A DNA stretch of 64,000 nucleotides from Chryseobacterium gleum (lineage in GTDB: Bacteria > Bacteroidota > Bacteroidia > Flavobacteriales_D > Crocinitomicaceae): contig CAMDFN010000008.1 in NCBI GenBank assembly GCA_945897565.1, positions 1-64,000 on the forward strand. Direction: 5' to 3'. This document shows positions 1 through 64,000 of the stretch, in pieces (the stretch's first letter is position 1; every line of letters begins with the position of its first letter). Under the pieces are notes generated by a model, which was not told the DNA's origin, did not search any database, and worked only from the letters and a program-made list of their open reading frames with translations. The translations under genes were made by a program, and so were the position numbers.

Positions 1-225
1 TGCCATCACTTGCCTGATGTGTTCAAGCTTGGCATTGTATTTTTCCGTATTCCACTTGCTTTCTGCAGCAGGCAAAAACTCGGCATCGTCGTTGGGGCCG
101 TCAATGGTGTCAAACAAGTTCTCTACATTGTAAAAAGCTACCGTTTGACTTTGTTGTGAAAACGAAACGAAGTGAAGGAGAAAAACAAAGATTGCGAATA
201 GATATTTCGGTATTTGTGTAGTCAT
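1..225 (-). CDS. Endonuclease/exonuclease/phosphatase-family secreted protein, N-terminal part (runs off the left edge)
   Basis: An ATG at 223-225 on the minus strand opens a frame of 75 codons that stays open to base 1, so only the N-terminus is in the window. Residues 1 to about 24 form a signal peptide (a hydrophobic stretch ending in FSQQ). The mature protein begins with VAFYNVENLFDT, the first strand of the endonuclease/exonuclease/phosphatase fold, whose Asn and Glu belong to the metal site in that family. Known relatives in Bacteroidota are exported nucleases or phosphodiesterases of about 340 residues. Catalytic residues further along lie outside the window, so substrate and activity are inferred only from the first motif. 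Confidence 0.72.
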   Translation of the reverse strand, partial: MTTQIPKYLFAIFVFLLHFVSFSQQSQTVAFYNVENLFDTIDGPNDDAEFLPAAESKWNTEKYNAKLEHIRQVMA

Positions 226-311
226 TTTATAGTCGATATTTGGTAAATCAGTTCTGCGAATTTATTCTTTCATTTTCAATTTGGGTTCAATTGGATTCAA
301 TTGGATTTCAA

Positions 312-1079
312 TTACCAACTGCCACCGGATCCGCCGCCGCCAAAGCTTCCGCCGCCAAAGCCACCAAAGCCACCGCCACCACCAGAAGAGCCTCCTCCAA
401 ATCCGCCGCCGTAGCCGCCAAAATAAAAGAAGCCAGGCCCACCGCGTCTGCCACCGAAGGTTGTGCCGCCTCCACCGCCGCGCTTAATGATTAAAAAGAG
501 AATGAATAAAATAGCGAGCAAGCCAAAAACACCTTTGACCCAATCATTTTGATGGAGTTGCTTTCGGTAACTTTTTTCGTTGATTTCGCCTTTAGCAAGC
601 CCGAATAAGACATCTAGTGCCTTATTGATGCCGTTAGCATATTGGTTTTGCTTGAATTCAGGCAGGATTTCGTGCTGGATGATATCTTGACAGGTGAGGT
701 CGGTAATGGCAGCTTCTAAGCCGCGCCCGGCTGCCAAATAAACTTGCCTGCCACCATTTTCTTGGGTAGGCTTGATCAAAAATACCAAGCCGTTGTCTTT
801 GTCTGCTTTACCTACGCCCCAAGCTTCGCCGATTTCGGTGGCAAAATGCCAAGGCTCGTCTCCTCCTAAGTCGTCGATAATAACTACCGATATTTCGTTG
901 CTGGTCTCTTGTTCGAATTGGTCTAGGCGCTTTTCAATTTGAGCTTGCTCTGCTTCACTAATAATATTGGCATTTGATAAATTATTGAGAAAGCGAGCAG
1001 GCGAGGGGGCTTTGGGTATTTGACCCAATAAGGTGCCAAACCAACTCAGGAGCAAGAGCAGATAAAGGTGTTTTTTCAT
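312..1079 (-). CDS. TPM-domain (YgcG-like) exported membrane protein with glycine-rich tail
   Basis: 255 residues from the ATG at 1079, which overlaps the upstream stop as ATGA; a longer in-frame start at 1175 would run deep into the previous gene. Order: signal peptide 1-19 (ends LLGQ), TPM domain about 35-160 (contains EISVVIIDDLGG and the RQVYLAAGRGLE segment), a transmembrane helix about 181-198, then a 55-residue tail made almost entirely of Gly, Ser, Phe and Tyr and ending in Trp. TPM-domain proteins of this architecture occur beside LemA in many bacteria; one TPM relative is implicated in photosystem II repair in plants, but the bacterial role is not settled. It is the last gene of a LemA-TPM-TPM operon. 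Confidence 0.85.
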   Translation of the reverse strand: MKKHLYLLLLLSWFGTLLGQIPKAPSPARFLNNLSNANIISEAEQAQIEKRLDQFEQETSNEISVVIIDDLGGDEPWHFATEIGEAWGVGKADKDNGLVFLIKPTQENGGRQVYLAAGRGLEAAITDLTCQDIIQHEILPEFKQNQYANGINKALDVLFGLAKGEINEKSYRKQLHQNDWVKGVFGLLAILFILFLIIKRGGGGGTTFGGRRGGPGFFYFGGYGGGFGGGSSGGGGGFGGFGGGSFGGGGSGGSW

Positions 1080-1495
1080 CCGAAACTGATTTGATTGGGC
1101 AATTCGTTTTGGTCGTTTGCTTGCGGCGGAAAGTACTGAGCGAGCTGTGTACCAGCTTCGGTTATGGCTGCGCAAAGCCCTTCGGTAATTTGACCAATTT
1201 TAAAGTTTGCCACCATGATATCGCGAACACTATCCCAAAAATCAGCTGGAACTAAATCATTGATACCAATATCGCCGATGATGGCTAAATTTTTGGTTTC
1301 ATAGGCCACGTAAATCAATACGCCGTTGCGCTGTTTGGTGGCTTGCATGCCGAGCTCATAAAATAAATCGACGGCGCGCGCGACTGGATCTATTTGGCAA
1401 GTAGCCTCTAGGTGCAAGCGCAGTTCGCCACTGGTTGTGGCCTCAGCCGCTGCAATGCTCGCCAAGACCTTTTGTTGTTCGAGGTTGCTGAGCAT
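1076..1495 (-). CDS. TPM-domain protein, soluble
   Basis: 139 residues with no signal peptide or membrane helix, consisting of a single TPM domain (EATTSGELRLHLE near residues 18-30, GVLIYVAYETKNLAIIGD in the middle). Its start codon shares one base with the LemA stop (TAATG) and its stop overlaps the next gene's start (ATGA), so the three genes are translationally coupled. The cytosolic location, next to an exported TPM paralogue and a membrane-anchored LemA, is what can be inferred; no catalytic function is established for this family. Confidence 0.82.
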   Translation of the reverse strand: MLSNLEQQKVLASIAAAEATTSGELRLHLEATCQIDPVARAVDLFYELGMQATKQRNGVLIYVAYETKNLAIIGDIGINDLVPADFWDSVRDIMVANFKIGQITEGLCAAITEAGTQLAQYFPPQANDQNELPNQISFG

Positions 1496-2049
1496 TAAAA
1501 CTTGACCTTTGGCGCGTTTTCAGTGCCAGCAGCGGCCGCAAAACCTTCTTTTCTTGGGAATTCTTCGCTGTTCAAGAAAAAGCGCGCAAAGAAGCCGCGG
1601 ATATGGGTGTTGTATTCCTTGACAGACTCGTTGTAGCGATCGCGCTCGGTTTTGATGCGGTTTTCGGTACCTTCTAACTGATTTTGAAACTGACTAAAGT
1701 TTTCTGTAGAACGGATTTGCGGATACGCCTCATAGGCCAAATTGATGGCTGTATTGATTTTTCGACCCATTAGCTCTAGATCTTCGGGCGTTTTGGCACC
1801 AACAATTCCGGCGCGTGCTTGCGTTACTTGCGTAAGGATGTCTTTTTCGTTTTGCGCGGCACCCTTGACGGTTTCAAGTAAATTTGGAATGAGGTCTGCG
1901 CGGCGTTGGTAGGCCGATTGTACGTTGGCGAATTTTTCGTCGAGCCCTTCTTGGAGGCCCACGGCTTTATTGTACATGTTGTAGTATCCTAAGAAAAGGA
2001 AGAGGAGTAGGGCGCCTATTGCGGCCAATACGACATAAATTGGTTTCAT
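1495..2049 (-). CDS. lemA: LemA family protein
   Basis: 184 residues, the usual size for LemA. One N-terminal transmembrane helix at about residues 4-24 is followed by the diagnostic LemA stretch, NVQSAYQRRADLIPNLLETV at about 43-62, and an alpha-helical remainder. Family members are membrane-anchored four-helix proteins of unknown biochemical role and usually sit next to TPM-domain genes, as here. It is the first gene of the three-gene minus-strand operon and is divergent from dinB, sharing the 215-bp intergenic region 2050-2264. Confidence 0.9.
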   Translation of the reverse strand: MKPIYVVLAAIGALLLFLFLGYYNMYNKAVGLQEGLDEKFANVQSAYQRRADLIPNLLETVKGAAQNEKDILTQVTQARAGIVGAKTPEDLELMGRKINTAINLAYEAYPQIRSTENFSQFQNQLEGTENRIKTERDRYNESVKEYNTHIRGFFARFFLNSEEFPRKEGFAAAAGTENAPKVKF

Positions 2050-2179
2050 TTTTTACGTAATTAAGTGTTCGTTGCTGCGTAGCAAATTGTGTTCCAAGTT
2101 ACAAAAATGACACATTGTCAGTGCCTTTTTGTATTCTTTTTATTTGTTGATAACTTTTGATTATAAATTAATCATTTAT

Positions 2180-2212
2180 TTGATGAGTTATTGGTCAATA
2201 TGTTTAATTTTG
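2180..2212 (+). promoter_or_regulatory. Putative dinB promoter of Bacteroidota type
   Basis: TTG at 2180-2182, a 22-nt spacer and TAATTTTG at 2205-2212 match the TTG-N(17-23)-TAnnTTTG consensus of the Bacteroidota primary sigma factor. About 40 bp downstream lies ACTGACAGT (2252-2260), a short inverted repeat immediately before the dinB start; its half TGTCAGT also occurs in inverted orientation at 2116-2122. These could be damage-response operator sites but no repressor gene is adjacent. Confidence 0.4.
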
Positions 2213-2264
2213 TGACACCAACCAATCGAACTTTTATTGTTTCACTTTTAAACTGACAGTACCT

Positions 2265-3482
2265 ATGGCTACACGTCGTTCGATTGTTCATATGGACCTC
2301 GACACCTTTTTTGTTTCTTGTGAGCGCCTCTTAGACAGCCGCCTCAATCACAAACCTATTCTCATTGGCGGCACCAGCGAAAGAGGGGTGGTGGCCTCCT
2401 GTAGCTATGAAGCCCGGCGCTTTGGCGTGCACTCCGGCATGTCCATGAAAATGGCCAAAGAGCGCTGCCCTGAAGCCATCTGCATCAAAGGCAATACCCA
2501 GACCTACAGCAAATTCTCCAGACTCGTAACCGACGTCATCAAAGAAGCAGTGCCCGTCTATGAAAAAATGTCCATAGATGAATTCTACATAGACTTCACC
2601 GGCATGGATCGCTTTTTTGGCATCTGGACCTACGCCTCCGAATTGCGCTCGCGCATTATGCAAGAAACAGGCTTGCCTATCTCCTTTGGTTTGTCCGAAA
2701 ACAAAACGGTTTCCAAAGTAGCCACAGGAGAGGCCAAGCCCAACAACCAACTCCACATCAACTATGGCGCCGAAAAAGATTTTTTAGCGCCGCTCTCCGT
2801 ACAAAAAATCCCGATGGTGGGCCCAAAAACCTATCAAACACTCTGCAGCTTAGGCGTCAAAAGAATTGGCACCTTACAAGCGCTGCCTTTAGAGCTTGTA
2901 GAGCAAGCCCTCGGCGAAAACGGCCGCACCATTTGGTCCAAAGCCCAAGGCATAGATTTAAGCCCCGTAGAACCCTACAACGAACGCAAGTCCATTTCCA
3001 ACGAGCGCACCTTCCACCAAGACACCATAGACGTTGGCAAGCTCGGCGGCATCCTCACCGCTATGGCCGAAAACCTTACCTTTCAGTTGCGGCGAGCGGG
3101 CAAACTCACCGGCACAGTAACGGTCAAGATTCGCTACGCCGATTTTCAGACCCAAACCCTCCAACAACAAATCGCCTATACCGCCGCCGACCACGAGCTC
3201 TTGCCTTTGGTTCAGGAGCTTTTCAAGCGCCTCTATCAGCGGCGCGTACTGGTGCGGCTTATTGGCGTTCGCTTCAGCTCTTTGGTTTCAGGCGCGCACC
3301 AACTGCGGCTCTTCGACCAAGACCTCGCTTTTCCAGCACTCTACAAAGCCCTAGACCACATCCGCGTGCGCTACGGCGACCGCGCAGTCGTGAGGGCCGT
3401 AGGGCTAGAGGCGCGCAGTATTGGCTACCACAATCCCTTCGATGGAGAGCCGCCCATTTTACTGGCCAATCGCAGCGTTTAA
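2265..3482 (+). CDS. dinB: DNA polymerase IV (Y-family translesion polymerase)
   Basis: 405 residues. The catalytic metal-binding residues are visible: D11 in MDLDTFF, and D105 and E106 in SIDEFYIDF; the finger motif SYEARRFGVHSGM and the LSENKTVSKVATGEAKPN segment follow. Near the C-terminus QLRLF (residues 346-350) matches the beta-clamp-binding pentapeptide. The enzyme inserts nucleotides opposite damaged bases with low fidelity. It is followed after 18 bp by a DnaE-type polymerase gene on the same strand, so the two are probably cotranscribed as a mutagenic cassette. The gene and its neighbour look richer in G+C than the surroundings, by eye. Confidence 0.95.
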   Translation: MATRRSIVHMDLDTFFVSCERLLDSRLNHKPILIGGTSERGVVASCSYEARRFGVHSGMSMKMAKERCPEAICIKGNTQTYSKFSRLVTDVIKEAVPVYEKMSIDEFYIDFTGMDRFFGIWTYASELRSRIMQETGLPISFGLSENKTVSKVATGEAKPNNQLHINYGAEKDFLAPLSVQKIPMVGPKTYQTLCSLGVKRIGTLQALPLELVEQALGENGRTIWSKAQGIDLSPVEPYNERKSISNERTFHQDTIDVGKLGGILTAMAENLTFQLRRAGKLTGTVTVKIRYADFQTQTLQQQIAYTAADHELLPLVQELFKRLYQRRVLVRLIGVRFSSLVSGAHQLRLFDQDLAFPALYKALDHIRVRYGDRAVVRAVGLEARSIGYHNPFDGEPPILLANRSV

Positions 3483-3500
3483 AGATCAATTATTCCGCAA

Positions 3501-6491
3501 ATGCGTGTACACTCTTGTTTCAGTTTAGGCTACGGCATACTCAAGCCCGAAGAATTGGTGCTGTGGGCTCAGCAAAATGGCTATTCCCAATTGCTGCTCA
3601 CCGATATCAACCACACGGGTTCGGGCTTGGCTTTTGTGCGCGCAGCACAAGCAGCAGGCTTGCAACCGCTATTGGGTTTAGAACTCCGCAATGGTTTGCA
3701 GCACCTCGCCACTATTATTGCCCGCAACAACAACGGCTTCCAAGAACTCAATACCTTTCTGACCCAACACTTGCTGCAGGCCAAACCTTTTGAGCTGCCG
3801 CTACCTGAATTTTCAGATTGTTTGGTGTGGTATCCTTTTGAAGCGCAACCCGCACACTTGCGCACGCATGAATTCATCGCCGTTCAGCCCCAGCAAATCT
3901 TTCAATGGCAGCGGCAGCCTTCTCGTTTTGAAGCCTATAAATACGTCGCAGACCACCCCATGACCTTCCGCCACAAACGAGACCACAACACCCACCGCTT
4001 GCTGCGCGCCATTACACACAACTGCCTGCTTTCCAAATTACCCGTGCAAGCCCAAGCGCCGCCAGGCGAACGCCTGCTGTCTGCTGCACAATATGCAGCA
4101 GCTTTTGCGGCGGCGCCTGAACTTTTTATAAATACCCAAGTACTGCTTGCCAAATGCAACATACACTTTGAATTTGCAGAAGAAGCCGCACCCCAGCAAC
4201 CCGCAAATATCCATGGTTCTAAAGACGCCGACTTTCAGCAGTTAAAAGAACTTTGCGCCGAAGGATTGACCTATCGCTACAGCACCATCACCGACGAAAT
4301 CATTGCGCGCATTGAAATGGAACTCGATATCATCGCCCAGAAAAACTACCTCTCTTATTTTCTCATTACCCATGACTTCACTTCCTATGCGCGCGCCAAA
4401 GGCTATTTTTATGTGGGGCGGGGGAGCGGCGCCAACAGCATTGTGGCTTATCTCTTGCGCATTACCGACGTCGACCCCCTAGAACTCGACCTCTATTTTG
4501 AGCGCTTCATCAACCTCTACCGTAAAAACCCACCAGACTTCGACATCGATTTCTCCTGGAAAGACCGCGACGACGTCGTTCGCTATATCTTTGAGCGCTA
4601 CCCCAACGCAGCTTGGCTCTGTACCTACAGCACCTTCCAATACCGCGCTTGTGTCCACGAACTTAGCAAGGTTTTTGGCCTGCCCGCTGGCGCCAGTAAA
4701 ACACTCAGTAGAGGCAGTGGAAGCATCGCTGAGTTTACCGAACTCGGGGCGCTCATTTTGCGCTATGCCAAATACATCGAAGGCTTGCCCGCGCACCTGA
4801 GCGTACACGCAGGCGGCATTGTCATTAGCGAGCGCCCACTCGCTGCATTTGCAGCTTGTTTCTTGCCGCCAAAAGGCTATCCCTGCACCCAATTCTCGAT
4901 GCTAGAAGCAGAAGACGTCGGGCTCTATAAATTCGATGTCCTGAGCCAGCGCGGTTTGGGCAAAATTTCCGAAGCCCTCGATATCGTTCGGCAAAGCAAC
5001 CCTGAGCAGGCACCGCCAGATATCCACAACATTTCCATTTTAAAGCAAGATCCAAAAATTGCGCAATTTCTGCGCAATGGTTGGGCCCTCGGTTGTTTTT
5101 ATGTGGAGTCTCCGGCTATGCGCATGCTGCTCATCAAGCTCCAAGTAGACAACTACCTCGCCCTCGTGGCCGCAAGCTCTATTATCCGTCCGGGCGTAGC
5201 GCAATCGGGCATGATGCGCCAATATGTATTGCGTCACCGCGAACCCGAACGCCGAAAAGAAATCCATCCATTGCTCTTAGCCATTATGCCCGAAACCTAT
5301 GGGGTCATGGTTTACCAAGAAGACGTCATTAAAGTGGCGCATTACCTAGCGGGGCTCAGCTTAGCCGAGGCCGATATCTTGCGCCGCGGCATGTCAGGTA
5401 AGTTTCGCTCGCGCTCAGAGTTCATGCAGGTCAAGACCCGCTTTTTAGACGCCTGCTTGCAGCGCGGCCACGAAGCGCAATTTGCCTCAGACATCTGGCG
5501 ACAAATCGAAAGTTTTGCAGGCTACGCCTTCTCCAAAGGCCACTCCGCCTCTTACGCCGTAGAAAGCTACCAGAGTTTGTATCTCAAAGCACACCATCCG
5601 TTGGCTTACCTCACGGCCTGTATCAATAACTTTGGCGGCTACTACCGCACCGAAATCTATGTGCATGAGGCCCGGCGCTTTGGCGCGCAAATAGAAGCAC
5701 CCTGCATCAATGAAGGCACCTATAATTGTTTACTCATAAGCAAGCGACTGTTACTCGGTTTTAATTTAGTGCTGGGCATAGAAGCCGCACTCATTGAAAA
5801 ACTCCTGGTGGAGCGCATGCAAAACGGTGTTTTTTTCAGTCTAGAAAACCTCTTGAAAAGAGTTTATATTCCGCTTGAGCAACTGAGCCTCCTGATCAGA
5901 ATAGACGCGCTACGCAGTTTTCGAAAAGCCCGCAAAGCCCTCTTGTGGCAGGCTTATTTCTTTCACAATAAAGCTTTTAAAGGACAACAAAAACCCGAAT
6001 TATTTGAAGTGAGGCAAAAACAACAACACTTACCCGAACTAGAAGAACACCCCCTCGAAATCACCTTTGAGCAATTTGAGCTCCTCGGCTTTCCGCTCTG
6101 TGATCCTTTCTCTCTCTTGAAAGAACAGGTCCAAGAACCCTTTAGTCGTGCGCGCGACTTCATCCAAAACGCCGGAAAGCTCGTACTGAGCTATGGCTAC
6201 CTAGTCAGTATCAAGCAAACCAAGACCAGCAAAGGAGACCTCATGAATTTCGGAACCTTTCTCGACCCTAACGGCGACTTCATCGATACCGTTCATTTCC
6301 CGCAAATTGTACTTGCTTATCCCTTTTATGGCAAGGGCATTTACCGTATTGAAGGAAAAATTACTGCGGAATACGAATATTATACTTTAGAGGTCCGGAC
6401 CATGATCAAGTTGCCTTTTATGGAAGACATCCGCATCAGTTTAGACCAAGATAGCAGCCAACGCAAAGCACATCAAGAAGCAACGAGTTGA
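3501..6491 (+). CDS. Short DnaE-type DNA polymerase III alpha subunit (probable accessory, error-prone)
   Basis: 996 residues, shorter than a replicative DnaE (about 1160 or more). Order: PHP domain from residue 1, palm with VGRGSGANSIVAYLL and the catalytic PDFDIDF at 345-351 (D346, D348), the third acidic site in KFDVLSQRGL, and an OB fold beginning near residue 893 (GKLVLSYGYLVSIKQTK). The C-terminal tau-binding region of replicative alpha seems absent. The PHP start reads MRVHS, so the first His of the usual HxH is replaced by Arg and proofreading by PHP is unlikely. Location behind dinB suggests a DnaE2-like translesion role, as known for ImuC cassettes, although no ImuA or ImuB gene is present. 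Its last 19 bp overlap the convergent galK. Confidence 0.88.
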   Translation: MRVHSCFSLGYGILKPEELVLWAQQNGYSQLLLTDINHTGSGLAFVRAAQAAGLQPLLGLELRNGLQHLATIIARNNNGFQELNTFLTQHLLQAKPFELPLPEFSDCLVWYPFEAQPAHLRTHEFIAVQPQQIFQWQRQPSRFEAYKYVADHPMTFRHKRDHNTHRLLRAITHNCLLSKLPVQAQAPPGERLLSAAQYAAAFAAAPELFINTQVLLAKCNIHFEFAEEAAPQQPANIHGSKDADFQQLKELCAEGLTYRYSTITDEIIARIEMELDIIAQKNYLSYFLITHDFTSYARAKGYFYVGRGSGANSIVAYLLRITDVDPLELDLYFERFINLYRKNPPDFDIDFSWKDRDDVVRYIFERYPNAAWLCTYSTFQYRACVHELSKVFGLPAGASKTLSRGSGSIAEFTELGALILRYAKYIEGLPAHLSVHAGGIVISERPLAAFAACFLPPKGYPCTQFSMLEAEDVGLYKFDVLSQRGLGKISEALDIVRQSNPEQAPPDIHNISILKQDPKIAQFLRNGWALGCFYVESPAMRMLLIKLQVDNYLALVAASSIIRPGVAQSGMMRQYVLRHREPERRKEIHPLLLAIMPETYGVMVYQEDVIKVAHYLAGLSLAEADILRRGMSGKFRSRSEFMQVKTRFLDACLQRGHEAQFASDIWRQIESFAGYAFSKGHSASYAVESYQSLYLKAHHPLAYLTACINNFGGYYRTEIYVHEARRFGAQIEAPCINEGTYNCLLISKRLLLGFNLVLGIEAALIEKLLVERMQNGVFFSLENLLKRVYIPLEQLSLLIRIDALRSFRKARKALLWQAYFFHNKAFKGQQKPELFEVRQKQQHLPELEEHPLEITFEQFELLGFPLCDPFSLLKEQVQEPFSRARDFIQNAGKLVLSYGYLVSIKQTKTSKGDLMNFGTFLDPNGDFIDTVHFPQIVLAYPFYGKGIYRIEGKITAEYEYYTLEVRTMIKLPFMEDIRISLDQDSSQRKAHQEATS

Positions 6492-7621
6492 ACACCATCG
6501 CAAAGAGCAATCGGGTAATGTACAGCGCTTACACCAAACGCGCATTGGTAAGCCGTGAAAATTGAAGCAAGGGCACCTGATAGCGAAAATTCAGCACTTG
6601 CCAAGACCAACAAGCAACCCCCAAAACCACCACCCATCATGCGTGCACCATAAACCCCCGGATGCTTTGTGATTTGCTCATGTATAAAATCAAGTTCGCG
6701 ACAACTCACCTCATAAAGGTCTCTGAGCCCTATATGTGTCTGCGTCAGACAAGCGCCTAATTTCCTAAGCGCCTCTTCGGTATTACTTGATAAATCTTGT
6801 TCTGACAAAGCGCTAGCAAGTTCTTGCACCTCATGTACGCGCTTGATTTCTTCCAAAACATACTTTAAACGTTTTTGCGTCTCCACATCCAACTTTTCAA
6901 AGATTAGCTGGGCGTTTTCATCTTTTAGCTCACGCCAACTCTTTAAATCCGGGAATAAATCTTGGGCTGCCAACCAGGCCTGCTCCATACTTGCTCTTCT
7001 TTTATTGTAAGCAGACTCCGCAAGGTTGTGCTTTACTTTTGAATCGATCAAAAAGAGTTGTGCGCCATTCAAAGAAAGTTGAAAAGGTTTGATTTCATGG
7101 GAGATACAATCAAAAGCGAGCAGATGGTTTTCTTTTGCGAATAAAGAGGCCACTTGATCCATGAGGCCACACTTGACGCCTGCAAACTGATGTTCTGTTT
7201 GTTGGGCAAGTAAAGCCAGCTCTAGACGTGTTTTGCCAAGGCCGTAAAAGGAATTCAGGCCAAAGGCCAAACCACAGCAAAGCGCGGCAGAGGAAGACAG
7301 GCCAGCGCCAATCGGAATATTGCTCTTGAAACGAATATTGATACCCATAGGAGGGTGGGAATCCAAGCCCATTAAAAGAAAAACCCCTTTTACGTAATTT
7401 CTCCAACCTGTTGTTTGTGAATCTTTTAGCTCATCCAGTAAAAACTCCCACTTTTCATTCAAGTCCAGCGCTTCGATCAAAATAAAGGAAGATTGGATTT
7501 CTTGAAAATCGAATTCAAAATAGCGGTCAATGGCGGCAGGCAATACAATACCATGGTTGTAATCGAGGTGTTCGCCTATTAAATTGATGCGACCAGGGGC
7601 TTGAACGCAAAGATGCTTCAT
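6473..7621 (-). CDS. galK: Galactokinase
   Basis: 382 residues from the ATG at 7621, which overlaps the upstream stop as ATGA. It phosphorylates galactose to galactose-1-phosphate in the cytosol. The galactokinase signature GRINLIGEHLDY is at 10-21, the GHMP ATP-binding loop GAGLSSSAAL at 105-114, the catalytic-base region GVKCGLMDQ (D155) follows, and the C-terminal motif GARMMGGGFGGC is present. It is the last gene of the galactan/galactose operon, so it would trap galactose released by the GH53 and GH2 enzymes encoded upstream. No galT or galE is in the window, so the rest of the Leloir pathway must be encoded elsewhere. Confidence 0.95.
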   Translation of the reverse strand: MKHLCVQAPGRINLIGEHLDYNHGIVLPAAIDRYFEFDFQEIQSSFILIEALDLNEKWEFLLDELKDSQTTGWRNYVKGVFLLMGLDSHPPMGINIRFKSNIPIGAGLSSSAALCCGLAFGLNSFYGLGKTRLELALLAQQTEHQFAGVKCGLMDQVASLFAKENHLLAFDCISHEIKPFQLSLNGAQLFLIDSKVKHNLAESAYNKRRASMEQAWLAAQDLFPDLKSWRELKDENAQLIFEKLDVETQKRLKYVLEEIKRVHEVQELASALSEQDLSSNTEEALRKLGACLTQTHIGLRDLYEVSCRELDFIHEQITKHPGVYGARMMGGGFGGCLLVLASAEFSLSGALASIFTAYQCAFGVSAVHYPIALCDGVQLVAS

Positions 7622-9882
7622 GGTGCGGGTTTCCAAATCAGGGTTTCTTTTAAGTTCAATTCGGGAACGCTTACCTTTATTTGAATGGGGTGTGTTGGCG
7701 CTTCCGTTCGCAACAATGCACTGGCAATTCCGGCTTCCATTGATTGAATAGAAGGACACATCAGGCCGGCCTCTTGCGCTAAAATACTAAAAGTAACTTT
7801 GTATTCATTTGTAGGTACAATTGTGCCGTTGGCATCGAGGAGTTTGGCGCGTATAAAGATGAGATCTGCTTGCTGAAGAGCAACACCCTTATTCATTGTA
7901 TCCAATTCCAATTGGATGCGTGTTGGTTTTCCTGGGGTCTGAACTTGATCTGAGGTGGTTCTGAGCTGACGCGCATCGAGCCCGAATGCGGTGAGTTTAC
8001 CAGACTCAAATTGAGGAATAACAAAAGTATAAGGTGGTCCTGTTAAATACGTTGATGCTTCGTTATAAGTTTGTTTTTGTAGCGCTACTTGCTTATCGTT
8101 TAAAAACAGTGACACACTCGGGCAATTGGAATAAACGGTAACCGTGGTGCTCGAATTGACATCCCAGCGCGAGGCAATTGATACATAAGGTTGTTGGGTC
8201 AATGAGATTTCTTGACTTTTGTAGAAGTCCACAGCATATTTAGGTAAGCGGCAAATGTCGTACACCCCAGACGCTTCAAGGTCGGGGCTGTAGCCGCGGT
8301 TGTAGTCAAAACAAACCCAATTGGCTTCTCCGATGATATTTGCTCCCTTTCGGTTGGAATTGGAGGCTTCTTGAAAATTGAAAGCTTGCTGTAACAATGC
8401 CTTTTCTGATGCACCGCGCAAATGCCTTGAGTTTCTCTCGTTTGGTGCTAAATCGGCAAATTGAGTTTGATTGAAACCAGCGTTTTGGGCATAGTATTCC
8501 CAATCGCCGTATTCTGCAATGAACAGCGCCTTAGCTTTGAGTTTATAGTTAGACCAGTAATCGGTAGCCTTGGCATGCTGGCGCGCTGGTATAAAAACAT
8601 CATAGCTCGGGTGATCTAGCCATCCAGCGGTAAATCCTTGGTTTTTGAGTAGTGACTTTGCAAGCTGATTCATCTCGAGCATAAACTGCTCTGGCATATC
8701 GGTTTCGTTCAGAGAGTTTTCCCAAAAAATAACACTTGGATGGTTTCGGTCTCTATGGATTAAAGCTTCAAGGTCAGATTTGCATCTTTGTTCAAAAGGC
8801 GGAGGGCCAAAAAACTGCCAACCCGGAATGGCATCCATGACAATAATACCAAGCTCATCGCAGGCCTCATAAAAAGCAGGGGCTTGCGGATAATGGGAAA
8901 GCCGCACAAAATTAAACCCCGCTTCTTTGATCAGAAAAGCATCGCGCTTTTGTGCATTATCCGGGACCGCATAACCAACATACGGATACTCTTGATGCCT
9001 GTTGGTGCCGCTCAAAAAAAGTTTTGTTCCATTCAAGTAAAAACCGTCAGCCTTCAATTCAGGCTTGCGAATGCCCACTTTTAAAACTTGCCTTGCAATG
9101 GTATCTTGTGCATAAATGGCAAAAATCTTTAATTCATAGAGATTCGGATCAGAAGGTGACCACAATAGAGGTGTTTTCAGGTTTATTTTCCCGGTATAGG
9201 AAATGACATTTGCAGCATCTATAAATACTTCATTAGTGAGTGTGTATTTAAGCTCACCCAATTGCGCCTCAACGCGAAGGGGCGTGATGATCCAATCAGG
9301 TTGGTATTTCAATTGAAAATCCAGTTGAAGAGTAGCCGATGAAGCGTTTGCATCTATAGTTTGAAAATAAGCATCTTGAATTTGAATGCCGCCCACTTCT
9401 TGGAGCCAAACATTGCGGTAAATTCCGGCGTGGTAATAAAAATCGAGGTCTTTGAGCGGCTTTCCGGGTGGAATAGTGGGGTCTTCGCGGTTGTCGAGAA
9501 CAACTTCTAATACATTGGCTGAATCTTTGAGCGCTTGCGTTAAATCAATTTGAAAGGGCAGGTAACCACCCACGTGAGTCCCTACTTCATTGCCATTCAA
9601 AATAACTCTTGCTGAATGCATGGCGCCTTCAAATTCGATTATTAAACGCCGGCCGCTTTGTAAAGGATAAGCAAAGCGTTTGCGGTAAATGACCTCACCA
9701 AGAAATTGTGATTTCATCACCAAAGGCTCTAATTTGGGTGTATGTGGCAAAGAAACGATAGAAACGGGATCTGATGGGCGGGCTTGAAATTCCCAATTGT
9801 CGTTGAACAATACCTTTTTGAGTTGTCCAAAGGAGGAAGAAATACTCAATACAAAAAGAAAAAGAAAGTGAAATTTCATCAA
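7618..9882 (-). CDS. Glycoside hydrolase family 2 enzyme, probable beta-galactosidase
   Basis: 754 residues with a signal peptide (1 to about 20, ending SSFGQ), so it acts in the periplasm or outside. The GH2 order is clear: N-terminal jelly roll, immunoglobulin-like domain, TIM barrel. The acid/base lies in NHPSVIFWENSLNE (Glu near 394) and the nucleophile in FIAEYGDW (Glu near 456). Context decides the substrate: it lies between a GH53 endo-beta-1,4-galactanase gene and galK, so removal of galactose from galacto-oligosaccharides is the best inference. GH2 also contains beta-glucuronidases and mannosidases. It couples to galK by an ATGA overlap. Confidence 0.88.
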   Translation of the reverse strand: MMKFHFLFLFVLSISSSFGQLKKVLFNDNWEFQARPSDPVSIVSLPHTPKLEPLVMKSQFLGEVIYRKRFAYPLQSGRRLIIEFEGAMHSARVILNGNEVGTHVGGYLPFQIDLTQALKDSANVLEVVLDNREDPTIPPGKPLKDLDFYYHAGIYRNVWLQEVGGIQIQDAYFQTIDANASSATLQLDFQLKYQPDWIITPLRVEAQLGELKYTLTNEVFIDAANVISYTGKINLKTPLLWSPSDPNLYELKIFAIYAQDTIARQVLKVGIRKPELKADGFYLNGTKLFLSGTNRHQEYPYVGYAVPDNAQKRDAFLIKEAGFNFVRLSHYPQAPAFYEACDELGIIVMDAIPGWQFFGPPPFEQRCKSDLEALIHRDRNHPSVIFWENSLNETDMPEQFMLEMNQLAKSLLKNQGFTAGWLDHPSYDVFIPARQHAKATDYWSNYKLKAKALFIAEYGDWEYYAQNAGFNQTQFADLAPNERNSRHLRGASEKALLQQAFNFQEASNSNRKGANIIGEANWVCFDYNRGYSPDLEASGVYDICRLPKYAVDFYKSQEISLTQQPYVSIASRWDVNSSTTVTVYSNCPSVSLFLNDKQVALQKQTYNEASTYLTGPPYTFVIPQFESGKLTAFGLDARQLRTTSDQVQTPGKPTRIQLELDTMNKGVALQQADLIFIRAKLLDANGTIVPTNEYKVTFSILAQEAGLMCPSIQSMEAGIASALLRTEAPTHPIQIKVSVPELNLKETLIWKPAP

Positions 9883-9897
9883 TTGAAGAAGGGAAAT

Positions 9898-10944
9898 TTA
9901 ATATAAAAATGCGTCGAGGGCAGGTGAGGGGCGGCCGTTGTCTTGCCAGCAATTGAGTTGGTAGCCACTCCATGGCTTGGCACCTTGTGGCTCCCAGTAA
10001 AACACCCCTAAACATTGGTTGTTGGCAACGTCTTGGGCTGCGCCAATTGTAGCCATCAGTAAATCTTTTGAATTTTGAACCTGCCAGTAATCGCCGCCCA
10101 CTTCTACAATCATGACGGGCTTGTTGTAGCGCGTCACCATATCTTGAAGATTGAGGCCCAAATCGGCAATGGTAACGGTGTAGTCTGTACCTAACCAATG
10201 TGGGTAATATGACGCGCCAATGATGTCAAACTGTGCGCCATTTTGCGCCATGAGGTCGTAGAACCAGCGAAAGCGGGCGTTGTCATTGCCTTGATCGATG
10301 TGCACAATGGTTTGAATGCTGGTATCGATGTCTTTCACTGCTTGATTTCCTTTGTTGATGAGCTGGGCAAGTTGCTGCGGGTTATCGATGTGCCCTGAGG
10401 GCCAAAGCATGCCACTTGGAATTTCATTGCCAATCTGAACCCATTTAGGCGTTACGCCCGCTTGTTTGAGCAAGTTCAGCGTGTATTGTGTGTGGGTATA
10501 AAGCGAATCTTGTAAGGCAGCAAAAGAAACATTGGCCCAAGTAGCGGGTTTGGTTTGGTGTGCGGGGTCTGCCCAGGTGTCTGAATAATGGAAGTCTATC
10601 ATGACATCGAGCCCTTTTGCTTTGGCGCGAGCAGCCATTTGAGTGGTTTCTTCAGGGCTGCAATGACCACTTATTTTGTCGTTGCTCGGATGCACAAATA
10701 CACGCAAACGCACCGCATTGATTCCTCTTGCCACCAATAAATCTAGGCATTCTGCGGGGTTGCCATTTTCATCATAAAAGACGTAACCTGTGGCTTCCAT
10801 TTGGGCAAGCCAGCTGATGTCTGCGCCCTTAAAGAAAGTTGTTGGCGCTGTTGGAGTAGGTGGTTTGGGCTTTGGTTTTTCTTTACAAGCAAGTAAAGTC
10901 AAGGAGACAAAAAGTAATACGAGTAGGTGGAGTTGCTTGGTCAT
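9898..10944 (-). CDS. GH53 endo-beta-1,4-galactanase, lipoprotein
   Basis: 348 residues. A lipoprotein signal ends in LLAC (C20), followed by a charged, proline-rich linker (KEKPKPKPP), as in many surface-exposed Bacteroidota lipoproteins. The GH53 barrel starts with FFKGADISWL; the acid/base Glu is in QIGNEI (about 172) and the nucleophile Glu in VEVGGDYW (about 280). GH53 enzymes cut beta-1,4-galactan, the side chain of type I rhamnogalacturonan and arabinogalactan. Its start overlaps... the galM stop shares ATGA with this start, and the GH2 gene follows 15 bp downstream, consistent with a galactan-to-galactose operon. Confidence 0.93.
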   Translation of the reverse strand: MTKQLHLLVLLFVSLTLLACKEKPKPKPPTPTAPTTFFKGADISWLAQMEATGYVFYDENGNPAECLDLLVARGINAVRLRVFVHPSNDKISGHCSPEETTQMAARAKAKGLDVMIDFHYSDTWADPAHQTKPATWANVSFAALQDSLYTHTQYTLNLLKQAGVTPKWVQIGNEIPSGMLWPSGHIDNPQQLAQLINKGNQAVKDIDTSIQTIVHIDQGNDNARFRWFYDLMAQNGAQFDIIGASYYPHWLGTDYTVTIADLGLNLQDMVTRYNKPVMIVEVGGDYWQVQNSKDLLMATIGAAQDVANNQCLGVFYWEPQGAKPWSGYQLNCWQDNGRPSPALDAFLY

Positions 10945-11957
10945 TGTTCAAATTGAATCTGAAGTGAATTGACTTTCGTTTGGTCTTTGGGCAGATAAAT
11001 ATCGCTAAAATGTTTGTGATTTGGCGCATCTGGTTCTGCTTGCTGCTCTAAGCAAATGCCGGAAAATGTATGGTATGTGATTTGTCCCTTTCCTTTTAGA
11101 GGCGTTTGACCCCCAATATATACTTGAAAAACAGGCTGATTGGTCAAAAAAGTCAATTGAAATCCGTCTGCCGCCTCGAGCCGGACCTGCTGCTGTTCTT
11201 TGTTCATGACAAAAGCGGTGTCTAACTGAGGATACAGATGGAAATCAGAAAGAAGTATTCGGTTCGTTGCATCCTCTTTTTGAGGAATACTATTGATAAC
11301 TCCTGAGGGTAATTTCTCTTCATTGAGTTCTAAATATGCTTGGGCGCTCAATAAAACCTGGCTATCTAAGATGCTTCCTTGGTGCCCATTCGGGTTGAAA
11401 TAGCCATGTTGGGTAGGATTGGCGATCGTGTTTTCAATAGCCCTACTTTCGATTTTAATTTCTAAGGTCGTATCTGTTAACGTGTAGGTCACTTGACAAT
11501 TCAACATTCCGGGCAGATTGAACTTTTCTTTTTCTTGGAGTTCAAACGTAACAGTTGGATGCGGTGTATCTTTCGTGTCTTTAAGCGACCAGTTGTGGTT
11601 TGAAAAACTTTGGCGCCCGCCATGTAAAAGATGCGGACCTTCATTGGCTTCAAATAGCCATGTTTCTGTACCCCAAGGAATGCGTGCGTTGGCAATTCTG
11701 CCCGCAATAGGCCCAACTAGATTGCCCATGTACGCATTGCCCGAAAAATCAAATGTATGCCGATAGGAAGTCCAGTCTGGATAACCCAAGACAATATCTC
11801 GCTTTTCAAAACCAGGTACGTCGACCACAAAGCTTTGGAGGGTTGCACCAAATGAAAATAACGAAACCGTTGCGTTGATATTCGACAAAATAACCTGATA
11901 AACGGGCTGTTCGTCTAGTTGCGCAGCAAAATCAATGACTTGAACACCTGAGCTCAT
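10941..11957 (-). CDS. galM: Aldose 1-epimerase (galactose mutarotase)
   Basis: 338 residues without a signal peptide, so cytosolic. It interconverts beta- and alpha-galactose, supplying GalK with the alpha anomer. Family motifs: GNLVGPIAGRIANAR near residue 79, LHGG near 113, the catalytic His in QHGYFNPNG and the catalytic Glu in CLEQQAEPDAPNH near the C-terminus. Its stop overlaps the start of the GH53 gene by ATGA, and the small membrane-protein gene ends 4 bp upstream, placing it second in the operon. Confidence 0.95.
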   Translation of the reverse strand: MSSGVQVIDFAAQLDEQPVYQVILSNINATVSLFSFGATLQSFVVDVPGFEKRDIVLGYPDWTSYRHTFDFSGNAYMGNLVGPIAGRIANARIPWGTETWLFEANEGPHLLHGGRQSFSNHNWSLKDTKDTPHPTVTFELQEKEKFNLPGMLNCQVTYTLTDTTLEIKIESRAIENTIANPTQHGYFNPNGHQGSILDSQVLLSAQAYLELNEEKLPSGVINSIPQKEDATNRILLSDFHLYPQLDTAFVMNKEQQQVRLEAADGFQLTFLTNQPVFQVYIGGQTPLKGKGQITYHTFSGICLEQQAEPDAPNHKHFSDIYLPKDQTKVNSLQIQFEQ

Positions 11958-11961
11958 TTTA

Positions 11962-12174
11962 TTATTGCAACCAATTCTTAAACAGACCGTGCCATTTTGG
12001 CAAAAAAGCGCCCATTAAAGGTACCAAAATGAGTGTGAGCGTAAATGTTTTTAGCAACTGATGCCATTCTTTCATGAGCGCAAAGAGCAAAAAGAAGGTG
12101 ATATTGATCACAGGATAGATGAAAAGCCATGTCAACAACATGAGCTTCCATTTAGGGGCTTGTATTGGGTTCAT
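11962..12174 (-). CDS. Small two-helix membrane protein, first gene of the galactan operon
   Basis: 70 residues from the ATG at 12174 (an in-frame TTG two codons earlier is possible). Two hydrophobic helices are visible, about residues 12-34 (LMLLTWLFIYPVINITFFLL) and 41-58 (TFTLTLILVPLMGAFLP). I do not recognise a characterised family; short two-helix proteins with the pattern LTWLFIYP...LILVPLM are common in Bacteroidota as stand-alone hypothetical proteins. A -7 promoter element lies just 3 nt upstream, and galM starts 4 bp after its stop, so it appears to head the operon. A role in galactose uptake is possible but unsupported. Confidence 0.6.
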   Translation of the reverse strand: MNPIQAPKWKLMLLTWLFIYPVINITFFLLFALMKEWHQLLKTFTLTLILVPLMGAFLPKWHGLFKNWLQ

Positions 12175-12177
12175 GGT

Positions 12178-12185
12178 CAAAGATA
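12178..12185 (-). promoter_or_regulatory. Putative -7 element of the galactan operon
   Basis: On the minus strand this reads TATCTTTG, an exact TAnnTTTG match, ending 3 nt before the ATG at 12174. No TTG is found at a suitable upstream distance. The position would put the transcript start at or beside the start codon. Confidence 0.4.
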
Positions 12186-12212
12186 AGAAGTTTGCTTTAT
12201 CTTGTAGGATTT

Positions 12213-13454
12213 CTACTTACTACCTAATGCAGATGCCAAATCAGCGATCAAGTCTTGCGGATCTTCTACACCTATACTTAAACGAACCAATTTTTCTGTG
12301 ATATTCATTTGCAATTTATCTGCAGGTGGAATGTCGACGTGTGTCATGGTGGCTGGGTGCTCGGCTAAACTTTCTGTAGAACCTAAGCTAACTGCTAATT
12401 TGAAAAGCTTCAGTTGATTGAGAAAAGCAAATGCAGTTTTTTCATCGCCTCTGATGTCAAAACTGATCATAGCGCCCGGCCCAAGGCATTGTTCTTGATA
12501 AATGGCTTGTGTCCTTTGGTTCAGGTTTTCTTTGATTCCTAGAAAATATACTTTTTCAACTTTGGGATGAAGTTGTAAAAATGCAGCTACCAATTGTGCA
12601 TTGGCTTGTTGGCGCTCCATCCGAATCTGTAACGTTTCTAAGGAGCGCAGCAGCATCCAAGCCGTATGCGGAGATATCATGTTGCCTAAAAAGGTGCGAA
12701 GGGTCTTGGCGCGGGTAATGACTTCAGCTGTTCCCATAACGGCCCCAGCGATGAGATCGGAGTGCCCACCTAAGTACTTCGTTGCAGAGTATATGGCCAT
12801 ATCGGCACCCAGTTCAAGTGGCTTTTGCCAAATTGGGCCGAGGTAGGTGTTGTCTACCGCTACAAAAACTTTATGTTGGTTTTTTTGTGTGTATTGATTG
12901 GCCAATTGAACCATCTCTGTAATGGAAAAAAGATCATTGGTTGGATTGGCTGGGGTCTCTACATAAATAAGGGCTAAATCTTGCGCTTTACCACTGTTAT
13001 TTATTTTATTTTCAATGTCTTCAAGCGTATCGTGAACGCCAAATTCAAGAGCGCTGATACCAAATTTTGGCAAGACGTGATGAATAAAATGGTGTGTGCC
13101 GCCGTAAACAGGTGCTGAATAAAGCAATAGCGCGCCTGGTTTTAAAAATTCCAAAAGCACAGTTGAAATGGCACTCATTCCAGATTCAAAAACAGCAGCG
13201 CCTGCTGCGTTATCCCATAGCGATAGTCGGTCTTCTAAGATTTCAAGGTTAGGATTGTTGATGCGACTGTAGATGAGTCCTAATTCTTCATTGGGGCGAC
13301 TCTCTCGGTGTCCGTAAGCCAACTCAAAAAAATCTTTACCTTCTTCTGCGGTATTGAACACAAAAGTCGAGGTTAAAAAAATAGGGCATTTAATGGCTCC
13401 TTGACTGAGCGCTGGCTTATAACCATGGCTCATCATTAAACTTTCAGGTTTCAT
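12213..13454 (-). CDS. PLP-dependent Cys/Met metabolism enzyme (cystathionine gamma-synthase family)
   Basis: 413 residues of the Cys/Met metabolism PLP family. Visible motifs: SRINNPNLEILEDRLSLWD with the Y-S-R phosphate-binding residues, SGMSAIS, YVETPANPTNDL, and the Schiff-base Lys in SATKYLGGHSD (about K225). Family members act as cystathionine gamma-synthase, cystathionine beta/gamma-lyase or methionine gamma-lyase; the sequence alone does not decide. It has an insert relative to short members around FFELAYGHRESRPNEE. It lies upstream of the galactan operon with its own divergent upstream region shared with phoD (13455-13551), so functional linkage to galactose genes is doubtful. Confidence 0.88.
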   Translation of the reverse strand: MKPESLMMSHGYKPALSQGAIKCPIFLTSTFVFNTAEEGKDFFELAYGHRESRPNEELGLIYSRINNPNLEILEDRLSLWDNAAGAAVFESGMSAISTVLLEFLKPGALLLYSAPVYGGTHHFIHHVLPKFGISALEFGVHDTLEDIENKINNSGKAQDLALIYVETPANPTNDLFSITEMVQLANQYTQKNQHKVFVAVDNTYLGPIWQKPLELGADMAIYSATKYLGGHSDLIAGAVMGTAEVITRAKTLRTFLGNMISPHTAWMLLRSLETLQIRMERQQANAQLVAAFLQLHPKVEKVYFLGIKENLNQRTQAIYQEQCLGPGAMISFDIRGDEKTAFAFLNQLKLFKLAVSLGSTESLAEHPATMTHVDIPPADKLQMNITEKLVRLSIGVEDPQDLIADLASALGSK

Positions 13455-13551
13455 GTTTTAGTTGTTGTTGACGACTTGTAAAGTTAATGGAATACTCCTC
13501 ATATCATGTTTTCTTTATATTTAATTCACATGAAATGTGGAGCTTTGAAAA

Positions 13552-14862
13552 ATGAAGTATTTTACAGTTATTTTGATGTGTTTTGCGCTGTCTAACACCT
13601 CTTTATCGCAATTAGTCAATGGCCCTATGTTAGGCTATTCTACCTATCGAGAGCAAGCTGTTTGGGTTCAGACAACCAAAGAAGCTCAGGTTCAAGTGGC
13701 CTTTAGGCCTTACTTGTCAGGTCAAAAATGGTCAAAAACCGCGGCATTTCAGACAACAAGTCAAAACGCGCAAGTTTGTGAAGAAATATTAACTGACTTA
13801 GAACCCGGTACAAAATATGAATACCTGATCTTCGTTGACCGCAAGAAAATAACTCCAAAAGGTGCGCAACAGTTCACGACCCGGCCTATTTGGGCTTACC
13901 AGAAGCCTGCACCTGATTTCAGTTTTACACTCGGCTCCTGCAACTACATTAATGAGCTGAATACAGATAGATCAGGAACACCTTATGGTGGGGATTACAC
14001 AATATTTCAAACAATCACTTCAAAGCAACCTCAATTTATGCTTTGGATGGGTGATAACGTGTATTATAGAGAATCTGATTGGACGTCACGCTCGGGCATG
14101 ATCCATCGCTATACACATTCACGAAATATTCCCGAACTAGCTACACTTTTGGCCAATACACCCCAATTTGCCATTTGGGATGATCACGATTTTGGACCAA
14201 ATAATTCAGACCGCAGCTTCATTCATAAAACCATCAGCAAAGAAGTTTTCGATTTATTTTGGGCCAATCCGCCACAATCAAATTCAACTTTACCCGGAAT
14301 TACCAATCAATTTGACTGGTCTGATTGTCAATTCTTTTTACTAGACAACCGCTATGAGCGCGCGCCAAATGACCGCAAAGATGCGGACCGAACCATCTTA
14401 GGCAAGTCGCAATTAGAATGGCTGAAGGAGTCGCTTTTAAACAGCCAAGCTACCTTTAAATTCATTGCATTGGGCGGTCAATTTTTAAATACAGCTCCTG
14501 TTTTTGAAAACTACAGCGCTAACGGCTATCATACCGAAAGACAAGAAATCATTGAGTTCATCACGCAACATCATATTAAAAATGTTGTTTTTTTAACTGG
14601 TGACCGACACCATAGCGAGCTGAGCATATTAAAAAATCCTGATCAGCCAACGATTTACGACATCACTATTTCTCCACTTACATCCGGTGTTCATGACGCC
14701 AGTCGCGAACTCAACATGCTGCGCCAAACCGAAAGTCATATTGCCCAAAGAAATTTTGGTTCAATTGCCGTTTCTGGCCCGAAAGCGCATCGTCAAATCT
14801 CACTCACAATTTTAGGATCAAATGGTGAGCAACTCTACCAATATCAATTCGAGGAAGAATAA
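13552..14862 (+). CDS. PhoD-like alkaline phosphatase/phosphodiesterase
   Basis: 436 residues with a signal peptide (1 to about 20, ending SLSQ). An N-terminal fibronectin-like PhoD domain (about 22-110, ending TTRP) precedes the metallophosphatase domain. Metal-binding motifs are present: GSCNY near residue 126, WMGDNVYYRESDW near 165, WDDHDFGPNNSD near 205 and LTGDRHHSELS near 348. The enzyme releases phosphate from phosphoesters in the periplasm or outside and uses Ca/Fe in characterised members. A weak -7-like element (13540-13547) lies 4 nt before the ATG. The next gene starts 13 bp after its stop. Confidence 0.9.
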   Translation: MKYFTVILMCFALSNTSLSQLVNGPMLGYSTYREQAVWVQTTKEAQVQVAFRPYLSGQKWSKTAAFQTTSQNAQVCEEILTDLEPGTKYEYLIFVDRKKITPKGAQQFTTRPIWAYQKPAPDFSFTLGSCNYINELNTDRSGTPYGGDYTIFQTITSKQPQFMLWMGDNVYYRESDWTSRSGMIHRYTHSRNIPELATLLANTPQFAIWDDHDFGPNNSDRSFIHKTISKEVFDLFWANPPQSNSTLPGITNQFDWSDCQFFLLDNRYERAPNDRKDADRTILGKSQLEWLKESLLNSQATFKFIALGGQFLNTAPVFENYSANGYHTERQEIIEFITQHHIKNVVFLTGDRHHSELSILKNPDQPTIYDITISPLTSGVHDASRELNMLRQTESHIAQRNFGSIAVSGPKAHRQISLTILGSNGEQLYQYQFEEE

Positions 14863-14875
14863 GTATTTTTACAAT

Positions 14876-15457
14876 ATGATGCAAGTATGTGTTTACTGCG
14901 CCTCAAGTGGGCGCATCCATTCCGAATATTTTGAAGCGACGTCGCGCTTGGCGCATTTGCTCGTCGAAAAAGAGGTGAAAGTTGTTTTCGGGGGTGGTTC
15001 GTCTGGTCTCATGGGGCAGTTGGCCGACAGCGTATTGGCTGCAGGCGGGCAGATCAAAGGCATCATGCCACAGTTCATGAACGAAGTTGAGTGGGGGCAC
15101 AAAGGCGTTTCAGACTTCGAGTATACGCAAACCATGCACGAGCGCAAGGCTAAATTTCTCGAAGGCACAGACGCACTCATTGCCTTACCGGGCGGCCCCG
15201 GAACATTTGAAGAACTTTTTGAGGCCATTACACTTAAAAAGCTAGCTCAATTCACCAAACCTATTGTACTACTCAATACGCGTGGCTATTTCAATGCTTT
15301 TAAATTGCTAATGCAACAAGCTGTAGAAGAACGCTTTATGCCTGATGAATTGAAGTATTTATACACTATCGTCTCTACGCCAGAAGAAGTGCTACCTGCC
15401 ATTCGCAATGCGCATGCATGGAATAAGGGTTTGCATGATGCCGGAAGCTTGAGATAG
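14876..15457 (+). CDS. LOG family protein (TIGR00730; cytokinin-riboside phosphoribohydrolase type)
   Basis: 193 residues from ATG 14876 (a second ATG at 14879 is equally possible). A Rossmann-like fold begins QVCVYCASS; FGGGSSGLMG near residue 39 and the active-site motif PGGPGTFEELFE near 105 identify the LOG family. Characterised members cleave nucleoside 5'-monophosphates to the base and ribose-5-phosphate. The motif TATTTTTA (14864-14871) ends 4 nt before the start codon, so it may have its own promoter within the phoD-LOG gap. Confidence 0.9.
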   Translation: MMQVCVYCASSGRIHSEYFEATSRLAHLLVEKEVKVVFGGGSSGLMGQLADSVLAAGGQIKGIMPQFMNEVEWGHKGVSDFEYTQTMHERKAKFLEGTDALIALPGGPGTFEELFEAITLKKLAQFTKPIVLLNTRGYFNAFKLLMQQAVEERFMPDELKYLYTIVSTPEEVLPAIRNAHAWNKGLHDAGSLR

Positions 15458-15531
15458 GACCTTCATTATTTAAAAGTTCTATATTATTTATTTGTTAAAA
15501 TTTACGCTTCTACTTCTTTTCAAATTATATC

Positions 15532-15568
15532 ATCGTAATATTGCGATATATAATTATTATTATTTTTG
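15532..15568 (+). promoter_or_regulatory. Promoter and operator of the arsenic operon
   Basis: ATCGTAATATTGCGAT at 15532-15547 is a 16-bp palindrome with one mismatched pair, typical in form for an ArsR-family operator. Its TTG (15541-15543) is followed after 17 nt by TATTTTTG (15561-15568), giving a complete Bacteroidota promoter whose -33 element is inside the palindrome. ArsR bound there should block RNA polymerase; the leader to the arsR start is about 64 nt. Confidence 0.72.
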
Positions 15569-15632
15569 AATGATGTAATTAATAAAAATATCAATACAAT
15601 TCCTCAAGATATAATTCATCTAATTTCACCAA

Positions 15633-15959
15633 ATGGGTATTACCAAAACCGAAACTTACACCGATCAAACCTTAAAGCTTGCAAGCATTTTCAAGGCACT
15701 CGGGCATCCGGCAAGAATTGCTATTTTGGAATTTATTGCCAAGCAAACCACTTGTATTTGTAGCGATATCGTGACAGAATTACCGCTTTCTCAAGCGAGT
15801 ATCTCTAGGCATCTGGTCGAACTCAAAGCAGCAGGATTGATCAAAGGAACCATCAGCGGCACTTCGGTATGCTATTGTATAAATGAAACGCAATTCCCAT
15901 TTTTAGAAACGTTTATCAAACAAATTCAACCATCCAACTCACAAACTTGTTGCTCATGA
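15633..15959 (+). CDS. arsR: ArsR-family metalloregulatory repressor
   Basis: 108 residues with a winged helix: KALGHPARIAILEFI at about 22-36 and the recognition helix in LSQASISRHLVELKAAGLI at about 56-74. TCICSDIV (Cys near 40 and 42) sits where some ArsR proteins bind As(III), and the C-terminus ends TCCS, giving further thiols. It probably represses its own operon through the palindrome at 15532-15547 and releases DNA upon arsenite binding. Its stop overlaps the next start (ATGA at 15956-15959), coupling it to the DUF6428 gene. Confidence 0.92.
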   Translation: MGITKTETYTDQTLKLASIFKALGHPARIAILEFIAKQTTCICSDIVTELPLSQASISRHLVELKAAGLIKGTISGTSVCYCINETQFPFLETFIKQIQPSNSQTCCS

Positions 15960-16423
15960 AAATCTCTCAATTCAAAAGTGCTTTGCAATTGGCTAAGCCA
16001 GACGCTAGCCCCATTTTTCTCCAAACTTCAGGCATTCATGTCGCTGCCCATTACCATGTTACGGAAATTGGCCTTGTTTTAAAAAACTACGTTGATTGCG
16101 GCGGGGTTGTGCGTCAGGAACGCAAAGCCACCATGCAAATCTGGCTGGCAAATGATACCGAGCATCGTTTGAGCATTCAAAAGCTACTTGAAATCATTGA
16201 AAAATCTGAACAGCTCTTTGGGCTCAAAGACGAGGAATTAGAAGCTGAATTCCAAGGAAACACCATTGAAACTTATGGCTTGGAAGCGCAAGATTTTGGC
16301 TTTCAATTCACAACCAAAAAAACAACTTGTTTGGCGCCAGGGCATTGCGGTATACCCAATGAATTGTTGCCGTTAGATATGCAAGCAAAAACCAGTTGCA
16401 GCCCTGGCTCGGGCTGTTGTTAA
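15956..16423 (+). CDS. DUF6428 family protein of the arsenic operon
   Basis: 155 residues from the ATG at 15956, which overlaps the arsR stop. No signal peptide. The body has YVDCGGVVRQERKATMQIWLA near 45-64, and the C-terminal third is cysteine-rich: TTCLAPGHCG near 120-129 and the terminal SCSPGSGCC. DUF6428 genes are known to me from arsenic operons of Bacteroidota, but no biochemical function is established. The six late cysteines suggest a metalloid- or metal-binding role, possibly passing As(III) to the ACR3 pump; this is inference only. The pump gene follows after 11 bp. Confidence 0.8.
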   Translation: MKISQFKSALQLAKPDASPIFLQTSGIHVAAHYHVTEIGLVLKNYVDCGGVVRQERKATMQIWLANDTEHRLSIQKLLEIIEKSEQLFGLKDEELEAEFQGNTIETYGLEAQDFGFQFTTKKTTCLAPGHCGIPNELLPLDMQAKTSCSPGSGCC

Positions 16424-16434
16424 TTCAGTAGGAT

Positions 16435-17463
16435 ATGAAAAACAAAAGACTCAACTTCGTTGACCGCTACCTCACCCTATGGATTTTTTTAGCAATGGGC
16501 ATTGGCGTTGCACTCGGCAATATTTTTGCGAGTATTGATCAAATCATCAATCGTTTTTCGGTCGGAACCACCAATATTCCGTTGGCTATCGGCCTCATTA
16601 TCATGATGATTCCACCTTTGGTCAAGGTGGATTTCAAAAAAATACCCGTTGTTTTTAAGAACGGAAAGTTATTGAGCCTTTCACTGCTCATCACTTGGAT
16701 CATTGGACCTTTTTTGATGTTTGTTTTAGCTACAACTTTTCTTTCAAACGAACCTGAATACCTCACAGGCCTGATCATTATCGGCTTGGCGCCATGTATA
16801 GCAATGGTCATTGTCTGGAATGAACTCGCCGGGGGTAACCGAGAGTTGGCTGCCGGTTTGGTGGGCATCAATAGTTTGCTACAAGTTTTTTTCTTCTCTG
16901 CATACGCATATTTTTATCTTGAAGTCATGTTGCCTTTATTTGGTTTTGATGCTATTCAAATTGATTTGAGCTTTTGGGAAGTCGCCAAAACAGTTGGTAT
17001 TTATCTCGGGGTTCCTTTTGTGATCGCACTCGGCCTCCGATTTTGGACCCTCCGATTTAAAGGTGAGGTCTACTTAAATACAAGGCTTATTCCAAAAATA
17101 TCTCCATTTACGCTGTACGCTTTGCTTTTTACTATCGTGGTCATGTTCAGCTTGAAAGGCCAATTAATTGCTCAATTGCCATTTGATGTGCTCAAAATAG
17201 CCCTGCCATTGGTGATTTTCTTTATCGCCATGTTTTTCTTGATGTTTTTTGTTGCCAAAAAAAGCGGCGCAAGCTATCCAGAAACAGCAACCGTAGCCTT
17301 TACGGCGTCAGGAAACAACTTTGAATTGGCCATTGCCGTGGCCATTGGCGTTTTTGGTCTCAACTCTGGCCAAGCCTTTGCAGGGGTTATTGGCCCATTA
17401 GTGGAAGTTCCAGCGCTGATTTTATTGGTGAAAGCAAGTTTATATCTTAAGAAATATTTTTGA
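16435..17463 (+). CDS. ACR3-type arsenite efflux permease
   Basis: 342 residues with about ten transmembrane helices. The diagnostic ACR3 segment IGLAPCIAMVIVWNELAGGN carries the essential Cys, and FTASGNNFELAIAVAIGVFG near the C-terminus is the second conserved block. ACR3 exports As(OH)3 through the inner membrane using the proton gradient. Its stop TGA overlaps the arsC ATG by one base (TGATG at 17461-17465), so the pump and reductase are translationally coupled. Confidence 0.95.
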   Translation: MKNKRLNFVDRYLTLWIFLAMGIGVALGNIFASIDQIINRFSVGTTNIPLAIGLIIMMIPPLVKVDFKKIPVVFKNGKLLSLSLLITWIIGPFLMFVLATTFLSNEPEYLTGLIIIGLAPCIAMVIVWNELAGGNRELAAGLVGINSLLQVFFFSAYAYFYLEVMLPLFGFDAIQIDLSFWEVAKTVGIYLGVPFVIALGLRFWTLRFKGEVYLNTRLIPKISPFTLYALLFTIVVMFSLKGQLIAQLPFDVLKIALPLVIFFIAMFFLMFFVAKKSGASYPETATVAFTASGNNFELAIAVAIGVFGLNSGQAFAGVIGPLVEVPALILLVKASLYLKKYF

Positions 17464-17873
17464 TGGAAAAGAAAAACATCTTGGTGCTGTGTACCGGCAA
17501 TAGCTGCAGAAGTCAGTTAGCAGAAGCGTATCTTCGGTATTATCATGGCGACATCGCCACTATTTACAGCGCCGGAGTAGAAACGCATGGAGTGAATCCG
17601 CGAGCAATAGCAACAATGGCCGAAGACGGTATCGATATCAGTGGCCATACCTCGAATCATGTCGATGAATACCTTCATATCCCGTTTGATTTGATTTTGA
17701 CTGTTTGTGACCACGCAAGCGAGCGCTGTCCTATTTTTCCGAGTACAGCAAAACGCATCCACCACAACTTTCCAGACCCTGCCAAAGCAACAGGATCTGA
17801 GCAAGAAATCAAAGCAGCTTTTGCTTCAGTACGAGAGCAAATCAAGCAATTCTGCGCTGAATTATTGGTATAG
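17463..17873 (+). CDS. arsC: Arsenate reductase, low-molecular-weight phosphatase type
   Basis: 136 residues from the ATG at 17463 (an in-frame TTG one codon earlier is less likely). The phosphatase loop CTGNSCRS near residues 9-16 has the CX5R pattern, and the redox pair of thioredoxin-coupled ArsC is in TVCDHASERCP near 79-89. It reduces arsenate to arsenite for ACR3 to export. It is the last operon gene, and its final 32 bp overlap the 3' end of the convergent AraC-family regulator. Confidence 0.93.
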   Translation: MEKKNILVLCTGNSCRSQLAEAYLRYYHGDIATIYSAGVETHGVNPRAIATMAEDGIDISGHTSNHVDEYLHIPFDLILTVCDHASERCPIFPSTAKRIHHNFPDPAKATGSEQEIKAAFASVREQIKQFCAELLV

Positions 17874-18444
17874 CTAAAGCTTTGCCAATATCTTCGAGCG
17901 GAATGCGGTGAATCACATCTAGATGTCGGTATTCAGAGGGTGACAAACCCGTTATTTTTTTAAACTGATTAGACAGATGTGCAATGCTACTATAATGCAT
18001 TTTGTAGGAGATTTCTGACAGATTCATTTCACCATAAAGCAGCAGTTCTTTGATGCGCTCAATTTTATGGGTAATGATAAATTGCTGAATGGTCATCTTG
18101 TTCTCGGTCCGAAATACGTTGGACAAGTAAGTATAATTCAATTTTGTTTTTTCACTTAAATAGACTGAAAAATTGGTCTTGATGTGTTCATCTGAATAAT
18201 GGACCATTTGGATAATGACCAACTTGATGCGCTCAGACAGCAGCGTTTTGGGGTCGCGAATAAGACTAAATCCAAGTTGCTGCAGTTTAAACTGTAAATC
18301 AAGCTCCTGGATCATGCTTAAGTTTTTTTCAAAATGAACTTCTCCAAGTTCAATTGTTTGGAAAGGGATGCCCATATCGACAAGGATGCCTGCAACTTGA
18401 TTGATGCAACCATGGCTCACCATGTTTTTGATGTGTATTTTCAT
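17842..18444 (-). CDS. AraC-family transcriptional regulator with N-terminal MV-x2-C segment
   Basis: 200 residues from the ATG at 18444; an in-frame ATG at 18498 exists but the segment starting MKIHIKNMV is the start seen in Bacteroidota relatives I know. The C-terminal two helix-turn-helix motifs are clear: LSEISYKMHYSSIAHLSNQF and, before it, the helix region IERIKELLLYGEMN. Relatives usually begin MKIYIKNMVCxRC, a heavy-metal-associated-like CxxC; here the same place reads MVSHGC, so one Cys is lost. The gene is convergent with the arsenic operon and overlaps arsC by 32 bp. A metal-sensing role is plausible by family and location but uncertain. Confidence 0.82.
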   Translation of the reverse strand: MKIHIKNMVSHGCINQVAGILVDMGIPFQTIELGEVHFEKNLSMIQELDLQFKLQQLGFSLIRDPKTLLSERIKLVIIQMVHYSDEHIKTNFSVYLSEKTKLNYTYLSNVFRTENKMTIQQFIITHKIERIKELLLYGEMNLSEISYKMHYSSIAHLSNQFKKITGLSPSEYRHLDVIHRIPLEDIGKALAIPIIQRRIA

Positions 18445-18479
18445 AAGAATAAGGTTATTTTCTAAATTAAAAGCCTGAT

Positions 18480-18510
18480 GATAGCTATCTTGTGTCATTT
18501 TGTAAATGAC
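18480..18510 (-). promoter_or_regulatory. Inverted repeats upstream of the AraC-family gene
   Basis: GTCATTT (18494-18500) and AAATGAC (18504-18510) are perfect 7-bp arms around a 3-nt spacer, about 50 bp upstream of the start. Next to them GATAGCTATC (18480-18489) is a perfect 10-bp palindrome. Both are suitable as operator sites; no clear -7 element was found with them. Confidence 0.4.
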
Positions 18511-18633
18511 TTACGTCTATTTCAATCGGTTAATGAAGCTGTAATTGTACCTCATTCAAAAATTTGGTCAAGTGCCGTTGGTTCGCAATAGAGTTTGAGT
18601 GATAAATTTTTGGCGTGAGTGCAGAAATTTGCA

Positions 18634-18987
18634 CTAGGCACTTGTACTTTTCTTTGTTTGTAAATGTCTAAATGAATCATAATTTGAAGTTTGAAGCGTG
18701 TGGGTGTTTTTATGTATATTGTTGGATGTTTGTTCTTGAAAATGGAGCTCCATGCGATTGCGCGCCATAAGGTAAGTGACAGTTGATTCTGCACCTTGGT
18801 TGATATTTACTTCGTTTGCTTCTAGGCCATCAAGGCAACCACCTGAAATTGGATTATAGACAATTTGGTTTAAAGTGTTATTGCCTAAGTACCAATCAAA
18901 TGCGTTCTTCATTTGTACAAGGTACGGCTTTAATTTGGTTATTTGATAAAAAGTAGAAAGTGCTAAAATTACTGAATTTGCTTTTGT
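18634..18987 (-). pseudogene. 3' remnant of a glycosyltransferase/glycosidase-type gene
   Basis: The minus-strand frame is open from 18987 to the stop at 18634. It reads VILALSTFYFIQYTKLKPYL, then MKNAFDWYLGNN, VYNPISGGCLDGLE, VNINQGAESTVTYLMAR. This matches, from memory, the extreme C-terminal block of long Bacteroidota proteins annotated as glycosyltransferases with an alpha/alpha toroid domain (usual form NPxTGGCxDGLE...NLNQGAESTxSYLxAR). The 5' part, normally hundreds of codons, is missing: upstream there is a stop and then AT-rich non-coding DNA. An ATG at 18912 would give a 92-residue protein, but a deletion remnant is more likely. The tail after MAR does not look conserved. Confidence 0.6.
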
Positions 18988-19022
18988 TTATACAATTGAA
19001 TGCAGCGATCACAGAAAAAATA

Positions 19023-19036
19023 TAGAACATGTTCTA
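19023..19036. repeat. 14-bp perfect palindrome, copy 1
   Basis: TAGAACATGTTCTA, a perfect palindrome. The identical 14-mer occurs at 62838-62851, and a one-mismatch version at 19257-19270. It lies in the 455-bp gene-poor stretch between the glycosyltransferase remnant and tRNA-Asn. Confidence 0.6.
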
Positions 19037-19155
19037 GCGCTATGTACTGCCTTCAGGAAATATATTCTATTGGTCTTTGCTTATTTTTCCACTTGACACA
19101 TGAAAATAGACTCCATTTTAATCCTAACTTTATAAGCATCTTAAACCGAAAAACA

Positions 19156-19254
19156 ATGGACTGGTATATGAAAAACAGATGGTGGATTTGGACCGTAACG
19201 GGAGTCTACCTTGCTTATCGAATTTTTGTGGGTATTTATTACATGCCGGAGTAA
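19156..19254 (+). CDS. Possible 32-residue single-helix membrane peptide
   Basis: The ATG at 19156 opens MDWYMKNRWWIWTVTGVYLA and ends YYMPE; the centre is one hydrophobic, aromatic-rich helix preceded by basic residues. An upstream in-frame extension to 19000 looks non-coding. The ORF sits between two TAGAAxATGTTCTA palindromes in otherwise empty sequence. I do not recognise it, and it may be chance or a remnant; the membrane-like composition is the only support. Apart from the palindromes, I see nothing else between 18988 and 19410. Confidence 0.3.
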   Translation: MDWYMKNRWWIWTVTGVYLAYRIFVGIYYMPE

Positions 19255-19256
19255 GC

Positions 19257-19270
19257 TAGAAAATGTTCTA
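19257..19270. repeat. 14-bp palindrome, variant copy
   Basis: TAGAAAATGTTCTA differs by one base from the perfect palindrome at 19023-19036 and begins 2 bp after the stop codon of the small ORF 19156-19254. Confidence 0.45.
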
Positions 19271-19410
19271 TTAGTTGTACTTCTTAGAACGATTTAGCGA
19301 AAAACCCAAACAATACGCTCCTTTTATTGTTTATTTTTGGTAGCCTTGATTTTGACAAGGTTGTGTAACTTTCTTGAAGTTCAATTTGTTTTAAGCTTGT
19401 TTTAAGATAC

Positions 19411-19441
19411 AAAAAAAGCCGACCATTTCTGATCGGCTTTT
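19411..19441 (-). terminator. Rho-independent terminator of tRNA-Asn
   Basis: AAAAGCCGA (19414-19422) pairs with TCGGCTTTT (19433-19441) around a 10-nt loop; read on the minus strand the stem is followed by seven Ts. It begins right after the 3' end of the tRNA. Confidence 0.8.
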
Positions 19442-19442
19442 G

Positions 19443-19516
19443 CTCCCCCTTCAGGACTTGAACCTGAGACCCTCTGATTAACAGTCAGATGCTCTAACCA
19501 ACTGAGCTAAGGAGGA
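19443..19516 (-). tRNA. tRNA-Asn (anticodon GTT)
   Basis: 74 nt that fold as a complete cloverleaf: acceptor TCCTCCT with AGGGGGA (one G-T pair), D stem GCTC/GAGC, anticodon stem TCTGA/TCAGA with loop CTGTTAA (anticodon GTT), T stem TCAGG/CCTGA with loop TTCAAGT. The discriminator is G. CCA is not encoded. A promoter is seen upstream and a terminator directly downstream, so it is a single-gene transcript. Confidence 0.95.
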
Positions 19517-19532
19517 ATGTTTATTGAGGTTG

Positions 19533-19560
19533 CAAATATATGTAATTTTTCGAAATCAAA
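19533..19560 (-). promoter_or_regulatory. Promoter of tRNA-Asn
   Basis: On the minus strand TATATTTG (19533-19540) is an exact -7 element, with TTTG (19557-19560) 16 nt upstream as -33 element. The -7 element ends 16 nt before the tRNA 5' end. Confidence 0.6.
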
Positions 19561-19608
19561 AAATGAAAATTATAAAAATTTAAGCACTTTTTTTTGCTTT
19601 TTGCTAAG

Positions 19609-20055
19609 TTATTCAAAATCATCACCATCCAATGAAAAATCATCGAGGCTTGCACCGTACTGATCTTCGTCGTCGTCTTGATCAACAAAGCCAAGGCTAT
19701 CTTGATCGTCTCGGTTGGCAGGGCGTAGGATGTTTGTTTTGGATACATTTAGGCGGATTTCAGTGCGCATTTGACCGTCTTCGAGTTGGACGGTTTTGGC
19801 AAAGGGTGAACCAAGCACTTCGAGAAGTGTGCCCCGCGTGAGAAAATCTATGATGCGCATATTGGAGCCTTCTCGCTTCCAAATGGTGCAATTGACCCAT
19901 GTTGTTTTGGTGCGCATTTGACCGGTTTTTTTGTCTTTCCAGTTTTTGTTGTGGGCAACAGGAAAATTGATGGCAATGATGCCGCGGTCCATTGTTTTGA
20001 CGTGCGCGTCTTTGCCGATGTTGCCGATAAGTCTGGTTTCAAATACTGTAGCCAT
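19609..20055 (-). CDS. ssb: Single-stranded DNA-binding protein
   Basis: 148 residues from the ATG at 20055 (start ATVFETRLIGNIGKDA). The OB fold covers about 1-108, with typical SSB blocks FPVAHNKNW and WVNCTIW. The tail is short and acidic and ends DDFSLDGDDFE. Most SSBs end in an acidic tip closing with Pro-Phe, which binds partner proteins; that tip is not seen here. It may therefore be a secondary SSB or a divergent tail. A hairpin belonging to the slyD transcript (20071-20104) ends about 16 bp upstream of the start. Confidence 0.92.
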   Translation of the reverse strand: MATVFETRLIGNIGKDAHVKTMDRGIIAINFPVAHNKNWKDKKTGQMRTKTTWVNCTIWKREGSNMRIIDFLTRGTLLEVLGSPFAKTVQLEDGQMRTEIRLNVSKTNILRPANRDDQDSLGFVDQDDDEDQYGASLDDFSLDGDDFE

Positions 20056-20070
20056 AGGTTCTAAAATAAA

Positions 20071-20104
20071 AAAGCGTATGCCGAAAAATACCGACATACG
20101 CTTT
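20071..20104 (-). terminator. Terminator downstream of slyD
   Basis: AAAGCGTATG (20071-20080) pairs perfectly with CATACGCTTT (20095-20104) around a 14-nt loop; on the minus strand it is followed by a T-rich run. It separates speHE-slyD from ssb. Confidence 0.7.
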
Positions 20105-20133
20105 GTAACAATAAAGTAGTCAAATTGTTGCGT

Positions 20134-20640
20134 TTAGTGCTGATGGCCATTTGGGCCGTGTGCATGGCCGTGTGCCAATTCTTCGTCTTCAGCATCGCGT
20201 ACTTCAAGAATAGAACCTACAAAATGAAGGTCTGTACCTGCAAGTGGGTGGTTGAAGTCCATTTGAACGGTTTCTTCAGCTACCTCCAAAATGCGTCCGC
20301 GCAATTGGTTGCCTTCGCTGTCAGACATCGGCACCATACTGCCAACTTGGAACATTTCTTTGTCGAAACTTCCGTTTTCGTCGTGGAAAATATTGCTAGG
20401 CAACATCACGATATGCTGCGGGTCTTGCTCGCCATAGGCGTTGGCTGCCAAAATATGAAAATCAAAATCCTCACCAGTTGTTTTACCTGCGAGTTTTTCT
20501 TCAAATTCGGGAATCATTCCGCCTACACCATACAAGAAAGTCAATGCATTTTCAGGAGTTGTTTCTTCGATTGTTTCTCCGGTGGTGTGATCAGAGAGTT
20601 TGTAGGTCAAGGTGACGACCTTGTTTTGAGAAATTGTCAT
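20134..20640 (-). CDS. slyD: FKBP-type peptidyl-prolyl isomerase, SlyD-like
   Basis: 168 residues. The FKBP half begins VVTLTYKLSDHTTGE and contains LTFLYGVGGMIPEFEEKLAG; an insert-in-flap domain follows (YGEQDPQHIVMLP), and the C-terminus is histidine-rich (HGHAHGPNGHQH), as in the metal-binding tail of SlyD. It is a cytosolic folding helper and nickel binder in characterised cases. Its ATG is 1 nt after the stop of the spermidine synthase fusion, so the two are cotranscribed. Confidence 0.92.
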   Translation of the reverse strand: MTISQNKVVTLTYKLSDHTTGETIEETTPENALTFLYGVGGMIPEFEEKLAGKTTGEDFDFHILAANAYGEQDPQHIVMLPSNIFHDENGSFDKEMFQVGSMVPMSDSEGNQLRGRILEVAEETVQMDFNHPLAGTDLHFVGSILEVRDAEDEELAHGHAHGPNGHQH

Positions 20641-20641
20641 G

Positions 20642-21928
20642 TTATTGTTGAATTAATTGCTTTACAAAATTAGGCAACGCAAAAGTTGAGAAATGAATGT
20701 CTTCGTTGTAGTAACGAAGGCCTTTTTCGGCAACAAAAGTTTTAATGGTTTGTAGATCAGTTACTTTGCGTGGATCTGCAGCACCTTTGAGGCCGTATTG
20801 GAAACTCCACATGCCGGTAGGGTAGGTTGGTACGAAAAACAAACCAACTGGTGCGTTTTGTTGACCGAAAATTCCTTGAAGGGTTTGGTTGAGCTCAGCA
20901 AATGCTTTTTCATTGAATTTAGGCGACTCACCCTGAGCAACCAAAATACCATCGGCCTTGAGCGTGCGGTAACAGTTTTGGTAGAATTCTACGCTAAACA
21001 AGCCCTCTGCTGGGCCAACTGGGTCTGAGCCGTCTACGATCAATAGGTCGTAAACTGCGTCTGCTGCACTTTTGACAAAAGCAATGCCGTCGTCTACGAT
21101 GAGTTCCAAGCGGGGGTCATTAAAAGAAGCGGCAATTTCTGGAAGGTGCTCTTTACACGCCTTAATGACTTCGCCGTCGATTTCGACCATGGTTACTTTC
21201 TCGATGTTGGCATGACGCAATACTTCGCGCACCGTACCGCCGTCGCCACCACCAATTACCAATACATTTTTGGCATTTTGCAAAGTGAAAAGGCTAGGGT
21301 GGGAGATCATTTCGTGGTAATGGAACTCGTCTTTGATGGTGGTCATGACCATGTCGTCAAGGGCCAGCATTTTGCCGTATTTAGTGGATTCTAAAATGCG
21401 TACACGCTGAAATGGCGATTGCACATCAAAGAAGACGTCGCCGGTAAAACGCAAAGAAAGCGCTTGGTCTTCGTCTTTATCGGTAAACCACACGTTGCGG
21501 GTATAGAAGTCTGGATTGCGCCACTCAGCGGCTTTTTCACGCGCGCTAGTGATGTCGAAATCGTTGCGGGTAAGTAAATTCACTGAACCACGCTTCATTT
21601 CGATAGCTGAATAAGACTTGGCACCAAAGCATTCTTTGAGGTGGTCAAAGGCAATCCAAGCGTTCATGTCGCCACAAGTAAAGACGTCTACTGCAGCATA
21701 ACCGTATTCTGGCCAAGTATGAATGGCAAGATGACTCTCTTGAATAACAACTACTCCAGAAACGCCATATGGCGAAAAGTGATGAAACGTAGAGTTGATA
21801 ACGGTAGCCTCTGCTTTGCGCGCAGCGCCAACCATATCGCGTTCGATAGCTGCTACGTCATTCATGACATGCGGGTCACAATTCATAAACTCCACCAAGA
21901 TGTGGTTTCCAAGGGCTGTACTACTCAT
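20642..21928 (-). CDS. speHE: Fused S-adenosylmethionine decarboxylase and spermidine synthase
   Basis: 428 residues joining two enzymes. Residues 1 to about 125 are a prokaryotic AdoMet decarboxylase: [12 protein letters not shown] carries the self-cleaving Ser65 that becomes the pyruvoyl group, with His70 and Cys85 at the same spacing as Ser63, His68 and Cys83 of the Thermotoga enzyme. Residues about 135-428 are spermidine synthase: ALDDMVMTT, the SAM site [16 protein letters not shown], and [13 protein letters not shown]. One polypeptide would therefore make decarboxylated AdoMet and use it to convert putrescine to spermidine. Fusions of this type have been described in some bacteria. A -7 element lies 30 bp upstream; slyD follows. 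Confidence 0.95.
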
Positions 21929-21957
21929 TTTGTTGAGATAAATTAAAAAATTGAGCG

Positions 21958-21965
21958 CAAAGTTA
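21958..21965 (-). promoter_or_regulatory. Putative -7 element of speHE
   Basis: Reads TAACTTTG on the minus strand, an exact TAnnTTTG match, 29 nt before the speHE ATG. No matching -33 TTG is evident. Confidence 0.4.
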
Positions 21966-22005
21966 CGGATTTTCTAAGGGATTCACGTGTAACTTATGTT
22001 AAATT

Positions 22006-24120
22006 TCAGTCGGCCAAGAAACGAAGTTTTTCTAAACTCACCTTGATTCTTGCCTGACCAAATATGACCGTGAGTTGCTTGCCTTTCATTTCTTCGACAA
22101 TTCCGATGCGGTTGGTCTGGAGGAGCTGGACCTGAGAACCCACCTTGATGTGTTCCTGCTCGTACTTTTCGGCGCGCTGTACTTCCTTTTTCGTAGGTAC
22201 CTGACTAGCAGAGGGGTTCGGCGCTTTTTTCTTGATTGTTTGCTTTGATTTCTCTAGGCGTAAAAATTGGGTAAGTTCCTGAAATAGAAGCGTATTGACA
22301 TCCTTTTTGCGCGACGTCGCATTGAATTTTTCAATAAATGCCAACATCTTTTTTCCTGCCTGTAACTGACGCTGGCTTGTTTCTTGCACCTGCGTAACCT
22401 GACTTTGCTTCTGCTGCAATTTTTGGATTTCTTGCTCGTGCTGCACACTAGATTTTTCTGCGGCCTGAGCAGCTTCGGCCAGACGCTTATTTTGAGCCAA
22501 TAACTGATTGCGTTCCTTTTGCAGGCCACTTAAAAGTTTATCAAGTCTTACTTTTTGCTGATCTAGGCGCAATTTGGCATCTTGAATCAAGGCTTTGGAG
22601 ATGCCGTTGAGCTGCGCCACTTCAAAAGTAAAGGAACTACCGGGCTGCCCCATTGCAAATTGGTAAAGCGGGGAGAGGTCTTTTTCATTGAACAACATGC
22701 AGCCGTTTTGCGCTTCTGGTAGTTCGTCTGCTTTTAATTTGATGTTGCTGTAGTGCGTAGTGAGCACGCCATAAACCTGCAGCGCATACATTTGTTCGAA
22801 GAAAACCTCCGCTAAAGCAGCGCCAAGCTCAGGGTCTGAGCCCGTTCCAAACTCGTCTAGTAGCAGCAAAGTTTGGGCATTGGAGCGTCCCAAAAAGAAC
22901 TTCATGCGTTGCAAGCGGTAAGAGTAGGTACTTAACTCATTTTCAATAGATTGATTATCACCAATATCGGAGTAAATCTGCTTGAAAAAACACATCTGAC
23001 TATCCGGTCCCACGGGTACCAACAAGCCTGCTTGCAGCATGAGTTGCAAAAGGCCAATGGTTTTGAGCGTGATGCTCTTGCCGCCGGCGTTGGGGCCAGA
23101 GATCACGAGCATCCGAGACTTTTGTTGCAACTTGAGTTCTTGTGCAAAGGTTGTTTTGCCGGCTAGCTGATTGGCGCGTCTCAGCAGCGGATGATACGCT
23201 TGTTTGAGGTGCATTCCGGCTTGCTGCCCAATGGCGGGTAGAGCAGCTTGCATTTCTATAGCTAACTTGCATTTTGCATTTAAGAAATCAAGTCTCGTCA
23301 ATAAAATTTGATAGGCGTTGATCAGTGGGCGGTATTGCACCATGAGCGCCGTAAGGGCTTGTAGAATGCGGTGAATTTCTTTGCGTTCGTCGTCGAATAA
23401 AAACTCGAGTTCGTTGTTGAGCGGAACGTTGACCATTGGCTCAATAAACGTAAGGCTTCCCGTTTTACTTGAGCCCTGTATATTGCCTGGTACTTTGCGC
23501 TTAAATGTAGACAACACGGTCAGTACGCGTCTTTCATTGACAAACGTCTCGAGCGTTTCTGCCAGCACTTTATCTTTATTGTAACGGCGCAGTTCTTTGT
23601 CAAAGTTCTTATTGATCTGGTTGCGCAATACCCGAATACGCGCCCGAATTTCGGCGAGTTCGGCAGAGGCGTCGTCTTTGATTTGTCCGTTGCGGTCAAA
23701 TACCTGATCAATTTCTTCAATGATCGCTTTGGTGTAATAGACGTCTTCGGTGAGTTCTTTTAATAAAGGATACTTGAAGAGCGCATTTTCAAAAAACTGC
23801 ACCAAGGCATTGACGAGTTCTGAAGCTTGGTAAATACGCCGAAATCCTTCTAATGAAATAACTGCCTTTTGAATACCGAGTAATTTAATTTCCTGCAGGA
23901 GCTCTTCAAATTCGAGCTGAGGAAATTTTTCGCCGTGTACGCGCACCAAACGCAGTTCGTCTAGGCGCTTGAGTTCTTGGCGCAAAACCACAAATTGTGT
24001 GCGCGGCTGCAAAGTTTGTACTTGGTGAATTGCCGTGGGGCCGATGCAGAATTTCTCTAGCCATAATTTGATGGCTTCAAACTCGAGGTCGTGGAGGGTC
24101 TGTTGATCGGTGCTAAACAC
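22006..24120 (-). CDS. MutS2-like ATPase without Smr domain
   Basis: 704 residues from a GTG start at 24120. MutS core and clamp regions cover about 1-320, including the RVLTVLSTFKRKVPG and GSLTFIEP segments; the ATPase follows with Walker A GPNAGGKSITLK near 338, DIGDNQSIENELSTYS and Walker B LLLLDEFGTGSDPELG. A long Gln/Lys-rich coiled coil (about 505-620) and a small KOW-like end domain (IKVGSQVQLLQTNRIGIVEE) complete it. The C-terminal Smr nuclease domain of classical MutS2 is absent, as in the Bacteroidota relatives I know. MutS2 proteins act on branched DNA or stalled ribosomes; the role of this form is open. Confidence 0.9.
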   Translation of the reverse strand: MFSTDQQTLHDLEFEAIKLWLEKFCIGPTAIHQVQTLQPRTQFVVLRQELKRLDELRLVRVHGEKFPQLEFEELLQEIKLLGIQKAVISLEGFRRIYQASELVNALVQFFENALFKYPLLKELTEDVYYTKAIIEEIDQVFDRNGQIKDDASAELAEIRARIRVLRNQINKNFDKELRRYNKDKVLAETLETFVNERRVLTVLSTFKRKVPGNIQGSSKTGSLTFIEPMVNVPLNNELEFLFDDERKEIHRILQALTALMVQYRPLINAYQILLTRLDFLNAKCKLAIEMQAALPAIGQQAGMHLKQAYHPLLRRANQLAGKTTFAQELKLQQKSRMLVISGPNAGGKSITLKTIGLLQLMLQAGLLVPVGPDSQMCFFKQIYSDIGDNQSIENELSTYSYRLQRMKFFLGRSNAQTLLLLDEFGTGSDPELGAALAEVFFEQMYALQVYGVLTTHYSNIKLKADELPEAQNGCMLFNEKDLSPLYQFAMGQPGSSFTFEVAQLNGISKALIQDAKLRLDQQKVRLDKLLSGLQKERNQLLAQNKRLAEAAQAAEKSSVQHEQEIQKLQQKQSQVTQVQETSQRQLQAGKKMLAFIEKFNATSRKKDVNTLLFQELTQFLRLEKSKQTIKKKAPNPSASQVPTKKEVQRAEKYEQEHIKVGSQVQLLQTNRIGIVEEMKGKQLTVIFGQARIKVSLEKLRFLAD

Positions 24121-24124
24121 GGTG

Positions 24125-24132
24125 CAAAGATA
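24125..24132 (-). promoter_or_regulatory. Putative -7 element of the MutS2-like gene
   Basis: TATCTTTG on the minus strand, ending 4 nt before the GTG start codon, so transcription would begin at or next to the start codon. No -33 TTG at normal spacing. Confidence 0.4.
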
Positions 24133-24275
24133 AACAACGTTTTGAATGTTGTTTTGTTGTATCTGTTATATAATTAATATTATGTTAAATAGACTATGCT
24201 TCATCATAAGTGGATTTACTTGGCATACCTACTATTAAGGATTGATTCTCTATCTTTAACACCCAAAAACATCCT

Positions 24276-24869
24276 ATGTCTATTTACGCTTTCATTGGTT
24301 TTATTCCTGTGGTCAAAGCATCGAGTTTTGTACACCCGCAAGCCAACGTCACGGGCAACGTCATTATTGGTGAAAACGTTTACATTGGCCCCGGCGCTGT
24401 GCTCCGTGGCGACTGGGGCCAAATCATCATTGAAGACGGCTGCAATGTGCAAGAAAATTGCGTCATTCATATGTTCCCCGGGACTACAGTGCATTTAAAA
24501 GCTGGCGCCCACGTCGGGCATGGCGCTGTTATACATGGTGGCATCCTCGAAGAAAATTGCCTGATCGGCATGAACGCCGTCATTATGGATGACGTTGTGG
24601 TCGGAAAAGAATCCATTATTGGTGCGCTGGCTTTTGTTCCGGCTAAAATGAAAATTCCTGCACGTAGCTTAGTAGTTGGAAATCCGGCTAAAATCATCAA
24701 AGAAGTTTCCGACGACATGATCGCTTGGAAAACCGACGGAACTGCCTTATACCAACAATTGCCTTCAGATTGTCATTCAAGTCTTGTTCCTTGCGAACCA
24801 TTAACCGAGGTAGAAACCGATCGGCCAACGCAACAAAAGACCTATTTTAAGTGGCAAGAAAGGAAATAA
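24276..24869 (+). CDS. Left-handed beta-helix protein, gamma-carbonic anhydrase/PaaY-like
   Basis: 197 residues. Hexapeptide repeats build a left-handed beta helix at about 18-150 (VTGNVIIGENVYIGPGAVLR and following). The metal-ligand area reads RGDWGQIIIEDGCNVQENCV followed by IHMFPG and VGHGAVIHGG, giving His residues in the positions used by gamma-carbonic anhydrases and PaaY/CaiE. Characterised relatives are carbonic anhydrase or CoA-thioester hydrolase. No phenylacetate or carnitine genes are nearby, so the substrate is unknown. A TATCTTTA motif at 24251-24258 may be its -7 element. The 155 bp between it and the MutS2-like gene hold no other gene. Confidence 0.85.
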   Translation: MSIYAFIGFIPVVKASSFVHPQANVTGNVIIGENVYIGPGAVLRGDWGQIIIEDGCNVQENCVIHMFPGTTVHLKAGAHVGHGAVIHGGILEENCLIGMNAVIMDDVVVGKESIIGALAFVPAKMKIPARSLVVGNPAKIIKEVSDDMIAWKTDGTALYQQLPSDCHSSLVPCEPLTEVETDRPTQQKTYFKWQERK

Positions 24870-26519
<1,650 letters not shown>

Positions 26520-26523
26520 CCCT

Positions 26524-28359
26524 ATGGATCGCAATTCCACCATCGGCCTGGTCCTGATTGGCCTCATTATTACTGTTTTTTCGGTCATGAATCAGCCTTC
26601 AGAGGCTGAAATCAAAGCTGCTCAAAAGAAAGAAGCTGCAGCCGCTCAAAAAACCGAAAAAAAGGAAAACAAATCCAAAAAATCAACAAGAACAGCAGCC
26701 AACACCTCTAGCAACACCTCTAGCAACGCTTCGCAGGTCGTCAGTATGGGTGAAATCACGAGCATAGAAAACAAAGAATTGCGCATCGAGCTCAATTCCA
26801 AAGGCGGCATGCTTGCAGGAGTTTATTTAAAGTCTTACAAAAGCTACAAAGACTTCGTTGACAAAAAAACCGACGCCCTTTGCTTATTTGAAGACGGCGA
26901 TGCGCACAACCAATTAGTACTCAGTACAGCGAAAGGCAAAATATACACCAAAGATTATCTTTTTGAATTGGTTAAAAGCACCAAAAATAAAGCTGTATAC
27001 GAAGCCCAATTCAATGAAGGCACTATTCGCCAAACTTATGCGCTCAAAAAAGGCCACGACCTCTCTTACAACATAGAAGTTCTTGACAATAAAGGTTTTT
27101 TACTAGACAACAGCGTGCTCAACTGGGCAGCAGATTTCAAGAAAACAGAGCGCTTGTTTACCGAGCAACGCCGTGTATCTACCATTTGTTTTGACCAAAC
27201 AGAAAGCGGTCTAGACTACCTATCAGAAACTTCGAGTGAATCTGGTGTCGCAGAAGAAAATATCAATTGGGTGGCTTTCAAGCAGAGCTATTTTTCTGCT
27301 ATTCTGCACCCTACCAACCCATTCCCTAAAAAAGGAACAAAGTTTTACATTGAAAGCTTTAAAGAAGGGCATCCACAGGCCTGGACACACCTCAAAGGGT
27401 ACCACGCCACCATGGCGCTGGATTTCCAAAACAACGCCGCTTCTTTCAATTGGTTTTTTGGTCCGAACGACTACGAAGTACTCAAAAACTATGGCAGTGG
27501 TTACGACGACATCCTCAACTTTGGCTGGGGCTTCTTTCGCTGGATCAATATTTACGCAGTTCAGCCCATTTTCAACTTACTGATCAACAACGGCATGGCC
27601 ATTGGTTGGGCTATTTTGGTGCTCACCCTCATTCTCAAAACGATTTTGATGCCAGTGCAATGGAAGATGTTTGTGTCTTCGGTCAAGATGCGCATCTTGA
27701 AGCCTGAAATCGACGAGCTCAATGCCAAATATCCGAAGCAAGAGGACGCCATGAAAAAACAAATGGAAATGATGACGCTCTACCGCGAATCTGGCGCGAG
27801 TCCGTTAGCGGGCTGTGTGCCCATGCTTATCCAGATGCCGATCCTACTTGCGGTGTTCCGCTTCTTCCCTGCAGCATTTGAACTGCGCCAAAAAGGATTT
27901 TTATGGGCCGAAGACTTGAGTTCTTTTGACTCCATTCTCGATTTCGGCTTCCATATCCCAGTTTATGGTGACCACATCTCCTTGTTTACCTTACTCATGG
28001 CCGCCACTACCCTCGCCTACACCTACATGAACAGCGGCAACATGCAACAACCGCAGCAGCCAGGTATGCCTGACATGCGCATCATCATGTACATCTTTCC
28101 TTTCATGATGATCTTCTTCTTCAATAACTACTCTGCCGGTTTGAGCTACTATTACTTTATCTCGACATTGCTCTCTATTGTCATGATGGTCTTGATCAAG
28201 CAATTCTTTGTCAACGAAGACAAATTGAAGGTCAAAATGGCCGAGAGAAAAGCCAATAGTGCAGCCAATCCGAAAGTGAAGAAAAAATCTAAATTCCAAG
28301 AGCGCTTAGAAGAAATGCAGCGCCAACAACAAGAAACGCTCAAAAACCGTAAAAAATAA
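26524..28359 (+). CDS. yidC: Membrane protein insertase YidC
   Basis: 611 residues. An N-terminal helix (about 5-22) is followed by a Lys/Ala/Asn-rich linker and the large periplasmic beta-sandwich domain (about 75-350). The conserved insertase core of about five helices then follows, including [40 protein letters not shown] and the late helices near [17 protein letters not shown], and a basic C-terminal tail ends in KNRKK. It inserts and folds inner-membrane proteins, alone or with SecYEG. It lies between pyrG (4 bp) and fsa (4 bp). Confidence 0.97.
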
Positions 28360-28363
28360 GCTT

Positions 28364-29020
28364 ATGAAATTTTTTATCGACACCGCTAACCTGAACGATA
28401 TCGCCGAAGCCCACGACATGGGTATTTTAGATGGCGTAACCACCAACCCATCTTTAATGGCCAAAGAAGGTATCAAAGGAAAGGAAAACATTTTACAACA
28501 CTACATCAATATTTGCAACATCGTCGACGGCCCGGTTAGTGCAGAAGTCATTGCCACCGACTTTGAAGGTATGGTGCGCGAAGGTGAAGAACTCGCGGCT
28601 TTGCACAAAAATATTGTCGTCAAAATACCAATGGTGACAGACGGGCTCAAAGCCATCAAATATTTCTCCAATAAAGGTATCCGCACCAATTGTACGCTCA
28701 TTTTCTCTTCAGGACAAGCCTTGGTTGCTGCCAAAGCTGGTGCAACATATGTTTCTCCATTCGTTGGGCGTCTAGACGACATCTCAACAGATGGCTTACA
28801 TCTTATTGAACAAATTCGACTCATTTTTGACAACTACGCATACGATACAGAAATCTTAGCTGCCTCTGTTCGCCACCCCATGCACATCATCAATTGTGCA
28901 AGCATAGGTGCCGATGTCATGACTGGCCCACTTTCAGTGATCAAAGCGTTGGTGAAGCACCCACTTACAGACAGCGGTTTAGCGCAATTCTTAGCTGATC
29001 ACGCTAAAGGAAATCAGTAA
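28364..29020 (+). CDS. fsa: Fructose-6-phosphate aldolase/transaldolase-like
   Basis: 218 residues, the size of the small transaldolase subfamily. Motifs: FIDTANL at the start, [14 protein letters not shown] near 23-36, the Schiff-base Lys87 in [27 protein letters not shown], and [12 protein letters not shown]. This subgroup includes both fructose-6-phosphate aldolase and true transaldolase, and many Bacteroidota members are annotated as transaldolase; the sequence does not settle it. It starts 4 bp after yidC and is followed 8 bp later by the DUF4268 gene. Confidence 0.93.
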
Positions 29021-29028
29021 GTTAAGGC

Positions 29029-29493
29029 ATGTTACCTAAAGAAGAACGCAAAGCTTTTAACGAGGCATTTTGGGCGGGCTTTAAGACACACATGCGCGCT
29101 TGCATGTCCGCAAATGGCAAGCGCATCAATTGGATCAACTATCCAACTCAAGTAAAAAACACCTACCTGCGCATGACCTGCGATGGCAAAGCCGTTTCTA
29201 TTTGTTACGATATCCAATTCAAAGACCCCGGTGTCCAAGCTATTTTTTGGGAACAACTTACTGAATTAAAAGTCGTCCTTGAAAGCAATATGTCTATTGC
29301 AACAACCTGGGAACCTCAATTCGTCAACAACGAAGGACAAACCATTGGAAGAATCTACTGGCAACTTGAGGGTCCAAACTTTTATAATCAACAAGATTGG
29401 CCAAGTATTTATACGTTTTTCAAGAAACATTTAAGGGAGTTCGACGTCTTCTATCAGGAGTTCAACGAAATCCTGATCACATTGGTCGACTAA
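29029..29493 (+). CDS. DUF4268 domain-containing protein
   Basis: 154 residues without signal peptide or helix anchors. It begins PKEERKAFNEAFWAGFK, then shows KRINWINYPT and EFDVFYQEFNEIL at the end, the profile of DUF4268. In other bacteria DUF4268 can be the C-terminal part of longer proteins related to restriction or nucleic-acid functions; the stand-alone form has no known role. It follows fsa by 8 bp on the same strand and probably ends the pyrG-yidC-fsa transcript. Confidence 0.78.
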   Translation: MLPKEERKAFNEAFWAGFKTHMRACMSANGKRINWINYPTQVKNTYLRMTCDGKAVSICYDIQFKDPGVQAIFWEQLTELKVVLESNMSIATTWEPQFVNNEGQTIGRIYWQLEGPNFYNQQDWPSIYTFFKKHLREFDVFYQEFNEILITLVD

Positions 29494-29511
29494 CTAGAAT
29501 GACTATCTTTA
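29482..29511 (+). promoter_or_regulatory. Putative promoter of the T9SS cargo gene
   Basis: TTG (29482-29484), 19-nt spacer, TATCTTTA (29504-29511). The -7-like element ends 4 nt before the ATG at 29516; the start codon itself is fixed by the signal peptide. Confidence 0.4.
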
Positions 29512-29515
29512 CCAC

Positions 29516-30313
29516 ATGAAAATTCCTACTTTTCTTTTCCTTCTTTTACTTGCTGTTCAATATCAGGCCCAAACACCTATTTTAAGCACTGATTTTCAGT
29601 CGGGAATACCGAGCAACTATACCCTACTGAACTTAGATGCACAAGCACCACACCCACAGGTACTCGCTTACGCAAGCGGCTGGATCACCACCCCCGACCC
29701 CGAAAACAACTCAGATACCGTAGCAGCGGTAAGTTCTTACTTTGAAAACCCCGATACGGCCAATCGCTGGCTCATTACCCCTGCCCTTGCGCTCGGAAGC
29801 TTTGGTAACTTTTTTCATTGGGAAGCCAAATCTCACGACCCGTCATACCCAGACGACTACCTCGTGTTGGTTTCCACCACTACTACAGACCCCTCTGCCT
29901 TTACAGACACCATTGGTTCTGTTCAACAAGAGAATTTTGAATGGACTTTTCGCGAGGTAGACCTAAGTGCTGCTGGTTACAACGATTCTACCATCTACAT
30001 TGCGTTTGTGTTGCGCACTTACGACGGTTTCAAATTGTATCTAGACGACATCGAAGTGCGCAAAGAAGACCCCGTTGGCCTGAATGAAAGTCCGAACTTC
30101 GCCTTTGATATTTTTCCCAATCCAAGTCAAGACTTCATCTACATCAAATCAGCTGCATCTGATCAATTTATTGAATTAAGAGACCTCAGTGGTCAGTTGT
30201 TGTGCACCACAACACAATCCTTCCTATCATTAACGAATTTCAAACCAGGTCCTTATTTCATTACCATTTTCGCAAATGGACAGCACCTGACCAAACGCAT
30301 CGTTAAGTTGTAA
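29516..30313 (+). CDS. Secreted T9SS cargo protein with choice-of-anchor J domain
   Basis: 265 residues. Signal peptide 1 to about 18 (ends YQAQ). The middle (about 20-180) is a choice-of-anchor J/cleaved-adhesin type beta-sandwich: LSTDFQSGIPSNYTLLNLD, RWLITPALALG and LYLDDIEV. The end is a type A T9SS sorting domain starting FDIFPNPSQDFIYI near 200 and closing TKRIVKL. It should be exported by Sec and then secreted and anchored by the type IX system. Its stop overlaps the next ATG (TAATG at 30311-30315), coupling it to an HD hydrolase, an unusual partner. Confidence 0.88.
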   Translation: MKIPTFLFLLLLAVQYQAQTPILSTDFQSGIPSNYTLLNLDAQAPHPQVLAYASGWITTPDPENNSDTVAAVSSYFENPDTANRWLITPALALGSFGNFFHWEAKSHDPSYPDDYLVLVSTTTTDPSAFTDTIGSVQQENFEWTFREVDLSAAGYNDSTIYIAFVLRTYDGFKLYLDDIEVRKEDPVGLNESPNFAFDIFPNPSQDFIYIKSAASDQFIELRDLSGQLLCTTTQSFLSLTNFKPGPYFITIFANGQHLTKRIVKL

Positions 30314-30972
30314 TGCAAGACCTCCTTTCTCAAGTAGCACATTTGGTGAAAGCCAAGTTCACCAATCAAGAAGGCAGCCACGACTGGTTCCACATAGACC
30401 GCGTCAGAAAAAACGCACTGCTCATCCAACAATCTGAAGGCGGAGACCCGCTGGTTATTGAGTTAGCTGCCTTACTCCACGACTACTCTGACCACAAATA
30501 CAACGGTGGCGATTTCGACAAAGGTGCTCAAGAAGTACATGCCTTGCTACGCGATCTCAATTCACCTGAAGAGCTGGCCTTGAAGATTGCTCAAATAGTT
30601 GGTATTGTTTCTTACAAAGGTGCTGGCGTCGCTGATCAAGAAACCATTTTAGAAGGAAAAATTGTTCGGGACGCCGATCGGCTAGACGCTATTGGCGCAG
30701 TTGGTATTGCGCGGGCCTTTTCATATGGCGGCAGCAAAGGCCGGGCCTTATACGACCCCGCTTCAAGCCCCACCATGCACAACACCAAAGAAGCATACGC
30801 CCAAGACAAAGGCCACACCATTAATCACTTTTACGAGAAGCTGTTGTTACTCAAAGACCGGATGGAAACGCCTACCGCTCAAAAAATTGCAGCGCAAAGA
30901 CACAAGTATATGGAAAATTTCTTGCTGCAGTTTATGCAGGAGTGGCATCCAGAAAATCAGGATATCTCCTAA
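30313..30972 (+). CDS. HD-domain phosphohydrolase
   Basis: 219 residues, cytosolic. Metal-binding residues of the HD fold: HDWFHIDRV near 23-31, LLHDYSDHK with the His56-Asp57 pair, and IVRDADRLDAIGAVGIARAF. Small HD proteins of this type (YedJ-like) hydrolyse nucleotides or other phosphoesters; the substrate is unknown. Its start shares a base with the stop of the T9SS cargo gene, and its last 41 bp overlap the 3' end of the convergent GSCFA gene. Confidence 0.88.
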   Translation: MQDLLSQVAHLVKAKFTNQEGSHDWFHIDRVRKNALLIQQSEGGDPLVIELAALLHDYSDHKYNGGDFDKGAQEVHALLRDLNSPEELALKIAQIVGIVSYKGAGVADQETILEGKIVRDADRLDAIGAVGIARAFSYGGSKGRALYDPASSPTMHNTKEAYAQDKGHTINHFYEKLLLLKDRMETPTAQKIAAQRHKYMENFLLQFMQEWHPENQDIS

Positions 30973-31858
30973 AAAAGTCGGCTGTTCGCTTTTCTAGATC
31001 CACTTGCAACTGCCTGGCCTCCTTACTTTCTGGATAAAGGATGTGGTGGGCTTTGCTTTTTTGTAGCGCGCCCCATTCTTCCAATATAGTTCTTGTTGAC
31101 GCTTCCAAAAATCTTTGCTGAAAATGCTCCCAAACTACAGCAATAGCTTTCTGATTTGGATGCGCGCCATCTTCTTTGAAAAAAGTGTAGTCGCGTAGCA
31201 GATCTGTCACCAACTCATAAGCTTCAAAATAAAAACAGTTGGCCTTTTCACAAAGGGTTTCAACCAATAAATGCAAGCGGGCTTTGCTGCGGTTGTTGTC
31301 CACCAAACCATCTTTGAGATGCCTAACCGGGCTTATGGTCAATACAACTTGTAAGTTGGGGTTGAAGCGCTTTAATTTGTCAAGCAAACCAAGCCACTGA
31401 GTTTGGAGTTCCTGTAATTCAGTTATTTCTTTTGTGAAATTTGATTTTGGAGCCTTGTGACAATTCGCCACAAGTTGGTGATCCGAACTTAAGGTATAAG
31501 CCCAAGTTGAACCGAAAGTAAGGAGCAGGTGACTGCTTTTTTGAAGTTGCGCGCGAAGTTCTTGATGCAATAACCTGGTTTTTTCGGACAAATCCTCTGC
31601 TGACATAGCGTAAAAAGTGCCAGATAAATCCCAGGATAAAAAGATGTCGTTGCGTTGATATGTTCTTAGTGGCGTAAATTGTTCGTTCAAGGCCCAAAGA
31701 ATGAGTTTAGAGATGGCCAAGGGATGAAAAATTGTACCGCCCGGATTGACCAAGCAGTCAAAACCATTTTGTTTCAACAAGCTGCCGATTTCTTCTGAAA
31801 AGCAACTCCCTATGAGAAGCTTTGGCTTTTGGTGCTCAAAAGGTTGTGGCGTACTCAT
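30932..31858 (-). CDS. GSCFA-domain protein
   Basis: 308 residues. The name-giving motif appears as LLIGSCFSEEIG near 15-26 (fifth residue Ser rather than Ala); LTFGSTWAY, LTISPVRHLKDG and EDGAHPNQKAIAVVW are further conserved blocks, the last with a His that resembles an SGNH-hydrolase dyad. The family occurs mainly in Bacteroidota and has no proven activity; an esterase-like fold is inferred. Its ATG overlaps the recN stop (ATGA), so it is the last gene of the bamD-rpoZ-coaBC-porD-recN run. Confidence 0.87.
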   Translation of the reverse strand: MSTPQPFEHQKPKLLIGSCFSEEIGSLLKQNGFDCLVNPGGTIFHPLAISKLILWALNEQFTPLRTYQRNDIFLSWDLSGTFYAMSAEDLSEKTRLLHQELRAQLQKSSHLLLTFGSTWAYTLSSDHQLVANCHKAPKSNFTKEITELQELQTQWLGLLDKLKRFNPNLQVVLTISPVRHLKDGLVDNNRSKARLHLLVETLCEKANCFYFEAYELVTDLLRDYTFFKEDGAHPNQKAIAVVWEHFQQRFLEASTRTILEEWGALQKSKAHHILYPESKEARQLQVDLEKRTADFFRRYPDFLDATPA

Positions 31859-33501
31859 GCACCTTTCAATAAAGCTTTTGCATTGGCAATGGCTGCAGGG
31901 CTAATTTCTTCACCGCTCAGCAACCTGGCTATTTCGTTTACACGTGCCACCGGATCTAGGTGCATAACGCTCGTTTGCATGCGTTCGCCTACAATGTTCT
32001 TTTGCACCATCCAGTGATGGGCTGCTTTTGCAGCTACTTGCGGCAGATGTGAAATGGCCATGCATTGGCCCTGGGCAGACATTTCGTTGAGTAACTTGCC
32101 TATTTTAAGCGCTACATCGCCAGACACGCCGGTATCTATTTCATCAAAAATGATGGTCGGAAGCGCCTTCTTTTCGGAAATCATTTTTTGCAGAGCTAGC
32201 ATGAGTCTAGACAACTCTCCCCCACTTGCTGCGCGTTCTACCGGCACCAAACTATGGCCAAGATTGGCAGAAAAGAGCAATGCTATTTGGCTGCAGCCAC
32301 TCGCATTGAGCTGCTCGAGTTCTTGGAGTTCAAAAGCCAATTTGGTGTGAGGTAATTTGAGTTCTTCCAAGATACCAGCCAATTGAAGAGCGAGCTGTTC
32401 AGCGCCAGCTTCTCTTTGGCTATGGAGCAGCTTTGCGGCAAGCCATAAATCTTTTTCAAGTGCCTGACATTTTTGCTCAAGCGCCTCGAGTACTGCTGCC
32501 TGGTCTTCAAGCCCCCTACTCTTTTGCAGCAGCGTTTGTTGAATTTGCAGTAACTCCGCTACATCTCTTGCCCTGTGCTTGAGTAAGGCCGTGTTGATTT
32601 TATCCTGAAGTGCTTCTAAAACCTGTAAATCAGCGGGCTCTAATTCATGATAAGAAGAAGCTGCTGCATCTCGAGCAACATCTTTGAGTTCGATGAGCAT
32701 TTGTTGCAAGCGCTCCGCATAGCCTTTCATATCGGAGTCGATATCCTTTACTTTATCTAGAATCGATTTGATTGCATACAAATTGGTATAGGGCCCGTTG
32801 TCATCTGTGAGGCTCACGAGGGCAGCTCTGGCTTCTTCGAGCTGGCTAGCGCTGGCATGTCGCTCGATCTCTTGTTCGAGTTGCTGTATCTTGGGATCTT
32901 GCAATTGTAATGCTTGGAGCTCTTCGAGCAAGAAGGTATTGTAATCTTGCTGCAATTGATCTTGTGCAAATGCCTGTTTTTTGGTGAGCACCTCTTTTTG
33001 GAGCTGTTGGAGCTGAGCAAAAGCACTTGCAAAACCGAGCTGTTCTTGCTGCAAACCCAAGAGTATATCCATGAGTTCCAACTGAAAGCGTTTGGATTTG
33101 AGCTCTAGTGTGTTATATTGCGAATGGATTTGCAACAAATGAGAAGTGAGCTGCTTGAGCACCTGAAGCGAAACGGGTACATCATTGATAAAAGCTCTGG
33201 ATTTCCCTTCAGTGGCAATTTCACGGCGAACCAGTGTTTGGACTTCAAAATCTAAATCGTTTTCTTGAAAAAAAGGACGATAACGCTCTGAAATTTCAAA
33301 AACGGCCTCTACAATTGCTTTTTTGGCACCTGGCGCAATGACCTGTAAATCGGCGCGCTCCCCTAATATGAGCTGCGTTGCCGCCAAAATAATCGACTTC
33401 CCAGATCCGGTTTCACCCGTAAATACCGTAAAACCCTGTTCAAAATCGAGCTGCACCTCTTCGATGAGGGCAAAATGTTGAATACGAAGACTGCGGAGCA
33501 T
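31855..33501 (-). CDS. recN: DNA repair protein RecN
   Basis: 548 residues. SMC-like organisation: N-terminal head MLRSLRIQHFALIEEVQLDF with Walker A FTGETGSGKSIIL near 27-39, two coiled coils (about 150-210 and 270-370), and the C-terminal head with LVPVERAASGGELSRLMLAL (signature) and PTIIFDEIDTGVSGDVA (Walker B). RecN helps hold broken DNA ends in double-strand break repair. The ATG shares its A with the porD stop (TAATG) and its stop overlaps the GSCFA start. Confidence 0.97.
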   Translation of the reverse strand: MLRSLRIQHFALIEEVQLDFEQGFTVFTGETGSGKSIILAATQLILGERADLQVIAPGAKKAIVEAVFEISERYRPFFQENDLDFEVQTLVRREIATEGKSRAFINDVPVSLQVLKQLTSHLLQIHSQYNTLELKSKRFQLELMDILLGLQQEQLGFASAFAQLQQLQKEVLTKKQAFAQDQLQQDYNTFLLEELQALQLQDPKIQQLEQEIERHASASQLEEARAALVSLTDDNGPYTNLYAIKSILDKVKDIDSDMKGYAERLQQMLIELKDVARDAAASSYHELEPADLQVLEALQDKINTALLKHRARDVAELLQIQQTLLQKSRGLEDQAAVLEALEQKCQALEKDLWLAAKLLHSQREAGAEQLALQLAGILEELKLPHTKLAFELQELEQLNASGCSQIALLFSANLGHSLVPVERAASGGELSRLMLALQKMISEKKALPTIIFDEIDTGVSGDVALKIGKLLNEMSAQGQCMAISHLPQVAAKAAHHWMVQKNIVGERMQTSVMHLDPVARVNEIARLLSGEEISPAAIANAKALLKGA

Positions 33502-34406
33502 TATTCGAGGATAGTTGAATAGCGCGTGGCGTTGGCGGGATCTAGTTTTTTAAGCAAATTGACGAGGTCCTGCTTTTCTTTGAGTTCGGAATCTGAATAA
33601 ATGTTTTTGAGTTCAGTAGTTTTCCCAAAGAGGTAACTCACCACATTGACTGTATTTGGTCGGGTGGCCATAATTGGACTCAAGAGGTTGAGGGAGGCCA
33701 TTATGGCTTTTTTACCTTCTTCTTTTTTGTCGTAGAGCTGATCAATGCCCAAGCGGTGGTATTGATAGATACAAACTCTAAACGGCTCGAAAACAGGTTG
33801 TAGCATGTTGTCTACGAGGTAAAAACGGTTTCTTTTGCTGCTCTCCGAGGATTTCCAACCCGCGGCACCACCCGTTTGGGCGAGCGTTACAATTTGTTGG
33901 GCCTCCTGAAAATAGGGTGTGCCTCCTTTTAGAGAAAATGAGTCGTAGTCCATGCCGATGATGTAGTAAGCATAAAAGGCTAAAATGGAAGTGAGGTTGT
34001 CTCGGTATTGATTGGGCACATAATTCAAGACGGCTCCCCTAGAGAAAGAAGCTTGAAAGTTTTCGTCTTGAAAATTAAAAACAGTGGAGTTGTAATTGCT
34101 ATTGAAAGCGGGGCGCACAGATGAAACTTGGATGTCGCCACGGTAAGCGCCGGTAGCAGGTATTTCGCGAATTTGGATTTGCAAATTACAATTGATGCGC
34201 TCCTCGACCTTGAATTTGTCTTTGGTCCATGCGGTGTTGTTCATGATTTCAGTGATGCTCTGCTTCATCTGATTGATGATTTCTTGTTCTGTGGAACTCA
34301 CCTCTACTTTGTTGTCTACAACAACATTGACCTGACAATTGAGTTCTTGGGCTTGCAAGCCAGTATAGACCATTAACGCAAGCAAAATAGAAAAGCACTT
34401 ATTCAT
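33501..34406 (-). CDS. porD: Type IX secretion protein PorD (DUF4835 family)
   Basis: 301 residues from the ATG at 34406; the signal peptide MNKCFSILLALMVYTGLQAQ fixes this start. The mature protein begins ELNCQVNVVVD and includes TAWTKDKFKVEERINCN, VFNFQDENFQASFSRG and AFYAYYIIGMDYDSFSLKGG, the DUF4835/PorD profile. PorD is needed for type IX secretion in Porphyromonas; its position between coaBC and recN is conserved in Bacteroidota as far as I know. The gene overlaps the end of coaBC by 8 bp. Confidence 0.88.
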   Translation of the reverse strand: MNKCFSILLALMVYTGLQAQELNCQVNVVVDNKVEVSSTEQEIINQMKQSITEIMNNTAWTKDKFKVEERINCNLQIQIREIPATGAYRGDIQVSSVRPAFNSNYNSTVFNFQDENFQASFSRGAVLNYVPNQYRDNLTSILAFYAYYIIGMDYDSFSLKGGTPYFQEAQQIVTLAQTGGAAGWKSSESSKRNRFYLVDNMLQPVFEPFRVCIYQYHRLGIDQLYDKKEEGKKAIMASLNLLSPIMATRPNTVNVVSYLFGKTTELKNIYSDSELKEKQDLVNLLKKLDPANATRYSTILE

Positions 34407-35601
34407 GATGAGCTTCAAGTATTTGAATGAGCGCAGCAGCGGTATCGGATTTACTTTGAAGCGGTAACTCAAGACGACGCTCTGCTTTATCGAATATAAT
34501 AATTTTATTGGTATCGCTGCCAAAACCACTCACGCCATTTTGCTGTTCGTTGAGCACAATATAGTCGAGGTTTTTACGGCGCAATTTACTTAACGCATTT
34601 TCTTGCGAATTATTGGTCTCGAGTGCAAAACCAATTACTTTTTGTTGGGTTTTGTGGGCAGCTGCCCAAGCCAATACATCTGGATTTTTAAGCAAAGACA
34701 ACTGCATTTGGTCTTCCTGCTTTTTGATTTTTTCTGAAGCGACATCCGCCACGCGGTAATCGGCAACTGCAGCGCTGAAAATGCCAACCGTAGCCCAAGC
34801 CCAATGGGCCTGCACTGCGCCCAATAATTCTGCGGCGCTTTCTATTTGGATCAGTTTGAGTTGGGGATGCGCGAGGTGCTGTTCTGTAGGCCCACTGATC
34901 AGCAACACTTCATGGCCTGCCTCGAGCGCGGCTTGTGCCAGCGCGTAGCCCATTTTGCCCGTAGAGTGATTGGAAATATAGCGAACTGGGTCTATGGCTT
35001 CACGGGTGGGGCCAGCAGTGATGAGCCATTTTTGAGTTGTTTTGGACTTTGGCTGGGCCTGATTTTCAAAAAAGCGCTCCAGGTATGCATAAATTTGCTC
35101 GGGCTCTTCCATGCGTCCTTGGCCTTCTAGGCCACTGGCTAAAGCGCCAAATGTAGCTGGAATGACATGCATTTTATCCGCTTCTAAAGTGGCTAAATTG
35201 CGCTTGAAACTCGGATGCTGATACATATCGAGATCCATGGCGGGAGCAATAATACACGGGCACTTTAAAGATAAATAAGTAGCCAACAAGAGGTTGTCGC
35301 AGGCCCCGGTTGCCATTTTTGAAATGGTGTTGGCCGTAGCTGGGGCAATGAGCATGACGTCAGCCCACAAACCAAGCTCGACGTGGTTGGTCCAGACGCC
35401 TGTTTGTTTGTTCCAAAATTCGCTGTAAACAGCTTCTTGCGAAAGCGTAGCCAACACCAACGGACTCACAAAATCTTGGGCATTAGGCGTGAGTACACAA
35501 CGAACTTCTGCGCCTTGTTTTTTGAGTAAGCGAACGAGAATAGGGATTTTGTAGGCGGCTATACCTCCTGTAATACCAAGAAGGATCCGCTTGCCTAGCA
35601 T
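34399..35601 (-). CDS. coaBC: Bifunctional phosphopantothenoylcysteine decarboxylase/synthetase
   Basis: 400 residues. The CoaC flavoprotein half has LGITGGIAAYKIP, the substrate loop GACDNLLLATYL and IIAPAMDLDMY; the CoaB half starts at about 192 with LITAGPTREAIDPVRYISN and HSTGKMGYALAQAAL, with FALETNN later. It carries out two steps of coenzyme A synthesis. The usual PAMN of CoaC is PAMD here, a common variant in Bacteroidota. rpoZ ends 2 bp upstream. Confidence 0.97.
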   Translation of the reverse strand: MLGKRILLGITGGIAAYKIPILVRLLKKQGAEVRCVLTPNAQDFVSPLVLATLSQEAVYSEFWNKQTGVWTNHVELGLWADVMLIAPATANTISKMATGACDNLLLATYLSLKCPCIIAPAMDLDMYQHPSFKRNLATLEADKMHVIPATFGALASGLEGQGRMEEPEQIYAYLERFFENQAQPKSKTTQKWLITAGPTREAIDPVRYISNHSTGKMGYALAQAALEAGHEVLLISGPTEQHLAHPQLKLIQIESAAELLGAVQAHWAWATVGIFSAAVADYRVADVASEKIKKQEDQMQLSLLKNPDVLAWAAAHKTQQKVIGFALETNNSQENALSKLRRKNLDYIVLNEQQNGVSGFGSDTNKIIIFDKAERRLELPLQSKSDTAAALIQILEAHHE

Positions 35602-35603
35602 GC

Positions 35604-35927
35604 TTATTGCAAAGACTCTGGCTTGCGTAAATAGATTTTATCTTCTAACAACTCTTGCATGGCAATGGCTGTTGGCTTCGGCATTTTTTCGTAATGCTTA
35701 GAAATTTCTATTTGCTCGCGGTTTTCAAAAACCTCTTCGAGGTTGTCTGTGTGGGTTGCAAATTCTTGCAATTTTTGAGTCAACTCTTCTTTGAGTTCTG
35801 AAGAGATTTGATTGGCTCTTTTGGAAATAGCCACCAAAGATTCGTAGATGTTGCCTGTTTTTTCTTCCACGAGGATGGTGTCACGGGTAACTGTAGTACG
35901 TTCTGCAGCGATATTTTTGAAACTCAT
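35604..35927 (-). CDS. rpoZ: RNA polymerase omega subunit (Rpb6/RpoZ family)
   Basis: 107 residues. TGNIYESLVAISKRANQIS near 24-42 is the Rpb6/omega helix region, followed by an acidic linker and MPKPTAIAMQELLEDKIYLR. The Bacteroidota omega protein is divergent from the enterobacterial one but sits in the conserved bamD-rpoZ-coaBC order seen here (10 bp after bamD, 2 bp before coaBC). It supports assembly of the RNA polymerase beta-prime subunit. Confidence 0.9.
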   Translation of the reverse strand: MSFKNIAAERTTVTRDTILVEEKTGNIYESLVAISKRANQISSELKEELTQKLQEFATHTDNLEEVFENREQIEISKHYEKMPKPTAIAMQELLEDKIYLRKPESLQ

Positions 35928-35937
35928 TTTTGTGTCT

Positions 35938-36717
35938 TTATTGTTTTTTTTCTAGTAACGCCACGTAGCTTTCTAATTCCTTGAGGTATTTGGAGCTTGC
36001 ATAGCGAAGTGCAAAGTTACGGAATCTTTCCGTTGTTTGGGCGCTTCGATCACTTTTTTTGCTTTCGATGCTGTTGATGGTCATGAAATAAGAATTTTTG
36101 ACCACCATATAATGGACTTCTTCTATAAAAGTAGACCTGCTGTAGTGTTCCATAAAGAGCTCGCCAGCCGCCACCGCTGCTTTGTAATTTTCTGTGCGGT
36201 CATAAAGCTTCACTGTTTCGAATTCTTTACGCTCCAATTTAAAGCGGAGCTGATCGATGATGAGATTGCAAGAATCTACCAAATATGAGCTCGGAAAGCG
36301 ATCCACAAATTGCTGTACATTGCTGATGGCCAGTTCGGTTTCTGTTTGGTCAAGGGTGTATTCAGGTGAGTTTTTGACCGAACACATGGCGATCATGAAT
36401 AAGATTTCTTCGGATTTATCGCTGTAAGGAAAGCGTTGCATATAAGAGCTATAGTAATACTGCGCCATATAGAAATCTTCAATTTCATAATAGGCCTGGG
36501 CCATGCGGTAGTAAGAGAGCTCCCCCTCCCCTGATTTGGGTGCATGCTGATAAATTTGCTCGTACAAAACAATCGCTTTATCGAATTCTTTTTGATCGTA
36601 GAGCGCATTGGCACTCACAAATTTTTGACTGTAGTCTGAGCCCTTCACAATTTTTGAGTAGTCCGAACAGGCACTCAGTAAAACAACAAGGACGGTAAAA
36701 AAAAGTATGTTTTTCAT
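35938..36717 (-). CDS. bamD: Outer membrane assembly lipoprotein BamD
   Basis: 259 residues. Lipoprotein signal with Cys17 (VVLLSAC). Tetratricopeptide-like helices follow: ANALYDQKEFDKAIVLYEQI, MAQAYYEIEDFYMAQYYYSS and RFPSSYLVDSCNL. BamD is the essential partner of BamA in beta-barrel assembly and acts on the periplasmic side of the outer membrane. It is 1 bp downstream of the M23 peptidase gene and 10 bp upstream of rpoZ. Confidence 0.93.
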   Translation of the reverse strand: MKNILFFTVLVVLLSACSDYSKIVKGSDYSQKFVSANALYDQKEFDKAIVLYEQIYQHAPKSGEGELSYYRMAQAYYEIEDFYMAQYYYSSYMQRFPYSDKSEEILFMIAMCSVKNSPEYTLDQTETELAISNVQQFVDRFPSSYLVDSCNLIIDQLRFKLERKEFETVKLYDRTENYKAAVAAGELFMEHYSRSTFIEEVHYMVVKNSYFMTINSIESKKSDRSAQTTERFRNFALRYASSKYLKELESYVALLEKKQ

Positions 36718-36718
36718 G

Positions 36719-37669
36719 TTATTTCACTCTTAAACTGCGGCCTAATTGGAGCACAGTTGTTGGTTTGATGCCGTTGAGTTGGCAAATTTTAGTGACGGTT
36801 GTGTTGTTGCGTGCAGCGATTTCGGTAAGGGTATCGCCGGGGCGGACCTTGTAGTATCGTACTTGTGGGGTACGCACCACCACTGGCGCTTGAACAACTT
36901 CTGTTGGGTGGTCTTCGTAATAATCTGATGGTTTGGCACCAGGTCTGAACAAGCCTTTATGCACAAATAAATTTTCATTTTTAAGCCCTCGCGCTGAGAA
37001 ATCGATGACTTCTTCAGGGTTCATGGGTGCATCGTAAAACCGTATCTCAAAATGGAGATGTGAGCCATAAGAGTGTCCGGTATTGCCCCCAAGGCCAATG
37101 GGTTCGCCGGCTACGATATCTTGATCGGGATAAACCAAGAATTTACTTAAATGCGCATAGATTGTTTCAAGGCCATTTGGATGGCGTATGATCACTAAAT
37201 TTCCGAAGCCACCATCATTGTATTTGGCGTAGCGGACTTTTCCTGACCAAGTTGCGTATACGGTGTCTCCTGTTTCCAAATCGATGTCTATGCCGTTGTG
37301 GTTTCTTCCATTACGAGGGCCGTAACGAGAAGTAACAATACCGGGTGCAGGCATGTGGAAATTTTGGTCGTATTCGTCGTTGACACAAAGCCAGAGGGTA
37401 TCTTTGAGCTTGGACATGTCGTTGCGGCTCGTGAAGCAAACGTCGTTGCTCCAGGGATGACGAAAACTGGGGTCTTGCGCAAGCATTACGGCGTTGATGC
37501 GTGGATTCATGATGCCATCAAATGTACTCACCTGTAAGAAAGACCAAGTTTTATTGCTGTATAAGACAACCTTGCCCAGTTCGGTTTCGACGGTATCTAG
37601 CGCACGCTGCGCAAAGGACAAAAAGCCAAAGAAAAAACAAAAAATATATAAAAGAGTTATCTGACGCAA
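36719..37669 (-). CDS. M23 metallopeptidase with C-terminal LysM domain
   Basis: 316 residues from a TTG start at 37669; the following signal peptide (ends LSFAQ) supports it, since no ATG lies before it. Peptidase domain about 110-215: GRNHNGIDID and HSYGSHLHFEIR hold the zinc ligands of LytM-type endopeptidases. A LysM domain fills the last 45 residues (KVRPGDTLTEIAARNNTTVT). It should cut or bind peptidoglycan in the periplasm. A -7 element TAAATTTG lies at 37686-37693. bamD follows 1 bp after its stop. Confidence 0.92.
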   Translation of the reverse strand: MRQITLLYIFCFFFGFLSFAQRALDTVETELGKVVLYSNKTWSFLQVSTFDGIMNPRINAVMLAQDPSFRHPWSNDVCFTSRNDMSKLKDTLWLCVNDEYDQNFHMPAPGIVTSRYGPRNGRNHNGIDIDLETGDTVYATWSGKVRYAKYNDGGFGNLVIIRHPNGLETIYAHLSKFLVYPDQDIVAGEPIGLGGNTGHSYGSHLHFEIRFYDAPMNPEEVIDFSARGLKNENLFVHKGLFRPGAKPSDYYEDHPTEVVQAPVVVRTPQVRYYKVRPGDTLTEIAARNNTTVTKICQLNGIKPTTVLQLGRSLRVK

Positions 37670-37685
37670 AACAAAAATTTCAGTA

Positions 37686-37693
37686 CAAATTTA
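37686..37693 (-). promoter_or_regulatory. Putative -7 element of the M23 peptidase-bamD operon
   Basis: TAAATTTG on the minus strand, exact TAnnTTTG, 16 nt before the TTG start codon. Confidence 0.4.
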
Positions 37694-37701
37694 GGCATTT
37701 C

Positions 37702-38574
37702 CTATGATATGGACCGGACACCCACAATGTCTAGCAAAAAGAATACAGGCTCATTGGGTGCAATCACCTGACCGTAGCCTTTGCTTCCATAGGCCTGTTC
37801 TGGCTGTAAAACAATATAATAACGCTCTCCTTGCAGCGCATTTTTAAGGATTTTTCTCAAGCCTGGTACTGTCGTTTTTTGACCAACAACATAGCGCTGT
37901 GGAAATTTGCGCGCCATGATTGCATTTGCCTTATTTGGCGTAGAAGCCACAAATTCAAAAGCGATTTCTTTGACATCTCCAGCTGCTAAGTTGATGGGCT
38001 GGCCTTCGGCGAGTTTCCATGCGCGTATGCCGTCGGCATCAGTGCTCGGCTCGATTTTCGATATAACTTTCACATAAAGCCAATTGGGCGTATTCGGTGC
38101 CAATACATCTTTGATGCCTTTGCTGCCGTAGGCCAACGCTGCAGGAATCTCTACTTTGACAAAATCGCCGACACGCAAATGCGCAAAAGCTAGATCCCAG
38201 CCTTGAGTTTGCATGCTGTAACCTACTACAAAAGGAATAAAAGGTAAGTCAATTCGGTTGTTCCCGTCAATAATACGGCCGTCTGGCGTTCCTAAACGGT
38301 AGTCTATCAAGGCCATCTCGCCCGCTTTAAAACCCGGGCCTGAACCGCGTTCAATCCATTTGAGGACAATGCCGCCGGGTAATTTCTTGCGCATGCTCAC
38401 TTTTCCTTTTTCAAAATTGATCAGGTTTTGCTTGGAGCCAGCTGCACTAGTGTCTAAGTCGGTGAGGTCTTGGGTATTGGCCTTCACAATATTTTTGTTT
38501 GTCGGCTTCGGCTTAGGGGTATCGTTGCAGGCCGAAAAGACCAAAAGCAACGAAAGAAATAACAGACTTCTCAT
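37702..38574 (-). CDS. FKBP-type peptidyl-prolyl isomerase lipoprotein with two FKBP-like segments
   Basis: 290 residues. Lipoprotein signal with Cys16 (LVFSAC) followed by a Lys/Pro/Asn-rich linker. First FKBP domain about 75-175, with GWDLAFAHLRVGDFVKVEIP and AALAYGSKG; a second, shorter FKBP-like segment covers about 215-288 with VPGLRKILKNALQGERYYIV and PEQAYGSKGYGQVIAPNEPV. It would aid protein folding at the periplasmic face of a membrane. It is translationally coupled (ATGA) to the GldI-like FKBP gene upstream. Confidence 0.9.
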   Translation of the reverse strand: MRSLLFLSLLLVFSACNDTPKPKPTNKNIVKANTQDLTDLDTSAAGSKQNLINFEKGKVSMRKKLPGGIVLKWIERGSGPGFKAGEMALIDYRLGTPDGRIIDGNNRIDLPFIPFVVGYSMQTQGWDLAFAHLRVGDFVKVEIPAALAYGSKGIKDVLAPNTPNWLYVKVISKIEPSTDADGIRAWKLAEGQPINLAAGDVKEIAFEFVASTPNKANAIMARKFPQRYVVGQKTTVPGLRKILKNALQGERYYIVLQPEQAYGSKGYGQVIAPNEPVFFLLDIVGVRSIS

Positions 38575-39104
38575 TGGAGCTCAATTAGTTGAATATCGAT
38601 ATATAAAATACTTTGTGGCGGAATTTTACTGCGGTCGCCAAGCAAGCCATGCGCCAAATAACTCGGTAAAATGAGCTTGGCTTTGTCGCCTTTTCGCATG
38701 AACTGAAGGGCTTCGTGTACCCCAGATTCTTTTTCGGAATGCGCAATTGTGATGCGTTCAATTTGGTCTGGTTTAGTTTGATAACATTGGGTGCCATCTA
38801 ATAGGCCGATGGTCATGCGGACAAGCGCTTGCTGGCCATCTTTAGCAAAAGATTGGGTTTGTGCGCCATGTTGATAAATCATGTAGCGCAAACCCGAAGG
38901 CGTTTGTTGCATCTTTAAATGCGTGTAATGGGCTAAAAACGTATTGATCTTTAGGTTTTCACGTACGGAGAGCTCCTGATTGAAATCCACAGAATGCTGC
39001 GAAGACCATTTTTGCCGCTGCTGATCAATGGCTTTTTCTCTTCGGCAAGCCGAAAAAAACAGGATACCTGAAAGCGCAAGTAAAAAGGCAAAATGGTTCG
39101 GCAT
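38571..39104 (-). CDS. GldI-like FKBP peptidyl-prolyl isomerase lipoprotein
   Basis: 177 residues. Lipoprotein signal with Cys20 (ILFFSAC), then a helical stretch and an FKBP domain at about 85-177 (ALVRMTIGLLDGTQCY, GVHEALQFMRKGDKAKLILP, SYLAHGLLGDRSKIPPQSIL). Size and order resemble GldI, the FKBP lipoprotein needed for gliding in Flavobacterium, though without other gld genes in the window this is a likeness only. Its stop overlaps the next FKBP gene; nrnA lies 4 bp upstream. Confidence 0.85.
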   Translation of the reverse strand: MPNHFAFLLALSGILFFSACRREKAIDQQRQKWSSQHSVDFNQELSVRENLKINTFLAHYTHLKMQQTPSGLRYMIYQHGAQTQSFAKDGQQALVRMTIGLLDGTQCYQTKPDQIERITIAHSEKESGVHEALQFMRKGDKAKLILPSYLAHGLLGDRSKIPPQSILYIDIQLIELQ

Positions 39105-39108
39105 GCAA

Positions 39109-40080
39109 CTATATTTGATCTATTAAAGATGTGAGTTTGGCCAGGGCCTCTTTAAGGCTACCGGCATAAAAACCACCGGCTGCATATTGATGCCCGCCGC
39201 CATTGAAATGAGCCTGGGCAAAAGCATTGACAAAACGCGTGCCCTTTGAGCGAAAAGAAAATTTAACGCCCTCTTCGGTTTCCATCAAAAATACTCCTGC
39301 ATCATAGCCCTCTATGGATAAGATGACGTTGACCAGGCCTTCGGTATCCCCTTTTTGATACGAAAAGCGCTTGAGCTCTTCTTTGTTCAGACTCATGATA
39401 CCTAGGTGATGTTCGGGATGCAACTGCAGCTTTTCGGCAATGGCATAACCGCGCAATTGCAAACGCGTTACACTATTGACGTCGTAAACAGCTTCGTGGA
39501 TTTCATGCTGCGCCAAACCTAATGACAACAAATGCGCTGTCATTTGATGTGTGTAGGCCGATACTGAAGGGAAACGAAAAGAACCGGTGTCTGTCATGAG
39601 GCCAAGATACAAACCCTTGGCCATCGCCAAATTGATTTGATCGCGTTGCCCGAGGTCTTCTAAGACATGATAGATCACTTCTGTTGTGGAGCAAGCTGTT
39701 GGGATAGAAATTGGAATTTGCACAAAATCGGCGGGGTTCGGATGGTGATCGAGCATCACTTTGATAAGCGTTTGTTTGTCAAACCATTCTGACATTGCAT
39801 CCCCTACGCGTGACGAAGAATTATAATCTAAGGCAAATAGTAAATCGCCGGAGTAGATTTTATCTGCAGCAAAGACTTCCCAATTGTAACCTTCCAAAAA
39901 CGGGCATAAATAGGCAGCCGGCTGATCTGGAAAAATAATTTGATAATCTTTGCCACACAGCTTTGCATAAGCAGCCCAAGCAACTACACTGCCAACGGCA
40001 TCGCCATCTGGGCCTTTATGTGTGGTAATTAACCAATTGTGGTGGCTTTGTAATGTCGAGAAGAGATGGTTTGGCGTCAT
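39109..40080 (-). CDS. nrnA: DHH/DHHA1 phosphoesterase, NrnA-like (nanoRNase/pAp phosphatase)
   Basis: 323 residues. DHH domain: TTHKGPDGDAVGSVVAWA near 18-35, FALDYNSSSR, the LDHHPNP motif near 121 and LMTDTGSFRFPS; the DHHA1 domain ends with NGGGHQYAAGGF. NrnA degrades very short RNAs and dephosphorylates pAp. The gene abuts the end of the TlpA-like gene without any gap and precedes the GldI-like FKBP by 4 bp. Confidence 0.95.
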   Translation of the reverse strand: MTPNHLFSTLQSHHNWLITTHKGPDGDAVGSVVAWAAYAKLCGKDYQIIFPDQPAAYLCPFLEGYNWEVFAADKIYSGDLLFALDYNSSSRVGDAMSEWFDKQTLIKVMLDHHPNPADFVQIPISIPTACSTTEVIYHVLEDLGQRDQINLAMAKGLYLGLMTDTGSFRFPSVSAYTHQMTAHLLSLGLAQHEIHEAVYDVNSVTRLQLRGYAIAEKLQLHPEHHLGIMSLNKEELKRFSYQKGDTEGLVNVILSIEGYDAGVFLMETEEGVKFSFRSKGTRFVNAFAQAHFNGGGHQYAAGGFYAGSLKEALAKLTSLIDQI

Positions 40081-41631
40081 TTAGTCTTTTTGCATGTGCT
40101 CGTCCTCTTCTGGATCGGGCGGAAATAATTTGGGCGCGTCCGATTTGTTCTGGAGTTTATCGAGCATGTCTTCTAGTTGCGAAACAGAAAGGTTTTTGGC
40201 AATGATTTTTTTGTCCTTGTCCAAAACGAATACTTTGGGCGTGGAATAGATATCATAAGTTTGCTGATAGTTCAGACTCTGTAGCGTGGTTGGCTTGCCT
40301 TTTTCGCCGGGATAGAGCGGTACCAATTTTTCGGGGGTCGCTTTGGCAATTTCATAAATACTATTGGTTACAGCAACGTTTAAAAACGTCAGTTTGGTAT
40401 CGCGCACGTATTTTTTCCAGGCCTCAAAGTCTTTGCCAACACCTTTGCCCACGGCGAATACTTCAATGTTGCGGGCCTTCCATTTTTCGGTGTAAAGCGT
40501 TTGAATTTTTGGCGTTACTTTTTTGCAATGACCACACTCTGGATCCCAGAAATAAAGAATGGTGTATTCTGAGGTGAGACTATAAAAATCTATCCATTTG
40601 GTATCTGAGGTGTCTCGCATGATGAGATTTGGGGGTTTGATGCCCATGACGGTGTTCATTTTGTTGTCGAGGTTTTCGCAGAGGTCTTCGAATTTGTCTT
40701 CGGCCACCCAAAAAGCTGGTGATTTACCACTACCGTCTTTGGTGCAGAAATAACGCTTGAGCATGTAGTAATAGACCTTGTCCATGCCCATGATATCGCT
40801 TTTACCATAGCTAGAAGCAATCCAGCCCACGCTGTATTCGTACATGCGCGATTTCGGATCCAGAGCATCGCAAAATGCAAAAGCATATTTGATAACGGTA
40901 TCCCAGTGCTGGATCATCATTTGCTTGCCGAAATAAAACTCGAGTTTATTGGCAAAAATGGGGTTGTTTACCAACGCATCGGTTTTCAGATCGACGTTGT
41001 CCCAGTAGTGGGCAAAATAGTATTTGTATCGAAAGTTGGAGTCTAGCAAATTGCCTTTGTCGTCTTTTGGTGGTTCTGGAACTACAACTTCTGTAGACAT
41101 CAGTACAATTTTGGAAACGAGTTTACCTGGGTTGTTTGCCACCAATGCGGCCTGATACACCTCCACTTCTTTATTGAGTGCATCGATTTGCACACCGAGT
41201 GTAGCAAATTCGGCATCTTCGGGTTTGAGTTTAGAACGCTGCTCAGCAAGCTTAGTGATTTCACCTTTTTTACTACTGATGAACTTTACGTATGGAATGA
41301 ACAATTTGTTTTCCTCTGACTTGTTAACGACCATGTTGGCCATGAAGTCTGGGCCTTTTGTGGAGAGTTGAATTTCTTCGTTGTTGTAAACAAATTCAAA
41401 ATAGCGCTGCCCGGGTAAAAACAAGCCGACAATGCCTGGTTTCTGCTTGGTGCCATCAAAGACCACCTCGCCATTTTTCATTTGAGCGGTGTCGGCATAA
41501 AAGAGTTTTGTGCCAAAGTATTTGATCAAGAAAACGGTGGTATCTTTTTGATCTTCAACTTTCAGGCGTATTTTTTGTGCGCTAAGTTGTTGAAGAAATA
41601 AGAACGATAATACGAGCAGTAGATGTTTCAT
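40081..41631 (-). CDS. Exported thioredoxin-like (TlpA/DUF5106-type) protein
   Basis: 516 residues. Signal peptide 1-18 (ends QQLSAQ). N-terminal domain (about 20-120) of the DUF4369 type often found before periplasmic redoxins; a helical DUF5106-like centre; then a thioredoxin fold from about 345 with the active site YFWDPECGHCKKVTP (Cys-Gly-His-Cys). It ends with a short charged tail (PPDPEEDEHMQKD). Likely a periplasmic thiol-disulfide reductase. It heads a run with nrnA and two FKBP lipoproteins, which together suggests envelope protein folding. Confidence 0.88.
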   Translation of the reverse strand: MKHLLLVLSFLFLQQLSAQKIRLKVEDQKDTTVFLIKYFGTKLFYADTAQMKNGEVVFDGTKQKPGIVGLFLPGQRYFEFVYNNEEIQLSTKGPDFMANMVVNKSEENKLFIPYVKFISSKKGEITKLAEQRSKLKPEDAEFATLGVQIDALNKEVEVYQAALVANNPGKLVSKIVLMSTEVVVPEPPKDDKGNLLDSNFRYKYYFAHYWDNVDLKTDALVNNPIFANKLEFYFGKQMMIQHWDTVIKYAFAFCDALDPKSRMYEYSVGWIASSYGKSDIMGMDKVYYYMLKRYFCTKDGSGKSPAFWVAEDKFEDLCENLDNKMNTVMGIKPPNLIMRDTSDTKWIDFYSLTSEYTILYFWDPECGHCKKVTPKIQTLYTEKWKARNIEVFAVGKGVGKDFEAWKKYVRDTKLTFLNVAVTNSIYEIAKATPEKLVPLYPGEKGKPTTLQSLNYQQTYDIYSTPKVFVLDKDKKIIAKNLSVSQLEDMLDKLQNKSDAPKLFPPDPEEDEHMQKD

Positions 41632-41696
41632 ATGTATAACTGTTGAGGTACGAAAATGCTTGATTTTAAGCTTCGCCCATTGTTTTTAACATTTCT

Positions 41697-42599
41697 TTAA
41701 CCAATTTTAACAAGCGCCGCTGCCAACAAATTTGAATCTTCAGTCGGATCTAAAGTATTTAGTTGCTCATAACGGGCCAGCCAGGTGAGTTGCCGCTTTG
41801 CATAATTGCGGGTGTGTTGCTTGATTTTTTCTATGGCCTCTTCCCTAGTCATTTTACCCTCGAAATAGTCGAAAAATTCGCGGTAACCAACCGTTTGCAA
41901 AGCCTGTAAATGCGCTTGCTTCGGAAAAAACTGCCTGGCTTCATCCTCTAGCCCCTCAAGCAACATTTGATCAACCCTTTGATTGATGCGCTCATACAAG
42001 CGCGGACGTGGCCAATTGATGTAAATGCGCGAAACAGGAGAAGGGTCTTTTCTAGGCCCTTTTCGAAGAGCTAAATTGGATGCTCCGGTGAGCTCATTGA
42101 TTTCAAGCGCCCTCATGAGCCGCGTTGGGTTCATCGCATCAATTTGTTGATAAAACGAGGGGTCTTTTTGCTGCAACGCAACTTGCAAGGCCACCAAACC
42201 TTCTGTATCAAAAATAAGTTGCCACTTGGCTTGAATGTCCGGATCGCAAGGCAGGGGATCTAAACCCAAAATCAGTGCATCGGCAAACAAAGCTGAGCCA
42301 CCAACTAAGACAGCAGAGCCCTTGTCTTTGAGCAATTGATCTAAAATTGGCTGTGCCTCTTGCACAAAAGAATTGGCGTTGAGCGGCTCGTGAATAGACC
42401 GACAAGCGATCAAATGTTGCTTGACCTGCCCTAACTCCTCGACACTAGGCCGCGCTACACCAATAGCGAGCTCTTTGTAAAACTGGCGAGAATCAAAGGA
42501 GATGATTTCGGTTTGGTAATGTTGGGCTAAGGCAATCGCTAAGGCAGTTTTACCTGATGCTGTAGCGCCCTGAACGACAATGATTTTTTGACCTGACAT
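41697..42599 (-). CDS. miaA: tRNA dimethylallyltransferase
   Basis: 300 residues. P-loop VVQGATASGKTALAIALAQ at 7-25, the FDSRQFYKELAIGVARP substrate loop, GGSALFADALILGLDPLP, and AKRQLTWLARYEQL near the C-terminus. It adds the isopentenyl group to A37 of tRNAs that read codons starting with U. The ATG directly abuts the stop of the MltF-like gene upstream, so they are cotranscribed. Confidence 0.97.
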   Translation of the reverse strand: MSGQKIIVVQGATASGKTALAIALAQHYQTEIISFDSRQFYKELAIGVARPSVEELGQVKQHLIACRSIHEPLNANSFVQEAQPILDQLLKDKGSAVLVGGSALFADALILGLDPLPCDPDIQAKWQLIFDTEGLVALQVALQQKDPSFYQQIDAMNPTRLMRALEINELTGASNLALRKGPRKDPSPVSRIYINWPRPRLYERINQRVDQMLLEGLEDEARQFFPKQAHLQALQTVGYREFFDYFEGKMTREEAIEKIKQHTRNYAKRQLTWLARYEQLNTLDPTEDSNLLAAALVKIG

Positions 42600-43955
42600 T
42601 TATTTCCAACGCGCATAAATTGCCAGCACTTTAGCCACATAAGAGGTAGCCTGACCTCTGTACGCACCACAGCGCACGAGCTCAGAGCGGTAAAACTGAG
42701 GTTCGTCTAGCTTATTGACCATCAAAGCCACGTTGCCATCCCAGAGGTTTGGGTTGAGACCCGCCGCCCGGGCCAAGCGCTGTGCATCTTCAATATGACT
42801 CATGCCCGCATTGTAAGATGCTAAGGTAAATTGCAAACGCGTTTGCTCGTCAGAGATAGCAGCCCAACGCTTGCTTAAGGATTGCAAATAACGTATACCG
42901 CCCTTGATTTGAACTTCAGGGCTCGACTCCGGAAAAACACCAAAGTGAGGCCCTGTATTTGGCATAAATTGCATCAGGCCATAAGCCCCACCAAAACCGC
43001 GCGCATTCGGATTGAAGCGAGACTCTTTGAAGGCCACAGCGGCCAGCACTTTCCAATCCCAGTTGTAGGTTTGTGCTGCTTTTTTAAAGAGCGCGTCAAA
43101 AGGAGAAAGTGCGCCCTTGGGCGTGAGGTAAAATTCTGTAGGTGTGGAGACAATGTAGTCGAAATAGCGCTTTTTTAGCTGCGTAAAGGATTCAGAAGCA
43201 ATGTAGGTCTGTAAAAACGCATCGAGTTTTTCCTTGAGGATTTTGCTCTTGGGTCTTAACGCAAAGGCAATCCGCTGCTCAAAAGACATGCGGGTGGCAA
43301 TATCTAAATTTGGATGCATGTCTTTGACAACGCGCGCTTGGTTTTCATGAGCCAACGTGTAGTGAATGCGCCCATTGGCCACTTCTTCAATTAAATCCTC
43401 GGCAAGTGGTGAGTTGGATTGGTAGCGGATGTTTAAGGTGGCACCGATCTCTTCTTGCAGGGCCGACAGGCGTTTTTGGTAAGCTGAATTTTTGCGGACA
43501 TAAACCGTTTTGCCGGCCAACTGAGCAGGCTCAGAAATAATAGAGTCGGATTTGCGCTGCACCAATACTTGATAAGTTTGATAATAAGGAATGGAATAGT
43601 TGAATTGCTTTTTTTGACCTAACTCAATTGGAAGATTTGCCGCCACAACATCGCCCTCGCCTTTGCGGAGCATGCGCATGAAATCGCCAAGTTTATTGAC
43701 AACCTTCACCTCCAATTTGAGCTGATGAGCCTTGCAAAAGGTGTCTAGAATTTCGTATTCAAAACCCATGCGCTTGCCCTTGAATTCAAAAAAGGAAAGC
43801 GTGGAGTTTTCAGTAAGTAAAGTAAGTTTGCCGGCGCGCTTTATTTGCGCCCAATCTTTGTGCATTTCGTCTTGTGGAGAACGGAAATTACAGCTCAGCA
43901 GCAAGGCATTGAGGCCGAAGAAGAACAGCATGTAAACAAGTGTGCTTTTGCGCAT
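42600..43955 (-). CDS. MltF-like membrane-bound lytic transglycosylase (lipoprotein)
   Basis: 451 residues from the ATG at 43955. Lipoprotein-type signal with Cys22 (ALLLSC). A solute-binding (SBP3) domain at about 38-265 (LTLLTENSTLSFFEFKG, GEGDVVAANLPI) precedes a lytic transglycosylase SLT domain from about 280: VLAAVAFKESRFNPNA holds the catalytic Glu, then GGAYGLMQFMPNT and LASYNAGMSHI. This is the MltF order. It cleaves peptidoglycan glycan strands. A -7-like TATACTTG (43961-43968), with TTG 22 nt upstream (43991-43993), ends 5 nt before the ATG. Confidence 0.93.
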   Translation of the reverse strand: MRKSTLVYMLFFFGLNALLLSCNFRSPQDEMHKDWAQIKRAGKLTLLTENSTLSFFEFKGKRMGFEYEILDTFCKAHQLKLEVKVVNKLGDFMRMLRKGEGDVVAANLPIELGQKKQFNYSIPYYQTYQVLVQRKSDSIISEPAQLAGKTVYVRKNSAYQKRLSALQEEIGATLNIRYQSNSPLAEDLIEEVANGRIHYTLAHENQARVVKDMHPNLDIATRMSFEQRIAFALRPKSKILKEKLDAFLQTYIASESFTQLKKRYFDYIVSTPTEFYLTPKGALSPFDALFKKAAQTYNWDWKVLAAVAFKESRFNPNARGFGGAYGLMQFMPNTGPHFGVFPESSPEVQIKGGIRYLQSLSKRWAAISDEQTRLQFTLASYNAGMSHIEDAQRLARAAGLNPNLWDGNVALMVNKLDEPQFYRSELVRCGAYRGQATSYVAKVLAIYARWK

Positions 43956-44133
43956 AAGGCCAAGTATACGAAAAGATTTTAGAAAAGTTGCAACTTGCAA
44001 CAAATTGAAATTGAACTCACTACAAGAGTTGAACTCAAACGTGTTTGAAATAAATCATCGAAAGACAGCGTCTTCCCTACTCATTTTTAAAGTCATTTAT
44101 TGAAGCACAAAGTAAAAAACTCAATTTTTTCTT

Positions 44134-44161
44134 TTGATTATTGAATTATTTCATATCTTTG
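44134..44161 (+). promoter_or_regulatory. Promoter of tRNA-Val
   Basis: TTG (44134-44136), 17-nt spacer, TATCTTTG (44154-44161): a full Bacteroidota-type promoter ending 15 nt before the tRNA 5' end. Confidence 0.75.
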
Positions 44162-44176
44162 CACTCGTTAACTCAA

Positions 44177-44251
44177 GGGGGTTTAGCTCAGCTGGTTCAG
44201 AGCATCTGCCTTACAAGCAGAGGGTCGGCGGTTCGAACCCGTCAACCCCCA
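44177..44251 (+). tRNA. tRNA-Val (anticodon TAC)
   Basis: 75 nt with a full cloverleaf: acceptor GGGGGTT/AACCCCC, D stem GCTC/GAGC, anticodon stem TCTGC/GCAGA with loop CTTACAA (anticodon TAC), T stem GGCGG/CCGTC with loop TTCGAAC, discriminator A. CCA is not encoded. Own promoter and terminator. Confidence 0.96.
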
Positions 44252-44255
44252 CTAC

Positions 44256-44287
44256 AAAGCACTATCTTCGGATGGTGCTTTTTTTTT
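44256..44287 (+). terminator. Terminator of tRNA-Val
   Basis: AAAGCACTATC (44256-44266) pairs with GATGGTGCTTT (44271-44281; one G-T pair) around a TTCG tetraloop, followed by Ts to 44287. Confidence 0.88.
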
Positions 44288-44316
44288 GCGCCTTTTTCAA
44301 GTACTTTCGCAATGCT

Positions 44317-46638
44317 ATGTTTTCAAACCTTTTAACCTGGATTAAAGCAACGCCCGTCAAGACTTGGGCTTGGTTAGCCTTAGCGCTCACTGTCTCTTTG
44401 TCGGTATTTTTTGTGCTTGCGCTCCGCCAGCTGCGCTTTGATTACAACTTCGAGAAATTCTTTCCAAACCACGACCCGCAAACACAGTTTTACCATGCCC
44501 ACCGGGCGCGCTTTGAGTCAGACAACGACTTTCTTTTGTTGGCCATCGAGCACAAAAAGGGAATTTACCACCTCGATTTTCTCAAACATATCGAACAACT
44601 ACGGCAAGATATCGAAACGCATGTGCCGTATATCCAAAGAGTTGTTGCGATTACCAATGCCAAAGAAGCCAAAATATACGCTTTTGGCGGCCTGATTTTC
44701 GACCCTTACATCCATTTCAAAACACGCCTACTAGCATCAGATGCCAAGCGCATTAAACAAACGTTAGAATTGCAGAATACTCTGGTGGCCAAAGATGCAC
44801 AATCGGTGTGTATTTTTATCAGACACAAAGATTTCATCCAAAGAAAGCAATCGGACCGCATGTTGGCACTTCTACAGCAGCAACTTGCCAAGTACGATTT
44901 TGATAGCGTACACCTGACCGGCCGCACGCATGGGCAAAAGGTATATGTAGACCGCATGATGCAAGAAATGGTGTTCTTTTTGGTCTTGAGCGCCCTATTG
45001 ATCATCGCCTTTTTATACCTGACTTTCCGTTCTGTTTGGGGCGTAATTGTACCGATGTCGGTCATTGCAATGGCTACTTTATGGCTTTTGGGCGGTATGT
45101 CTCAGGCGAATGAACCTATTAATATTTTACTGATTACCCTACCCACCATCCTTTTTGTGGTAGCCATGGCCGATGTCATTTATATCGTGAGCCGGTTTTT
45201 GCAAGGCATCCGAGATGGGCTCACCAAAGAAGAGGCCGTGCGCATTACCTACAGAGAAATTGCGTTTTCGGCTTTCCTGACTTCTATCACAACCGCTATT
45301 GGCTTTGGCAGTCTTTACTTTGTTAAAGTTATTCCGGTACAGGTTTTTGGTGTGGTAGCAGGTATTGGCACACTTCTCGCCTATTTCTTTACAATGTTTC
45401 TGCTGCCTATCTTATTTCTGCTATTTCCTATCCCAAAATACATTCACGAGCAAAAAGAAGCCCCATTTTGGGATCGCCTGTTGCGTTTTCTGTTTCAGTG
45501 GCTGATACGCAAGAGAAAAATAGTCCTAATTGGCAGTGCGGCCATCGCAATTTGGGGCATTTGCTGGACGCTCCAAATTCAGACCAACAACCTGATCATG
45601 GACGACCTCCACCCCAAAGAACAACTCAAAAAAGATTTTCGTTTCATTGACAAGCATTATGGCGGCATCAGGCCTTTTGATGTTTCTATTGCCATCAAAG
45701 ACCCCAACTTGCAAATTTGGGACCCCGAAGTACTGCAGGAGCTTGCCACAGTGGAAGCGTATCTCGAAAAAACGTATGGTGCTGAAATCAAGAATTCATT
45801 GGTGCAGAGCTTGCGCATCATGAATCGTGCAACACATCAAGGTAGAAAAGAATTTTATACACTTCCAAGCTCTCGTTCCAAGATTAAATTATACAGGCGC
45901 AGTTTGCGCATGCTCGAAAAAGGAAAGTTTATCCGCACTATTCTAGATACGACAGAGCGTTTTAGCCGCATGCATGGCAATTTACCCGACCTCGGCAGCG
46001 CACCTATCGCTAGGAAAAATAAAGCCTTCAAGCGTTTTTGCAAAAAGCTGCCTTTGCACGGAAAGGTTGAATACCGCATCACGGGAGCTGCCCACCTACT
46101 CGACCGCAATATCCGCTTCATTTCAAGCAGCCTCGTAGAAGGCCTTATCTTTTCGGTGATCCTCATTGCATTGATCATGGGATGGGTGTACCGTTCTGTG
46201 CGCATGATGCTCATCAGCATGATACCGAACCTCATTCCTTTATTGGTGGTTGGCGGTTTAATGGGTGTGTTGGGCATCGAACTCAAAACAAGTACGGCCG
46301 TTATTTTTACAATTGCGTTTGGCATTGCCTACGACGACACCATTCATTTATTGGGAAAATTCCGCATCGAAATGGCCAAAGGTTTGTCTCATCGGATGGC
46401 CTTGAAAAATGCTTATTTGGCGCGGGGAAAGGCCATGATTTTGTCTAGCTTGATTTTGTGCTGCGGATTCTCGCTATTGGTTTTCTCAACCTTTATGGGC
46501 TCCTTTTATATGGGTATTTTGATCAGCATCACGCTATTTGTTGCGCTCATCTCCGACCTTTTATTGCTCCCTGTTTTGGTCTTGCTTTTTTTCAAGACCC
46601 AAAAACCACTCCTTGAGGCCAATGAAGCCCATCGCTAA
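44317..46638 (+). CDS. RND-superfamily (MMPL/HAE3-type) membrane exporter
   Basis: 773 residues from the ATG at 44317; a longer in-frame start at 44134 would translate through tRNA-Val and is rejected. Two similar halves, each a helix plus a periplasmic loop plus about five helices: helix at about 12-32, first bundle with MVFFLVLSALLIIAFLYLTF and VVAMADVIYIVSRF, second bundle with LIALIMGWVYRSVRMMLISM and FGIAYDDTIHLLGKF. The paired Asp in ...MADVIY and ...AYDDTIH are the family's proton-relay positions. Substrate unknown; HAE3 relatives move lipids or hopanoids. Its 3' end overlaps the convergent membrane-protein gene by 78 bp. Confidence 0.9.
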   Translation: MFSNLLTWIKATPVKTWAWLALALTVSLSVFFVLALRQLRFDYNFEKFFPNHDPQTQFYHAHRARFESDNDFLLLAIEHKKGIYHLDFLKHIEQLRQDIETHVPYIQRVVAITNAKEAKIYAFGGLIFDPYIHFKTRLLASDAKRIKQTLELQNTLVAKDAQSVCIFIRHKDFIQRKQSDRMLALLQQQLAKYDFDSVHLTGRTHGQKVYVDRMMQEMVFFLVLSALLIIAFLYLTFRSVWGVIVPMSVIAMATLWLLGGMSQANEPINILLITLPTILFVVAMADVIYIVSRFLQGIRDGLTKEEAVRITYREIAFSAFLTSITTAIGFGSLYFVKVIPVQVFGVVAGIGTLLAYFFTMFLLPILFLLFPIPKYIHEQKEAPFWDRLLRFLFQWLIRKRKIVLIGSAAIAIWGICWTLQIQTNNLIMDDLHPKEQLKKDFRFIDKHYGGIRPFDVSIAIKDPNLQIWDPEVLQELATVEAYLEKTYGAEIKNSLVQSLRIMNRATHQGRKEFYTLPSSRSKIKLYRRSLRMLEKGKFIRTILDTTERFSRMHGNLPDLGSAPIARKNKAFKRFCKKLPLHGKVEYRITGAAHLLDRNIRFISSSLVEGLIFSVILIALIMGWVYRSVRMMLISMIPNLIPLLVVGGLMGVLGIELKTSTAVIFTIAFGIAYDDTIHLLGKFRIEMAKGLSHRMALKNAYLARGKAMILSSLILCCGFSLLVFSTFMGSFYMGILISITLFVALISDLLLLPVLVLLFFKTQKPLLEANEAHR

Positions 46639-47076
46639 AACCAAAAGCAAGCCCCAAACAAAATACAACATAGGCAAGGATGCAAGGCCTTTGTAATGAA
46701 AGAAAAAGCCCCAGTAAAACAAAAAGCCAATTTGGCTGAGTATACTGATCCACATGATCAAATGCAAGACGGTTTCAAAAAAGGTACAGCGCTCCTGGTG
46801 GTAGCTCACTTCGTCGATCACTTCATGGATAGTTCGGGTGAGTAGCAGCGCTAAAAAGATAGGCAGCACCTCGATGTCAAACCAATAAAACAACAACAAG
46901 GTGAACTGCAACATGCCTGAACTCAAAATCAAGATGCGGTGCGTCTTTAATTCTGGATCAGAGATGTCTTGCTTGGAAATACCTGCATGCGTATGCGCAT
47001 CATAGGCCCACGCCACAACAAAAATAGAACTACAAATCAGGATCAGTAAGGCGAGTATTTGTGGGTCAGTTTGCAT
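46561..47076 (-). CDS. Multi-pass membrane protein of unknown function
   Basis: 171 residues with about five hydrophobic helices (for example LLILICSSIFVVAWAY, FTLLLFYWFDI, FVWGLLLVLAMGFIGL), and a conserved-looking TIHEVIDEVSYHQERC loop between helices. I do not recognise a family. The ATG shares a base with the stop of the UbiA-like gene (TGATG), so the two are coupled. The last 26 codons overlap the RND exporter gene on the other strand. Confidence 0.7.
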   Translation of the reverse strand: MQTDPQILALLILICSSIFVVAWAYDAHTHAGISKQDISDPELKTHRILILSSGMLQFTLLLFYWFDIEVLPIFLALLLTRTIHEVIDEVSYHQERCTFFETVLHLIMWISILSQIGFLFYWGFFFHYKGLASLPMLYFVWGLLLVLAMGFIGLKEWFLGLEKKQDQNREQ

Positions 47077-47864
47077 CAGTCAAGTAGAAATAAAGTGAGT
47101 AAAAAAATCCAAAGACAAGTCAGGATGTTAAGGTATTGTGTCCAGAGCTTGACCGAGTGGTCTTGTTGCACCTTTAGCAGTATGAGCGCTTTATAGGCAA
47201 TGATCAGTAAAGAGAGTTGCAGCGCACTAGAAAAATTCCAGCCAAAATAGAATAGCGCCACGCCTACACTTGCCAAATTTACGAAATGTAAAACTAAAAG
47301 GGTTTTGCGAATGCCTAGCCATACAGGAAGTGTCTGAACTTGGGCTTTTTGATCGTGACCAACATCTGAAATGTCGCGTATAATGCTGCCAAAACTAATT
47401 TGAATAGCGACAAACCAAAATACAAACTGCACGGTTGTATTGCTAAAACTCCGCGCGCCCAAGAGCACCAAAGCGGCCCAACTCAAGCCAATCAGTATGT
47501 TTTTGAGACCCGTAATTTTTTTAAGCCGTAAATCCAATCGAGAACCTCGGATCGGGATTTGATACAGCAATCCTGTGCAAGCCATACAAGCTAACACTGA
47601 AATTTGAAACTTTTCTAATAAATAGAAAGCCAATACAAACGCTACTGCAAGTTGAGCAAGAAACAAACGCTGCCAACCTCTTTTAAAAGGCGCGCGCCAA
47701 TCAAAACCATAGAGCAGCCAAGTACCTAATGCACCTACATAAAGACTAAATAGATTTTCGAGCAAAGATGTTTGTTGCGCAAAAAGCACCCCACTACCAA
47801 CCAACGACAAAGCGGCCAAAACAAATAGCAAGAGGATAATCTGCCTAGAATTTTGAATTCCCAT
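47076..47864 (-). CDS. UbiA-like prenyltransferase-family membrane protein
   Basis: 262 residues with about eight membrane helices. The second Asp-rich motif of UbiA prenyltransferases is seen as IIRDISDVGHDQKAQ followed by TLPVWLG. The first motif (NxxxDxxxD) is degenerate: at the expected place is TWLLYGFDWRAPFKRG. Such divergent UbiA-like proteins exist in Bacteroidota without assigned substrates. Upstream, TTG (47897-47899, read on minus) N20 CACTTTTG ends 4 nt before the ATG. It is coupled to the downstream multi-pass protein. Confidence 0.72.
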   Translation of the reverse strand: MGIQNSRQIILLLFVLAALSLVGSGVLFAQQTSLLENLFSLYVGALGTWLLYGFDWRAPFKRGWQRLFLAQLAVAFVLAFYLLEKFQISVLACMACTGLLYQIPIRGSRLDLRLKKITGLKNILIGLSWAALVLLGARSFSNTTVQFVFWFVAIQISFGSIIRDISDVGHDQKAQVQTLPVWLGIRKTLLVLHFVNLASVGVALFYFGWNFSSALQLSLLIIAYKALILLKVQQDHSVKLWTQYLNILTCLWIFLLTLFLLD

Positions 47865-47868
47865 ACTT

Positions 47869-47899
47869 CAAAAGTGCAGGTTTTTTTGACGTACGGCAA
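47869..47899 (-). promoter_or_regulatory. Putative promoter of the UbiA-like operon
   Basis: On the minus strand TTG (47897-47899), 20-nt spacer, CACTTTTG (47869-47876; one base from TAnnTTTG), ending 4 nt before the ATG. The rest of the 237-bp gap 47865-48101 holds a weak CAACTTTG (48072-48079) on the plus strand before the TonB receptor gene. Confidence 0.4.
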
Positions 47900-48101
47900 A
47901 TTGAAATTTGCAGACCCGAAGTATGGACTTGTGAAAAACGCAAGAGTGTTTTGTATGTAAAGCAATTTTGTAAGCTTACTTGAACATCTTTTAATAGCAA
48001 TACCCTTAGTTATTAATAGTAATTTAAACAAATCATAACGCCTAATTCTTAGCGCTTCGGACAATCCTTTTCAACTTTGTAGCAATCAAAAAAACTACTT
48101 T

Positions 48102-50456
48102 ATGATGAAAAGAAAATTACTAATTGGATCGCTACTTTCGCTAGCAGTGAGTCCGAGCTTTGCGCAAGTGGGTATGGATACCGATACAACACGCGAACAA
48201 AGTGTCAAAGAGGTACGTGTCATTTCTAGTTATGGAAAAGACCGTAAAACACCTGTAGCGATGTCTACGGTAAATGCAAAGCAGATTTCTGAATTGTATG
48301 GTGGTTCTGCAGAATTACCTGAAGTTTTAAAACTTACTCCAGGTGTATATGCTACTAAAACGGGAGGTGGTGTTGGCGATTCCCGCATCAATATCCGTGG
48401 TTTTGACCAACGCAACGTAGCGGTAACCATCAATGGTATTCCAGTGAACGACATGGAAAACGGTTGGGTTTACTGGTCTAACTGGGCTGGCTTGGGTGAT
48501 GCAGTTTCAACTATCCAAGTTCAGAGAGGTCTTGGTGCGTCTAAATTGGCCATCAACTCAGTGGGTGGAACTATGAACATCATTACCAAAACTACTGATG
48601 CAAAAGCTGGTGCTTCTGTACTTACTTCAATGACTGATTATGGTCAGTACAAAGTGATGGCTTATGCGTCGACAGGTTTGATGGAAAACGGATTTGCACT
48701 GACAACTGTATTGTCTAAAACAGCAGGTAGTTCTTATGTAGACGGCACTTGGATCAATGGTTATTCGTACTTCTTTACGCTAGCCAAGCAACTGAACGCA
48801 AAACACCGTTTGGTGCTAACTGGTATTGGTGCTCCGCAATCGCACGGCCAGCGCAGCTCAGGTCTTACGCCAGGGCAATACGACACGTTAGACATCCGGT
48901 TCAATGGTGACATCGGTTACTACAACAACGGAGAGTTATTCAATGACCGCGTCAATTACTACCACAAGCCACAGTTTTCTTTGAACCATTACTGGACTGC
49001 ATCTGAAAAAACGACTATTAGTACTTCATTATACTACTCTATCGGACACGGTGGTGGTTCTGGGCGCTTGGGTTCTGCATATGCACGCACTGCCGAGGGC
49101 TTACTCGACGTTCAAGCTGCCTATGACTACAACGTAGCGAATCCTGTAGTGACAAGTGGCGGTGTTAAATATGCACAACGCAACTCTGTCAACAACCATT
49201 ACTGGACTGGCTTGATTTCTACGGTCAATCACAAGGTTAATCAATACATCGACCTTACTTTAGGTTTAGATGCACGTTCTTACCGCGGTGAGCACTTTAG
49301 AGAAGTGCGTGACCTTTTGGGTGGTTCAGCACGTTACGACGCTGTAAATGGTTTGGTTGGCGTAAATGAATATGCTTCTAATTACGGAAATGTTTTTCAC
49401 GTCACACCAGTAGATCAGCGCGTTGCTTATGACAACGATGGTTTGGTAAAGTATGCTGGTTTATTTGGTCAAGCTGAATATAGCAAAGACAAACTTTCTG
49501 CTTTTGTAACAGGAGCCATTAACACAACATCCAATCAACGTGTTGACCGCATGTTGTACATCAACGACACAACTGGTCGCGGTGAACTATCTGAAAAAGT
49601 AAATATTATGGGCTACTCTTTCAAGGGAGGCGTAAACTACAATATCAATAAGAATCACAATGTTTATGCGAATGCTGGTCATTTTTCACGTGCGCCATTC
49701 TGGACATTTGTTTTTGTCAACAACTCTAACGATGTGGTTCAAAACCTACTCAATGAAAAAGCAGAATCATTTGAATTAGGTTATGGCTTCCGCAGTGAAA
49801 AAGTAGCAGTGAAAGTCAATGCTTACCTTACTAGCTGGAAAGACAAATCTTTATTATCTGGCAACATTACAGGCCCTAACGGCACAATCACACGTGCGTT
49901 GATGTCAGGTGCAAATGCAACTCACAAAGGAATTGAAGTAGAATTCAACACCCGTCCAATCAAAGGTCTTGAGCTTGGTGGCGTTGTCTCTCTTGGAGAC
50001 TGGCGTTGGGTAGGTGATATCAATGCAACTGTTTATTCAGAAATTGACCCTACGCAATCGGTTACTGTTACTTCTTACGTAGACGGCGTACATGTTGGCG
50101 ATGCGCCTCAAAACCAATTTGGTTTGCAAGCACGTTACCAAATCACCAAAAACTTATATGTTGGTGCAACTTGGATTTATAACGACAAATTTTACGCAAA
50201 TTTCGATCCTTCTAAAAAGACAGACCCCGAAGACCGCGTAGATGCTTACCAAATCCCTTCTTACTACAATCTTGATGCACGCATCGGATACGAAGTAAAA
50301 TTAGGTGACCGCATGCTCAACCTTGGTATCCAAAGTTTTAACATTACCAATGTCAAATTCTTGTCTGACGCTACAGATTTGGACGGAACAGCATTTGCAT
50401 ATGGTTTCCCTGGTTTTGGTCGCAACTTTAATTTCTCTGCGAAGTTTACCTTCTAA
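48102..50456 (+). CDS. TonB-dependent outer membrane receptor
   Basis: 784 residues (ATG at 48102 or 48105). Signal peptide 1-22 (ends SFAQ). Plug domain about 35-165: LPEVLKLTPGVYATKTGGGV, INIRGFDQRNVAVTINGIPV and GGTMNIITK; then a 22-strand barrel ending with aromatic FNFSAKFTF. It lacks the N-terminal carboxypeptidase-like domain of SusC proteins, and no SusD gene is adjacent, so uptake of siderophore, cobalamin or another small ligand is more likely than glycan uptake. No Fur-type site was recognised. A strong terminator follows 29 bp after the stop. Confidence 0.93.
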   Translation: MMKRKLLIGSLLSLAVSPSFAQVGMDTDTTREQSVKEVRVISSYGKDRKTPVAMSTVNAKQISELYGGSAELPEVLKLTPGVYATKTGGGVGDSRINIRGFDQRNVAVTINGIPVNDMENGWVYWSNWAGLGDAVSTIQVQRGLGASKLAINSVGGTMNIITKTTDAKAGASVLTSMTDYGQYKVMAYASTGLMENGFALTTVLSKTAGSSYVDGTWINGYSYFFTLAKQLNAKHRLVLTGIGAPQSHGQRSSGLTPGQYDTLDIRFNGDIGYYNNGELFNDRVNYYHKPQFSLNHYWTASEKTTISTSLYYSIGHGGGSGRLGSAYARTAEGLLDVQAAYDYNVANPVVTSGGVKYAQRNSVNNHYWTGLISTVNHKVNQYIDLTLGLDARSYRGEHFREVRDLLGGSARYDAVNGLVGVNEYASNYGNVFHVTPVDQRVAYDNDGLVKYAGLFGQAEYSKDKLSAFVTGAINTTSNQRVDRMLYINDTTGRGELSEKVNIMGYSFKGGVNYNINKNHNVYANAGHFSRAPFWTFVFVNNSNDVVQNLLNEKAESFELGYGFRSEKVAVKVNAYLTSWKDKSLLSGNITGPNGTITRALMSGANATHKGIEVEFNTRPIKGLELGGVVSLGDWRWVGDINATVYSEIDPTQSVTVTSYVDGVHVGDAPQNQFGLQARYQITKNLYVGATWIYNDKFYANFDPSKKTDPEDRVDAYQIPSYYNLDARIGYEVKLGDRMLNLGIQSFNITNVKFLSDATDLDGTAFAYGFPGFGRNFNFSAKFTF

Positions 50457-50484
50457 GCGAACTTTAACCATAAATTAATACAAA

Positions 50485-50515
50485 AAAGCCTTGTCGTTTC
50501 TCTCGACAAGGCTTT
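50485..50515 (+). terminator. Terminator of the TonB receptor gene
   Basis: AAAGCCTTGTCG (50485-50496) pairs perfectly with CGACAAGGCTTT (50504-50515) around a 7-nt loop; the flanking A run upstream and T-rich end downstream allow action in both directions. Its 3' end overlaps a possible -7 element of ppk1 (TTTCTTTG, 50513-50520). Confidence 0.85.
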
Positions 50516-50524
50516 CTTTGTAAT

Positions 50525-52564
50525 ATGAATTTAATAAATAGAGAACTCAGCTGGCTTTCATTTAACGAACGCGTGTTGCAAGAGGCGATGGACCCGAGCG
50601 TTCCGCTTACAGAGCGCATGCGCTTTTTAGGTATTTACTCCAATAACCTCGATGAATTTTTTCGGGTGCGGGTGGCCAACCTCAAAAGAGTGATGGACTT
50701 CAGACACGAGAAAGTACAAGGTTATAAAGGCAGTGCAGAAGACCTTTACGTTGAAATCAGAAAGGTGGTGCTGCGTCAGCAACAACTTTTTGAAAGCACT
50801 TACCAAGAGATCAAAGCGGGTTTTCAGACCGAAGGCATTTATTTCATCGATGAGTCTGGTTGTACCAATAAAGAACTCGTAGAGTTAGACGATTTTTTCC
50901 ATGACAAACTCAAGCATGCGATTTTCCCGATCATGCTCGACAAAAAACGGCCACTACCCAAACTCCGCGATTACGCCATCTATTTGGGTGTCAAAATGAT
51001 CAGTAATGCAAAAATTCGGTACGCACTCATTCAGATCCCGACAGAATACAGCCGCTTTTTTATCCTGAACCGCGAAGCCCACACCAATGTGATTTTGATA
51101 GATGACATCATCAGGCTTTACTTGAACGACATTTTTTCGGTCTATCAACCACAGCACGCCGAAGCATTTACCTTCAAGTTTACGCGCGATGCCGAACTCG
51201 ATCTAGACGACGACCTCTCGCTTTCGTTTTTCGAAAAAATTGAAAAAAGTATCAAGCAACGCAAAAAAGGATTACCCGTGCGTTTTGTCTATGACGCAGC
51301 TATGCCCGACGACTTATTGTCTTTTTTACTACAACAACTCAAACTGAAGAAAGGCTTCAATACCATACCCGGTGGGCGTTACCATAATTTTAAAGACTTC
51401 ATGCGCTTTCCAGATTTTGGCAATTCAGCCTATCGTTTTGCTGCACAAGCGCCCGTTAAACACCCTGCTTTTCGGAGTGGAAAAAGTCATATTGGAACCA
51501 TCCTCAAGCAAGATGTATTGCTGCACTTTCCTTTTCAGCAATTTGACCACGTTGTTGACCTGCTGCGCGAGGCGAGCCTCGACCCCAAGGTAAGAGATAT
51601 AAAAATCAATATTTACCGCGTTGCCAAGAATTCTGAAATCATGAATGCCCTACTCGCTTGTATCTTCAATGGCAAGCAAGTAACGGTTGTGTTTGAACTC
51701 CAGGCGCGTTTTGACGAAGAAAACAATCTCTGGTGGAGCAACCGCCTCAAAGACAACGGCGCAAACGTTATTTACGGGCTGCAAAACCTCAAGGTACATT
51801 CAAAACTCTTGCAAATCAGACGTGTATCTGAAGCCAAAACCCAATACATAACCTACATCGGAACCGGTAATTTCAATGAATCTACCGCGACCATCTACAC
51901 CGATTTAGCGCTCCTCACGGCCAATAAAGAAATTTCTTTGGAGGTAAGCCGTGTCTTTGGCATGTTGGAGAACAACCTCGAACGCCATACCTTTCGCCAC
52001 CTGCTTGTTTCGCCCTTCAATACCCGCCGCAAATTACTCGCTCTTATTGAGCGCGAAATCAAGTTTGCCAGGGCCAAAAAACCCGCGCACATCCGTCTGA
52101 AATTCAATAACCTTACGGATATCCGCATGATTGACAAGCTTTACGCGGCAAGCAAAGCCGGAGTTAAAATTGAACTCATTATCCGTGGAATTTGCTGCCT
52201 CAAACCTGGCGTCAAAGGTTTGAGTGAAAACATAACTGCAATCAGTATTGTGGACCGCTATTTAGAACACACGCGCTTCTTTATTTTTGGCAACAACGGC
52301 CAACCTGAGTATTTCATTTCAAGTGCAGACTGGATGGAACGCAACTTAGATCAGCGCGTAGAAGTAGGCACTGTCATTAAAGACCCTAAAATCCAAAAAG
52401 AAATTGAGCTCATTTTTGAGTACCAATGGAAGGGAAGTGTCAAGGCCCGCAGCATTTCTGCCGACTACAAAAACGTCTACTCCAAGCGCAACCTTCCGCC
52501 ATTTCATGCCCAGAAGGAGTTGTACGGGTATTACAAAATACTTTCAGAAGAAGTAGCGGAGTAA
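50525..52564 (+). CDS. ppk1: Polyphosphate kinase 1
   Basis: 679 residues, the PPK1 length. N-terminal block NRELSWLSFNERVLQEA at 5-21 and FLGIYSNNLDEFFRVRVANL; catalytic region with DVLLHFPFQQFDHVVDLLRE, KINIYRVAKNSEIMNALL, the presumed phospho-acceptor His in LKVHSKLLQI near 425, YIGTGNFNESTATIYTDLAL, and DQRVEVGT near the end. It reversibly polymerises ATP gamma-phosphate into polyphosphate. It lies directly behind the TonB receptor terminator and its last 21 bp overlap the convergent glycosyltransferase gene. Confidence 0.97.
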   Translation: MNLINRELSWLSFNERVLQEAMDPSVPLTERMRFLGIYSNNLDEFFRVRVANLKRVMDFRHEKVQGYKGSAEDLYVEIRKVVLRQQQLFESTYQEIKAGFQTEGIYFIDESGCTNKELVELDDFFHDKLKHAIFPIMLDKKRPLPKLRDYAIYLGVKMISNAKIRYALIQIPTEYSRFFILNREAHTNVILIDDIIRLYLNDIFSVYQPQHAEAFTFKFTRDAELDLDDDLSLSFFEKIEKSIKQRKKGLPVRFVYDAAMPDDLLSFLLQQLKLKKGFNTIPGGRYHNFKDFMRFPDFGNSAYRFAAQAPVKHPAFRSGKSHIGTILKQDVLLHFPFQQFDHVVDLLREASLDPKVRDIKINIYRVAKNSEIMNALLACIFNGKQVTVVFELQARFDEENNLWWSNRLKDNGANVIYGLQNLKVHSKLLQIRRVSEAKTQYITYIGTGNFNESTATIYTDLALLTANKEISLEVSRVFGMLENNLERHTFRHLLVSPFNTRRKLLALIEREIKFARAKKPAHIRLKFNNLTDIRMIDKLYAASKAGVKIELIIRGICCLKPGVKGLSENITAISIVDRYLEHTRFFIFGNNGQPEYFISSADWMERNLDQRVEVGTVIKDPKIQKEIELIFEYQWKGSVKARSISADYKNVYSKRNLPPFHAQKELYGYYKILSEEVAE

Positions 52565-53608
52565 ACCTAGTTTTTGCTTCAAGGTTTCAAATTCTACCGT
52601 TGGCTCATAGGCCGCCCTGCCTTCTCTTTGAAATGAAGTCAGGATATCCACCAAAAGTTGTTCTGTTTGGTCCGCAAACAAGACGGGTTCTTGCGCTGTT
52701 TTCTCCAACCAATAATTGATTTGTCGGTGGTAAAGAAGATCGAGTTCTGGAATGGTAGTAGCACCTACATCTGCCGCACCTAGCGCGTTGCAGGTTTGTT
52801 CGTAGTGCCCTTTCATCGGGATCACCATCGTGTTTTTACCTAAGAAGAGCGCCTCTGAGGGCAATTCAAAGCCAGCGCCACAAAGTACGCCCGTTGCGTT
52901 GATCAAACTTTGTTGAAAGCGCAGCTGGCTGATCGGCTCAATAAATACGTTGTCTACGCGATAAGCGTACTGGGCATGTTTAGAAAACACTTCCCATCTG
53001 ACATCAAATTGTCGCAAAAAATGCATCAGCACGTCGTCGTGGTAGCCCGGAAGATACACCGTATAATGCCCTTGATCGGAAGGTTGTGCATTCCTGATCT
53101 CATGTCGAATGACAGGTGTAAAAACACGCTCGTCGTAGGACTTGAAATGAAAACCATATTTCTGTCGCGACGGTGCATAATGCTGCAACACATAACGCCC
53201 AAACGCGGCTCTTCCCTCGGGTTTAGGTGCCAAAGGATGCACCACAGCAGCCTGATGACTCAGCTCAATGCAAGGCACCCCATTGAGTAGCGCTGACCAA
53301 GCCGAAACAGGTTCGAAATCACTAAGAACGAGGTCATATTTCTTGATAGGAAAAGACCTAATTTCTGCTATGAGGTCTATTGGGTGGGTATTCTTCAAGG
53401 ATTTCAATATGCTGATATCACCATTTTTTCCACTTGAAAAAGTAAGGCCTGTGCGTTGGTAGTTGATGTCGAAATCGGCCTGGATTTGAGCTTGATTGCC
53501 ACTTATGAGGGTGTCGACGTCTACATATTTTTTCAATAACGGCACAATTTCATGAGCTCGGCTCAAATGACCGTTGCCGGTACCTTGGATGGCATACAAC
53601 ACCTTCAT
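52544..53608 (-). CDS. MurG-like glycosyltransferase (GT-B fold)
   Basis: 354 residues. It begins MKVLYAIQGTGNGHLSRAHE, the nucleotide-sugar fold start of MurG/UGT-like GT-B enzymes, followed by LVLSDFEPVSAW, and in the donor-binding half GVLCGAGFELPSEALFLGKN and IPMKGHYEQTCNA. No membrane helix. Acceptor unknown; relatives in Bacteroidota are simply called glycosyltransferases. The LpxH-like phosphoesterase ends just 1 bp upstream of its ATG, which hints at a role in lipid or envelope glycan synthesis. Confidence 0.82.
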   Translation of the reverse strand: MKVLYAIQGTGNGHLSRAHEIVPLLKKYVDVDTLISGNQAQIQADFDINYQRTGLTFSSGKNGDISILKSLKNTHPIDLIAEIRSFPIKKYDLVLSDFEPVSAWSALLNGVPCIELSHQAAVVHPLAPKPEGRAAFGRYVLQHYAPSRQKYGFHFKSYDERVFTPVIRHEIRNAQPSDQGHYTVYLPGYHDDVLMHFLRQFDVRWEVFSKHAQYAYRVDNVFIEPISQLRFQQSLINATGVLCGAGFELPSEALFLGKNTMVIPMKGHYEQTCNALGAADVGATTIPELDLLYHRQINYWLEKTAQEPVLFADQTEQLLVDILTSFQREGRAAYEPTVEFETLKQKLGLLRYFF

Positions 53609-53609
53609 C

Positions 53610-54449
53610 TTAGTTCACTTGCAAACCAGAAATCACTTCTTTCAACAACTGCTCATAATTGAGCGCGTCTTTGTATTGCGCTTTCATATCGGTTTGGTCA
53701 AAAACGACACTGCGGTCATGGCGATATAGCGTCCACTTTTCATCGTGGTATTCGAGTGCAGTAGAATTTTCTACCCAGTCTCCAGAATTCAAATACAAGA
53801 CTTCTCCCCCATCTTTACCGGTCATTATCTTGATTTGTGGCTGGTGGATATGCCCACATACTACAAATTGATAATCAGAACACATGGCAATTTCAGCGGC
53901 TGTTAATTCAAAATTATTGACGTATTTCACAACGCCTTTGACACCGTCTTTGACCTTCTGAGAAAGTGAAATTCTACCTCTACCCAAGCGTTCCGAAACC
54001 CAGTTCATGAACGTATTCAATACAATTAGCAAATCGTAACCTTTTCCACCTAATTTGGCCACCCATTTCGAATGCTTCATGGTGGTGTCAAATACATCGC
54101 CATGAAAAATCCAAGCCTTACCTGTGGGCAGATCCAGCAATAACTTATTTTGGATTTCTAAACCACCCATTTTGAAGCCCTTGAATTTGCGGAGCATTTC
54201 ATCGTGGTTACCAGTGATGTAATATACTTTCGTGCCGTTTGTCAGCATAGAAGCTACCGATTTGAGTACTTCCATGTGCGCCGCCGGAAAATAGCGCTTG
54301 TTGAACTGCCAGATGTCAATGATATCGCCATTGAGCACCAATGTTTCTGGATCAATACTTTTTAAATACGATACCAATTCGGCCGCTCTCGAACCATAAG
54401 TTCCTAGATGCACATCCGAAATCACGACTAAATCTACTTTACGCTTCAT
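53610..54449 (-). CDS. LpxH-like metallophosphoesterase (UDP-2,3-diacylglucosamine diphosphatase type)
   Basis: 279 residues. Calcineurin-type metal motifs: VVISDVHLGTYG at 8-19, LNGDIIDIW near 39-47, YYITGNHDEMLRKF near 77-90, and VVCGHIHQPQIK near 197-208. This pattern, with DxH...GDxxD...GNHD...GHxHxP, is that of LpxH-like enzymes that cut UDP-diacylglucosamine in lipid A synthesis. Close homologues annotated so in Bacteroidota are often of untested activity. It is cotranscribed with the glycosyltransferase gene downstream (1-bp gap). Confidence 0.85.
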   Translation of the reverse strand: MKRKVDLVVISDVHLGTYGSRAAELVSYLKSIDPETLVLNGDIIDIWQFNKRYFPAAHMEVLKSVASMLTNGTKVYYITGNHDEMLRKFKGFKMGGLEIQNKLLLDLPTGKAWIFHGDVFDTTMKHSKWVAKLGGKGYDLLIVLNTFMNWVSERLGRGRISLSQKVKDGVKGVVKYVNNFELTAAEIAMCSDYQFVVCGHIHQPQIKIMTGKDGGEVLYLNSGDWVENSTALEYHDEKWTLYRHDRSVVFDQTDMKAQYKDALNYEQLLKEVISGLQVN

Positions 54450-54543
54450 GGCTTTTTTTGGTAAAGTTCAGGTTGTGATGTTTCTTTGGTTTTAAGTAAA
54501 AGTTAATCTTCTCTAGATCTTTCAAAACCAAATTGTTGATAAC

Positions 54544-54571
54544 AAAAAAAGGGACCCGATGAGTCCCTTTT
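54544..54571 (-). terminator. Terminator of the large T9SS cargo gene
   Basis: AAAAGGGAC (54547-54555) pairs with GTCCCTTTT (54563-54571) around a 7-nt loop; on the minus strand it is followed by the T run from 54550 downward. It lies 20 bp after the stop at 54591. Confidence 0.8.
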
Positions 54572-54590
54572 CTAATTGGTAAAAATTGTT

Positions 54591-57500
54591 TTATTGTTTG
54601 ATAATTCTTTGTGTTTGCATATGATTTTCTCCAGTGAGTTGAAGCAAATACATGCCGCTTGGGTAATTGGTCATGTCCAACAAGATCGGACTGGCATGCA
54701 CACTTGTTTGACTCAATAATTTACCTTCCAAGTTGCGCAGCGATACTTCAATTAAAGCCCCTTCGAACTCGATATTTAAGAAACTATTTGTTGGGTTAGG
54801 GTAAATTTCAAAAGTGAAAGCCTCATCTTGTAAGCCTACACATGGATCTGAACCAATGACCACGCTATCCACAGCCTGGCAACCGTTGGCGTTCAAGCCG
54901 GTAAGCACATATGTTCCGGGCTGGTTAATTGAAATGATTGGCGAGTTACTTCCTGTATTCCAAGTGATAGACTGTGCGCTTCCACTCGCAGCTAGCGTAA
55001 CAGGAAATTGATCAGCACAAACCACCTGGTCTTGACCCGCACTCACTACAGGAGAATTAAGTAAATTCACTTGAAAAGTACCTGCGTTTTGACAACCATT
55101 TGCATCTTCAACTTGTAGGTCAAATGTACCCGCTGAGCTGCCTGTTAAGGCCTCATTTGTTTGTCCGTTAGACCAAATATAAGTCAGTGAAGTACCTGTG
55201 GCATTGGACAGAATTGAGTAAGGTAAATTTGCCGAACAAACACCAATTATGGTATCTTGAACCAAAACCGGTATAGGTAAAACGCTCACTTGTGTTGCTG
55301 CCGAATTGACACAGCCTGTTGCAAGATCGGTAACATTCACGGTATAAGTGCCTGCACTTGAAACCGAAACTCCACTAGTTTGCGCACCTGTATTCCAAGC
55401 AAAACTTACATTGGACGCAAGAGAATTGACAGCTATAGGAAGGTTGTTGGCACAAGCGGAAAACTGTGTAGCTAAGGCAACTAAAGGCAATGCATTGACC
55501 ACAACTTGAAGGGTGTCATTGGCACTACAACCCGCAGCAGATGTTCCTGTAACAGCAAACAGTTGCGTTCCAGAAAGTGGTGTTACATAACTTCCGTTGA
55601 CCGCGTTGTTGTTCCAAGTATAACTCAACGCACCACTTGCGTTCAATTGAATGGAGTCTCCAGCGCATATGCTTAGATCTAAACCTGCTTGTGTTGCAGG
55701 TAAAGCATTCACCGTGAGCTGAACCGCATCTTGTGCTTGGCAACCTGTTGTTGTATTGACACCAGTAACGGTATAGGTGTTGGTACCTGAAAAGCCTTGC
55801 GTCGTGATATTCAGTTGCGTTCCGGCCTGACCATTATTCCAGATATAGTTTGTAGCGGTACCGCTGGCCTGAAGATTGACCACAGCTCCAGAACATACGC
55901 TTAAGTCATTACCTGCATTGACTTGCGGCAATGGATTTACGATGAGGTTGAAAACCGCCGAAGTATCCACACAACCAAGTGTTGTATTTTGAACTGCTAC
56001 TTTATAGGCTCCTGCACTTGTTGCATTTAAGGTACTCGCAGTGGCACCCGTAACGACTTGATTATTGACTAGCCATTGGTAGGTAATATTAGAGAATGTA
56101 TTGATATTCAAATTGACAGACTGGCCTGAACAAATGGTGTTATTTGCAGCAGTAATGACAGCTCCAGATGCAACCGCACATGAGTTCATTTGGAAAATAG
56201 AAAGCGTTGAACTGACTTCATTGGCCAATAAAACCAAATGCTGACCATTCGGTGAATCTTGCGCGTCAATGACAATAATGCCTTCAGCCCCTAAGTCCGG
56301 ACCGTTTGGATTGCTGGCCGATCGGTTGTTGGCATAACCCACATAAATTGGTGTAGTAGGGTTGTCAACATTGAAAATCATGACCCCACCTACTCGCTCT
56401 AATGCAGCGAATACATAAGTGTGTCCGTTGAATTGATGCACAGCGATGCCTTCCACTTCCGGACCTTTATCGTCTGAACGGTTTTTGAGCGCTGGGGTTC
56501 CTACTGTATTAGAAGCATTGAATAAAGTACTAAAAGTAGGATGGTTGGCAATGATTTGCTCAATCATATCTTTTGAATCAAAAACTTGTGCACCGGTTGT
56601 CGGGTTCCAAATACTAAAAGACCTGCCAGACATCACGTGCAGCTCGTCGTAGTCGCCATCTCCATCGGTGTCTCCTGAATATTTCAATGCCGATAAACGA
56701 CCTAAGAACTTATTATTTCTAAGAATAGACGCATCGGGGAAAGCGGTAGCATCAAGCAAATTAAAGGTTGTAGAGGAAATGCGATTGGCATCGATTACCG
56801 AACCAAATTCACGAGAATCACCCTCATTTGCAGTAAATAAATATCCTTGACTTCCTATTGTTTTGTACGTCATGGCATCTGGCATGTAAGCACCTTTAAT
56901 TGGTAAATCACCAGTGATCAAAACCATTCCACTCTGATCCGATGCATCGAGTGCATTGTTTGATCCTGCAGCGTAAGAGGAATAACCAAACGGTGTTAAA
57001 GAAATAATTGTATTGGTAAGTAAGTCAATGGTAAGCAAGGCGTTGTTTTCTTGCAAGGTGACATAAGCTTTGGTATTGTCAGTAGAAACTGCAATGTATT
57101 CTGGTTCTAAATCTTGTGCTACACTTGCACTTGAGCTAAAAATACGGATGCCTTGCGCGCGCAACGCAACCTCTTGTCCGTTGTATTGGCTTAAAGATAT
57201 GTTTGTGACGTTGGCTTGTGTAAGCGCTGTAATGCCTCCAGAGATATTGATAATAGAAACAGAACCCTCTGGATCGGCTGAATAAGTAGCATTCGGCTCA
57301 CCTTCGTTTGCAGTCAAAATTTTGGTGTAATCTTGATTGAAGGCAATCATGTCTGGCATAGCGCCAACTGTAACTTGGTTTTGAAAAACACCGTTTTGAT
57401 CAAAGAAAACTACCGAACCGTTGAGTTGCGCATTGGCATTCTCTATTGCAACGGCCACAATACCGTTTTTAGCGACAATTGAATTGATACCACCATAAGG

Positions 57501-58730
57501 CGCCATAGATATACTTGTAATCAGAACAGGCACTGCAGGATTGCTAAAGTTGACTACATCCATTTTCTGACCAATACTATTGGCGATATACAAACGATCT
57601 GTTGTTGGGTCAAAAGCAACAATTTCAGCGGAGTTTGTTCCGGTAGCGCCGTTAGAGAAACTCGTGAGTAACTGCAAATTGAGCTCATTACTCGGTGTTG
57701 GCGCAACATAATCATTGTCTTTGATGAATATAATGCTGTAATTGTTGGTCAAGGAGGCCGTAGCGTTCTCAGAATTGAGCAACTTCACCACAATGCGCTC
57801 CGCTTTTTCAGCAAGGGCATCATCGGTAATTTGGATAGGTAAATTAAATACGCCGTTGCTTGCAGAAGGAACTGTTAGAGTACCAGCCCAAGTAAAATCA
57901 GAATTCACGGTAGCGTTGTGATAGGTCGAAAAACCAAAATTGACGGTAACCGGTGCTTGATTGGCGTTGGCTATTGTTACAGGTACATTTACTGTACCTG
58001 CATTTTCATTGATTGCAAAGAAGTTGCTTGCCGAAGCAATAGATACATCTACTGGTGCTTCAAAAACACGCACGAGGTCAAAACGTGAGGTGCCGGTAGT
58101 AGAAAATGTACTCGTTGAGCGCGCTGCCAAATAAGTACCTGCTGTAGGGTCAAATGCAGCTACCAAACGAAAAGCTAAATTAGGTTTGTTATTGAAATTG
58201 GTATTGGCGGCAAACGATGCCGTTCTAAAATACCAAGTATCACCCGTTCCGGTAGCTTGCGGAGTAAAGGTAAATGTAGTGGTGTCAACCCAAACTGCCG
58301 TACCGCCTGTGCTTGCGCCCGTGTGGTCTAGTGTATACTGCAACACCCAAGTGTTGGGCGCCGTATTGCTCAAGCGCTGCCAAAAAGAGATGCCGATTCT
58401 TGAAAAACCTGTTGTATTGGCATTGATCTGAACACCTCGGGTTTTGGAACCCGTAGCTTGCGCAGGCCAACCTGTTGCATTGAAACCTGAGTTATCTGTT
58501 GTATTCGTTTCTATTGGAAGCACTGTTCCGGTGTATCCAGTTGCGTAGGAATAAGTGGAGCCACCTACAACATCGAAAGAACCGAGTCCATTTACGGGAA
58601 TGTTTGTTCCAGTGGCTGCATTGACATCATTTACCAATGAATTGAAATCCCAGTGTGTTACTAAAGATTGTTGGGTTTTCCCTAAAAAAGGAACAATTAG
58701 AAGGCATAAGAGTAGTTGTCTTTTCATCAT
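54591..58730 (-). CDS. Very large secreted T9SS protein: LamG-like, Calx-beta, choice-of-anchor I, Ig-like repeats, sorting domain
   Basis: 1379 residues from ATG 58730. Signal peptide 1 to about 20 (ends LGKTQ). A beta-sandwich N-domain (about 24-235) precedes a Calx-beta-like domain (about 240-345, FFAINENAGTVNVPVTIANA). A choice-of-anchor I beta propeller spans about 350-860, with LTANEGEPNATYSADPEGSV, LFTANEGDSREFG and the calcium-type DTDGDGDYDEL. About six repeated Ig-like/PKD-like units of roughly 80 residues follow, each with Cys-Ala or Cys-Ser near VNAGxDxxxC and TYTVNVT-like strands. The end is a type A sorting domain (FEIYPNPTNSFLNIEF) closing RIIKQ. Choice-of-anchor I proteins include predicted alkaline phosphatases or phytase-like domains; activity here is unproven. 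Confidence 0.9.
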   Translation of the reverse strand: MMKRQLLLCLLIVPFLGKTQQSLVTHWDFNSLVNDVNAATGTNIPVNGLGSFDVVGGSTYSYATGYTGTVLPIETNTTDNSGFNATGWPAQATGSKTRGVQINANTTGFSRIGISFWQRLSNTAPNTWVLQYTLDHTGASTGGTAVWVDTTTFTFTPQATGTGDTWYFRTASFAANTNFNNKPNLAFRLVAAFDPTAGTYLAARSTSTFSTTGTSRFDLVRVFEAPVDVSIASASNFFAINENAGTVNVPVTIANANQAPVTVNFGFSTYHNATVNSDFTWAGTLTVPSASNGVFNLPIQITDDALAEKAERIVVKLLNSENATASLTNNYSIIFIKDNDYVAPTPSNELNLQLLTSFSNGATGTNSAEIVAFDPTTDRLYIANSIGQKMDVVNFSNPAVPVLITSISMAPYGGINSIVAKNGIVAVAIENANAQLNGSVVFFDQNGVFQNQVTVGAMPDMIAFNQDYTKILTANEGEPNATYSADPEGSVSIINISGGITALTQANVTNISLSQYNGQEVALRAQGIRIFSSSASVAQDLEPEYIAVSTDNTKAYVTLQENNALLTIDLLTNTIISLTPFGYSSYAAGSNNALDASDQSGMVLITGDLPIKGAYMPDAMTYKTIGSQGYLFTANEGDSREFGSVIDANRISSTTFNLLDATAFPDASILRNNKFLGRLSALKYSGDTDGDGDYDELHVMSGRSFSIWNPTTGAQVFDSKDMIEQIIANHPTFSTLFNASNTVGTPALKNRSDDKGPEVEGIAVHQFNGHTYVFAALERVGGVMIFNVDNPTTPIYVGYANNRSASNPNGPDLGAEGIIVIDAQDSPNGQHLVLLANEVSSTLSIFQMNSCAVASGAVITAANNTICSGQSVNLNINTFSNITYQWLVNNQVVTGATASTLNATSAGAYKVAVQNTTLGCVDTSAVFNLIVNPLPQVNAGNDLSVCSGAVVNLQASGTATNYIWNNGQAGTQLNITTQGFSGTNTYTVTGVNTTTGCQAQDAVQLTVNALPATQAGLDLSICAGDSIQLNASGALSYTWNNNAVNGSYVTPLSGTQLFAVTGTSAAGCSANDTLQVVVNALPLVALATQFSACANNLPIAVNSLASNVSFAWNTGAQTSGVSVSSAGTYTVNVTDLATGCVNSAATQVSVLPIPVLVQDTIIGVCSANLPYSILSNATGTSLTYIWSNGQTNEALTGSSAGTFDLQVEDANGCQNAGTFQVNLLNSPVVSAGQDQVVCADQFPVTLAASGSAQSITWNTGSNSPIISINQPGTYVLTGLNANGCQAVDSVVIGSDPCVGLQDEAFTFEIYPNPTNSFLNIEFEGALIEVSLRNLEGKLLSQTSVHASPILLDMTNYPSGMYLLQLTGENHMQTQRIIKQ

Positions 58731-58803
58731 CTTGATTTTAAGACAAAATAAATGCCTTAAAATCAAGTGCATATTTCCTATTTATTAATATTATGTTTAG
58801 TTT

Positions 58804-60720
58804 TTATGAACGCTTTAATGCTACAAGTAGCTCCACCAAACTCGGATCCAAAAGTGTACTGGTATCGCCCAAATTGGTGGTATCGCCTTCGGCAATTTTG
58901 CGCAAAATGCGGCGCATGATTTTGCCGCTGCGCGTTTTGGGCAAGCCCGGCACAAACAAGATCTGATCTGGTTTGGCAATGGGCCCAATGATGCGCGCAA
59001 CCGTTTGTAAGATATCTTGTTTGCTTAGTTGCACATTTCCGTGTGTGTCTTCAATAATGACGTACGCAAAAATGCCTTGCCCTTTGATGTCGTGCGGATA
59101 ACCCACCACTGCGCTTTCGATAACACCCGCGTGCATATTGATGGCGTTTTCGACTTCTGCGGTGCCTATGCGGTGGCCACTAACGTTGAGCACGTCGTCT
59201 ACCCTACCTGTAATTCTGTACATGCCGTTTTCATCTCTAAGGCAGCCATCGCCCGTAAAATAGAGGTTTTCATAGGTAGAAAAATAGGTCTGGCGACAGC
59301 GCTCGTGGTCGTTGTAGGTGCTTCTGATCATGCCTGGCCAAGGGAATTTGATACACAAATTGCCATTGACGCCATTGCCTTCAATTTCTACGCCGTTTTC
59401 GTCCACTAGGCAAGGCTGAACACCTGGTAGTGGAAGCGTCGCATAAGAGGGCTTTGCTGGTGTAACCCCAGCTAAATTGGAAATCATGACGCCACCCGTT
59501 TCGGTTTGCCACCAGGTATCTACAATTGGGCAGCGTTTGTGACCAATTTGTTCGTTGTACCAATGCCATGCTTCTTCGTTGATAGGCTCACCAACAGAAC
59601 CCAACACTTTTAAAGAACTGAGGTCTTTGCCTTTGATGGCATCTAGCCCAAAACTCATGAGACTGCGAATGGCGGTTGGCGCGGTATAGAAGATGTCTAC
59701 TCGGTATTTTTCGATGATTTCCCAGAACCTGCCTGCATCTGGCCAAGTGGGCACACCTTCAAACATAAGCGTGGTGGCACCGGCGCTCAGCGGACCGTAA
59801 ATGATATAGCTATGGCCGGTGATCCAGCCGATGTCTGCAGTGCAAAAATGAACCTGCCCTGGTTGGTATTGAAACACATTCACAAAAGTATAGTTGGCCC
59901 AGACCATGTAGCCCGCTGTGGTGTGCACCACACCTTTTGGTTTGCCTGTTGAACCCGAGGTGTAAAGGATAAATAAAATGTCCTCGGCATCCATGGCCAC
60001 TGGCGCAACTGCTGGGTTGCCCATGGTTTCTACTTTCTTGATTTCGTCTTCCCACCAGACATCGCGGCCTTTCAGCATGGACACTGGCGTACGCGTACGG
60101 TTGCAAACAATGACGCGCTTGATGGTTTTGTTGCCCACCAATGCGTCGTCTATGACACTTTTGAGCGCAATATCTTTGGCACCGCGAAAGGCGCCGTCGC
60201 AGGTAATGATAAATTCAGCACCTGCGTCGGCTAGCCTATCGGCAATGGCTTGGGCTGAAAAGCCACCAAAAATAACCGAGTGAATGGCGCCAATGCGGGC
60301 ACATGCCAGCGTTGCAATGGCAAGTTCAGGCACCATGCCCATGTAAATACAAACGCGGTCTCCTTTCTTGACCCCATTGTTGAGCAGCACATTGGCAAAT
60401 TGCTGCACTTTGAAATGCAATTCATTGTAGCTAAGCACGCGGTGCTGCTCTTCGGGGTCATTGGGCTCCCAAATGATAGCGGGCTCATTGCCGCGCGTAG
60501 CGAGATGTCTGTCCAGACAGTTTTCAGTAATATTGAGCTGAGCCCCTTTGAACCATTCTATTTTTGGGTCTTTGAAATTCCAGTCCAGGACTTTGTCCCA
60601 TTTCTTTTGCCAGGTAAAATTGTCGGCAATGGCTGCCCAAAAGCCTTCGGGGTCTTGGATACTTTTTTGATAAGCAGCTTTGTAGGCAGCAAAGGTATGG
60701 AGTTGATAAGGATGGTTCAT
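58804..60720 (-). CDS. acs: Acetyl-CoA synthetase
   Basis: 638 residues. Adenylate-forming family motifs: FILYTSGSTGKPKGVVHT near 250-267, WWQTETGG near 400, YFTGDGCLRDENGMYRITGR near 485-504 and the acetylatable catalytic Lys in PKTRSGKIMRR near 607-617. N-terminal ACAS block FNGAQLN-like WFKGAQLNITENCLDRHL is present. It converts acetate, ATP and CoA to acetyl-CoA. The Lys in PKTRSGK is the usual target of regulatory acetylation. It stands alone between the large cargo gene and the SOUL protein. Confidence 0.97.
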   Translation of the reverse strand: MNHPYQLHTFAAYKAAYQKSIQDPEGFWAAIADNFTWQKKWDKVLDWNFKDPKIEWFKGAQLNITENCLDRHLATRGNEPAIIWEPNDPEEQHRVLSYNELHFKVQQFANVLLNNGVKKGDRVCIYMGMVPELAIATLACARIGAIHSVIFGGFSAQAIADRLADAGAEFIITCDGAFRGAKDIALKSVIDDALVGNKTIKRVIVCNRTRTPVSMLKGRDVWWEDEIKKVETMGNPAVAPVAMDAEDILFILYTSGSTGKPKGVVHTTAGYMVWANYTFVNVFQYQPGQVHFCTADIGWITGHSYIIYGPLSAGATTLMFEGVPTWPDAGRFWEIIEKYRVDIFYTAPTAIRSLMSFGLDAIKGKDLSSLKVLGSVGEPINEEAWHWYNEQIGHKRCPIVDTWWQTETGGVMISNLAGVTPAKPSYATLPLPGVQPCLVDENGVEIEGNGVNGNLCIKFPWPGMIRSTYNDHERCRQTYFSTYENLYFTGDGCLRDENGMYRITGRVDDVLNVSGHRIGTAEVENAINMHAGVIESAVVGYPHDIKGQGIFAYVIIEDTHGNVQLSKQDILQTVARIIGPIAKPDQILFVPGLPKTRSGKIMRRILRKIAEGDTTNLGDTSTLLDPSLVELLVALKRS

Positions 60721-60758
60721 TTCAGCAAGTTTGTGCTAAAATAACGAGAAATCACATG

Positions 60759-61337
60759 CTACTCAATTTCAAAAGCCACCTCATTGCGACGACCAATAAA
60801 ATCCCAGGGGGCGTTGTAGCCCATGTAAATCAATTTATCTTGATAAGCAATGCCTTCATTATTTAAAAGTGCTCTCAATTCCTGTGCTTTTTCGGCAATT
60901 TTGTCGTCATTGGTATAACCTCCAAAACGCAAAACGGCGAGCGTGCGCTCTGCTTGTTTGGCAATCTTCACATTCTGGCTATTCGGATTCGGAAGAGCCT
61001 CCATACTGTATTGCTTGGGCATCACAAAAGCCACTTGGGTTTTGGCACCCATCTCCATCACAACAGGTGAGGTCATGGCAATTTTTTCGCCCTTTTCATT
61101 GCCGCCAAAGATATAGCCCGCCACTCTTCTGAAGCCCAAACTACTGTTTTCGCTGTAGGTATTTGAATCTAAATCAGTTTGTGCCAAAACCAAACTCGGA
61201 TAGCGCCGAATCTCTGCTTTTTTTGACAACACACGAAGTACTTCGTAGTCAGGCGTTTCTATTGATGAGCGCATAATGGAGAGGAGTAAAATGAATAAAA
61301 GTCCAATGACAGAAAGGACAATAAGTAGTTTTTTCAA
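60759..61337 (-). CDS. SOUL-family heme-binding-like protein with N-terminal membrane anchor
   Basis: 192 residues if it starts at the TTG at 61337 (MKKLLIVLSVIGLLFILLLS), which gives a normal anchor or signal; extension further upstream would run into the tRNA-Arg promoter and gene. The first ATG is at 61274 and would remove the anchor. SOUL domain from about 25: YEVLRVLSKKAEIRRYPSLV, FRRVAGYIFGGNEKGEKIAM, TSPVVMEM, and the end DFIGRRNEVAFEIE. SOUL proteins bind heme or related ligands in some animals; bacterial function is unknown. Confidence 0.82.
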   Translation of the reverse strand: MKKLLIVLSVIGLLFILLLSIMRSSIETPDYEVLRVLSKKAEIRRYPSLVLAQTDLDSNTYSENSSLGFRRVAGYIFGGNEKGEKIAMTSPVVMEMGAKTQVAFVMPKQYSMEALPNPNSQNVKIAKQAERTLAVLRFGGYTNDDKIAEKAQELRALLNNEGIAYQDKLIYMGYNAPWDFIGRRNEVAFEIE

Positions 61338-61359
61338 GCGCTTTTTTTCTTTTATAACA

Positions 61360-61388
61360 TTGCTTTTGCAAAAAAGTTCATATATTTG
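61360..61388 (+). promoter_or_regulatory. Promoter of tRNA-Arg
   Basis: TTG (61360-61362), 18-nt spacer, TATATTTG (61381-61388), ending 11 nt before the tRNA 5' end. Confidence 0.7.
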
Positions 61389-61399
61389 CAAACGAAAAT

Positions 61400-61473
61400 G
61401 GCCTCGTAGCTCAACTGAATAGAGCATTAGATTACGGCTCTGAAGGTTTCAGGTTTGAATCCTGACGAGGTCA
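61400..61473 (+). tRNA. tRNA-Arg (anticodon ACG)
   Basis: 74 nt with full cloverleaf: acceptor GGCCTCG/CGAGGTC (one G-T pair), D stem GCTC/GAGC, anticodon stem TTAGA/TCTGA with loop TTACGGC (anticodon ACG, read as ICG), T stem TCAGG/CCTGA with loop TTTGAAT, discriminator A. CCA is not encoded. Its 3' 16 nt plus the terminator are copied 240 bp downstream. Confidence 0.95.
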
Positions 61474-61480
61474 CAAAAAG

Positions 61481-61508
61481 AACCCAGCACGAAAGTGCCG
61501 GGTTTTTT
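61481..61508 (+). terminator. Terminator of tRNA-Arg
   Basis: AACCCAGCAC (61481-61490) and GTGCCGGGTT (61495-61504) form a stem with one A-C mismatch and a GAAA tetraloop, followed by Ts to 61508. An identical hairpin is repeated at 61721-61748. Confidence 0.85.
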
Positions 61509-61611
61509 GCTTTTAGGAGCAAGCAAAATTTATTTTGACTTGCGGATAAAACAAAAAAGACGAGAACTGCGCAGCAGTTTGGGTTCTATGCTTGGATTGA
61601 CCAAATACGAG

Positions 61612-61708
61612 AGGATCTGAAATCCTGACGATAATGTCCAAATGAGCGCAGCGAATAAAGGCGTTTTGTCCACTGCACGTACAGAGGAAGGATCTGAAAT
61701 CCTGACGA
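61612..61708. repeat. 20-bp tandem-spaced repeat inside the tRNA-Arg cassette
   Basis: AGGATCTGAAATCCTGACGA occurs at 61612-61631 and at 61689-61708 (77-bp period). Its 3' half AATCCTGACGA equals the tRNA-Arg 3' half at 61458, and AGGAT/ATCCT can pair like a degenerate T arm, so both look like decayed tRNA 3' ends. Confidence 0.65.
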
Positions 61709-61844
61709 GGTCACAAAAAGAACCCAGCACGAAAGTGCCGGGTTTTTTTGGTTTTAGTTTGTTAAAAATTGTTTTAGTGGGCAAAATCAATCTTATCGTT
61801 ATGACTCTAATTAAAGGATAAATAATTTGGAGCTCAAACAAAAA

Positions 61845-62150
61845 TCAAGAGATCGCCGTTAATAATTTCTTTGGATCTTGGCGATTATCCCAAAATGCCA
61901 TGACGATTATATGATCTTCCGTGATTTTATAATACAAACTAAAATGACCCATGGCAGATTCTCGCAATCTGTCAAATTCCGTTTCCTTGAATGCTTCAGG
62001 ATTTTTTGAGATGACCTTTAGATGATTTGCGGTAATCTCAATTAACTTCTCGGCAAAGGCTGTGCTTTGATTTCTTTTGGTCCAGTATTTCAATATTTGT
62101 CGACGCTGTTTGGCAGCGGTTTCTGTCCAGACTATTGTCCTTTTAGCCAT
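61845..62150 (-). CDS. RelE/ParE-family toxin
   Basis: 101 residues. TIVWTETAAKQRRQILKYWTKRN at the start (the ParE-like helix pair) and the late beta strands HFSLYYKITEDHIIVMAFWD NRQDP identify the RelE/ParE superfamily, whose members either cut mRNA on ribosomes or poison gyrase; which one cannot be told. It overlaps the antitoxin gene by 19 bp and follows it, the usual order. It lies just beyond the tRNA-Arg repeat cassette. Confidence 0.88.
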   Translation of the reverse strand: MAKRTIVWTETAAKQRRQILKYWTKRNQSTAFAEKLIEITANHLKVISKNPEAFKETEFDRLRESAMGHFSLYYKITEDHIIVMAFWDNRQDPKKLLTAIS

Positions 62151-62374
62151 TCAAGATCATTTTTGTCTAGCTCATTTTGAGATATTGTTCGACCATGTTG
62201 AAGGTCCGCTTCACTCATTTCGAGCATCAACTTTTGCTCTTTAGTCAATTGAATTTTTTCATTTTCAACTGCACTATTATCTACCAAACGTAGCAGAGCC
62301 ATCAAATAATCTTTATCTGAGATAGCCAGCAGTCTGTCAATAATTCCATTTCTAATTACATCGACTTGAGCCAT
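62132..62374 (-). CDS. Antitoxin of the RelE/ParE-type module
   Basis: 80 residues, mostly helical and acidic: AQVDVIRNGIIDRLLAISDK at the start, then LTKEQKLMLEMSEADLQ and a polar tail ISQNELDKNDLEWLKGQ. Small proteins of this build precede RelE/ParE toxins in Bacteroidota. Its ATG is 15 bp downstream of a strong inverted repeat that is a likely autoregulatory operator. Confidence 0.82.
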   Translation of the reverse strand: MAQVDVIRNGIIDRLLAISDKDYLMALLRLVDNSAVENEKIQLTKEQKLMLEMSEADLQHGRTISQNELDKNDLEWLKGQ

Positions 62375-62388
62375 TACTTTTATATTTC

Positions 62389-62414
62389 TACTAAATTAAT
62401 ACTTCAATTTAGTA
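62389..62414 (-). promoter_or_regulatory. Operator of the toxin-antitoxin operon
   Basis: TACTAAATT (62389-62397) and AATTTAGTA (62406-62414) are perfect 9-bp inverted arms around an 8-nt spacer, 15 nt upstream of the antitoxin ATG. Autorepression by the antitoxin or complex is the usual arrangement. Confidence 0.55.
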
Positions 62415-62543
62415 AATCCAAATGCATTACATCCCCCACCCCCTCCAAATCCTTATAAAAGTTCGATTTATCGGCCCCTTGGGTCATAAAAAAAACCGAT
62501 AACTGCGCAGCTGAGATTGTCAAATTTTGTCGTTTTTACGCAA

Positions 62544-62840
62544 ATGGAGGCACTTACGGAAAACGAAGTGAGGACCTTCATTATGAAAAGCGCAACAAGT
62601 CAGGTCGGAACGGAGGCTGCTGTTGAAGCTTATTATAATTCTCTCAGTGATCAACTCGTTTATTGGTTTAATCCGGTATGGAAGAACAAACCAATAGCTT
62701 ATATCAAACCCAAATCAAAGGATGGTAGTAAATTCTATGAAGATTCCATTACGGTTGAAATTCATGATATCCTTTTGATGGGCGCATACGCCAATGAAAA
62801 TTGGGGCTTTTTTTTCATTCAGCACAAAAATAATCTCTAG
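62544..62840 (+). CDS. Orphan small protein of unknown function
   Basis: 98 residues from the ATG at 62544 (an in-frame TTG at 62517 is possible). Soluble, mixed alpha/beta: MEALTENEVRTFIMKSATSQ, then YYNSLSDQLVYWFNPVWKNK and WGFFFIQHKNNL. I do not recognise a family. It is divergent from the toxin-antitoxin operon. AACTGCGCAGC lies 33 bp upstream (62501-62511) and also inside the tRNA-Arg repeat cassette (61565-61575). Its stop codon lies in the palindrome 62838-62851. Confidence 0.5.
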   Translation: MEALTENEVRTFIMKSATSQVGTEAAVEAYYNSLSDQLVYWFNPVWKNKPIAYIKPKSKDGSKFYEDSITVEIHDILLMGAYANENWGFFFIQHKNNL

Positions 62841-62851
62841 AACATGTTCTA
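62838..62851. repeat. 14-bp perfect palindrome, copy 2
   Basis: TAGAACATGTTCTA, identical to 19023-19036. Its first three bases are the stop codon of the 62544-62840 gene. Confidence 0.6.
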
Positions 62852-62903
62852 CTGAGCATTTGAAGGGAAATGATTAATTTTCCAATCCTACAAAGCATTG
62901 GCC

Positions 62904-63002
62904 ATGAATAAAATAATCAGCTCCCTCGTCTCTGGAAGCTATCTTTTGATGGTTCAGGATGAGGGGATGTTGCGAACAGGGAAGCTACAAGTTGTGAAGT
63001 AG
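62904..63002 (+). pseudogene. Orphan fragment of a T9SS C-terminal sorting domain
   Basis: The frame open from 62874 to the stop at 63000-63002 encodes MNKIISSLVSGSYLLMVQDE followed by GMLRTGKLQVVK. The pattern (hydrophobic-SxLxSGxYLL...GKLxVxK) is that of the last 30 residues of type A T9SS sorting domains, also seen here at 30313 and 54591. No signal peptide or cargo domain precedes it, so it is probably the 3' scar of a deleted cargo gene. Confidence 0.5.
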
Positions 63003-63029
63003 GTTTGTTTACAAGTTTACTTCGCTTCC

Positions 63030-64000
63030 TCACTTCTCCTCCACCCGTATCAACAAATTGACATCGAAAGTACCGCCTTGATCGGCCTTGTAATTGGTAT
63101 GCCAGTAGTTATTGAAAACATACAAATAAAGTGGAGAAACGCTTTGGTTGTCGCGTTTCCAGACCTTTGCACCCACTTGTTGTTGCTCGTCAATGGGGCT
63201 TCCTATTTCGATCAAATTGCAATCGGGCGTAAAAACCGTAACGCGCCAATTGGCATCTTCTAAAATGAAATGGTCCGCAACGCAGATGAATTCTTTGTTA
63301 GAGCCCGCTAGCTGGTCTGCAGGGTAGTTGAGTAGTATTTCTTCGCCGTAGGTTAAGGAAGGGTTGTCGAGTTGAAAAGGCAAGCAAATGTGCAAGGCTT
63401 CTTTGTCTCGGATGGCTTTTTTGTCGATCCGAAACCGCAAGTGAAATTCGTTTGGATCTGAAGTGGGCTCATACTGAATGTCGATCTTCAAATTTGGGTG
63501 TTCTATTGTCTGCAAGCCCTTATGGATATCGATTTGCGTATTTGATAAAACTTCATTGACTTGAGGGGCAATGCCCAAACTGTAAATACAAGCCCCGAAT
63601 CCAGGTGTGTCTTGCTTGAGTAGTTCTTGATTTTTATAGCGTAAAGACCGAATACCTGAGTGCGTCGAATCCCAGGTAAAAGTAAACTGATTGCCTACTA
63701 ATTTAGTACATTTTAAAGGCTTTCCATATTGTTGATCTAGTCGCAAAAACTGCGCTTGTGCAGAATCCAGAAAAGATTTTTTGATGCGCCATTGTTCGGT
63801 CGTAAAAAAAACGTCTGGGGCTGAAATGCTGCACCAAGCGCCCCAGGTGTGTTCGTGGAACAATATGAGGTTGCGGTGTAAGGCACGCAATTGTTGAGTC
63901 GTTTGTAGCGAGAGTGGTTGGGGTAATTTTTCTTCTAGATCAATGGTTTGCTTGACCAAACGGCGCGCCTGAATTTCTTCGGCGGCGCTAGAATACGCGC
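63030..64000 (-). CDS. Glycoside hydrolase family 38-like protein, C-terminal part (runs off the right edge)
   Basis: The minus-strand frame is open from 64000 to the stop at 63030 (323 residues); an internal TTG at 63959 is not a likely start because coding continues upstream. LILFHEHTWGAWCSISAPDV resembles the EHTWGA-type segment at the end of the GH38 alpha-mannosidase catalytic part, followed by the beta-sandwich C-domain (TFTWDSTHSGIRSLRYKNQE, FVCVADHF-like FICVADHFILEDANWRVTVF). It would hydrolyse alpha-mannosides or a related substrate; the catalytic Asp residues are outside the window. Confidence 0.62.
   Translation of the reverse strand, partial: AYSSAAEEIQARRLVKQTIDLEEKLPQPLSLQTTQQLRALHRNLILFHEHTWGAWCSISAPDVFFTTEQWRIKKSFLDSAQAQFLRLDQQYGKPLKCTKLVGNQFTFTWDSTHSGIRSLRYKNQELLKQDTPGFGACIYSLGIAPQVNEVLSNTQIDIHKGLQTIEHPNLKIDIQYEPTSDPNEFHLRFRIDKKAIRDKEALHICLPFQLDNPSLTYGEEILLNYPADQLAGSNKEFICVADHFILEDANWRVTVFTPDCNLIEIGSPIDEQQQVGAKVWKRDNQSVSPLYLYVFNNYWHTNYKADQGGTFDVNLLIRVEEK

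Follow-up and report, generated by a model that had tools for sequence, protein, structure and literature searches.

The DUF6428 gene and its ars operon

The window, that is the whole stretch of 64,000 nucleotides analysed here, carries an ars operon with the following features:

15633..15959, forward strand: arsR, ArsR/SmtB repressor with TTCICSDIV (CxC) and a near-terminal CC (PF01022/HTH_20 and NF033788 above cut-offs)
15956..16423, forward strand: DUF6428 protein of 155 aa, a folded domain of about residues 1–120 plus a Cys tail (PF20001, AlphaFold2)
16097..16099, forward strand: codon of Cys48 in the DCGG loop, kept in 215/215 bacterial and 41/41 viral members
16328..16420, forward strand: Cys tail from Cys125 to the C-terminal Cys154-Cys155 (alignment of members)
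16435..17463, forward strand: acr3, arsenite efflux permease (TIGR00832, 403.6 bits, cut-off 282.8)
17463..17873, forward strand: arsC, thioredoxin-type (LMWP-fold) arsenate reductase (PF01451; TIGR02691 with 151.7 bits, below the cut-off of 174.3)

The original prediction had placed a DUF6428 gene inside an arsenic operon, which we could confirm by the Pfam and NCBIfam assignments of the gene and its neighbours, and had let it precede ACR3, as is indeed the case with acr3 lying downstream after a gap of 11 bp. The match to PF20001 (DUF6428) spans residues 4–155 (E 1.7e-44, 151.9 bits against a gathering cut-off of 28.7) and covers positions 2–155 of the 155 in the profile, tail included, as in a full-length member, and the genome contains one copy of the gene. 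The upstream gene is recognized by the metalloregulator model NF033788 with 65.1 bits (cut-off 55). Its stop codon TGA (15957–15959) overlaps the ATG of the DUF6428 gene (15956–15958) as ATGA, from which translational coupling of the two genes appears plausible; most relatives show a gap of about 10–130 bp at this place. Similarly, the ATG of arsC overlaps the stop codon of acr3. On the reverse strand a gene for an AraC-family regulator (17842–18498) converges on arsC with slightly overlapping coding regions, and two relatives (L004 and L007) have a related gene behind their ars operon.

A search of the accessible literature gave no paper on the DUF6428 family, the sole match to 'PF20001' being an unrelated chemistry paper, and in the accessible part of PMC9144182 'DUF' is not mentioned. 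As far as the accessible text of PMC6465285 goes, ars operons include genes without known function, while those ars-operon genes that were characterised turned out to have arsenic functions. A conserved member without an assigned function is therefore directly testable.

Conserved residues, cysteine tail and predicted fold

Both cysteine motifs on which the original prediction was built, TTCLAPGHC and SCSPGSGCC, are present in the window protein. Cysteines that vary within the family had been named beforehand as grounds for refutation, and this is ruled out: in a set of 215 sequences from bacteria, made up of the 212 survey loci, two loci from Verrucomicrobia and the window, we found Cys48 in 215/215, Cys125 in all 214 scorable members and the tail CC in 210/214, lying at most one residue from the end in 208/214. 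C131 is present in 194/214. The most conserved cysteine, Cys48 of the DCGG motif, had not been listed in the original prediction. Four of the 214 tails have no CC, some of them being truncated at contig ends as the printed tails suggest, and in L335 the CC tail is lost. The columns invariant among 79 diverse bacterial members include H34, E37, D47, C48, G49, Q61, E98, C125 and C154, with C155 conserved in at least 90%, and the window protein possesses H34, E37, D47, C48, Q61, E98 and C125 as well as the tail CC.

The length after Cys125 varies from 10 to 49 residues in bacteria with the cysteines kept throughout. As cysteine makes up 13% of the residues after Cys125, compared with about 1.1 Cys on average in the first 100 residues of the ORF, the tail cysteines are beyond chance. 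The most divergent Bacteroidota clade, which we call Cytophagales-type after our own reading of the group, retains only DCG, CKP and the final CC. In five loci (L095, L096, L099, L100 and L102) the DUF6428 protein is long, as a segment with additional cysteines (CKAI.RGGSCGT...GEECC) is inserted ahead of the usual tail.

An AlphaFold2 model from 13 sequences reached a pLDDT of 75.3, and one from 29 sequences with viral relatives added a pLDDT of 87.3 and a pTM of 0.76, the lowest confidence being in the tail. The model shows a helix (3–11), two long strands (33–46 and 52–64) joined by the D47-C48-G49 loop, a second helix (74–88) and three further strands (94–100, 104–112 and 115–119). Comparison of both models with the folds in the PDB gave nothing at E < 0.001 and the best Z in VIA-align 2 was 2.5, so the function cannot be read from the fold; a sequence search of the PDB gave no significant match. 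A match in BFVD, with a TMq of 0.44 at E 1.4e-3 and probability 1.00, is to Gp075 of Rhodococcus phage ReqiPoco6; as this protein by eye has at most one cysteine and lacks all the invariant motifs, we regard the likeness as one of arrangement only.

Genomic neighbours and possible function

In order to describe the genomic setting we sampled 592 Bacteroidota genomes, fetched nearly all PF20001 matches and checked 212 genes. Left out of this number were the window genome, a weak match with a stop (L113 in G578), an off-target fetch (L161), 14 short-flank duplicates of twice-fetched loci and L337, which is without an ORF match. PF20001 was present in 96/395 genomes of the phylum draw and 108/199 of the order draw, two matching genomes being common to both. 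In 171/212 cases an ArsR gene with the same orientation precedes DUF6428 at a distance of at most 150 bp, in 187/212 ArsR is encoded within 3 kb, and ArsR, ACR3 or an ArsC-like protein is encoded within 3 kb in 190/212 with none of them in the remaining 22, the counts within 3 kb being too low for 46 loci with a flank of about 1.5 kb or less. Frequent occurrence away from metal genes had been named beforehand as a second ground for refutation, and here the outcome is mixed, since the large bacterial majority lies near ars genes while these 22 copies and 53 of the 54 viral contigs described below do not.

Among the 171 neighbouring ArsRs, 156 have a CC in the last 12 residues and 137 match CxC patterns. 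The other operon partners are modular, with ACR3, ArsC-like proteins, aquaporin-type MIP, ArsM and both ArsN1-like and ArsN2-like acetyltransferases. In many operons a protein of about 200 aa resembling ArsC (L049:1984-2595 and relatives) adjoins DUF6428; it has weak arsenate-reductase matches and no Pfam family.

Linkage to ars genes recurs across lineages, being found at the Bacteroidota loci as well as on plasmids of Alphaproteobacteria, Deinococcus and Thermus. Plasmid-borne DUF6428 genes occur in Rhizobiaceae and other Alphaproteobacteria, Deinococcus, Thermus and Bacteroidota, with these genes in the regions examined:

Agrobacterium (two records): arsN2, arsC, acr3, arsH, arsK
Haematobacter: arsJ, arsC, acr3, arsH
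Roseomonas: acr3, arsC
Phyllobacterium: arsK, arsN2
Thermus: arsR only
Deinococcus: arsC, aquaporin or arsenic transporter
Pedobacter and Hymenobacter: acr3

The original prediction had proposed a metallochaperone or additional sensor. This is still plausible in view of the conserved cysteines, but a chaperone specific for ACR3, tried as the leading idea, had to be given up as unlikely because ACR3 is optional. In the phylum sample 249/395 genomes by the automatic tally, or 250 by our own list, encode ACR3 above cut-off, and by this list 59 of the 96 DUF6428 genomes do and 37 do not, with no co-occurrence beyond chance (Fisher p 0.72, 395 genomes). Thus, DUF6428 follows arsR and not one particular exporter, and this independence speaks for a protein that carries or buffers As(III) in general, or else for a co-sensor.

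We favour, at roughly 0.42, the proposal that DUF6428 is an accessory protein in the ArsR regulon that would bind As(III) with its cysteine tail and serve as a general carrier or buffer. The two parts of the protein would be a small alpha/beta domain with an invariant site (H34, E37, D47, Cys48, Q61, E98) and, joined to it, a flexible tail that bears Cys125 and the terminal Cys-Cys pair. Arsenite would relieve repression by ArsR, so that DUF6428 would be made along with the detoxification genes, and the tail thiols, perhaps together with Cys48, could bind As(III) through two or three thiolates. The bound As(III) might then be held, or handed to whichever detoxification step the operon provides (ACR3, aquaporin, ArsM or ArsN), so that the protein would carry or buffer As(III) in the cytosol in general and not be the partner of a single exporter. 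Operon position, residue conservation, modular partners and a gene fusion to ArsN2 are the observed parts of this explanation; arsenite binding, hand-over and the direction of transfer would be its predicted ones. Binding of As(III) fits with the tail length drifting while the cysteines stay and with the near-end CC in most adjacent ArsRs (156/171). Against the carrier or buffer stand the 4/214 tails without CC, the 22/212 bacterial copies and 53/54 viral contigs without an ars gene in the examined flanks, the missing phylum-wide association with ACR3 and H34, E37, D47, Q61 and E98, as these invariant non-Cys residues exceed the needs of a passive thiol carrier and would suit an enzyme or a ligand sensor.

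ArsD is a small As(III) metallochaperone encoded in ars operons that serves ArsA-ArsB pumps and has vicinal cysteine pairs. DUF6428 is likewise small, encoded in ars operons and equipped with a vicinal CC (210/214 tails), but its operon exporter is ACR3, an aquaporin or none, and no ArsD family matches the window protein, for which Pfam yields only DUF6428 at E ≤ 0.001. A second likeness exists to ArsR repressors with a near-terminal CC, known as the AfArsR type, since DUF6428 and 156 of the 171 neighbouring ArsRs both end in this way.

A rival reading is a second sensor or co-regulator, which would bind As(III) and then act on ArsR or the operator and thereby tune induction. It would account for arsR, rather than any detoxification gene, being the one near-constant neighbour: 171/212 genes lie directly behind arsR and six of the alphaproteobacterial-type loci examined show a divergent arsR-DUF6428 pairing, while exporters and reductases vary between operons. 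However, neither Pfam nor NCBIfam finds a winged helix-turn-helix in the window protein, nor Pfam any DNA-binding domain, arsR is within 3 kb in 0/22 of the ars-less bacterial loci and absent from the examined flanks of the 53 viral contigs, and the fusion partner in Deinococcus is ArsN2 and not ArsR. We regard such a regulator as rather improbable.

In two of two Deinococcus records examined a single protein carries ArsN2 in its N-terminal half and DUF6428 in its C-terminal half (NF040501 with 149 and 140.9 bits against 125; PF20001 with E 2e-35 and 4.9e-26). ArsN2, a separate gene elsewhere, differs from DUF6428 by its GNAT acetyltransferase fold. According to the accessible part of PMC6465285, arsN genes occur in ars operons and ArsN2 is clade 2 of the N-acetyltransferases found there. 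An ArsN1-like gene also lies directly behind DUF6428 in L104 and L152. These arrangements, together with the invariant His, Glu, Asp, Gln and Cys of the folded domain, would agree with an enzyme acting on an arsenical, in which H34, E37, D47, C48, Q61 and E98 form the active site and the tail delivers or regenerates thiols, possibly sharing a pathway with ArsN1/ArsN2, with organoarsenicals or arsenate as substrates. Most DUF6428 operons have no arsN-like gene in the examined flanks and there is no clear fold match to a known enzyme, although a missing match does not exclude one; on balance we think an enzyme unlikely.

As its four cysteines recur throughout several bacterial phyla and the family is also encoded by large phages, DUF6428 is a good candidate for an unstudied arsenic-binding helper in what is among the commonest types of resistance operon, and precise predictions follow from its four-cysteine signature, its modular partners and the ArsN2 fusion.

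Copies without ars neighbours, viral contigs and phylogeny

Of the 22 ars-less bacterial copies nine (L123, L311, L312, L315, L316, L318, L319, L321 and L335) lie 6–10 bp downstream of genes that all fall into one cluster. Pfam assigns the L315 gene of this cluster to the Na/Pi cotransporters, and in L321 the upstream gene is cut by the contig end. In seven of the nine a gene of the chromate-transporter cluster then follows (cluster members scanned in L312 and L123). The trio of Na/Pi cotransporter, DUF6428 and chromate transporter without ars genes nearby is seen in L311, L312, L315, L316, L318, L335 and L123 of a flavobacterial order. The flanking genes of the solo copy L097 belong to the same clusters as those of arsR-bearing relatives, and two further solo copies come from Verrucomicrobia (L010 and L012).

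The finding of DUF6428 on IMG/VR contigs was unexpected. Two profile scans (34 and 54 loci) gave 54 distinct contigs of 4.6 to 459 kb, which after dereplication encode 41 different proteins with C48 in 41/41, E98 in 39/39 and C125 in 38/39, and the tail CC in 35 of the 38 with C125. In many of them the linker before the last CC is shortened (CLAPDKCG...GCC), which is why several match PF20001 from position 1 to about 131 only. Profiles for ArsR, ACR3 and ArsC had no match in the fetched flanks of 53/54 contigs. The exception, G592 (L175/L241), has arsR, arsC and acr3, is probably a piece of bacterial DNA and is not counted among the 53; it is also the one record with ArsR HTH_5 and LMWP-type ArsC among 26 viral records searched.

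Three findings let us take the viral contigs as phages: Terminase_6N occurs in 10 of these 26 records, which represent 26 of the 54 contigs; L203 encodes a major head protein (phrog_138), relatives of which are found in the fetched flanks of 10/40 dereplicated loci; and in L186 genes for a single-strand DNA binding protein and a UvsX-like protein lie directly before DUF6428. A PHROGs scan of five viral proteins gave no family of note. The deposited phages yielded a single good match, LR756511.1, which is a record of 595 kb from an uncultured phage and has its DUF6428 gene within 1 kb of the record end. MT836168.1 (L209), filed as a human-faecal bacteriophage, was not counted as a phage since its DUF6428 is identical to that of Agrobacterium/Rhizobium plasmids and is accompanied by arsR, an MFS gene and apparent integrases, resembling an alphaproteobacterial plasmid ars island.

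The phage and solo copies might display an original, wider role in stress by thiophilic metals or oxyanions (As, Sb, Cr, Zn or similar), from which DUF6428 would have been recruited into ars operons. Such a role would agree with the 53/54 viral contigs without ars neighbours and the flavobacterial group next to the chromate transporter, but is quite unlikely in our view, as the ars link exists in every plasmid region examined (Thermus with arsR alone) and, in the tree, in each of the two deep clades of bacteria.

This tree was reconstructed from 99 core domains with L087 left out as a long branch and rooted at the midpoint; its 131 columns are few, and the group names were given with a first tree already at hand. 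One bacterial clade unites Cytophagales-type sequences, Alphaproteobacteria, Deinococcota and paralogues (support 100/100), and the window-type bacteria form a second one with a few phage rows (L176, L184, L236 and L239) among them (98/89). Placed between these two groups are 27 phage rows. As a single clade of these 27 rows is not rejected (p-AU 0.30), we claim no direction of transfer.

It is doubtful, but worth stating, that one cysteine-tailed module binding thiophilic metalloids may be present both in ars operons of several phyla and in a deep lineage of large tailed phages without nearby ars genes, the split between the window-type (CLA) branch and the phage proteins being younger than that between the window-type branch and the other bacterial branch. 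If this holds true, the phage copies could, for example, keep arsenite away from proteins of the phage or from the metabolism of the infected host. Provided that it is functional, the phage branch would represent an arsenic-linked gene of phages without further ars genes next to it, and would point to a role that goes beyond supplying a single exporter.

Seven of the viral loci (L226, L234, L244, L245, L247, L256 and L257) belong to a single group of phages that have a T4-like head protein in the vicinity and in which a membrane protein resembling by eye the transmembrane domain of ABC exporters recurs in the flanks of DUF6428.
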